DNA from: a virus
DNA: 24,262 nt
Reading direction: 5' to 3' (one strand)
IMG/VR virus record: IMGVR_UViG_3300023444_000008
Span: 1-24,262 of that record
Part shown: positions 1 to 24,262 of the stretch, piece by piece
How positions within the stretch are numbered: the first letter of the stretch is position 1
Layout of the letters: every line of letters starts with the position of its first letter
Notes under the pieces: model-generated
What the model was told of the DNA's origin: nothing
The model's database searches: none
Seen by the model: only the letters and a program-made list of their open reading frames with translations
Program-made: the position numbers and the translations under genes

Positions 1-2
1 AG

Positions 3-1955
3 GAAAAGAAACCTGGACGCCCCAACATCCACGGCCTTATAACTTCTTACATAGAGACCGCCTACGGGGATGACGCCCGTATGATGAGGGCCTATGACTT
101 CGAGTATGCCGTAAGGTCTGCTGGTGATGACATTGACAAGGTTTCCATTACTCCGTTCCCTAATTACCGTACTTGGGAGATGGTTTCCCATCACCTTTAC
201 GCAGTGGATGACGGGAAATGTACCTTCAACGCCAAGATAGTCAAGAACCTTATCGGTAATGACCCAGGGGACAACCTTATTACCCACATAAACAGCCACA
301 ATCCGAGCATGATTGCCGCCGGAGCGAACAGGCTAAGTGGCGGTGATAAAGACGATGAACTCACTACCGGGGTTGAAGAGTGCATGGCCTCCGGTGTTCC
401 CATGCTTATGGTCGGTGTGTCTGGCATCGGTAAGACTACCAGGGTTAATAATTACTGCCGTAACAACGCAGAGCAGTTGGATATTAACCTGGCTCATGTT
501 GACCGTACTACCGTAATGGGGACGCCGGTTACGGCAGACCCTCTCAGTCTACTCAACGGGGATAGCCGTGAAGTCCTGGGAGAGAAAGACCCTATTTTCG
601 GGGAACTGAGCAAGATAGCCAAAGGGAAGGATATACCTTCGGCAGTGTCGCGTTTCGCTCCAGACTTGAACATAGCGAAGAAGGCCGAGGCAGCCGCCCA
701 AAAAGGCAGGCCCCTTGTCTTGTTCTTTGACGAGGTAAACAGGGGAAACTCTACTGTATGGAGCGCCGTGTTCGAGGCCGTTTCCGACCACAGGTACGGC
801 GGTGTGGAGTTCCCGGAAGACCTGGAAGTCAAGGTAGTATGCGCGGCGAATTTTGGGGAAGCCTACCAGGATGTGAACCGGCTTGACCCTGCCTTTGCCG
901 CCCGGTTCTGTATCTTCAACCACCCGGAAATCACGGATGAAGATGTGGAGGCCATCAAGAACTACTGGCGCTCAATAGACTATGACCGCCGGATAATGGA
1001 CTTCCTTGACACCCTGTCCCCGGATGAGTTCAAGGACTTAATCAGAAGTGTCGAGAGCCGGACAATGGAGAAATCCGCTTCTTCTACCAGGGGCTTCTCG
1101 GACTTCAACAGTGTCCTCAAGACCTTTGGGAAGACTGTGATGAGTGGCCGCCTTATCGACGGTGACAAGTTCCTATCGTTCTCCGTATGGTTGGGCGTAA
1201 CGGAGGACAGGGATGACGGAAACTACAGAGCAATACTGGATGACCTCATAACCAACTTGAACCGGATTCCGGCAAATTGGGCCGCCTATAACCAGGATGA
1301 CACTATTGACTTTGCCTCCAGAACCTACACGGCAGCCGCCTTTGTACGAGAAGCAAAGCAGACCGCCGAAGAGTGGAGTAAAGCCTACTCTATGACGGAT
1401 GAGACCCAACGCCCTGACCAGGTGAAATGGAACATAGACGCCATAAACAACATCAAAGAAAGCATCCGGTATTTCAATGACCGTGTGGCCGAATTGCGTA
1501 AGCACCAAATAGTCTCGATTCTAGGCCCTGGGACTATAACGGAGAACCTCATTATCCACTACAACAACGCTACAGGGGAAGAGAGAATTGAACTGCATGA
1601 AGTCAAGACTCCCGATCTGGCCGAGAAGTGGGTAGAACAGGAGATAACCCCGGCGAACCCGAGTGACTACTCCGAGAAGGCCGCCGCTATTGCCAGGGAG
1701 TACCATGACTTCTGGAAGAACAAGAAGCCTAAACTCCACACGGAAATCCTGAAGGCTCTGTTTTCAGCAATGAAGGCCGTACACCAGCAGATGTATGACT
1801 TCATTGCCATGTATCGTTCCGATACCACGGTGGCGGCTTTCTTTCAGGCAGCCGCAAGCCCGAAGGCCGACCGTGACATTGTAGAGGGAATCCTCGGTTT
1901 AGCCTGGGATGAAGACCAGGCCAAGGCATACTACAAAAAGCATAAGAAGAAATAA
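3..1955 (+). CDS. MoxR-like AAA+ ATPase, probably tandem-domain (5' end outside window)
   Basis: The reading frame is open to the left edge, so the ATG at 81 is probably internal. A complete AAA+ module is visible: Walker A GVSGIGKTT at nt 414-440, Walker B LVLFFDEVN ending at nt 740 with its Asp-Glu at 729-734, a sensor-1 Asn at 849-851 and a candidate arginine finger in DPAFAARF (Arg at 903). A lid-like helical region around nt 1080-1250 and about 220 more mostly helical residues follow. The segment before Walker A (nt 20-300, with FPNYRTWEMVSHHL) resembles the C-terminal lid of a MoxR-type ATPase, which suggests a first AAA module beyond the edge. MoxR ATPases work with VWA-domain partners in remodelling complexes. 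Such a partner is encoded three genes downstream. The AAA identity is firm; the tandem arrangement and assembly role are inference. Confidence 0.85.
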   Translation, partial: EKKPGRPNIHGLITSYIETAYGDDARMMRAYDFEYAVRSAGDDIDKVSITPFPNYRTWEMVSHHLYAVDDGKCTFNAKIVKNLIGNDPGDNLITHINSHNPSMIAAGANRLSGGDKDDELTTGVEECMASGVPMLMVGVSGIGKTTRVNNYCRNNAEQLDINLAHVDRTTVMGTPVTADPLSLLNGDSREVLGEKDPIFGELSKIAKGKDIPSAVSRFAPDLNIAKKAEAAAQKGRPLVLFFDEVNRGNSTVWSAVFEAVSDHRYGGVEFPEDLEVKVVCAANFGEAYQDVNRLDPAFAARFCIFNHPEITDEDVEAIKNYWRSIDYDRRIMDFLDTLSPDEFKDLIRSVESRTMEKSASSTRGFSDFNSVLKTFGKTVMSGRLIDGDKFLSFSVWLGVTEDRDDGNYRAILDDLITNLNRIPANWAAYNQDDTIDFASRTYTAAAFVREAKQTAEEWSKAYSMTDETQRPDQVKWNIDAINNIKESIRYFNDRVAELRKHQIVSILGPGTITENLIIHYNNATGEERIELHEVKTPDLAEKWVEQEITPANPSDYSEKAAAIAREYHDFWKNKKPKLHTEILKALFSAMKAVHQQMYDFIAMYRSDTTVAAFFQAAASPKADRDIVEGILGLAWDEDQAKAYYKKHKKK

Positions 1956-1965
1956 GGGGTTACGG

Positions 1966-2403
1966 ATGGATGTCTACTCTATCGAAATAGAAAGACTCCT
2001 GGAAAACCTGAAGATAGAAGACTCTGGAGAAGAGTACATTTACAAGGACGGTGGACACACTGTTATTGCTGATATTGAAACGATAGAAGTCTCGGAACTC
2101 TTGAAAAGGCTCCGGGACTCAATCTATGTCAATAAATACCTATCAGCCAAGCAGGGAGTCCGGGTTTTCTTGCGGAAAATCCCGGTTCCAGGTATGCCGG
2201 TCTTCGTGAATTTGAACTTCTTGTTTCCGGTTCGGAAGATGTTCAGCACCAGGCTACAGGCATCAATCGACATGGTACAGGTTTTCAAGGATGGCAGGCC
2301 CACTACTTTCCTGTCGCTACCGGCGGCTATGGGGTTCTTGTCCAGAACTGAGTATGTGGACTCCCTGGAGGCCCTTGTGGACATGGGAGGCAAGAATGGC
2401 TAA
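1966..2403 (+). CDS. Hypothetical protein between AAA ATPase and metallopeptidase-like gene
   Basis: This protein of 145 residues belongs to no family I recognise. The start at 1966 was chosen because TAAGGGG at 1953-1959 gives a Shine-Dalgarno match seven bases before the ATG; an upstream in-frame start would run back into the ATPase gene. The N-terminal half is acidic and probably helical (IEIERLLENLKIEDSGEEY). The middle is hydrophobic and beta-like (VRVFLRKIPVPGMPVFVNLNF). I see no signal peptide, transmembrane segment or catalytic motif. The next gene starts inside its stop region (ATG at 2396), so the two are probably translationally coupled. Its conserved-looking position inside the ATPase/metallopeptidase/VWA module suggests an adaptor or accessory subunit, which is inference from context only. 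Confidence 0.7.
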   Translation: MDVYSIEIERLLENLKIEDSGEEYIYKDGGHTVIADIETIEVSELLKRLRDSIYVNKYLSAKQGVRVFLRKIPVPGMPVFVNLNFLFPVRKMFSTRLQASIDMVQVFKDGRPTTFLSLPAAMGFLSRTEYVDSLEALVDMGGKNG

Positions 2404-3769
2404 GTACAACACCATAAGGCAACTGGCCCAGGCCGCCTTCGCAAAGATCACTACCATGAAGGACTTGCCTAAAGACGATCCTCTACCGCCGCCTTTTCTA
2501 TCTTTGACACTTGACAGTGATCCTATCTTCAATATAGGGCTGGATGTTCATGTGGAAAAGGGGGTTTACCGTTTCTCTAGGGCCATGTACTCCAATGAGT
2601 ATCAGTCGGTGGCGGTGAAAGAACGGCTGGAGAGAGGCAAGAAAGGCCAGGCCCTCGCAGACACTCTCCTGAAGGACGCCAACATAATGGCTATCTACAG
2701 TGAGTTGGAGGCGGCGGCCATAAAGCATGTGGTGGCAAAGATTCCAGACTACTACAAGGTCTTTAACTTCCTTCTGAGGGACTACAATAACGCGAATTGC
2801 GACACTCTGGCCGTGGGGTGGCACAAGACAAAGAAGCGATTCATTCTCTACATCAATCGAACTTTCGTGGTGAGTGCCGCCATTCAAAACCTTATTGGTG
2901 GCCGTGGGATAGGCCCCATCAAACGATTAAGGAAAGTCGGTGGTGGCTACCCTGCTGACCTGGCTTTGATTCTCGATGTGGCCGGTAACTTCCTCCATGA
3001 AGTCGGTCACGTTATTTTTCGGCATGTAGGTAAGAACGTGCAGGAATACAAAGACCTGGATCATGGGTTTGTAAACACCTACGCCGATACCGTGGTGGAC
3101 GCCAATGTCAGAGCCAGGATCGACTACTTGATCGAAAGCGGGATGAAATACGGGATTCCCAAAGACCCCCAGGAAGCCCTGAAGAAAGTCAGCATGTTCT
3201 CTTTACCGAGTTATGGTATGGCTGACATCATATCCTACAAGGTCAACGGCGCAACCAGATCCGATGTTTATGACATGATCTACCTCCACAGGAAGCCCTC
3301 GGGAGTGGACATGAGGCAGATGTCGAAAGTGAGACAGGACGATTTCGATGACCTATTGCCGGATGTGGCTTATCCAGGAATCCTCTTGGTGAATCCGTTC
3401 TCTCTGGTTCTCCAGGGAGTCCCGCAAATGGTGATATTCAAGATTATGAAGTACTTCCTGTCCTTCTTCGACAAGGAACAGATCAAGCCCGGCAAGAAGA
3501 AGATACCGCCCCCGAAGTTGGGAGACCCGCCGCCCCCGCCGCCGCAACCGGGACAGGGAGCGCCGCCGGGAGAGAAATCGGTGGAAATAGACCTGAAAGT
3601 CGGTGATTATGTGGTCTACGCCGAGACCGGGACAGCCGCGACAGTGACAGCCGTTCATGACGATGGAACCTATGACATCGAGGATCACGGCATATCCCCG
3701 CAAGAGTTATATGATGAAATTCTGAAGGACAAAGGGATTGACCCGAAGACAGGAAAGGAACTGAAATGA
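2396..3769 (+). CDS. HExxH metallopeptidase-like protein (DUF2201 N-terminal type)
   Basis: This protein of 457 residues carries a zinc-metallopeptidase signature, LHEVGHVIFRH, with His201-Glu202-x-x-His205 as likely metal ligands and catalytic Glu. Asp231 or Asp235 in YADTVVDANVRARID is a candidate third ligand. The arrangement recalls the putative metallopeptidase domain that in bacterial DUF2201 proteins sits N-terminal to a VWA-like domain. Here the VWA part is encoded by the next gene, overlapping by ATGA. Residues after about 360 form a Lys/Pro-rich linker containing a run of prolines, followed by a small beta-rich C-terminal domain (VGDYVVYAETGTAATVTAV). The start at 2396 has GGGAGG just upstream and overlaps the previous stop. 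No target is known, and the HExxH fold could be structural rather than proteolytic. Confidence 0.7.
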   Translation: MAKYNTIRQLAQAAFAKITTMKDLPKDDPLPPPFLSLTLDSDPIFNIGLDVHVEKGVYRFSRAMYSNEYQSVAVKERLERGKKGQALADTLLKDANIMAIYSELEAAAIKHVVAKIPDYYKVFNFLLRDYNNANCDTLAVGWHKTKKRFILYINRTFVVSAAIQNLIGGRGIGPIKRLRKVGGGYPADLALILDVAGNFLHEVGHVIFRHVGKNVQEYKDLDHGFVNTYADTVVDANVRARIDYLIESGMKYGIPKDPQEALKKVSMFSLPSYGMADIISYKVNGATRSDVYDMIYLHRKPSGVDMRQMSKVRQDDFDDLLPDVAYPGILLVNPFSLVLQGVPQMVIFKIMKYFLSFFDKEQIKPGKKKIPPPKLGDPPPPPPQPGQGAPPGEKSVEIDLKVGDYVVYAETGTAATVTAVHDDGTYDIEDHGISPQELYDEILKDKGIDPKTGKELK

Positions 3770-5397
3770 CCTATAGACCTCCTGCGGGTTCACCCGTAAA
3801 GAACGTGGTAAAGTCCGACCTGAAGGTTATCTCTCCGGGAGGCCGGGTAAACACCCCATCAGACCCGAACTCTGCTATGGAGCCGGACATGGGTACGGAG
3901 AACGTATTCGATCCTAGAATACCGCCTCAACAGCAGCCGCCCCAACAGCCACAGCAGCCGCCTCAACAGAAGCCATCTCCTGCGACCGGCAGTTCCGGCG
4001 GCAAGGGAGAGCGAGACAAAGACAAGGAGAACCAGAACCAGGCCGGTGACTCTCCGTCCGGTGATCCCCAGGGAAGTTCCGATCCAGGGGACAAAGCAGA
4101 CGATCCTTCCGGCGGTTCCTCCGCTATGGGAGACAAGGACAGTGCCGGGAAGCCGGGAAAGGACTCTCAGGATGCCTCCCAGGGGGCCGGGAAGACCTCT
4201 CCAGGGGATCAAACTGGTCAGGGTGCGCCCTTACCCCCTCAGAAGGGTAAAACGCCTCCAGGGGCCTCTACGGGGCCAAAAACAGGAGACCCTACGAAGG
4301 GCCAAAAGCAAGGGGGCCAGGCAGGAGACCAGGGCGGCGGCCCTAAAACCAAGGGAGACATGCAGGATGAGTTGAATGACCTCATGGGGGCCTTGGAAGA
4401 GTTGGAAGGGAACCGGCGAGACTCGAAGTCCGGCAATCTCAAGAGCAATGATTCAGAAGGTTCTGACGGCGATTCCGGGGCCGATCCAGTAGCAGACGCT
4501 CCGGCAGATTCCGGTCTGGATGCCACTATCTCTGAGGCCGTGAACGCCGCCGCCGATCAACTGAACCAGCAGGCAGCAGACCCAAATTCTCCGGGAACTG
4601 GTGACAGTGGGGACAAAGGGAAACCCTCTGCTTCTGACGTTCTGAGTTCTATGGGGGCCGGTAACATTCCCGATGTGAGCAACTATGTCCGGGGACTGAA
4701 GAAGACTAAACTTGCAGACGATTGGAGGGGCCTGCTCAAGAAACTACTCCAAAAGGCCGCCGGGATAAAAGAGGAACATTCTGCCATCACTCCAAGCAGG
4801 AGGATAGAAGGGCAATTTGGCCGGGAGATAGAGAAACCGGCTATCAGAAGGGTTATTATCTCTGTGGACTGCTCTGCCTCGATGGGGCCGGAGCAATTTC
4901 GCCAAGTGTTCGCAGAGTTGAAGAAATTAGGCTCTCACAGTATCATCAAGAAGCACATGAAGAAATCCGAGATGTATTCTTTCATGTGGGGTTCTTTCGA
5001 TGACGGACTCAATGACCCGGAGCGAAGGCGCGAAATAGCCAAAGACAATCTGGAGAGATTGCCGGGCAAGGGGTTCAGTGAGAATATCGTTTCCCAAATG
5101 CTTACGAAGAAGTTAAAAGGCATACGGGCGAGAGAGGGAACGGACTTTATCGGCTTCCATGCTGCCATGCTGAAAGTAGCGCCAAAGCCTGACATGGTTA
5201 TGGTGATGACGGACGGCGAGTTTTGGAATGAGACCGTATCGGGCGAAGAAGCAGCCGTTAAAAGGCTTCTGGCCCGGCTTTCAAAGAGTGGTCGGCTTAT
5301 TTGGGTGCTTGTCGGCTCCCGCTACAAGCCAGACATAAGGAGGCTAGACCCTCGGTTTCAGTCTCACACTATCGAGATTCGGGGTTCAGCAAAATAG
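3766..5397 (+). CDS. VWA-domain protein with long disordered N-terminus
   Basis: This protein of 543 residues has two parts. Residues 1 to about 300 are low-complexity: a Pro/Gln run near residues 50-67, then Gly/Asp/Ser/Lys-rich sequence, almost certainly disordered. From about residue 310 there is a folded domain. It opens with a helical segment and a SRR motif like the end of the DUF2201 metallopeptidase domain, followed by a VWA fold. The metal-ion-dependent adhesion site is complete: Asp368-x-Ser370-x-Ser372 in VDCSASMG, Thr459 in REGTDF and Asp483 in MTDGEFW. The start overlaps the previous stop as ATGA. VWA proteins of this kind are partners of MoxR ATPases; in the archaeal virus ATV a MoxR protein and a VWA protein are a known pair. 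A role in virion assembly here is inference. Confidence 0.85.
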   Translation: MTYRPPAGSPVKNVVKSDLKVISPGGRVNTPSDPNSAMEPDMGTENVFDPRIPPQQQPPQQPQQPPQQKPSPATGSSGGKGERDKDKENQNQAGDSPSGDPQGSSDPGDKADDPSGGSSAMGDKDSAGKPGKDSQDASQGAGKTSPGDQTGQGAPLPPQKGKTPPGASTGPKTGDPTKGQKQGGQAGDQGGGPKTKGDMQDELNDLMGALEELEGNRRDSKSGNLKSNDSEGSDGDSGADPVADAPADSGLDATISEAVNAAADQLNQQAADPNSPGTGDSGDKGKPSASDVLSSMGAGNIPDVSNYVRGLKKTKLADDWRGLLKKLLQKAAGIKEEHSAITPSRRIEGQFGREIEKPAIRRVIISVDCSASMGPEQFRQVFAELKKLGSHSIIKKHMKKSEMYSFMWGSFDDGLNDPERRREIAKDNLERLPGKGFSENIVSQMLTKKLKGIRAREGTDFIGFHAAMLKVAPKPDMVMVMTDGEFWNETVSGEEAAVKRLLARLSKSGRLIWVLVGSRYKPDIRRLDPRFQSHTIEIRGSAK

Positions 5398-5401
5398 TAT
5401 C

Positions 5402-5430
5402 TTGACAAACTGAACGGAGAGATGTACTAT
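5402..5430 (+). promoter_or_regulatory. Candidate sigma-70-type promoter at the protease gene start
   Basis: A perfect -35 box TTGACA at 5402-5407 is followed by a 17-base spacer and TACTAT at 5425-5430, which matches TATAAT at four of six positions. The -10 overlaps the annotated ATG (5429), so transcription would start near 5437 inside the gene. Such a message would serve downstream genes, including the capsid gene, or use the in-frame ATG at 5513. The same stretch contains GGAG at 5416-5419, the ribosome binding site of the annotated start. It may be a chance match. Confidence 0.35.
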
Positions 5431-7018
5431 GTTAGTAACGGATGTATATTACCCGGAAGAGGCTTCCCCACTTGTGGAAGACACTAAAAAGCCTCGACGC
5501 AAAGGTGTAATAATGACCGTGAAAGGCCCCTTCGGTAAGACTGAGGCCAAAAACAAGAACGATAGGATTTACACCAATGCCCTTTGGGACAGTATTCTGT
5601 CAAAGCCGGACATTCAGGACAGGCTCAAGGAGAGGGCGGTCTTCGGAGAAGCAGACCACCCGCAAACTCTTTTTCCGGCTCTGACCCGGATAAGCCACAT
5701 TGTAACGGCCCTGTCCCTGGACAAACAGAGCAATCAGATAATGGGGGAAGCCGATGTACTGGATACGCCCTCTGGCCGTATTATCAAGACTATCTATGAT
5801 GCCGGTGGAAAAATAGGCATCAGTTCTCGCGGGGCCGGAGGACTCCGTACCGAGGGAAATAAACAGATCGTAGATGAGAAGCAATACAGGTTCGGCGGTT
5901 TCGATTTCGTAGTGGAGCCGTCGATGGATAACGCCTACCCGAAGCGTATCCAGGAGTCTGTGGCCGGGATTCTCACTGAGTCAATAGACGAGGTAGAAAA
6001 GGACGTAGACTACTACCAGCAAATCCTCGAACGGATTTGCCCTGACGGGAATGTGAGGCTGGAAAGCGTGGACGGTCAACTTTGTGTCCTCCACGAAGGC
6101 CAGAACCTCATGGAGTCCGAGGCTCCAACCGAGGCTCCTACCAATCCCTCTGACACTTTCAGGGAGGCCGAGGGAGTAACGCAAGAAGCGAACACTTTTC
6201 GCAGCAAAGAGAAGTTTCTGCTCAAGCGTTTGCAGGAGATGAGGGAGGCATACGCCGATCTTCGCAAGAGGATGGCGCAAAACCCCATCACTGAGCAGGC
6301 TGTAACTGAGAGTGTTGAAGAGGGAGAGATTCAGCAACCGCAAGAAACACCCTCCGATTCACTCCAAGCAATACAACTCGAACAACATCGAGGGGAAATC
6401 GAGGCCCTTCGCCTGGAAATTCAGGAAGCCGAGACCGTCATTAGCGACCTTCAACGGCAAGTCATCGAGCAAGACAAGGTGATCCGTGAAGAAAGAAGAC
6501 GATCCAAGGCGGCTGAAACTCCGGCCACTATCGAGGAAAGCACCGAGTACAAGACCTTGGTGGAACAGGTGGCCGACTACCAGAGCAAACTCGAATCCTC
6601 CGAGATGGAAAACAACGTCACTGAGAAACGGGTTCAATCCCTGCAAGAAAGCAACAAGAGGCTGAAGGCCCAGGTTGCTCAAGACCAAGGCAAAATGGAA
6701 GAACTGCAAGAGGCTCTGATGGAACTGGAACAGGAAAACCTGGCCCTCTATATCGAGTACAAGGCTTCCGACCTGGCCCTGGATTCAAGCAAGTTGGTTG
6801 ACGCTCTACCCTCGAACCCTTCCAGAGAGGACGTTGACAAAGTGGCCTCTTTGATGGTGGAGAGCCGCACCAAGCAAACCTTCGGTGAGGACTTGCCACT
6901 ATTCGGAGAGAGTAACAAAGCACCTGGACAGGCCGGTCAGAAGGTTATCGTTGAAAGCCGGTCTCCCAAGAGTGGAACCAAAAGCCGTATCTCAGGCATG
7001 ATCGGCAAACTAAAATAG
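5429..7018 (+). CDS. Prohead core protease fused to scaffold
   Basis: This protein of 529 residues has a T4 gp21-like protease at residues 1 to about 175 and a long coiled-coil domain behind it. Protease features are GEADHPQ with likely catalytic His77, GISSRGAGG with Ser132/Ser133, and FDFVVEPS with Asp159 as the third-residue candidate. These fit the herpesvirus-type serine protease fold of prohead proteases. Residues about 235-450 are rich in Glu/Gln/Lys/Leu heptads, and the protein ends in a basic tail (SRISGMIGKLK), as expected of a scaffold like T4 gp22. In T4 the two are separate genes. Leu-x-Glu cleavage motifs LTE184-S and LME229-S lie between the parts, so self-release is plausible. 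GGAG lies nine bases before the ATG. Identity as protease is firm, scaffold role strong. Confidence 0.88.
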   Translation: MLVTDVYYPEEASPLVEDTKKPRRKGVIMTVKGPFGKTEAKNKNDRIYTNALWDSILSKPDIQDRLKERAVFGEADHPQTLFPALTRISHIVTALSLDKQSNQIMGEADVLDTPSGRIIKTIYDAGGKIGISSRGAGGLRTEGNKQIVDEKQYRFGGFDFVVEPSMDNAYPKRIQESVAGILTESIDEVEKDVDYYQQILERICPDGNVRLESVDGQLCVLHEGQNLMESEAPTEAPTNPSDTFREAEGVTQEANTFRSKEKFLLKRLQEMREAYADLRKRMAQNPITEQAVTESVEEGEIQQPQETPSDSLQAIQLEQHRGEIEALRLEIQEAETVISDLQRQVIEQDKVIREERRRSKAAETPATIEESTEYKTLVEQVADYQSKLESSEMENNVTEKRVQSLQESNKRLKAQVAQDQGKMEELQEALMELEQENLALYIEYKASDLALDSSKLVDALPSNPSREDVDKVASLMVESRTKQTFGEDLPLFGESNKAPGQAGQKVIVESRSPKSGTKSRISGMIGKLK

Positions 7019-7027
7019 GAGTGAATT

Positions 7028-8470
7028 ATGTCCGACCAAGTGACAATGGAAATCTACAATGAACAAACCGCCGAGGTTTTCGGCCAGGCCGCACCCTTGG
7101 TCGAGGGCCGGTGGAAAGAACACTGCGATGGCATCCGAGAGGCTATCCCCGAGATCGGGGATTGGGAAATAGCCACTACCGCCATCTGCCTCGAAAACGT
7201 CTACAAGCAGTACCGCCGTAACATGGGCATGGACATGGATGCCCTGCTGGAATCCTCCAACACCGGAGCCATCGCAAACTTTATCAGACACGGTTTCGAC
7301 ATCATTGCCGCCGTGATGCCGAGTCTCATCGCCAACGATGTCATCTCGATCCAGCCGTTGACCCGGCGCAAAGGTGAAATCTTCTACCAGGAATACCACT
7401 ACGGCACGACCAAGGGCCGGGTGACTTCCGGGGACAAGATGTTCGCCAGGGATGTAGTCGGAAACGCCGAAATCTGGTACAGCCATGAAACCGTGCCGGA
7501 GGAACTGGTAGCGACCAACGGTGGAGTCGCGGGAGCCGGGCCTTTCGCCGGTAAAGCCGACGATGCTCTGCCGGGCGTGGCCGGTACTATGGTTCTCAAG
7601 ATGGCGAAGGACGGCGGTGGATTCCTGACCGCCACCGATGACGGAGCCGGGAACCTGACCGGAGCCGATGTCAATGCCGGAACCTGGAACCGGGAGACCG
7701 GGGACATCACCGTGACCTGGAACAGCAACGCCGCCGCCAATGCCGAATTGCTGGCTACCTACCGTTGCGACTTCGAGAGAAACCCCGAGAACATTCCCGA
7801 AGTAGACCTGTCCATCTCCAGCGAGAGCGTGGAAGCCCTTTCCAGGGCGCTCCGTTGCAAATACACCCTGGACTTCGGGTACGACATGCAGGAAGCCTTC
7901 GGGCTGAACCCGGAACAACTGCTTTCGACCGGCCTGGCCTCCGAGATTCGCAAGGAGATCGACGGCGAACTGTTGCAGTTCCTTCTGGACAGTGCCGAGG
8001 CTCCAGCCCCGACCGTGTGGAACAGTGCTGCCGGTGGCGGTATTTCCTACGCCGAACACAAGTGGACTTTTATCGACAGCATCATCGAAGCGTCCAACAA
8101 CATCTTCGACGCTACCCGCCGGGCCGCCGGTACTTTCATCATCGCCGGAATGGGTGTCTGCAACGTCCTCGAAAGCCTGACGCCGCGCTTCCAGAGACAG
8201 GGCAAGGTTCAGTCCGGGCCTCACTTCCTGGGAACGCTGGACAACACCTGGCGCATTTACAAGAACCCCTTCTTCGACCGCAACACTTACCTGGTCGGCT
8301 ACAAGGGCGACCTGTGGATCGAGGCCGGTTGCGTGTACGCTCCGTACATGCCGGTTTTCATGACCAGGCCGATCATGCTGGACGATTTCATCAACCGGCG
8401 TGGTATCAAGACCAGTTACGCCAAGCACAAAGTCAACGGTCTTTTCTACTCGGTCGGTCAGATCGCCTAG
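7028..8470 (+). CDS. Major capsid protein (T4 gp23-like)
   Basis: This protein of 480 residues is close in size to T4 gp23 and follows the protease-scaffold gene, the usual place. It has the gp23-type layout: an N-terminal part with candidate propeptide, an N-arm with MPSLIANDVISIQPL, a central region (EALSRALRCKYTLDFGYDMQE) and a C-terminal part ending in FYSVGQIA. Two Leu/Ile-x-Glu sites fit the T4 prohead protease rule, IRE38-A and LLE75-S; the second would remove a propeptide close in length to the 65 residues removed in T4. Residues about 183-250 look like an inserted beta domain (DDGAGNLTG, then RETGDITVTW). AGGAG at 7017-7021 precedes the ATG by six bases. Codons are strongly biased to C/G endings, as expected for the most abundant virion protein. 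Confidence 0.9.
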   Translation: MSDQVTMEIYNEQTAEVFGQAAPLVEGRWKEHCDGIREAIPEIGDWEIATTAICLENVYKQYRRNMGMDMDALLESSNTGAIANFIRHGFDIIAAVMPSLIANDVISIQPLTRRKGEIFYQEYHYGTTKGRVTSGDKMFARDVVGNAEIWYSHETVPEELVATNGGVAGAGPFAGKADDALPGVAGTMVLKMAKDGGGFLTATDDGAGNLTGADVNAGTWNRETGDITVTWNSNAAANAELLATYRCDFERNPENIPEVDLSISSESVEALSRALRCKYTLDFGYDMQEAFGLNPEQLLSTGLASEIRKEIDGELLQFLLDSAEAPAPTVWNSAAGGGISYAEHKWTFIDSIIEASNNIFDATRRAAGTFIIAGMGVCNVLESLTPRFQRQGKVQSGPHFLGTLDNTWRIYKNPFFDRNTYLVGYKGDLWIEAGCVYAPYMPVFMTRPIMLDDFINRRGIKTSYAKHKVNGLFYSVGQIA

Positions 8471-8493
8471 TGAAATCAACGGCGTGAAACTAT

Positions 8494-8515
8494 GGGCGGG
8501 GCTTGTCCCCGTCCC
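8494..8515 (+). promoter_or_regulatory. GC-rich hairpin after the capsid gene
   Basis: GGGCGGGG (8494-8501) pairs with CCCCGTCCC (8507-8515) around the loop CTTGT, with one bulged T. No T-run follows, so it does not look like an intrinsic terminator. It lies between the capsid stop and the AAGGAG of the next gene. It may protect the 3' end of the capsid message or reduce read-through. The pairing is seen; the role is inferred. Confidence 0.5.
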
Positions 8516-8531
8516 GTAAGGAGTGTATCGA

Positions 8532-8837
8532 ATGAAGAAGTACAAACTGAAATGTGACCGCAAAGAGGGAATCTCTTTTATGGGAAACTCGGCGCGGGTT
8601 CGCATGTTGCACGGCGAGACCAAGACGGTCGAACTGTCCGAATCGGATGTGGAGGCCCTTCGTAAATTCAACGTCAAGGCAGAACTCGAACTCCCGAAGA
8701 TGAAAGCAGTGGAACCGGAACCGGAAGCCGAGAAAGACGATGCAGGAGAGCCGGAGTCGGACAAAGAGCCGGAGCCGGACAAGAAGACCGGAAACAAGAA
8801 GACCGGAAACAAGAAGACCGACAACAAGAAAAAGTGA
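8532..8837 (+). CDS. Small head protein with lysine-rich repeat tail
   Basis: This protein of 101 residues has an N-terminal folded part of about 55 residues (ARVRMLHGETKTVELSESDV), then a Glu/Pro/Asp-rich stretch, then a Lys-rich tail in which KKTGN recurs. The start at 8532 is preferred over the in-frame GTG at 8523, because TAAGGAG (8517-8523) is correctly spaced for 8532 and overlaps 8523. Its place directly after the capsid gene and before the neck gene suggests a head accessory, decoration or completion protein. I do not recognise the family. The charged tail is encoded by 15-base tandem repeats and could bind DNA or another capsid surface; that is inference. Confidence 0.75.
   Translation: MKKYKLKCDRKEGISFMGNSARVRMLHGETKTVELSESDVEALRKFNVKAELELPKMKAVEPEPEAEKDDAGEPESDKEPEPDKKTGNKKTGNKKTDNKKK
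8781..8834 (+). repeat. 15-base tandem repeat in lysine tail
   Basis: The unit AAGAAGACCGGAAAC occurs at 8781-8795 and 8796-8810, with a variant at 8811-8825 and a partial copy to 8834. It encodes the KKTGN repeats. Its length is a multiple of three, so copy-number change would keep the frame. Confidence 0.9.
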
Positions 8838-8843
8838 TAACCA

Positions 8844-9620
8844 ATGCTCCAAAGTGAACTACGGGAACTCATCAAAATAGAGATTACCGGCAAACTGGTA
8901 GAGTTTGAACTGGCAGATGAAGACCTGGACAGGATCATTCAAGACGCAGTGAGAAGGGTGAAATCCTGGTATGTAGAGGGATTCCACTTCGAGACTATTC
9001 TCTTGAGTGAGAGTACCGAAGGGACGGCCTACTTTGAAGAGTCCGACCTGGCGGCCACGCCGGGGTATATCGAGGACATCCTGGGGGCCGATCCGGGACA
9101 GGGATCAGACCTGTCTGGTATATCGTTGGTAACTAACCTCCTGGGCCTCCCTGCTGACATACTTTACTACGCTGGAACCGGGTATGACTTTGGGGATGTT
9201 GACTATTCCGCAAGTGCGCCAGGCGCTTCTATTTTTGATGATTGGTTTATCACTTACTCACAATACGTTTCCGTCCGGCCAAGCATCGAGAACATGATGC
9301 CCATGTACGAATGGGAGTGGGTATCCCCCAAAGTCTACGTTTCAGGGGTGTCCCCTGGAGAGACCCATATAACCGTGGTTTATGCTCATGACCCCGCAAA
9401 CTTCGAGGAAATGACCATAAACAAGGCTATCAGTTGGGTTCAGGATTTCGCCATTGCCAAGACCAAGGTGGCCCTGGGCCGTGCTAGGGGTAAGTTCCGT
9501 TCCGGGGGCCTTAACTTCGAGACTGACGCAGCAGAGTTGGTTTCTGAGGGAAATGAGGCCATCCGAGAGTTAAAAGAGCAGTTGAAGATGCTCGACTTTA
9601 ACCCTGCTATCGAGAGGTAA
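8844..9620 (+). CDS. Neck / head-completion protein (T4 gp13-like)
   Basis: This protein of 258 residues resembles T4 gp13 in overall plan. It opens with a helical segment in which an LxxxIKxEI pattern precedes a ...VELADEDLDRIIQDAV region, has a variable aromatic middle, and closes with WVQDFAIAKTKVALGRARGK and a long helix (EGNEAIRELKEQLKMLD). The end corresponds to the WVKDYATALAKELNG and EEARLEKEALREELYLLD segments of gp13. In T4 gp13 joins the portal side of the filled head to the tail. The gene follows the small head protein by six bases and has only a weak ribosome binding site, so coupling is likely. The match is from remembered family sequence; an alignment would settle it. T4 gp13 is somewhat longer (309 residues). 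Confidence 0.6.
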   Translation: MLQSELRELIKIEITGKLVEFELADEDLDRIIQDAVRRVKSWYVEGFHFETILLSESTEGTAYFEESDLAATPGYIEDILGADPGQGSDLSGISLVTNLLGLPADILYYAGTGYDFGDVDYSASAPGASIFDDWFITYSQYVSVRPSIENMMPMYEWEWVSPKVYVSGVSPGETHITVVYAHDPANFEEMTINKAISWVQDFAIAKTKVALGRARGKFRSGGLNFETDAAELVSEGNEAIRELKEQLKMLDFNPAIER

Positions 9621-9623
9621 ATT

Positions 9624-11204
9624 ATGTCTGTAAAAAGTATCCTGGAGCAACTTCGAGCCAAGCAGGAGGATACCGGCGTTGCTATCGTCTTAGGAGAGAG
9701 CAACAACGGGGACAATACCCCGGAACCGGAGGACGCCATCCTGGACGCCGAATTGACTCCCGACATTCTGAAGGCTATGGAAGAGGCTGACGCCGCACCG
9801 CCTTCGGAAGAAGAACTCATGGAGATCATGGATGACTTCGACATCGGGCTTTATGACCTCATAGACCTGGCGAGTCTAGCCTATGCTCCTATGAGTGAAG
9901 AAGAGTTCGATGAGGCCCTTGCTAATTGGGGCGGGGAAGCCGACTTGAGCGAAGAGGAAGAGGATGACGCCGATGACGCCGGTGACGTCGAGACTCAGAC
10001 CGAGGACTCCGATGAGACCCTGGATGAAGCGAAGCGTGTAGGCCGTGGCGGTCGAAAGAAGAAGAAGAAGGACGCCCCAAAGAAAGACGATAAGAAGGCC
10101 AAGGCCGGTTCGGGGGCCAAAGCAGCCAAAGCAGCCAAGGCCGCCAAGAAGTCCGGCGGCGGCAAGTCCGGCGGCGGCAAGTCCGGCGGCGGTGGAGGCG
10201 GCGGGGGCGCGATGTTCAAGCCCGAGTACCGTGGAACCCACTACCGCGACAAGACCGGGAAAGCGCATCCCCGTAGAGACCCGAAGACCGGCGAAAAGGC
10301 GAAGACGGGATTCGACAAGTACTACAACCGGGACGCCTTCAACCAGGTTTTCGCTACCAACCTGTTCGCCAGGAAAGCAAAGCCCCCGAAGGAAATGCGA
10401 ACTCCCAGGGGTAACAGGATCAACCTGAAACACTACACCCCTTCCGGTTTTTGGGGATGTGTGAGGAAGATCATCAAGGGCGGCGTCATCAAGAAAGTGA
10501 AGAGGCCCGACAAGTACGGCACAGGCAAGGGAGGCAAGGTTTTTGCGGCCAGGGCCTTGTGTGCCATGATCGCATCTATGGGGCCGGGCAAGGTCAAGAG
10601 GCCCAAACCCATGATGAAGAAGTGGCGTGACACTTTCGCCAAGTGGCGTCAGAGCAAGTACAAAGGCCCCCATCCGTACAAAGGCTCCAAAGAGATGAAG
10701 AAGACCTGGCCCGGATTGAAGAAGGGCGGTTACACCGGAACCAAGTTCAAGGGACATTCCCCGTCCTATCAGGCCGCCGGAACGGGTGAACCGAACCCGG
10801 CTGACATCCTCATCGAAGGTCTGGCTCAGTACTTTCCCGAGGCCGAAGAGATCGAGAAGATTCTCGGAGTCATCGACATCTACATGGAAGGCCGCCTGTC
10901 GGAAGACGAGTTCGACGCCTACCTGGAGAGGAAGATGGAAGCGGCGGGTATCGAAGATGAAGAGACCGCCGAAGTCCTGGAGGCCATCAAGAGCCTTTCT
11001 TCCGAGATGGCTTTGATCGAGGACGGCGTGGAACTGGAACTCGAATCGGGACAAGCCCCCGATGATGAGGAAGACCCGGAGGATGAAGAGGAAGACCTGG
11101 AGGAAGAGGGAGTCACCGAAAAGACCAAGGAAGACCCCGAAGACTCCGAGGATGAAGACTCCGAGGAAGAAGAAGACGATATGGAGGATGAAGAGGAAGA
11201 CTGA
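9624..11204 (+). CDS. Charge-segregated structural protein, histone-H1-like linker, unknown function
   Basis: This protein of 526 residues matches no family I know. It has four zones. Residues 1-135 are very acidic. Residues 136-197 are a Lys/Ala/Gly linker with KKKKK, an AKAAKAAKAAKK run like histone H1 tails, and SGGGK repeats ending in poly-Gly. Residues 198 to about 385 are a strongly basic core rich in Lys, Arg, Trp and Tyr. Residues 390-526 start helical (ILGVIDIYMEGRLSEDEFDAYL) and end in an almost purely Asp/Glu tail. LDE135-A at the acidic-to-basic border fits the prohead protease rule. Codon use resembles that of the capsid gene, which suggests high expression. It lies between neck genes. 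An internal, DNA-contacting head protein with an acidic propeptide is a reasonable hypothesis; a neck or decoration protein is the alternative. Confidence 0.8.
   Translation: MSVKSILEQLRAKQEDTGVAIVLGESNNGDNTPEPEDAILDAELTPDILKAMEEADAAPPSEEELMEIMDDFDIGLYDLIDLASLAYAPMSEEEFDEALANWGGEADLSEEEEDDADDAGDVETQTEDSDETLDEAKRVGRGGRKKKKKDAPKKDDKKAKAGSGAKAAKAAKAAKKSGGGKSGGGKSGGGGGGGGAMFKPEYRGTHYRDKTGKAHPRRDPKTGEKAKTGFDKYYNRDAFNQVFATNLFARKAKPPKEMRTPRGNRINLKHYTPSGFWGCVRKIIKGGVIKKVKRPDKYGTGKGGKVFAARALCAMIASMGPGKVKRPKPMMKKWRDTFAKWRQSKYKGPHPYKGSKEMKKTWPGLKKGGYTGTKFKGHSPSYQAAGTGEPNPADILIEGLAQYFPEAEEIEKILGVIDIYMEGRLSEDEFDAYLERKMEAAGIEDEETAEVLEAIKSLSSEMALIEDGVELELESGQAPDDEEDPEDEEEDLEEEGVTEKTKEDPEDSEDEDSEEEEDDMEDEEED
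10149..10193 (+). repeat. 15-base tandem repeat encoding SGGGK
   Basis: Three copies of AAGTCCGGCGGCGGC (last base changed in the third) lie at 10149-10163, 10164-10178 and 10179-10193, directly before a poly-glycine codon run. They encode the flexible linker of the charge-segregated protein. The unit keeps the reading frame. Confidence 0.9.
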
Positions 11205-11671
11205 TGCCTCTGAAAATCTATCAACCTCAATACCCTCTGAACGCAGATATTACCTTTCTGGCCCGAGTCTGGAGAGAGTACTATCTGCGTTACCCTATTT
11301 TAACCTATCGGGTATTGCAGGATAACCCACTGTCCCATGACGAGGACTACCTAGACGCTGACCGGGAGGAAAGGCACTACGAGGATCACCAGATGAACCT
11401 CCGTATTGCTCTCGGTTCAGACAATGAGGAAATCAACTTGTCGAATGTGGGTATAGATAGGCCGAAGATCGTCATGTTCTACGCCTGCTACCCCTTTTGT
11501 GAAGACTTGGGGATTGAGCCAAAAATTGGGGATGTGATTCTTTTCGAGTATGATGAGCCTATAGAATACGAAGTCCGAACAGTAAGGAAACCAGTAGAGG
11601 CTACCTTCGCTCACTCGAACTACTGGTTTGAACGCGAACTAAAGGCAGAAAGGGCCGTACACGGAGAATGA
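11204..11671 (+). CDS. Putative neck / head-tail connector protein
   Basis: This protein of 155 residues starts with a TGATG overlap on the previous gene. The N-terminus (FLARVWREYYLRYPILTYRV) is aromatic, and the C-terminal half looks like a small beta barrel: PKIGDVILFEYDEPIEYEV followed by ANYWF-like NYWFERELKAERA. The GD-x-I plus YEV pattern is usual in small connector or stopper proteins, but I cannot assign a family. Its place between the gp13-like gene and the gp15-like gene is where T4 carries neck gene 14, so a neck role is inferred from context. No membrane segment or enzyme motif is visible. Confidence 0.7.
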   Translation: MPLKIYQPQYPLNADITFLARVWREYYLRYPILTYRVLQDNPLSHDEDYLDADREERHYEDHQMNLRIALGSDNEEINLSNVGIDRPKIVMFYACYPFCEDLGIEPKIGDVILFEYDEPIEYEVRTVRKPVEATFAHSNYWFERELKAERAVHGE

Positions 11672-11994
11672 CCGAAAATCCTTTCACCTACACCAAAAAG
11701 CAGTTTGGCGGCTTCCGGGCCAAAGGCCGGGAAGTAATGAGGGCAGAGGCCGAGAGGCTTCTTGACTTGCTGGAAGGCTCGATAGAAGACCGGGCTACCA
11801 GTGATGTCGAGACCGAAGTGGCTGATGCCCTCGGTGTAGTTGAAGACGGGGAAAACTTAGTGGTTACTGTAGTACAGGATCGGGTAGGGGATGGCGAATC
11901 GTCTAATCGAATCCTGAAGGCTATGGAATACGGTAGCAAAGAGAGGCCGATGACAAAGCCGGTCTTTCATGCTCTGAAGGCTTTTGAGGGCTGA
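11668..11994 (+). CDS. Small tail-completion protein, HK97 gp10-like candidate
   Basis: This protein of 108 residues overlaps the previous gene as ATGA. A helical N-terminal half (GREVMRAEAERLLDLLEGSI) is followed by a beta hairpin region (NLVVTVVQDRV) and then LKAMEYGSKERPMTKPVFHAL. That last pattern, a conserved E-(Y/F)-G-(T/S) followed by a P-x-x-P-type segment and a helix, is the signature of the HK97 gp10 family of head-tail connection or tail-completion proteins. The length and position between connector and tail-terminator genes agree. The assignment rests on this short motif, so it is moderate. Confidence 0.6.
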   Translation: MTENPFTYTKKQFGGFRAKGREVMRAEAERLLDLLEGSIEDRATSDVETEVADALGVVEDGENLVVTVVQDRVGDGESSNRILKAMEYGSKERPMTKPVFHALKAFEG

Positions 11995-11996
11995 TA

Positions 11997-12677
11997 ATGG
12001 CAAGGACAACACCAGACCCCATCAACGGAATTTTCCGTATCTATGACCTGGCTATGCGTGAATTTGTCCAAGTCACAATGCAAGGCAAGGAAGAACCTAT
12101 CCGGGTGATTATTGCCATAGGCTCCAGGGCGTTCCAGAGGCTAGAGTATCTTTACAATAGCCCGGACACTACAAAGCGCGTAACCTATCCTGTTATGGCC
12201 CTGGTGCGTACCGATTACTCACCGGCAGATGATAGGTTTAGATTTCATCCCCGGATGAAGATAGCCTACGAAGATGAAGGAAATACAAAGGTGGCGCTCA
12301 CCGCCATGAGTCCTCAACCAACCGACATCCCCTATACTCTCGACATTAGAACGATAAAGCAGAGAACTATGGATGAGATAGTGTCCAAGTTCAAACTGAA
12401 GTTCATAAAAGATACTGGTTACATCACGGTAGACTTGGGAGTCTACGGCCAGAAGTGGCTATCTGTTAAGTATGACGGAAGTTCCGATTCATCTGAGGTT
12501 GAGGTAGGTGAAGAGGAAAGGAAACTAAGAACTACGATTTCTCTCCAACTGAGGGGATGGGTTCTCAGGGAGCCTGAAAGACAGAAGATTGTCAGGCACT
12601 TTCAAACGATGCACTACGCAGACCAGGATGGCTCTGAGGACTTCTTAGAACAGGTGGAGATTGACGCGACAGAGTAA
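11997..12677 (+). CDS. Tail terminator / sheath-stabiliser (T4 gp15-like)
   Basis: This protein of 226 residues is placed directly before the sheath and tube genes. It shows the gp15 pattern: an early KRVTYPVMALVRTDY segment with basic or aromatic neighbours, a central PQPTDIPYTLDIRTIKQRTM followed by MDEIVSKFKLKF, and a late LRTTISLQLRGWVLREPER. T4 gp15 has corresponding segments ending in SLTFEVNGWMYPP. In T4 the gp15 hexamer caps the finished tail, stabilises the contracted sheath and binds the neck. It starts two bases after the previous stop. The call is based on pattern and position and would need a profile search to confirm. Codon use is less biased than in the next gene. Confidence 0.6.
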   Translation: MARTTPDPINGIFRIYDLAMREFVQVTMQGKEEPIRVIIAIGSRAFQRLEYLYNSPDTTKRVTYPVMALVRTDYSPADDRFRFHPRMKIAYEDEGNTKVALTAMSPQPTDIPYTLDIRTIKQRTMDEIVSKFKLKFIKDTGYITVDLGVYGQKWLSVKYDGSSDSSEVEVGEEERKLRTTISLQLRGWVLREPERQKIVRHFQTMHYADQDGSEDFLEQVEIDATE

Positions 12678-12697
12678 CAACGGTAAGGAGAATAACA

Positions 12698-14185
12698 ATG
12701 CCGCAACCTAGATCAGCCGGTGTATATCATCGGGAGATAGATCAGTCTCTCTTTGTGCCCGCTGTTTCCTCCACAATCTTCGCATGTGTCGGAGGGGCGC
12801 ACAAAGGGGAACTGAATACCGTTATCGAGGTTTCTTCGCAATCGGAGTATGTGAAGAAATTGGGTATTCCCACTACTCCGATGGGCCGGGCCATGTTCCA
12901 GTATTTGCGGTTTGGCCGTCAGGGTCTCTGCGTTCGGGTAGCCAACGGGGAAGCCGATGCAGTGGCACAAATAAACGATTCCGTGGGAGCCAAGACTTTC
13001 ACCATCTACGGGAAGCACCCCGGAGAGGGCTACAACGGTCTGGTTATCTGGATTCTGGAATCTCTCATCTCTTCCTCGAAGTTCAAACTCGTAGTGGAGG
13101 AAGACGGATTCCCTGTCGAAACCTGGGATGACCTGGACAAATCGAGCCTGGGAGCGACTCTCAATGATGAACTCACCGGCTCCGAGTACATCCGGGCGGT
13201 AAATGACACCGGGAACACGAATCCTCCGGCGGTGAATCAGTCCAAGACTCTGGCCGGTGGAAATTCCGGTATTACCGGGCTTCAGGACGCTGATTACATA
13301 GGAACCAAGACGGGAACCACCGTGACCGGCCTCCAGTGTTACCATAACCCGGAAGACCTCGATGTGGACATCCTGGCAATACCGGGGAACTCCAGTTCTG
13401 CCGTTATCGTCGCAATGCTGACACTGGCCGAGAACAGGGAGAACACCTACGCCATCATCGACCCTCCCTACGGTCTCGATGTGGATGAAGTGATCGACTT
13501 CCACAACGGAGCCGGGGCTTTCGCCGGGCAACATGCCGCCTTCAACACGCACCGGGCTTGCTGCGATTGGCCCTGGCACAAGGTCTATGACGCCTACCTG
13601 GAACAAGAGGTATGGGCCGCCCCTTCCGGCTTCACCGCCGGAATCATCGCTTACAATGACTATGTGGCGAATCCCTGGATTGCCGCCGCCGGTCTGGAGA
13701 GAGGCCGGGTGATAAACAGCCTGGCAATCGAGTATTCCCCGACCAGGGCCGAAAGGGATAAACTCAATGCATACAACAACATCAATCCCTATGTAAACTT
13801 CAAGACGGACGGCATCGTCCGATGGGGCCAGAATACCCTTTACCGGAAGTCCTCGGCACTGGCAAGCGAGAACGTGCGCCGGATGCTTTTCTACGCCGAG
13901 AAGCAACTCGGAGGGGTTTTGCGTTACCTGAATTTCGAGCCGAATGACCCGCGAACCTGGAAAGAACTCAAGCAACTCGGAAGTTCGGTTCTCGATCCGA
14001 TCCAGAGTGGCCGGGGTCTCTACGATTACCGCCTCATCTGCGATGACACTACGACTACCGATGACTTGATCGACCAGGAGACCGTTCTGGCGAAAATACT
14101 GTTGAAGCCGACCCGGATAGCCAAGGTTATCCAGTTGGATTGGACGATACTGCGTACCGGCGCGAAATTTGAAGAGTACATCTAA
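12698..14185 (+). CDS. Tail sheath protein (gp18/FI-like)
   Basis: This protein of 495 residues has typical sheath ends. The N-terminus is SAGVYHREIDQSLFVPAVSS followed by FACVGGAHKGELNTVIEVSS and a QYLRFGRQGLCVRVA segment, as in contractile sheath proteins. The C-terminal core domain includes LAIEYSPTRAERDKLNAYNN, then VRRMLFYAEKQLGGVLRYLN with LKQLGSSVLDPIQSGRGLYD, and ends in the arm strand VIQLDWTILRTGAKFEEYI. Sheath subunits encircle the tube and contract to drive it through the host envelope. AAGGAG at 12685-12690 is an ideal binding site seven bases before the ATG. C/G-ending codons dominate, consistent with high expression. It forms the usual pair with the tube gene 11 bases downstream. 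Confidence 0.92.
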   Translation: MPQPRSAGVYHREIDQSLFVPAVSSTIFACVGGAHKGELNTVIEVSSQSEYVKKLGIPTTPMGRAMFQYLRFGRQGLCVRVANGEADAVAQINDSVGAKTFTIYGKHPGEGYNGLVIWILESLISSSKFKLVVEEDGFPVETWDDLDKSSLGATLNDELTGSEYIRAVNDTGNTNPPAVNQSKTLAGGNSGITGLQDADYIGTKTGTTVTGLQCYHNPEDLDVDILAIPGNSSSAVIVAMLTLAENRENTYAIIDPPYGLDVDEVIDFHNGAGAFAGQHAAFNTHRACCDWPWHKVYDAYLEQEVWAAPSGFTAGIIAYNDYVANPWIAAAGLERGRVINSLAIEYSPTRAERDKLNAYNNINPYVNFKTDGIVRWGQNTLYRKSSALASENVRRMLFYAEKQLGGVLRYLNFEPNDPRTWKELKQLGSSVLDPIQSGRGLYDYRLICDDTTTTDDLIDQETVLAKILLKPTRIAKVIQLDWTILRTGAKFEEYI

Positions 14186-14196
14186 GGAGAAATCAA

Positions 14197-14724
14197 ATGG
14201 CTAACGCTTTTGCAGACGCTCTAGCGCAAGAGTTCGGGGGGTTCGAGCCGCAAAGACAGCATACATGGCTCATTTCCTTCCATTCTCTTCCGGGCGCTAA
14301 AGTCTTGGAACTGGCCCTGAGAACCGGCTTTCTTCCTTCCGAGAACAATGAAGAAATCGAGATACCCTACATGAATAGCAGGGTGTACATTGCCGGTAAA
14401 TACGCAGTTGACGCCGGTTCCCTCACATTCAATGACTATGTGGACTCCAATGTGGCCGGGATACTGGCAAACTGGAGAAAACTGGTCTACGATGTCAGGA
14501 CGGGACAGTTGGGGTATGCCCGAAGTTACAAGAAAACGGCCACCATCACCCTCTACGGCCCGGAACTCATCGTCGAGAGAACCTGGTCAATCAAGGGAAT
14601 CTGGCCGCAAGCCGTGAACTACGGGGCCATCGACTATTCAAGTTCGGATGTGGTACAGGTCGAATGTACGTTCAGGTACGACAAGGCCATTCCTGACTTC
14701 GCAGACACCGCCGTAGGCATCTAA
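14197..14724 (+). CDS. Tail tube protein (gp19-like)
   Basis: This protein of 175 residues has the length and features of the gp19 tube family. The N-terminus is FADALAQEFGGFEPQRQHTW, followed by a beta-rich body with PYMNSRVYIAGKYAVDAGSL, then LTFNDYVDSNVAGILANWRK and GYARSYKKTATITLYGPELI. Near the end, TWSIKGIWPQAVNYGAIDYS leads to the strand VVQVECTFRYDKA. Hexameric rings of this protein stack to make the DNA conduit inside the sheath. AAGGAG overlaps the sheath stop codon, with eight bases to the ATG, so the pair is co-expressed. Nothing is unusual. Confidence 0.92.
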   Translation: MANAFADALAQEFGGFEPQRQHTWLISFHSLPGAKVLELALRTGFLPSENNEEIEIPYMNSRVYIAGKYAVDAGSLTFNDYVDSNVAGILANWRKLVYDVRTGQLGYARSYKKTATITLYGPELIVERTWSIKGIWPQAVNYGAIDYSSSDVVQVECTFRYDKAIPDFADTAVGI

Positions 14725-14738
14725 AAACAGGAGTAACC

Positions 14739-15512
14739 ATGAAAACACACACTGTTATGTTACCCTCAAAGGGACTTCTGAACAATATCGAACCGTCAAT
14801 CATAATCCGGGAGATGTCCGTAGAGGTAGAGAAGGAAATCCTCTCCAATCATACCCCAACGGAGAAGATCATCAATATAGTCCAATGCTGCCTGGAGACT
14901 CCCGGAATCAATGTTGCCGACTTGCCGTTGGTGGACATAACCTATCTGCTTTTCGAGATCAGAGCCTTACTGGAGCCGGAGTACTTTTATCCTGTCCAGT
15001 GCGACTTCTGTGGCTTTTCTTTCAGGCATCCTGTGACGATACCGGGAGACTTCGAGATTATGTACGCCCCGGATGACCTTGCAGAGCCTATGCCTCTGGA
15101 ACTTCCTTGTGGAGATACCCTCGGGCTTGTCTTCCTTCGAGGCAGTGACCAGTTGGAAATCGAGAGAAGGGCAAAAGTCCTGCTGCAACAAAGGAGCAAG
15201 GGGTTCCGGCCCGGTAAGGGTCAGGACATGTCCGGGGTCTCGGTTCGCAATATCCAGCACACCGCCCGAATGGTGAAGCAGATACACACTATCAACGGCG
15301 AGGAAAAGGGACAGGCCGAGAAACAGGCTTATGTGAGCAAGATGCTCATGCGAGACTCAAACGCTATCAAGGACTTCTTCGATAGCGAATCGTTCGGAAT
15401 GGACACCGAGGTCTTGGTGACATGTCCTTCCTGCTCTCAGGAAGACTTTCACATTATCCAGATGAGGCCCGAGTTTTTTCGTCCAGGTCGGCGGGGAAGA
15501 GGAAGCGAGTAA
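14739..15512 (+). CDS. Tail-assembly chaperone, zinc-ribbon, T4_baseplate (gp26)-like; short form
   Basis: This protein of 257 residues begins MLPSKGLL..., then IIIREMSVEVEKEIL, the opening seen in the T4-type baseplate family PF12322. Four cysteines in two pairs, Cys88/Cys91 (CDFC) and Cys229/Cys232 (CPSC), can form one zinc ribbon. It sits between tube and tape measure, the place of the G-type tail chaperone in long-tailed phages. Its last codons overlap an open +1 frame that continues to 15693. AGGAG at 14729-14733 precedes the start by five bases. Function as chaperone rests on position and on the frameshift; T4 gp26 itself is described as a baseplate hub component, so hub assembly is the alternative. 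Confidence 0.75.
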   Translation: MKTHTVMLPSKGLLNNIEPSIIIREMSVEVEKEILSNHTPTEKIINIVQCCLETPGINVADLPLVDITYLLFEIRALLEPEYFYPVQCDFCGFSFRHPVTIPGDFEIMYAPDDLAEPMPLELPCGDTLGLVFLRGSDQLEIERRAKVLLQQRSKGFRPGKGQDMSGVSVRNIQHTARMVKQIHTINGEEKGQAEKQAYVSKMLMRDSNAIKDFFDSESFGMDTEVLVTCPSCSQEDFHIIQMRPEFFRPGRRGRGSE

Positions 15513-15693
15513 GCAGTTATCGGACTTGCGAAAAGCACAGTTCTACTTGTCTTATTGGGCTAACATCCCTCCCTCCTGTACTAGCCAGATGAACCGAAAG
15601 GAACTGAACGGCTATGTTCAACTCTTGAATGAACAAAAGGAGAGGGAGAAGCGCGAACTAGACCGTGCCAGGAATCGAATGAAGAGAAGGTAA
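14739..15693 (+). CDS. Frameshifted long form of tail chaperone (GT-like), +1 shift near 15474-15480
   Basis: Reading in the +1 frame from 15466 gives 70 uninterrupted codons after TTTTTTC (15481-15690), stopping at TAA 15691-15693, three bases before the tape measure ATG. The translated sequence looks genuine: SKQLSDLRKAQFYLSYWANI, then MNRKELNGYVQLLNEQKERE and a basic end (MKRR). It has no ATG or GTG at its beginning; the first ATG falls mid-way. The overlap allowed for a shift runs from the +1-frame TGA at 15463 to the 0-frame TAA at 15510. A Phe tRNA on TTT (15477-15479) can slide forward to TTC (15478-15480). The fusion (14739-15479 plus 15481-15693) would be 317 residues. A -2 slip on the same run or at GGGGA (15493-15497) reaches the same frame. 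Confidence 0.7.
15474..15480 (+). other. Candidate programmed frameshift site TTTTTTC
   Basis: In the chaperone frame the bases read GAG TTT TTT CGT. Sliding the second Phe tRNA by +1 lets it pair with TTC, its better match, and places the ribosome in the open downstream frame. The run is the longest homopolymer in the permitted overlap of 15466-15509. Direction (+1 or -2) cannot be told from sequence. Confidence 0.55.
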
Positions 15694-15696
15694 ACA

Positions 15697-18441
15697 ATGG
15701 CAGACTACACGCAAAAGGCTATCAATTTCAACTTCAGCATGAATGATGCCGAGATGAGCAAGGGAGTAGATAAACTCGAATCCCAATGGAACAGCATGGA
15801 GAAGTCTGTCGGTAAAGCAGAAGACGGAATAGACAAAGTAGGCAAGACGATAAGGCAGACCGCCTCTTCCGGTGGTAAAGCCATACAGAAAACAGGGGCT
15901 GCTGTCGCTGGAGCCGCCGTCACGACAAACAAGGCAGTCCATAAACTAGGGAAAACGGGGACGGCAGTTGCCGCCAAGGTAGAGAGTATAGGGGATGACG
16001 CCTCATCTTCCTTTGACTCTGCAACGGAGGCAGTCGCCGCCTACGGAAGAGAACTTGACAAAGTGGAGGACGGTCTTGAGAAGACGGGCCAGGCCGCCAC
16101 AGTAGCCGGTAGGGGGATGGCTCTTGCCTTCGCTTCTGCCGTCGAAAGTATCCGGCAGACTAACATGAACCTCCGGGACATGGCGCAGCAAACCGGGGCT
16201 GTAGAGGCTGCCGAAAGTCTTCACACAAATCTACTTCAAGTAAACAGGACTCTAGGCTGGACAAAAGACCAGTTAGCAGCATTCCGGCGGGAAGTGACTC
16301 AGATACCTCAACCTTTGGTCGGGGCTATCGGGGTTACGGAGGTCGGTGAGGCAATAGAGGGCCTGGTAAATGCCGGGGTAAGGGCCAGGGAAGCCCTTCA
16401 AGCCTATGTTCCTGCCGTGGCTCTTATGGCGAGGGCTACCGGGACATCCGTTGACCAGATGGCCCAGGATGTCTACAGGTACAACAGCCAGTTTGGTCTC
16501 TCGATAGACCAGATTACCCGTATGCAGGGGACTATCCACAATCTAGCCAGGGAGAACGCCGTATCGTTTGAAGACATGCGTAGCAGCCTGTCAAGTTTCG
16601 CCAATGAGTTCGAGGTTGCTTTCAGAGGCATGTCAACGGAGGCCAGAGAAAGGGTGGTGACTTCATTTGCCGCTATGAGGGCCGCCTTTGCAGAGAACTG
16701 GTCAGACATGGCCCCTGTCATGGAGATGGCAGCCAAGGCTATGGTGGACATTACCTCGGAAGAGATGCAGAAAATGGTAGCCGCCTCCGGTATGGCCGCC
16801 CAGGACATCCAGCAACGGCTCCGAGAGGGCCGGATAGATGAGGTCATGAGGGCTATCATGCAGAGGGCCGGAACCTATGCAAACCAGGGGACTCAGGCCC
16901 TAAATGCGTGGGCCGAGACTACTGGAATTTCTTCTGCCGCCCTTTCCGCTATGTCGCGTAACCAGCAGAGCATAACCGGACGATTGGACAGATTCACCGC
17001 CGGGACGTACAGTGCCGCCGATGGGATGTCTCATTTCTCCGGTGTGGTTCGTAACTCTACCATCTGGTTCGACCAGTTGAAGACCAGAATTTCCTCTCTT
17101 GCTGCCAGGGATATACCGGGCCTTGGGACCAGTGTGGCCGATGTGGTGGCTGAGATGTCTGAAATAAACTGGATTGCGATGTGGGCCGGGTACACGGTTA
17201 TTAAGGGGCTTGCAACTTCGCTTTGGGGCCTTGTTGGGGCTATGGCCGGGGCCGGTGGCGCAATAGGGGCCATTGGTACGGCTATAATGGGCCTGGGGGC
17301 CAAGATAGGCGCGGTGGCTACCCTCATGTTAGGCCCTTGGGGTCTCATCATTGCCGCTATTGCCGCCGTGGTGGGAGGGGTGATATACCTTCTCCACAAG
17401 ACCGGGCAACTAGGGAAAGTTTGGGACGCCCTGAAGAACGCGATAATGTTTGCCCTCGAACCAATAATTGACACCGCGAAAGAACTATGGCAGACGATAA
17501 CTGACGCCTTCAGTTCCGGTGCGGAGGGCGGCATGGAGTGGATGAAGATAGGGAGGGCCCTCGGGAGTGTCTTTAGTTTCCTGTTCAAAATTGCCGGGTA
17601 TGCCTTGAGAGTTATGTTTCTCCGTCTTGCCCTTGCTCTGAAGATACTGAAACCTGTAATCAAGTTGCTTATCGGAGTAGGTAAACTGCTCTGGAAAGTA
17701 ATAGGCCCGTCGATAAACTGGATTGCCACCCTATTCACGGAGCCAAGGAAAGCCATAGAGCAGTTGATTTTGGGCCTAAATTCTATGGGCCTGTATCTGG
17801 AATCAATCGGGACTAAAATCGGAGAGTTTCTTCTTGATCCTCTCGGGGGTATCCAGGCAGCCTGGGAAGCCTTGTTTCCGTTCCTACAGGGTTTGATTTC
17901 AGGCTTTGTGGAGTGGGCAAACGCCGCTTTAGTGGGCTTCCTGGAAATGCTTGGATTGCAGAACGCCGAGCAAGTAATATCTGGAGTGTGGCAGCAGATT
18001 TACGCTCTGGTAACGGCTCCCATCGAGACCATGAAGAAACTGATAAATGAGAATATCATAGGCTCTCTGAACTCGATCATTACCTATGAACTGCCGCTTA
18101 TAGGCTCCCTGCAATCCGTGACCGGAGTTGGAACAATCCCGTTGCTGGCAGAGGGGGCCTACATAGATGAGCCGACATTGGCAATTATCGGTGAGGCCGG
18201 GCCAGAGTTTGTCTTACCGGAGGACAAACTGCCGGAGCCGACGATACAGCCGATCATGACTGTCAATACCGGGGGTGACTCTCCGGGGGGCGGCACTACT
18301 TCAGTGGTTGGAGTGGAGCGCCGGTTGGACGCCGTGGTAGCCCTACTCAGGCAGCAAATACAGATGGGCCAGAGAGTGAGCCGGAGTCCCCGGCCTGACC
18401 CGCTTCTGAATAGAATACTGACTTTTGGCGGGGAGTCCTAA
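15697..18441 (+). CDS. Tail tape measure protein
   Basis: This protein of 914 residues is the longest in the window and follows the chaperone pair. The N-terminal part is helical and Lys/Ala/Thr-rich. Residues about 110-450 are helical with MAQQTGAVEAAESLHTNL-type segments seen in phage minor tail proteins. Residues about 486-570 are hydrophobic, with Gly/Ala-rich stretches that could insert into a membrane (GPWGLIIAAIAAVVGGVIYL). Near the end is AEGAYIDEPTLAIIGEAGPE followed by FVLPE, the widespread end motif of tape measure proteins. Tape measures set tail length at about 0.15 nm per residue, which would suggest roughly 137 nm here. No peptidase or lysozyme motif was seen. AGAGAAGG lies before the start. 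Confidence 0.92.
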   Translation: MADYTQKAINFNFSMNDAEMSKGVDKLESQWNSMEKSVGKAEDGIDKVGKTIRQTASSGGKAIQKTGAAVAGAAVTTNKAVHKLGKTGTAVAAKVESIGDDASSSFDSATEAVAAYGRELDKVEDGLEKTGQAATVAGRGMALAFASAVESIRQTNMNLRDMAQQTGAVEAAESLHTNLLQVNRTLGWTKDQLAAFRREVTQIPQPLVGAIGVTEVGEAIEGLVNAGVRAREALQAYVPAVALMARATGTSVDQMAQDVYRYNSQFGLSIDQITRMQGTIHNLARENAVSFEDMRSSLSSFANEFEVAFRGMSTEARERVVTSFAAMRAAFAENWSDMAPVMEMAAKAMVDITSEEMQKMVAASGMAAQDIQQRLREGRIDEVMRAIMQRAGTYANQGTQALNAWAETTGISSAALSAMSRNQQSITGRLDRFTAGTYSAADGMSHFSGVVRNSTIWFDQLKTRISSLAARDIPGLGTSVADVVAEMSEINWIAMWAGYTVIKGLATSLWGLVGAMAGAGGAIGAIGTAIMGLGAKIGAVATLMLGPWGLIIAAIAAVVGGVIYLLHKTGQLGKVWDALKNAIMFALEPIIDTAKELWQTITDAFSSGAEGGMEWMKIGRALGSVFSFLFKIAGYALRVMFLRLALALKILKPVIKLLIGVGKLLWKVIGPSINWIATLFTEPRKAIEQLILGLNSMGLYLESIGTKIGEFLLDPLGGIQAAWEALFPFLQGLISGFVEWANAALVGFLEMLGLQNAEQVISGVWQQIYALVTAPIETMKKLINENIIGSLNSIITYELPLIGSLQSVTGVGTIPLLAEGAYIDEPTLAIIGEAGPEFVLPEDKLPEPTIQPIMTVNTGGDSPGGGTTSVVGVERRLDAVVALLRQQIQMGQRVSRSPRPDPLLNRILTFGGES

Positions 18442-18947
18442 TGGCTGTTCAAACCTACGACAAAGGTAAGATCATAAGCGTATCGAACCCGATAGACTTT
18501 ATCTACGTCCACTACATCCCGGAGGAACTAACCGAGGCTGTAGAGGCTGAATATGATGAGCAGGGAGATATTATAGGACGATCCTCTCCCTATGTCTACT
18601 ACAAATCGACCCAGGCCAGGACGTTCGAGTTCCCTCTCCACCTATACGCAGACAGTGACGCCGAAGAGGAAGTCCTGAAGAGAGTACGGTGGTTGCAGTC
18701 TTTTCAATACCCCGACTATTCGGGCCAGTTGATGAGGCCGCCGGGGATGCTCCGAATCCTGTTGGGTAGGAACTTTGTAAACCTCAAGGGAGTGATGAAG
18801 GGGTGTAGCGTGGCGTGGAAAGCCCCGTATGACTTACTCTCTGGAATACCTATGCAGGCTGAGATTTCGGTTACATTGCAAGAAGTTGTTGACGTTCCGT
18901 ATGACTACACACATTTTAAGCCTTCGGCCTTAAAGAGAGAACACTAG
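18441..18947 (+). CDS. Putative baseplate hub / tail-tube initiator protein
   Basis: This protein of 168 residues overlaps the tape measure stop as TAATG. It is beta-rich: YYKSTQARTFEFPLHLYADS, a helix EEEVLKRVRWLQSF, then PPGMLRILLGRNFVNLKGVM and IPMQAEISVTLQEVVD. The plan (strand pair, helix binding a ligand-like loop, GRNFVNLKG strand, closing strand VTLQEV) resembles small tube-like proteins that start the tube on the baseplate, such as gpU-like or PVC7-like subunits. Position between tape measure and hub genes supports this. I cannot name the exact family. The 123-base gap that follows is the only sizeable non-coding stretch in the window. Confidence 0.65.
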   Translation: MAVQTYDKGKIISVSNPIDFIYVHYIPEELTEAVEAEYDEQGDIIGRSSPYVYYKSTQARTFEFPLHLYADSDAEEEVLKRVRWLQSFQYPDYSGQLMRPPGMLRILLGRNFVNLKGVMKGCSVAWKAPYDLLSGIPMQAEISVTLQEVVDVPYDYTHFKPSALKREH

Positions 18948-18960
18948 AAAAACGCTCACA

Positions 18961-19051
18961 GATGGCCTGTAGCAGCCTGTAACTGTCCGGGGGTGGTTTT
19001 ACCCGATTCGGGGGTAGAAACGCTCCTGTAGGCTGTCTATGGGCCATTTTT
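18961..19051 (+). ncRNA. Structured intergenic element: long stem with inner hairpin and T-tract
   Basis: Bases 18962-18981 pair with 19027-19047. The segments are ATGGCC with GGCCAT (19042-19047), TGTAG with CTATG, CAGCCT with AGGCTG (19030-19035) and GTA with TGT. That is 20 pairs with four G-U wobbles and one bulged T at 19036. The enclosed 45 bases hold GGGT (18991-18994) pairing with ACCC (19001-19004), and CCG (18987-18989) pairing with CGG (19009-19011). The descending arm runs into TTTTT (19047-19051), as in intrinsic terminators, but the loop is much longer than usual. The octamer AAACGCTC occurs at 18950-18957 and 19018-19025. It could be an attenuator, an RNA-stability element or a small RNA. 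The class is unknown; the folding is read directly from the sequence. Confidence 0.5.
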
Positions 19052-19070
19052 GCGTATATGGGAGAACTAC

Positions 19071-20252
19071 ATGGCAGACGCAATTTGGGAAGAGACTTTC
19101 GGAGTTACCCCGAAGGCTTACACTAACGGTGAGGTATTCGGAGGCCAGAACCAACTTCAGGCCCGGTTTCTCGATCCTGGTGTGGCTACTCTCGGTGATC
19201 TATTCCCGGAGGGCCTGGAAATCCATGCGGGGGCCAATAACGTAATCCTCGACCCTCAACCCTGGAACTATTCGGCAGTGGTCGGGGTGGATGAAATTCT
19301 GAGTGTGGGTACAGACAGGTTTGTCATCGAGGTAGATTTCACTTTCTTCTCGGAGACTGTAACCGTTACCACAGACTACCTGTCATTGTTTTCCTTCGTA
19401 TCGTCTAATTTGCCGAAGGTTGTGGAAACATACCCCAATTTTGCCGGTGAACACTTCTTGTCCGTTCAAGTCGGTGAGTATGCCGGTGGCTATCTGGTCT
19501 ATATAATCCTGAAAGAGCAAAGTACGGGATTTGAGCAATGGTACAATGGTACTTCTATGTCATATTCGAGGGAGCCGGTTTCCGGGATTTTGTTGCTTCC
19601 ACATCGGAAGTACAGTCTTCATGTCATGAAGGACTTGGCACAGTACCGGGTTATCCTGTCCGATATAAACGCAGGAGCGCCCGGAACTGAACTTGTGAAT
19701 ATCACTTTTGCCCATGCTTCCTACCAATCCGGCCCTGGGTGGTGGTTTGTCGGGGACTTTTGGTCGGATACCTCCGAGGCTTTCTTCATGACCCTCCAGA
19801 GACTCTACGGAGAGAGGGGCCTGCCACCGTTACCGGAGCCTGACCCGGAGCCGACAGAAGACGATACGCTGGAGTTTTCCTTTCCTGACCCTCTTCCGGC
19901 CTTTACTAAGTTTGAGCAGAAGGTCAGGAGTAAAGAGTCTTCTTTCAGTCGGATGAACTTTGACTCTCACTACGATGACGGGACACACGTTTTTCTTCCG
20001 GCCTTTCGGGTTGTGGAAGTTCCAGAAGGCCCGTTTGACCAGTACTATGAACTAGGATCAGATGAAGAAGGCCGCCTTGATTTGGTCTCCTACAAGTTTT
20101 ACGGAACTACCCGGCTTTGGTGGGTGCTGGCTATGGCAAATCAGATCAAGGAGCCTTACAGAGTAGCGCCGGGGACGCAGATAAGAGTTCCTTCGATTGC
20201 GACTATCCACAACAACGTACTGAACAAGATAGGGAGCGTTTATGGCCGATAA
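19071..20252 (+). CDS. Baseplate wedge protein: lectin-like domain plus LysM/gp53-like end
   Basis: This protein of 393 residues was started at the ATG 19071, six bases after GGGAG, rather than the in-frame TTG at 19050. Residues about 20-245 look like a concanavalin/LamG-type beta sandwich (VIEVDFTFF, EHFLSVQVGEYAGGYLVYII, KYSLHVMKDLAQYRVILSDI). A Pro/Glu/Asp-rich linker follows. The C-terminal part has RLDLVSYKFYGTTRLWWVLA, then ANQIKEPYRVAPGTQIRVPS, a LysM-type pattern shared with T4 gp53 and other baseplate proteins that lock the wedge to the hub. A sugar-binding-type fold fused to this module is uncommon in the phages I know. Binding to host polysaccharide or to another baseplate part are both possible. 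It overlaps the hub gene by 11 bases. Confidence 0.75.
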   Translation: MADAIWEETFGVTPKAYTNGEVFGGQNQLQARFLDPGVATLGDLFPEGLEIHAGANNVILDPQPWNYSAVVGVDEILSVGTDRFVIEVDFTFFSETVTVTTDYLSLFSFVSSNLPKVVETYPNFAGEHFLSVQVGEYAGGYLVYIILKEQSTGFEQWYNGTSMSYSREPVSGILLLPHRKYSLHVMKDLAQYRVILSDINAGAPGTELVNITFAHASYQSGPGWWFVGDFWSDTSEAFFMTLQRLYGERGLPPLPEPDPEPTEDDTLEFSFPDPLPAFTKFEQKVRSKESSFSRMNFDSHYDDGTHVFLPAFRVVEVPEGPFDQYYELGSDEEGRLDLVSYKFYGTTRLWWVLAMANQIKEPYRVAPGTQIRVPSIATIHNNVLNKIGSVYGR

Positions 20253-21537
20253 TACAGCATATCGTTTCCCTCAAGCCCGAATCCAGATCGAGGGGACAGA
20301 GGACAGTCTGAACATACCTCCAGACTACCTGGTGGGACTGAAGCATGAAATGATGTCCGTGGGGGCCGGTAACAAGGTCACTATTGAACTGTTCGATCCT
20401 TCCTGGGGTATCCTGGACTTGTTTTTACAGAAGGCCAGGGCTACTACGGGAGGGCTGCTGAAACTCAGGTATCAATACGGCTTCTACGATGAACCCTCGC
20501 AAATATACCTATCTGGAGTGGCGAAGTCTAACCCAGGGAACCTTTCTTTGTTGGGGGCCGAGTTGACTCTTGAGGCCGTGGATGAGGGAGTACTGGAGGC
20601 TTTTACCCGAAGACCGACTCCGGGGGTGGGAGACAACAGAACCTACAGGATGAATATTGGGACGATAGTAACCCAACTATGCGCTTCGCATGGCTGGACT
20701 CCCGATGTCGAGCAGCCGGAGCCTACCTATGAGTCTACCGGGAGAAACGGAAACGTAGAGAGAACATGGGTTAAAGGGCGAATGACCGATCTTGAGTTCA
20801 TTCGCTACTTGGCTCAGTTTGCCCGAAGTAACAGTGTTCCAGGACGCTACCAGGTACGGCTGGAGACCAATGGAGAAGGGGTTACTACTCTCCATTTTAG
20901 GCCGCCGCCAAACCGCCAATTATACGACATTTACACGGTAGCCCATAGCAGATTAGGCCGGGTTATTTCCTTCGAGCCGGAGTTGAATAACCTCTCAACT
21001 TCTGTCCTGGGTGGAACCGGGCTTGAGGTTATAGGCCGTTCTGTGGAGACCAGGGCCAGGCATCAAGAGACAACGGACAGCACTAGGGACACAAACTCAA
21101 CTTACCTGGGAAGCCGGACAGTCATGCCGCCTGGGGCGGTAGCCCGGCAGATAACTGAAGCAACAAGTCAAAGTCAAATGAGGAACGCTATGGCGGCCTA
21201 CTACTCTTCCCTGGCTGAAATGGTTCAGAAGGGAAGCCTGACGATAGTAGGAGACCCCTATATCCGGCCAAATGACTTGATCGGGATATTGGTAATGACG
21301 CCACAGGGACAGAGATACTATACTTCTGGAACCTGGCGGGTGAACAAGGTGGTAAATGAAGTCAAGGCCGGTAGTTTTACCACTACGCTGGAAGTGAACA
21401 GAAACGCTACCGATGTCGGCAATCTGGCCCCTAGAGGGCCGGTGGTAAATCTCCAGAACATTGTGGACACGGTGAGGCAGCAAGCCGAGGCAATTAGGAA
21501 ACAGTTGAAGAAGCAGTTTTCCTGGTTATTTGGATAG
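20242..21537 (+). CDS. Baseplate hub protein (gpD / gp27-like)
   Basis: This protein of 431 residues starts inside the end of the preceding gene. The opening FPQARIQIEGTEDSLNIPPD, then MMSVGAGNKVTIELFDPSW, and KLRYQYGFYDEPSQIYLSGV are typical of the GpD/gp27 hub family, whose trimer attaches the tube to the spike. A central part with TYRMNIGTIVTQLCASHGWT and WVKGRMTDLEFIRYLAQFAR matches the second tube-like domain of these proteins. PYIRPNDLIGILVMT near the end is the usual final strand region. A short helical tail (DTVRQQAEAIRKQLKKQF) ends the protein. It lies directly before the spike gene, the expected order. Confidence 0.85.
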   Translation: MADNTAYRFPQARIQIEGTEDSLNIPPDYLVGLKHEMMSVGAGNKVTIELFDPSWGILDLFLQKARATTGGLLKLRYQYGFYDEPSQIYLSGVAKSNPGNLSLLGAELTLEAVDEGVLEAFTRRPTPGVGDNRTYRMNIGTIVTQLCASHGWTPDVEQPEPTYESTGRNGNVERTWVKGRMTDLEFIRYLAQFARSNSVPGRYQVRLETNGEGVTTLHFRPPPNRQLYDIYTVAHSRLGRVISFEPELNNLSTSVLGGTGLEVIGRSVETRARHQETTDSTRDTNSTYLGSRTVMPPGAVARQITEATSQSQMRNAMAAYYSSLAEMVQKGSLTIVGDPYIRPNDLIGILVMTPQGQRYYTSGTWRVNKVVNEVKAGSFTTTLEVNRNATDVGNLAPRGPVVNLQNIVDTVRQQAEAIRKQLKKQFSWLFG

Positions 21538-21549
21538 AAGGGAATCCCG

Positions 21550-22833
21550 ATGCCGTTATCCGGTGAGATGATAAAAGACGATAGATATTACGGCCTGTAT
21601 GTCGGGGAAGTAATTGACATAGATGACCCGGAGGATTGGGGGCGGCTAAAGGTACGGATTTTCGAGGTATACGGGACTGAGACCGAGACCCCGGATGAGG
21701 CTATCCCCTGGGCCTACGAGATAGAAAGATTCGGGGGAACCTATGACTCTGGTTCGAGAACCCCATATATGCTGCGTTCCACGGTGGGTGTAATATTCGA
21801 GAGGGGTAATCCAATTCATCCATTGGTGGTCGGGGGCATACCGAAGAAGCCCCTTCCTACCTGGGTGTACCGGGGGGCCTACTCATCGGCTGTCCCTACT
21901 TGGACGCCTCCGACCGATTTCACTGAGATACCGAAGGAAGCCAGGTCAGACAACACCAAATTTGTGGTGTGGAAGACCCCTAAAGGGGCCTCTATTATCG
22001 TTGAAGAGGGAGACCTGGAAGAGTATGTACGCATAATTGACCGGGCCGGTCAGGTGATCGAGATGAAGAGTCCGGCCCTGAAGATAGGGACGGGAAACCC
22101 CAGGGGAACCGCCAATGTGGTAGACTCGGACGGCCTGGCCTACGCAAAGGTCATACCTCCGGCCACTATTCGCATAATAGACCTGGCCGGGCAAGAAATC
22201 AACATGACGGCAGAACCGGCAAAGGAGAAAGTGAAGATCACTTCCGGGGCCAGGGGCGCAACTTCGGCTACTCAGCAGTGGCTTGAATTTGACTCTACGA
22301 CCGGAAAAGAGGTTGTGACCCTTATAGACTCTGTGGGGCAGTATTTTAAGTTGACTTCCTACCAAAAGAAGGTAGAATTTTCTTGCCTGGGAGATCATAT
22401 AGCGACAGTCACAAAGAGCCGGACTGAGACCATAGGAACGGAACACACAAAGCAAGTAGGAACAAACATGACCTACACTGCCGGGGCCAATGTGAACATA
22501 ACTTCCGGGGCGAATATGACGATAAACGCAACGGGAGTGCTGACTGTCCAGGCCCTTGCAACTGTTTTGATTTCTGCTTTGGGGGCCGTGGTGTTCAATG
22601 CCGCCGCCGCTTTTACTTTGGCCGTCACCGGGGTTATGTCCCTGCTTAGTACCCAGGTTATTCTCGGCCAGGCTGCTGAAGTCCAGAAGGTATGTAATAA
22701 GACCTTTATGGACTTGTACAATAGCCATACTCATAACTACAATCCAGGCCCCGGAGGGCCTACCCCTTCTGGAGTCCCTAATCAGATCGGGGTGGAGGAC
22801 ACTCATACAACAAAGCATTGCCAACTGAGTTAG
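21550..22833 (+). CDS. Baseplate spike protein (gp5 / gpV-like), no lysozyme domain
   Basis: This protein of 427 residues begins with an OB fold (YYGLYVGEVIDIDDPEDWGR, then LKVRIFEVYG, with IPWAYEIERFGGTYDSG and VGVIFERGNPIHPLVVGGI). A beta-repeat shaft follows. The motif [RT][IL]IDxxGQ recurs near residues 161, 208 and 257, about 47-50 residues apart. A tandem-strand region (ETIGTEHTKQVGTNMTY, VNITSGANMTINATG) then resembles gp5 and VgrG beta-helix repeats. A hydrophobic Ala-rich stretch lies before the end. The C-terminus has His393-Thr-His395, the kind of H-x-H that binds iron in the P2 gpV tip. The gp5 lysozyme domain is absent. AAGGGA lies six bases before the start. Confidence 0.87.
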   Translation: MPLSGEMIKDDRYYGLYVGEVIDIDDPEDWGRLKVRIFEVYGTETETPDEAIPWAYEIERFGGTYDSGSRTPYMLRSTVGVIFERGNPIHPLVVGGIPKKPLPTWVYRGAYSSAVPTWTPPTDFTEIPKEARSDNTKFVVWKTPKGASIIVEEGDLEEYVRIIDRAGQVIEMKSPALKIGTGNPRGTANVVDSDGLAYAKVIPPATIRIIDLAGQEINMTAEPAKEKVKITSGARGATSATQQWLEFDSTTGKEVVTLIDSVGQYFKLTSYQKKVEFSCLGDHIATVTKSRTETIGTEHTKQVGTNMTYTAGANVNITSGANMTINATGVLTVQALATVLISALGAVVFNAAAAFTLAVTGVMSLLSTQVILGQAAEVQKVCNKTFMDLYNSHTHNYNPGPGGPTPSGVPNQIGVEDTHTTKHCQLS

Positions 22834-22840
22834 GTGAGAT

Positions 22841-23224
22841 ATGACCTGGAAAGGCTTTAAATACTCGATGAGCAAGGACTATCATGTCCGTATTATTCCG
22901 GGTAGTGACCTTGGACTTATCGAGTCCTCAATAAACCAGATTTTGAATACCGTACCTGGGGAACGGGTACATTTGCCTGAGTTCGGTAGCAGGCTGAAAT
23001 TGCTGGCATTTAGCCCCCTGGATGAGTTTCTGGCTATCCAGATCAAGACAGAGATCATGGAAGCCATAAACCGATGGGAGGACAGAATTATCATCTCGGA
23101 TGTCGAGGTTTTACTGCCGAAAGAAGAGAGTGATGCCGTAGACCAGGAGAAGGTGACGGCTATCGTTCGATATAACCTTGCCGAGAATACAAAAGATACC
23201 AGAGAGTTCAAGATAAGCATATAG
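22841..23224 (+). CDS. Baseplate wedge protein (gp25 / gpW-like)
   Basis: This protein of 127 residues is close in length to T4 gp25 (132). The central ESSINQILNTVPGERVHLPEF segment with FGSRL is the conserved core of the gp25/gpW family, in which an R-x-x-P-x-x-G-S pattern links sheath to wedge. The helices LDEFLAIQIKTEIMEAINRW and the later beta strands (IIISDVEVLL, TAIVRYNL) complete the family fold. gp25 starts sheath polymerisation on the baseplate and is conserved in all contractile systems. It starts seven bases after the spike stop and is followed by the J-like gene after nine bases, the usual order. Confidence 0.88.
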   Translation: MTWKGFKYSMSKDYHVRIIPGSDLGLIESSINQILNTVPGERVHLPEFGSRLKLLAFSPLDEFLAIQIKTEIMEAINRWEDRIIISDVEVLLPKEESDAVDQEKVTAIVRYNLAENTKDTREFKISI

Positions 23225-23233
23225 GGGCTTACT

Positions 23234-24262
23234 ATGGCAGTAAATAATATCAAGAGGCGAATCTTTACTTCGAGGGACTTTGACACTTTCAATGAGAGGC
23301 TTATGTCTCACCTTAACTCGAAGTTTCCCGGAGTGATTACTGACGCCTATGAGAGCCACTTTGCTATGATGGCTGTTGAGTTAGTCAGTAAGTTGGCTGA
23401 TGACCTTATGTTCAGTCTGGATCACCACTTCAATGAGTTGTTCATTGACACCGTAGGAGAGCGCCGGAATATTAGGAGTCTGGTTAAGTTAGTTGATTAC
23501 CAACTCCGTAACCGGACGGCTGCCGAAGTCAAGTTGAACTGTACCTGTGACCCGTTCGCACCGTTGATCCTGACGATGCGGAAGGGAACCCTGGTCTCTA
23601 CCGAAGTAGACGGAATCCAGTTCGTAGTTCTGAAGGATTACACCATTACGGACTCTGTAGAGTTCGAGATAGAAGCCAGGGAAGGCTATGACCGGACTGA
23701 CTCTCACATATCTGACGGGAAGACCGGCCAGGAGTTCACCACTTCTTTCGACTCCGTTGCCGACAATGTTCCCATAGTGGTGAAGGTGGACAGTGTGGAG
23801 TGGACAAAGGTAGATTCACTATGGGAGGTCGAAACCGGGAACTACTATGAGCAGGACAATACAGACGATCTTCGGGCCAGGATACTTTTCGGGGATGACG
23901 TTCACGGTAATATCCCTCCCTCCGGCTCCACTATCGAGATCGAGTACTTTACTTGCTCCGGGGCCGGTGGCAACATCCCTTCCGGCAAGATCAATACTAG
24001 CATAGAGGGCGAGTTGTCCGGCGGGGGCGGTAATCATACCGTGAACGTGAACAATACCGACTCTCCCGCTTCCGGCGGGGATGATGAAGAACCTGTAGAT
24101 GAGGTCAGGGTGAACGCCCCTCTGTCCATCAAGGCAGTTAAGGGCCTTGTGGCGGCCTCAGACTATAAAGGCTACAGCCTGGATTACCCTGGAGTCCTGG
24201 CGGCTTCCGTATCCATCGACAACGTACTGAACCTGGTCACTGTCTACATCGTCGCAAATGGC
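23234..24262 (+). CDS. Baseplate wedge protein (gpJ / gp6-like), 3' end outside window
   Basis: An open frame of 343 codons starts at ATG 23234, with GGGG at 23224-23227 six bases upstream, and runs off the right edge without a stop. The N-terminal part (FDTFNERLMSHLNSKFPGVI, then LVSKLADDLMFSLDHHFNEL and RRNIRSLVKLVDYQLRNRTA) is the opening of the gpJ/gp6 wedge family. A beta-rich middle follows (LTMRKGTLVSTEVDGIQFVV; ARILFGDDVHGNIPPSGSTI; EYFTCSGAGGNIPSGKI), all typical of these proteins. A Gly/Ser/Asp-rich loop near residues 254-295 looks like a linker or insertion. The end contains APLSIKAVKGLVAASDYKGY, the conserved core of the family. The family identity is firm; its length and end cannot be seen. 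Confidence 0.85.
   Translation, partial: MAVNNIKRRIFTSRDFDTFNERLMSHLNSKFPGVITDAYESHFAMMAVELVSKLADDLMFSLDHHFNELFIDTVGERRNIRSLVKLVDYQLRNRTAAEVKLNCTCDPFAPLILTMRKGTLVSTEVDGIQFVVLKDYTITDSVEFEIEAREGYDRTDSHISDGKTGQEFTTSFDSVADNVPIVVKVDSVEWTKVDSLWEVETGNYYEQDNTDDLRARILFGDDVHGNIPPSGSTIEIEYFTCSGAGGNIPSGKINTSIEGELSGGGGNHTVNVNNTDSPASGGDDEEPVDEVRVNAPLSIKAVKGLVAASDYKGYSLDYPGVLAASVSIDNVLNLVTVYIVANG

Follow-up and report, generated by a model that had tools for sequence, protein, structure and literature searches.

The window, the whole 24,262-nt stretch of viral DNA analysed here, carries immediately upstream of its prohead protease and major capsid genes a four-gene cassette encoding a tandem AAA ATPase, a small protein and the two halves of a DUF2201 protein, namely a HExxH metallopeptidase-like protein and a VWA (MIDAS) protein. 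Judged from sequence and gene order, its products most likely make up an AAA+-driven machine that remodels or processes proteins during head assembly. That the cassette forms a late-gene AAA+ remodelling machine acting in head (prohead/portal) morphogenesis has, in our estimate, somewhat more than an even chance.

Results

Layout of the cassette

As listed in Table 1, the four ORFs lie on the same strand as the protease and capsid genes. The small-protein and HExxH genes overlap by 8 bp and the HExxH and VWA genes by 4 bp, and the VWA gene ends 31 bp before the protease start. The junction between the AAA and small-protein genes hinges on the start codon of the latter: ATG 1909 gives a 47-bp overlap, and ATG 1966, which is preceded by GGGG-TTACGG, a 10-bp gap. 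The initial annotation, which placed the AAA, HExxH and VWA genes next to the prohead protease and capsid genes, was confirmed here by the ORFs, the PF03420 and PF07068 matches and the 31-bp spacing. A promoter-like site at 5402-5430 (10/12, with a 17-nt spacer), which overlaps the protease start, was no better than those in shuffled sequences and was discarded.

Table 1. Features of the cassette and the adjoining head genes in the window
Feature	Position	Strand	Remarks
Tandem AAA ATPase, C-terminal part	3..1955	+	Second AAA domain; 650 aa seen; open at contig start
Walker A, GVSGIGKT	414-437	+	Window AAA domain
Walker B, LFFDEVNR	720-743	+	Window AAA domain
Arginine-finger region, FAARF	894-908	+	Window AAA domain
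Small protein	1966..2403 (145 aa) or from 1909 (164 aa)	+	Between AAA and HExxH genes
HExxH metallopeptidase-like protein	2396..3769	+	DUF2201 N-terminal half (split), from sequence
HEVGH zinc-binding motif, residues 201-205	2996..3010	+	Invariant in 19/19 split and fused proteins
N227-x3-D231 motif	3074..3088	+	D231 candidate third metal ligand; invariant in 19-sequence alignment (A14)
Small beta-barrel (SH3/KOW-like) domain, C-end of HExxH protein	3593..3730	+	Predicted; pLDDT 74-84 in that part only
VWA (MIDAS) protein	3766..5397	+	DUF2201 C-terminal half (split), from sequence
Disordered P/G/S/D-rich N-terminal linker of VWA protein	3766-4665	+	300 residues
SRR motif, residues 344-346	4795..4803	+	In WxxxL...SRR stretch; common to first-half end of fused DUF2201 proteins
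MIDAS motif DCSAS, residues 368-372	4867..4881	+	D368, S370, S372
TDGE strand, residues 482-485	5209..5220	+	MIDAS Asp 483
S77 prohead protease (T4 gp21-like)	5429..7018	+	Long coiled-coil C-terminal region; PF03420 E=4e-14
gp23-type major capsid protein	7028..8470	+	PF07068 E=8e-58

The AAA gene is incomplete, being cut at its 5' end by the contig: in relatives the chain measures 1129-1353 aa and has two AAA domains, the second of which is kept in the window. This domain scores 21.6 bits against AAA_5 (cut-off 22) with Walker A, Walker B and arginine finger intact; AAA_5 is above the cut-off in L095, L097, L099 and Rhizobium phage RHph_TM30, and AAA_3 in TM30. MoxR-like ATPases are defined by one AAA domain per chain in a hexameric ring, and the relatives carry two domains per chain. 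By sequence, the protein classes as a MoxR/dynein-class AAA+, its MoxR subfamily being left at the AAA_5/AAA_3 level. The small protein occupies a constant position across all relatives, and sequence homology between most of them was not detected (best cross-lineage E=0.017). Further upstream, most of the 2-4 genes that precede the AAA gene in relatives could not be matched between lineages, and these are not counted in the cassette.

A split DUF2201 protein

Scans of the window HExxH and VWA proteins with Pfam, PHROGs and NCBIfam gave almost no matches, and the Pfam hmmscan of the HExxH protein was silent. In profile-profile comparisons, however, the split HExxH profile (7 sequences) matched 16 fused phage DUF2201 proteins with a probability of 96.7% (E=4e-10), and the VWA profile matched the fused phage proteins with 98.6% (E=1e-15) in an alignment that crosses the SRR/NRR stretch; column-shuffled controls produced no matches. 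When five fused proteins were scanned with Pfam, DUF2201_N passed in all five and the DUF2201 VWA-like domain in four, and the VWA protein of L099 passes PF13519 and matches phrog_1314. In the nearest relative (G001, L095/L082) the two halves form one chain of 1157 aa. Since relatives and profile-profile tests agree despite the nearly silent standard profiles, the match to DUF2201 is not a chance one. Canonical DUF2201 proteins are single polypeptides; the halves sit in two genes in the window, as opposed to the single chain of L095/L082, so on sequence grounds the two proteins are the halves of a split variant of DUF2201 (PF13203+PF09967), not a canonical member. The split that had been proposed at the outset is thus borne out by the profile matches, the natural fusion in the sister contig and the common SRR motif. 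The SRR-bearing linker was indeed found in the VWA protein, and Asp368 had been correctly named as a metal-site residue, falling as it does in the MIDAS motif. The phrog_1314 label, 'HNH endonuclease', does not hold: those of its members that were inspected belong to DUF2201 and carry both HExxH and MIDAS. This mislabel has passed into phage records, and the present analysis corrects it.

A full-length model of the HExxH protein based on 5 sequences was too poor to use (pLDDT 42), and the AlphaFold2 model of its core reached pLDDT 77 and pTM 0.74. The best PDB rows for the core were mostly zincins and weak (Z 3.6-4.8; IrrE, BlaR1, abylysin, jannalysin, selecase, ArdC and Wss1); Foldseek of the core against PDB gave no significant match, and against BFVD no match below E=0.001. 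Stretches resembling the C-terminal beta-barrel by sequence motif occur in the linkers of relatives.

These data bear on whether the HExxH protein cuts anything. The cassette could be a MoxR-VWA virion-assembly chaperone in which HExxH is structural or regulatory and the client is remodelled without cleavage. MoxR-VWA machines usually act without a peptidase (NorQD, PMC13036017; ATV p618/p892, PMC3893208), the adjacent S77 protease can do the processing, and conservation of the third metal ligand is incomplete, with what appears to be Glu in TM30 gp275 and Asp elsewhere. However, none of the 19 split and fused proteins departs from HExxH although the split ones share just 14-26% identity, as expected for a catalytic site, and we consider a non-peptidase role rather unlikely.

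Association with the head genes

Relatives in viral_contigs were found with the AAA and MCP alignments and with a DNA pattern matching the PFP(N/H)(Y/F)R(T/S)WE stretch; HExxH, VWA and MCP used as single sequences found none there. The same pattern hit 10 stretches in genome_contigs, none of whose ORFs matched the cassette proteins, and the L099 VWA and L098 HExxH proteins had no match in phage records by tblastn. The order AAA-small-HExxH-VWA-protease-MCP is kept in the window and in L095, L096, L097, L098 and L099, and in L046 a VWA C-terminus precedes the protease (hmmsearch E=3e-5, the sole match, with 740 decoy ORFs). In seven divergent contigs, including the window, the block lies directly upstream of the protease on the same strand, at a spacing of 31-194 bp, and in four (G002, G003, G005 and G006) a T4-type portal gene stands upstream, which places the block between portal and protease. 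The relatives are 33-42% identical to the window in the capsid protein and 14-26% in the HExxH protein, so the sequences have drifted further than the gene order.

Outside this lineage the picture differs. Rhizobium phage RHph_TM30 (Kleczkowskaviridae) has the module in the same order in gp273-gp276 (a tandem AAA of 1174 aa, a 233-aa protein, a HExxH protein of 471 aa and a VWA protein of 507 aa with a disordered linker), but there the module is on the opposite strand, about 70 kb away from the terminase-portal-protease-capsid cluster. Fused relatives, with a single AAA and a fused DUF2201, lie near primase, SbcC-like, ligase, tRNA nucleotidyltransferase or DNA polymerase genes. The near capsid relatives Thornevirus SP-15, LIS04 and Streptococcus phage GXN1 had no tandem AAA at all, so the tandem AAA is dispensable for this capsid type. 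The link to the capsid genes that had been noted initially therefore stands for the seven divergent contigs and fails for the Rhizobium phages and the fused version: on these sequences the association is strong yet confined to one lineage. The initial annotation had named the occurrence of the module at unrelated positions in relatives as a result that would count against it, and the Rhizobium phages show this in part.

The unlinked module and the DNA-metabolism neighbours of the fused relatives, together with the assignment of phage N4 gp24/25 to the middle genes (PMC4193335), would suit a machine of general phage physiology (serving host takeover, a replication complex or counter-defence) whose place in the head cluster of this lineage is a coincidence. 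The position of the block, immediately upstream of the protease across the seven divergent contigs and with the portal upstream in four, and its tight same-strand spacing to the head genes argue against this reading, which we regard as unlikely.

Discussion

The closest precedent is a pair of MoxR and metallopeptidase-vWA genes in jumbo phages (group 2.2), for which a role in virion assembly and peptidolytic processing was proposed in 2021, with ATV as the analogue (Iyer et al., PMC7824862). Both systems combine a MoxR AAA+ with a metallopeptidase/vWA component encoded by neighbouring genes; in the jumbo phages a single cochaperone contains both metallopeptidase and vWA, whereas in the window they are separate genes, and the window lineage further has a tandem AAA, a separate small gene, a 300-aa linker in the split form and a fixed portal-protease site. 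New with respect to that work are the AAA tandem, a DUF2201 chain that is broken in some phages and whole in others and has a long disordered linker, and the fixed portal-protease site. DUF2201/COG3864 proteins (phrog_1314; Alteromonas phage AD45-P1 gp51 and Vibrio phage D497 CAL9959031) share with the cassette the HExxH...N-x3-D motif, the SRR linker, the MIDAS VWA half and an adjoining MoxR-type AAA (phrog_1297 in their case), but are encoded by one gene of 370-530 aa beside a single-domain AAA (about 350-435 aa), mostly among DNA-metabolism neighbours.

More distant parallels come from other MoxR-VWA machines. NorQ-NorD is a remodelling machine that inserts metal into nitric oxide reductase (PMC13036017); a MoxR-like ring likewise acts with a VWA protein via a linker, although the ring is a single-AAA hexamer and has no HExxH partner. 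In Acidianus two-tailed virus, the virus-encoded MoxR-VWA pair p618/p892 is tied to virion morphogenesis through tail formation (PMC3893208), but this concerns extracellular tail growth in an unrelated archaeal virus and lacks a metallopeptidase half. By analogy only, Midasin/Rea1 (Mdn1) uses a multi-AAA dynein-related chain and a MIDAS domain to pull assembly factors off a particle; it differs in carrying six AAA and the MIDAS in one 5000-aa eukaryotic chain with no peptidase.

The NorQD precedent also raises the idea that the cassette, in the manner of CobST or NorQD, inserts a metal or cofactor into some protein of the virion or the host, and the window AAA does match phrog_249 'porphyrin biosynthesis' weakly (E=0.013). 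Nevertheless, the window genes and the neighbours sampled included no recognisable chelatase or metalloprotein client, and DUF2201 and phrog_1297/1314 match better than CobS/CobT. The metal-insertion suggestion of the initial annotation thus found no support, and we hold it to be very improbable.

How a machine for head assembly might work can be sketched. The tandem AAA chain would form a ring, for example one with six AAA positions supplied by three two-domain chains. Reaching out on its long flexible linker, the VWA subunit would bind a client via the MIDAS metal and dock on the ring in the way NorD docks on NorQ, and an ATP-driven pull or twist would then remodel that client, whether an assembly factor, the scaffold or the portal. 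The HExxH subunit, tethered in the same complex by the linker, the small barrel or the small protein, may cut or trim the exposed client, complementing the S77 protease. Since split and fused forms both place peptidase and MIDAS domain in one complex, they should act alike. The full version of this scheme, in which a MoxR ring with two AAA domains per chain uses a MIDAS on a disordered tether to capture scaffold, portal or assembly factor and feeds it to a dedicated metallopeptidase, so that prohead maturation has, besides the S77 step, a second proteolytic step that is driven by ATP, is conceivable but doubtful.

Phage MoxR/metallopeptidase/VWA genes have been noted in the N4-like core gene list (gp25, vWFA domain) and in jumbo phages. 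In the lineage described here the system is linked to the portal-protease-capsid cluster, which points to a specific role open to testing and suggests that an AAA+-driven step takes part in the prohead maturation of some phages. If the full scheme above is true, one lineage of T4-like phages would carry, at a fixed site between portal and protease, a machine for head morphogenesis that has not been described before.

A four-gene cassette ahead of the capsid genes

The 24,262-bp virus record belongs to a phage that has a contractile tail and head genes of T4 type. Checked on the window ORFs, the initial annotation had placed the cassette correctly. In the AAA+ domain, the Walker A motif reads GVSGIGKT and the Walker B motif LFFDEVNR; FAARF marks the arginine-finger region. 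The S77 prohead protease gene starts 31 bp past the VWA gene, and the gp23 capsid gene follows. In the protease (529 aa) the S77 domain is followed by an extended C-terminal coiled-coil region, and the protein may be a protease-scaffold fusion. A promoter-like sequence overlaps its start; such sites are no more numerous than in shuffles. Between the neck and tail genes, a 526-aa protein that is acidic at both ends and basic in its Lys/Gly-rich middle (KKSGGGKSGGG repeats) matched nothing in PHROGs, and the loci searched contained no clear homologue.

Coordinates of the features in the window and in related loci
Locus	Position	Feature
Window	3-1955	AAA+ gene, open at contig start; one AAA+ domain
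Window	1966-2403 (or start at 1909)	Small gene, between AAA and HExxH genes
Window	2396-3769	HExxH protein, 457 aa, HEVGH
Window	3766-5397	VWA protein, 543 aa: 300-residue disordered linker, SRR motif, MIDAS VWA domain
Window	5402-5430	Promoter-like TTGACA-17-TACTAT between VWA and protease genes
Window	5429-7018	Prohead protease
Window	9624-11204	526-aa protein
L096	418-4196	Portal-AAA interval
L097	1190-4574	Portal-AAA interval
L098	14100-17549	Portal-AAA interval
L099	12766-16329	Portal-AAA interval
L095	8856-12602	Tandem ATPase with intein
L011	8081-11824	Tandem ATPase with intein
L098	1753-4571	Interrupted capsid gene
L011	1-3720	Repetitive protein
L005	11063-12187	phrog_1314 member
L004	8673-9995	phrog_1314 member

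Relatives carrying the cassette

By tblastn, the window AAA protein matched Rhizobium, Vibrio and Alteromonas phages. In Rhizobium phage RHph_TM30 (TM30) three proteins, of 233, 471 and 507 aa, come after the ATPase; this is the four-gene layout of the window, with HEILH in the 471-aa protein and a MIDAS motif in the 507-aa protein. Scanning viral contigs with AAA and capsid alignments and a DNA pattern for a conserved stretch between the two AAA domains added more relatives. Gene maps of five relatives (contig/locus G001/L095, G002/L096, G003/L097, G005/L098 and G006/L099) revealed one order: tandem AAA (1129-1353 aa), small protein (131-158 aa), HExxH, VWA, S77 protease and gp23. By comparison with these relatives, the window AAA gene is what remains, at the 3' end, of a gene with two AAA domains. 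L046, the sixth relative, starts within the final 84 codons of a VWA gene, directly before its protease; this end was the sole match (hmmsearch E=3e-5) with 740 ORFs of cassette-less phages searched alongside.

In G002, G003, G005 and G006 the block is preceded by a T4-type portal gene and thus occupies the interval from portal to protease; the G001 portal is distant. Two to four genes separate portal from AAA, possibly clients or further cassette members, and the window has no corresponding region. L099 contains at least one paralogous pair of such genes (profile E=2e-8).

An intein (Intein_splicing, Hint) interrupts the first AAA domain of the L095 ATPase shortly past the Walker A region, and the first AAA domain of the L011 enzyme likewise holds one. 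The G005 capsid gene is broken by an insertion bearing a 306-aa ORF, and that of phage SP-15 is also interrupted, by an endonuclease-bearing insertion. Upstream of the G004 cassette (L011) lies a very long and strongly repetitive protein (SVSDSVSVF-type repeats), then a 609-aa protein; the counterpart of the latter in G001 contains a concanavalin/laminin-G-like domain.

Split and fused DUF2201 proteins

The HExxH and VWA genes had been read as separated halves of DUF2201, with an SRR motif retained in the VWA protein. In profile-profile comparison with 16 fused (single-chain) phage proteins, the HExxH profile (seven members) matched with a probability of 96.7% (E=4e-10) and the VWA profile with 98.6% (E=1e-15); column-shuffled control profiles gave no match. 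DUF2201_N exceeded the Pfam cut-off in all five fused proteins scanned and the DUF2201 VWA-like domain in four. In all 19 split and fused proteins aligned, the motif HExxH...N-x3-D keeps its H, E, H, N and D unchanged, and in G001 both parts form one 1157-aa chain with about 500 residues of acidic repeats between them. A core model of the HExxH part from the 19-sequence alignment (pLDDT 77, pTM 0.74) retrieved mostly zincins as its best PDB rows (IrrE, BlaR1, abylysin, jannalysin, selecase, ArdC, Wss1); with Z only 3.6-4.8 and unrelated proteins among them, this is suggestive only of a zincin fold. Taken together, the profile matches, G001 fusion and invariant residues uphold the split-DUF2201 reading, SRR motif included.

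A small SH3/KOW-like stretch ends the window HExxH protein, where it is the sole well-modelled part of the full model. Similar stretches occur within the L095, L097 and L098 linkers and at the beginning of the L099 VWA protein; in G006 a separate gene encodes the linker (323 aa). From these varying positions, one ancestral chain appears to have been broken at different points.

PHROGs and phage records give the name 'HNH endonuclease' to members of phrog_1314, the PHROGs family of fused DUF2201 phage proteins. These members contain DUF2201_N (HExxH) together with the DUF2201 VWA-like domain (MIDAS); judged by these domains, the label looks wrong, and it has spread.

Link to the capsid genes

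Compared with the window, the remaining cassette phages show low identity (capsid 33-42%, HExxH protein 14-26%); despite this, cassette gene order is constant and only 31-194 bp separate the block from the protease. The capsid tree divides the cassette phages into two groups, window and G001 with L046, and G002, G003, G005 and G006. Adjoining them is a group without the cassette (SP-15, LIS04, GXN1 and L047). No tandem AAA turned up when the whole records of SP-15, LIS04, GXN1, phiXF1 and QdP_Psa3 were searched, and in L047 one small gene alone separates portal and protease. The module is thus optional for this capsid type.

The proposed capsid association is well supported within this lineage: the order is kept in the window, the five mapped relatives and before the L046 protease, but the TM30 module (121-129 kb, + strand) is far from its terminase-portal-protease-capsid cluster (199-206 kb, - strand). 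Pairs of a single AAA with fused DUF2201 neighbour primase, SbcC-like, ligase and DNA polymerase genes. N4 gp24/25 appear to be such a pair. They are middle genes (PMC4193335). The unlinked TM30 module and the neighbours of the fused pair weaken a universal head role; beside the order kept elsewhere, a role outside the virion seems unlikely for the cassette.

A candidate remodelling machine

A MoxR and metallopeptidase-vWA pair is known from group 2.2 jumbo phages, proposed to act in virion assembly with peptidolytic processing (Iyer et al., PMC7824862). The cassette is a variant of this pair, differing in its tandem AAA, in a DUF2201 chain that is split or variably broken with a long disordered tether, and in its constant placement after the portal gene and ahead of the prohead protease gene. 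Tandem AAA with split DUF2201 at that position was not described in the literature searched, and sequence searches found no named isolates of the lineage.

For the cassette itself, the domain composition, the intactness of the catalytic and metal-binding motifs, the fusion in one relative and the kept location are shown; how it would work is drawn from two other systems. In NorQ-NorD the ATPase remodels a linker of its VWA partner (PMC13036017), and ATV p618-p892 offers a second analogy for a ring with a VWA subunit (PMC3893208). By analogy, the AAA ring would engage the VWA subunit, whose MIDAS would hold a client; the long tether would transmit the force that remodels this client and presents it to the metallopeptidase half. 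Remodelling without cleavage, set beside the invariant HExxH residues, is rather improbable, and metal insertion, also raised initially, very remote. The client would most likely be a head protein or assembly factor, such as the portal, the scaffold portion encoded by the protease gene, or a product of the genes upstream of AAA. We lean, by a modest degree, towards the cassette being a remodelling machine for head assembly with an active peptidase.

Follow-up and report, generated by a model that had tools for sequence, protein, structure and literature searches.

Tail assembly chaperones (TACs) with short and long forms produced by -1, -2 or +1 frameshifting are already known (PMC5009743). 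In the lambda gpG/gpGT, P2 E/E+E' and Mu gp41/42-type pairs, a short and a long chaperone are encoded upstream of the tape measure gene, and the shift occurs near the end of the first open reading frame. The locus described here is likened to these pairs by its layout; the comparison beyond layout covered the fold, where the best match, a modest one, is the chaperone of phage HK97. However, lambda and P2 shift by -1 and Mu by -2, whereas the phase in the present locus is +1. Frameshifting in tail chaperones, T4-like phages included, has already been published, and the general idea is therefore not new.

In phage T4, gp26 matches Pfam family PF12322 over its whole length, and gp51 consists of PF12322 followed by a C-terminal extension of about 48 residues. 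Such a pair of proteins corresponds to the short and long forms of a tail assembly chaperone. The present locus shares with T4 the protein family, the logic of gene position, and the residues EFF near the end of gp26. In T4, however, the two forms come from separate genes, whereas a single gene would give both forms here. Vladimirov et al. 2022 reportedly describe several groups of T4-like phages in which the chaperone is frameshifted, and T4 itself as having two distinct genes. As cited in PMC12846349, the work of Vladimirov, Gautam and Davidson 2022 concerns -1 poly-T signals in T4-like TACs, in contrast to the +1 phase found here; this paper, which identified the chaperones of T4-like phages, appears in the reference lists of both PMC10885494 and PMC12846349.

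A tail frameshift in the haloarchaeal myovirus HSTV-2 has been called very likely +1 (PMC5009743), and by this description the present locus resembles it in having a +1 shift in a myovirus tail chaperone. Outside of phages, the influenza PA-X site UCC_UUU_CGU was established by sequencing as +1 (PMC3498833). Our literature searches found no report of tail chaperones that shift at UUU_C, and no description of the UUU_CGU +1 class reported below or of its likeness to PA-X. The widespread and conserved +1 class appears to be new, although Vladimirov et al. 2022 may cover it.

Layout of the chaperone locus

The stretch of DNA analysed here (the window) is a 24,262-base IMG/VR virus contig from an uncultured phage. 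Genes neighbouring the chaperone are T4-like and include those for a gp23-type capsid, a Peptidase_S77 prohead protease, a gp15-type sheath stabiliser, the sheath, the tube, the tape measure and a gp25-type wedge. The chaperone gene and the open frame that follows it are placed between the tail tube and tape measure genes, as are G/GT-type pairs (Table 1). Judging from the sequence comparisons described below, we consider it highly probable that this T4-like, contractile-tailed phage locus makes a longer chaperone by a +1 shift at a conserved site before the tape measure gene.

The first-pass annotation had placed the chaperone stop and the tape measure start where Table 1 gives them, and both positions proved correct. 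It had also described a second frame that opens after TGA 15463-15465 and ends at 15693. We could verify this frame, which is open over 15466-15690 and has its stop codon at 15691-15693. As it had stated, this frame lacks a start codon at its beginning: there is no ATG or GTG nearby, and the two TTG codons present are not accompanied by Shine-Dalgarno-like sequences. The frame is +1 (equal to -2) relative to the chaperone frame, and it fills a gap of 184 nt; the operon is tightly packed and has few gaps of such length. The -1 frame closes at most 26 codons past the chaperone stop, and the locus differs in this from the canonical -1 tail chaperone frameshift, which has a heptamer and an extension in the -1 frame.

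Table 1. Tail genes and frameshift features of the window (window coordinates)
Feature	Position	Strand	Basis and remarks
Tail sheath protein (gp18-like)	12698..14185	+	phrog_23, E 7e-76
Tail tube protein (gp19-like)	14197..14724	+	phrog_4542, E 2.5e-17
Tail assembly chaperone, short form (TAC-N, T4 gp26-like, G-like)	14739..15512	+	257 aa; PF12322, phrog_150, AF2 model
Putative long form TAC-NC (GT-like), ...RPEFF/VQVGG...	14739..15693	+	317 aa; translation with +1 shift; same fusion in relatives
Open frame, +1 relative to chaperone	15466..15693	+	Leave-window-out profile; BLASTP to extension of relative L071
Candidate slip site TTT TTT CGT C	15474..15483	+	GAR-TTY-TTT-CGT-C kept across divergent loci
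C-terminal extension (TAC-C, T-like)	15481 to 15690	+	70 aa; predicted helical hairpin
Tape measure protein, presumed chaperone client	15697..18441	+	914 aa; phrog_58 tail length tape measure, E 9e-21

The product of the chaperone ORF matches PF12322 (T4_baseplate) at E 3.5e-7 and with 30.6 bits, compared to a cut-off of 24.5, over profile positions 3-218 of 219, and its relatives score 62-89 bits against the same profile. It also matches phrog_150 (baseplate hub, E 2.7e-11) and carries two CxxC motifs that resemble a zinc ribbon. These matches place it in the T4 gp26/gp51 family (PF12322). An AlphaFold (AF2) model of the chaperone (pLDDT 88, pTM 0.84) is similar to other phage baseplate hub proteins. 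The top PDB match of this model in VIA-align is the HK97 tail assembly chaperone 2ob9 (93/104 residues, rmsd 3.9), whose Z of 4.9 (next row 3.1) falls under the value of 8 below which homology is not proven. Foldseek found no significant match to the model in the PDB, and a chaperone profile run against the sequences of solved structures returned nothing meaningful. The predicted fold therefore points modestly toward a tail assembly chaperone.

Several other ORFs lie within the structural operon. Those in 81-5397, all upstream of the prohead protease, form a MoxR/VWA-like trio. The first (81-1955) matches AAA+ ATPases weakly and has a Walker-A-like motif, the second (2291-3769) contains HEVGH, which resembles a zinc-peptidase motif, and the third (3766-5397) contains DCSAS, which resembles a VWA motif. 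Between neck-region genes, an ORF at 9624-11204 encodes a 526-residue acidic, Gly/Lys/Ser-rich product of low complexity that has no Pfam match. Bacillus phage SP-15, a relative described below, has no such trio before its capsid gene, and its major capsid gene (13480-15997) is annotated as two joined pieces around a putative endonuclease gene.

The extension frame and its relatives

The chance of 75 open codons arising from composition alone is about 0.02, which is weak evidence by itself. However, when a profile of the extension region is built from the other loci without the window, the window frame (E 7e-5) is the single window ORF that it hits below E 1. The same profile also recovers extensions from the -1-shifting phages. 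By BLASTP, the window extension aligns with that of relative L071 (38% over 55 aa, E 2.7e-9). Because of these two results, the filling of the operon gap, and an in-frame TTT_CGT that is unique among the window ORFs counted as genes, the extension frame is far beyond what chance would be expected to give. In the closest pairs of loci (L012/L038, L038/L040, and L002/L004), the extension frame has a pN/pS of 0.28-0.34, compared to values greater than 1 in the other two frames, indicating that the frame is under purifying selection in these pairs; the values for more distant pairs are saturated and little informative.

The AF2 model of the extension (pLDDT 84) predicts helices at residues 5-27 and 39-69 that form a helical hairpin. 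Comparison with the extensions of the -1 class gives E 9e-7 to 0.02 by hmmsearch and E 2.9e-6 (prob 88) by hhalign. The -1-class extensions match the end of T4 gp51 (E 2.7e-5, prob 74), whereas direct comparison of the window extension with gp51 is weak (prob 4). A tblastn search with the window extension found nothing convincing in GenBank phages, and searches of PHROGs and Pfam with it gave no significant match. Homology and selection show that the hidden frame (15466-15693) encodes a genuine, conserved domain.

A single-sequence search of IMG/VR with the window chaperone found no close relatives, but an alignment-based search succeeded. Using tblastn, we found Listeria phage LIS04, Streptococcus phage GXN1 and SP-15. 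In LIS04 and SP-15, the annotated chaperone and tape measure genes are separated by about 220-230 bases that are empty or hold only a small hypothetical ORF, and in GXN1 nothing is annotated after the chaperone in the stretch examined. The +1/-2 frame is open through the post-chaperone stretch in all three, and their extension peptides are alike. Profile-type searches of IMG/VR, together with one MAG contig, raised the homologous set to 25 loci. The extension is in the +1/-2 frame in every one of these (25/25), never in the -1 frame, and reaches 43-89 codons past the chaperone stop.

As a frame-blind test, IMG/VR was scanned for the DNA pattern CCNGARTTYTTTCGTCC, which yielded 51 distinct sites. 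Nineteen are inside genes that match the chaperone profile, and all of these (19/19) are followed by a +1 extension of 47-105 aa. Twelve of the 19 are new loci, bringing the total to 37 (25 by homology and 12 by DNA motif alone), and in most of the new loci a long ORF starts only a few bases from where the extension ends. The arrangement is common to 36 related virus or phage sequences in addition to the window phage, and the 37 loci include the isolate phages SP-15, LIS04, GXN1, LuckySocke and Mel-JY01.

The first-pass annotation had suggested comparing this interval among relatives, and in both the 25 homologous and the 12 motif-found loci the downstream frame is conserved. In no member of the +1 class are the two parts encoded by a single unshifted gene (the shift is kept in 37/37 loci), and no independent start of the downstream frame is conserved. 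The earlier proposal that a hidden frameshift product completes a G/GT-type chaperone pair is in this way supported by relatives, from which we infer the slip itself. Spontaneous +1 sites within genes are hard to spot, and annotated relatives such as SP-15, LIS04, GXN1 and others have no joined long-chaperone gene in public records. That one DNA pattern finds such loci should be useful for these phages.

Two members of the set deserve separate mention. On contig IMGVR_UViG_3300021399_000137 (L013/L108) the extension stops early (47 aa) where that of a close relative, L036, continues; either an indel in this contig or damage to this copy is probably responsible. L036 is found on an uncultured Erysipelotrichaceae MAG contig (CACYRE010000001.1). 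The presence of a phage of this group in a Bacillota MAG, or its binning with one, hints at which hosts the clade infects.

Candidate slip site and direction of the shift

Near its end the chaperone frame reads GAG TTT TTT CGT CCA. We propose that most ribosomes would continue to the stop codon and yield the short form, while a minority would slip by +1 with tRNA-Phe on TTT (15477-15479) and CGT waiting in the A site. The tRNA-Phe would re-pair on TTC (15478-15480) and reading would resume at GTC (15481-15483). F247 would be the final residue common to both forms, and the 70 codons of the extension would complete a long form whose reading frame stops shortly ahead of the tape measure gene. If the pair works as gpG/gpGT does in lambda, the tape measure protein may be covered by many short and few long chaperones, and the extension may recruit tail tube subunits. 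The sequences show the two frames, the homology of both parts elsewhere, the conservation of the site and the selection on the extension, whereas we infer that the slip occurs, its +1 rather than -2 direction, its rate and its role in assembly.

The consensus of the site is GAR-TTY-TTT-CGT-C, of which GAR-TTY-TTT is common to 19 loci. The first Phe codon of EFF is TTT or TTC, whereas the second is TTT in 19/19 loci, compared to 56% of Phe codons overall. Similarly, the Arg codon after EFF is CGT in 14/15 cases against a background in which CGT makes up 17% and AGA 43% of Arg codons. Although these loci are related and are not independent draws, amino-acid constraint alone is insufficient to account for the codon choice. 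Among the window ORFs counted as genes, TTT_CGT occurs in frame exactly once, at the candidate slip site. Sequences of the form UUU_Y are +1-prone in bacteria, and by its sequence the site is of the UUU_C type, in which UUU in the P site is followed by C (or U), the A-site codon is slow to be read and a +1 product would be made.

The first-pass annotation had noted that TTTTTTC (15474-15480) allows either a +1 or a -2 slip. Both are possible in the window, and the comparison among loci favours +1. Re-pairing of the P-site tRNA-Phe at +1 is possible in 23/25 loci (the next base is C in 19 and T in 4), whereas at -2 it is possible in 17/25; for L025, L034 and L049 the slip codon position is our choice of the best TTT. 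Under a -2 slip, tRNA-Phe on the second TTT would re-pair with the TTT that lies two bases upstream in the T-run to give ...EFFFVQ..., and phage Mu uses -2 for the same purpose (PMC5009743). LIS04 (TTT_A) and L053 (TTT_G), the two exceptions to cognate +1 re-pairing, fit -2 better. However, eight of the 25 loci are unable to re-pair at -2 (five have TTC_TTT, and the others AAC, TGG or CTG before TTT), the base after TTT that matters only for +1 is C or T in all but two, and the strong preference for CGT after TTT also counts against -2. We therefore regard a -2 slip as unlikely and favour the +1 direction. Transcriptional slippage on the T-run, by which some messages would be one U short, is far less likely than a -2 slip. 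The window has a run of six Ts, but runs of three to six are short for slippage by RNA polymerase, and the run is broken in 8/25 loci (TTC_TTT and others).

Two further explanations require no slip by the ribosome. The downstream frame might be an independent small gene that has a start codon, similar to the cyanophage ORFs annotated as 'baseplate hub assembly catalyst'. Small CDSs are annotated at this place in some phages, ATG or TAATG precedes the small ORF in S-SCSM1 and Cygsa01, and T4 has genes 26 and 51. Yet neither a start codon nor a ribosome site is conserved across the 37 loci (seven have none in the first stretch), the window offers only its TTG codons, and most extensions overlap the chaperone frame in a phase that is fixed relative to it. 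We consider a separate gene very improbable, if marginally less so than transcriptional slippage. An error of sequencing or assembly that split one gene could be imagined for a single metagenomic contig with a homopolymer. This explanation has a negligible probability and is excluded because all 37 loci, isolate phages among them, keep the identical split at the same codons.

Slips at GAG, or at codons after CGT, were considered and rejected, as in most loci the tRNA would be mismatched at the first base of its new codon.

Over the 25 loci we found neither a downstream RNA structure (mean z -0.1) nor a consistent Shine-Dalgarno-like stimulator, and the rate of the +1 shift may therefore be low. 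The missing stimulator fits with tail chaperone and influenza shifts, which apparently work without one (PMC5009743). The influenza A PA-X site has the same P-site and A-site codons, UUU_CGU, shifts by +1, the direction favoured here, and has no evident stimulator (PMC3498833, PMC5009743). In contrast, it is read by eukaryotic ribosomes in an unrelated gene and has a Ser codon before UUU where the window has Phe. The likeness is one of convergence and not of homology. With at least 37 natural bacterial-virus sites sharing the core UUU_CGU, there is now material for learning how the A-site codon and the codons before it act, which the work on PA-X had not settled (PMC3498833).

Homologous genes of the -1 class

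In RaK2, PA5oct, XacN1, S-CAM9, C48C1, Bakedbeans and LR756511 the extension is in the -1 frame and the site is T_TTT_TTY. This -1 shifting in the same gene is seen in Kyanoviridae and giant relatives. TAC-N and the extension are both homologous to those of the window, and the shift falls at the same two Phe codons. However, the window class has TTY_TTT_C and the +1 phase rather than T_TTT_TTY and the -1 phase. A tree of the chaperone needs a minimum of two changes of direction. Grouping the -1 class into one clade is not rejected either (p-AU 0.33), and the direction has accordingly changed at least once or twice. Homologous genes that shift by -1 or +1 at the same two codons constitute a natural experiment on the change of direction.

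It is reasonably likely, though held with less assurance than our reading of the window locus, that these phages represent a large unrecognised class of contractile-tailed phages with a conserved +1 signal, UUY_UUU_CGU_C, in a T4-type chaperone. This signal would be decoded in a PA-X-like manner by convergence, and the -1/+1 switch would be made by register alone with the fused product unchanged.

Two other phages show variations at this position. T4 gp26 (L021) ends with AAA GAG TTC TTT GAG TTA CTA TAA, where the EFF codons are kept and no extension frame follows; these codons are possibly a relic of an ancestral shift. In S-SCSM1 (L033, 2185-2374) TTTTTTC is kept and the extension, unlike that of S-CAM9, is in the +1 phase with its own ATG, reflecting either a separate gene or a sequence error.

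Follow-up and report, generated by a model that had tools for sequence, protein, structure and literature searches.

The only sizeable non-coding gap in the window (the whole 24,262-nt stretch of DNA analyzed, an IMG/VR virus record) folds, as + strand RNA, into an unusually large and stable hairpin whose GC-rich base adjoins a run of five T residues. We favor, at about even confidence, the interpretation that this gap encodes a cis-acting, leaky, terminator-type hairpin in the late mRNA. Most likely, it is a familiar type of element, a leaky stop signal or a marker of the mRNA end, whose size is out of the ordinary; it would work like an intrinsic terminator and is not to be filed as a canonical one.

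Gene neighborhood and hairpin architecture

The genes for major head protein, sheath, hub, tape measure and baseplate in the record are structural genes of the T4-like myovirus kind; among phage records, its sheath and head proteins best match those of Bacillus phage SP-15 and Listeria phage LIS04 (31-37% identity). A preliminary description, made from the letters alone, had singled out the gap at 18948-19070 as the only one of appreciable size. This holds: the next candidates are 15513-15696, which contains a 55-codon ORF, and 8471-8522, which is only 52 nt long. An ORF check revealed no convincing coding sequence in the gap, and searches for tRNA and tmRNA were negative. The 55-codon ORF (15526-15693) is flanked by the hub and tape-measure genes, a place occupied in SP-15 by a small hypothetical gene, and perhaps encodes a tape-measure chaperone. 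A short GC-rich hairpin without a T-run is found at 8491-8518, right behind the major head protein gene; its z-score is only -1.1.

The hairpin starts 12 nt past the upstream stop codon and comprises 84-90 nt and 35 base pairs, closed by an apical loop of 7 nt (Table 1). The same description had drawn a 20-pair stem with one bulge that encloses a second hairpin and ends in five T residues; the fold reproduces that stem with arm coordinates agreeing within 2 nt, and the T-run is present, the first three T being paired in the minimum free energy (MFE) structure. The octamer AAACGCTC, which had been thought to add internal structure beside each arm, does occur twice (18950-18957 and 19018-19025), but as a direct repeat whose copies are not mutually paired; one copy contributes to the outer helix of 4 pairs, the second to the upper stem.

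Table 1. Coordinates of the gap, its neighboring genes and the parts of the hairpin
Feature	Position	Strand	Basis
CIS_tube gene (contractile injection system tube-like), 5' neighbor of gap	18441..18947	+	Pfam PF19266 above cut-off; weak tblastn match, Streptococcus phage GXN1
Hairpin-bearing non-coding gap, 123 nt	18948..19070	+	no plausible ORF; folding energy and z-score (see text)
Optional outer helix ACGC/GCGU, 18952-18955 with 19052-19055	18952..19055	+	MFE; probability ~0.6 in context
Lower stem, 5' arm, 20 pairs	18960..18979	+	fold; sampled pair probabilities 0.95-1.0 in flanking context
One-sided bulge, 8 nt, UAACUGUC	18980..18987	+	fold
Upper hairpin: 8 pairs (18988-18995/19021-19028), 2x2 internal loop, 7 pairs (18998-19004/19012-19018), 7-nt loop (19005-19011)	18988..19028	+	fold and sampling
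Lower stem, 3' arm, bulged U at 19036	19029..19049	+	fold; paired segments 19029-19035 and 19037-19049
Five-T run adjoining GC-rich stem base (GGGCCA)	19047..19051	+	sequence
GGGAG, Shine-Dalgarno-like, serving the gp53-like gene, outside hairpin	19060..19064	+	sequence
gp53-like baseplate wedge gene, 3' neighbor of gap	19071..20252	+	PHROG 7145, E 2e-15; tblastn; residues ~279-385 conserved

Stability, strand specificity and relatives

The + strand of the gap has an MFE of -58.0 kcal/mol (z -6.88), and none of 200 dinucleotide shuffles folded as well. When the + strand of the record was scanned in 100-nt windows, the hairpin region had the lowest energy, and among the sampled windows only it and one other had z < -5. 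The other most unusual + strand fold (11215-11335, z -4.5 to -5.9) falls within the first part of the coding region 11204-11671. When 60 mechanically defined gaps from eleven sources were folded, the gap at 18948-19070 ranked in the top three by significance. Folded as single-stranded DNA, it stands out less (z -3.6), and read on the - strand the inverted repeat reaches -32.6 kcal/mol (z -1.67), little better than shuffles. The difference between the strands arises because the helix contains 8 G-U pairs and no A-C mismatch, an outcome with a chance of ~0.004 if both kinds were equally likely; as the folding program itself favors G-U, this excess is supportive and not conclusive. The element looks like one that acts as + strand RNA, the G-U/A-C count and the - strand z-score pointing to selection on that strand.

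The junction was compared with those of SP-15, LIS04, Streptococcus phage GXN1 and ~45 distinct environmental loci, a set that represents fewer independent lineages, since near-duplicates account for several of the loci and the upstream gene is often a larger protein. In the relatives, the gp53-like gene encodes ~86-136 amino acids, and almost always the gap to the preceding gene is -31 to +16 nt; the exceptions are three with 29-45 nt and locus L016, whose 314 nt contain a PAAR-like stretch. The gp53-like protein of the window is 393 amino acids long from its ATG, and residues 1-280 form an N-terminal extension absent from all relatives examined. This extension of ~280 residues (19071-19910) connects via a proline-rich linker. 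Searches of Pfam, PHROGs, the PDB and the records of the nearest relatives yielded no match to it, and an AlphaFold model of the gp53-like protein was uninformative (mean pLDDT 33). Its GC content and codon preference are similar to those of neighboring genes, with no sign of recent foreign origin. Because they are missing in the relatives examined, the gap, hairpin and extension are, as judged from this comparison, features of this lineage, and were possibly acquired together. In seven loci from bacterial genomes, Chloroflexi among them, whose sheath is similar (L107, L110, L111, L112, L114, L117 and L120), the gp53-like match falls within proteins of 205-252 amino acids, which are perhaps fusions with a CIS_tube-type domain.

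Searches for homologous RNA were negative. Rfam covariance models gave no match at the gathering score or up to E 10, no DNA similarity to the hairpin was detected in phage records, and two exact patterns and one gapped pattern found no copy in viral_contigs. Single-protein searches returned no close relative for CIS_tube or sheath, and only distant ones for gp53; profile searches retrieved sheath relatives at <=39% identity, too distant to keep the hairpin RNA.

Proposed termination and alternative explanations

The lower stem has the base GGCC/GGGCC, after which come one A and the five T. Across the whole window, the + strand has just 10 start sites for TTTTT, and the chance that one falls within 3 offsets of the stem base is ~0.001. 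When successive 3' truncations were folded, the apex formed first and the base closed at 19045-19050, as the T-run was reached. Moreover, the same gene cluster in relatives contains strong intergenic hairpins, several of which are short-stem terminators, and intrinsic terminators, annotated or evident, are located behind the tail tube gene of SP-15 and at the same place in LIS04. On these grounds, together with the folding energy, the + strand bias and a plan similar to that of the T7 Tphi terminator, we infer a leaky terminator. Of the three roles suggested in the preliminary description (terminator, attenuator and small RNA), termination has thus fared best, given also the position 12 nt past a stop codon in a dense operon.

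RNA polymerase would leave the CIS_tube gene while the apical part of the hairpin folds and then zips down, so that the GC-rich base would close with the polymerase on the UUUUU run. A fraction of transcripts would end at this run, their 3' ends capped by the hairpin; the remainder would continue into the gp53-like gene and the baseplate genes beyond it, with a possible effect on their dosage. The gp53-like gene would be translated from its own Shine-Dalgarno sequence.

Several features count against a terminator. Needed genes lie downstream, and a scan limited to sigma-70-like promoters found no such site in the gap. The U-run is short (5) and interrupted by GCG. The stem-loop is oversized, and its distance from the stop codon is small; the ribosome can repress terminators sited very close to a stop codon (PMC4824070). 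A d'Aubenton Carafa-style score was borderline, giving +10.6, +0.2, -18.9 and -24.3 for four stem ends; it ranged from +0.2 to +10.6 with the stem closed at 19046-19047, which speaks for termination, and was negative at the two other ends. A consensus terminator scan of the region returned 10 sites, versus 10.0 in shuffles, and its match at the hairpin was a small alternative hairpin only. TransTermHP admits stem-loops of up to 59 nt with loops of 3-13 nt (PMC12207403). The 7-nt loop is within these limits, but because the stem-loop exceeds 59 nt, the element is not a canonical intrinsic terminator. Nonetheless, it shares with canonical ones a stable GC-rich stem beyond chance and a U-rich tract directly 3' of the stem.

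The strongest alternative, which we consider fairly unlikely, is processing by RNase III: the host enzyme would cut the long helix and split the CIS_tube message from that of gp53, leaving hairpin-protected ends as in T7. The near-continuous 20-pair helix, with a one-sided bulge and 15 more pairs, exceeds the 22-nt minimum target used for this enzyme (PMC5371410), and T7 R1.1, a 49-nt stem in phage pre-mRNA, provides a precedent (PMC8708148). However, the U-run against the stem base is left unexplained by cleavage. The T7 controls, terminators and gaps with RNase III sites, gave hairpins of <=25 pairs with z from +1.3 to -4.4, and the element of the window is larger than all of them, including the RNase III gaps (z -4.4 or weaker). 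T7 RNase III sites, too, lie in short intergenic gaps. Termination and processing could both be true together.

It is less probable still that the hairpin is only an mRNA stabilizer or translational insulator, blocking 3' exonucleases or separating translation of the two genes with neither termination nor cutting. Its start right behind the upstream stop codon, with the downstream Shine-Dalgarno sequence outside it, would suit such a role, as would the touching or overlapping of the genes at this junction in many relatives, but the U-run would not be needed.

Two further ideas are more improbable again, and about equally so. One is an insertion scar: the hairpin would have come in with the gp53 extension and would serve no purpose today. 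None of the relatives examined has either; however, a decaying inverted repeat should yield A-C as often as G-U, against the 8 to 0 seen (folding itself favors G-U), and the extension resembles its neighbors in composition and codon preference. The other is an undescribed structured RNA of ~100 nt, freed by termination or processing, that would act in trans or as a switch setting the amount of the extended gp53-like protein. The small RNA proposed earlier, if taken as an independent species that is set free from the gap and acts in trans, is the least likely: a compact stable structure with a terminal U-run resembles the 3' end of an sRNA, but the gap shows no sigma-70-like promoter site and no Rfam match to E 10, and the pattern searches found no copy elsewhere in viral_contigs.

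The suggestion of an attenuator has not been borne out, as neither a leader peptide nor a competing antiterminator could be found. A perfect 11-nt inverted repeat, TAAGCCTTCGG/CCGAAGGCTTA (18917-18927 and 19110-19120), straddles the hairpin as well as the beginning of the gp53-like gene, with a pairing probability of 0.92 in context. Its placement is suggestive, though the window has about as many such repeats as chance predicts (2 independent versus 1.5 expected), and attenuation through this long-range pairing was rejected.

If the hairpin terminates or is processed, this uncultured T4-like virus adjusts the output of its baseplate genes at a junction kept closed in its relatives, and this tuning coincides with an additional domain of the gp53-like wedge protein. 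Oversized terminator-type hairpins would then be missed by standard terminator finders.

Comparison with known systems

The nearest counterparts are the T7 Tphi and SP-15 terminators, which, like the element of the window, are intergenic + strand hairpins with a GC-rich base followed by a U-run, in a late cluster with needed genes downstream. Tphi, folded as a control, has 20 pairs, a U-run and flanking pairs and lies inside the late operon. The differences are of size and place: 35 pairs and an 8-nt bulge in 84-90 nt, compared with ~20 pairs in Tphi and 8-15 in SP-15 and LIS04; a U-run shorter than that of Tphi; and a junction other than those used in SP-15 and LIS04. Like T7 RNase III sites (R1.1 and others), the element is a long hairpin with imperfect pairing, set in a short gap between genes of a polycistronic phage mRNA; it differs in being larger and in having a U-run at its end. 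The gene 26-25 junction of T4-even phages likewise has mRNA structure between baseplate genes, which, to go by the titles of the works cited in PMC3014915, serves translation initiation at the ribosome-binding site; in the window, unlike at that junction as so described, the ribosome-binding site is outside the stem.
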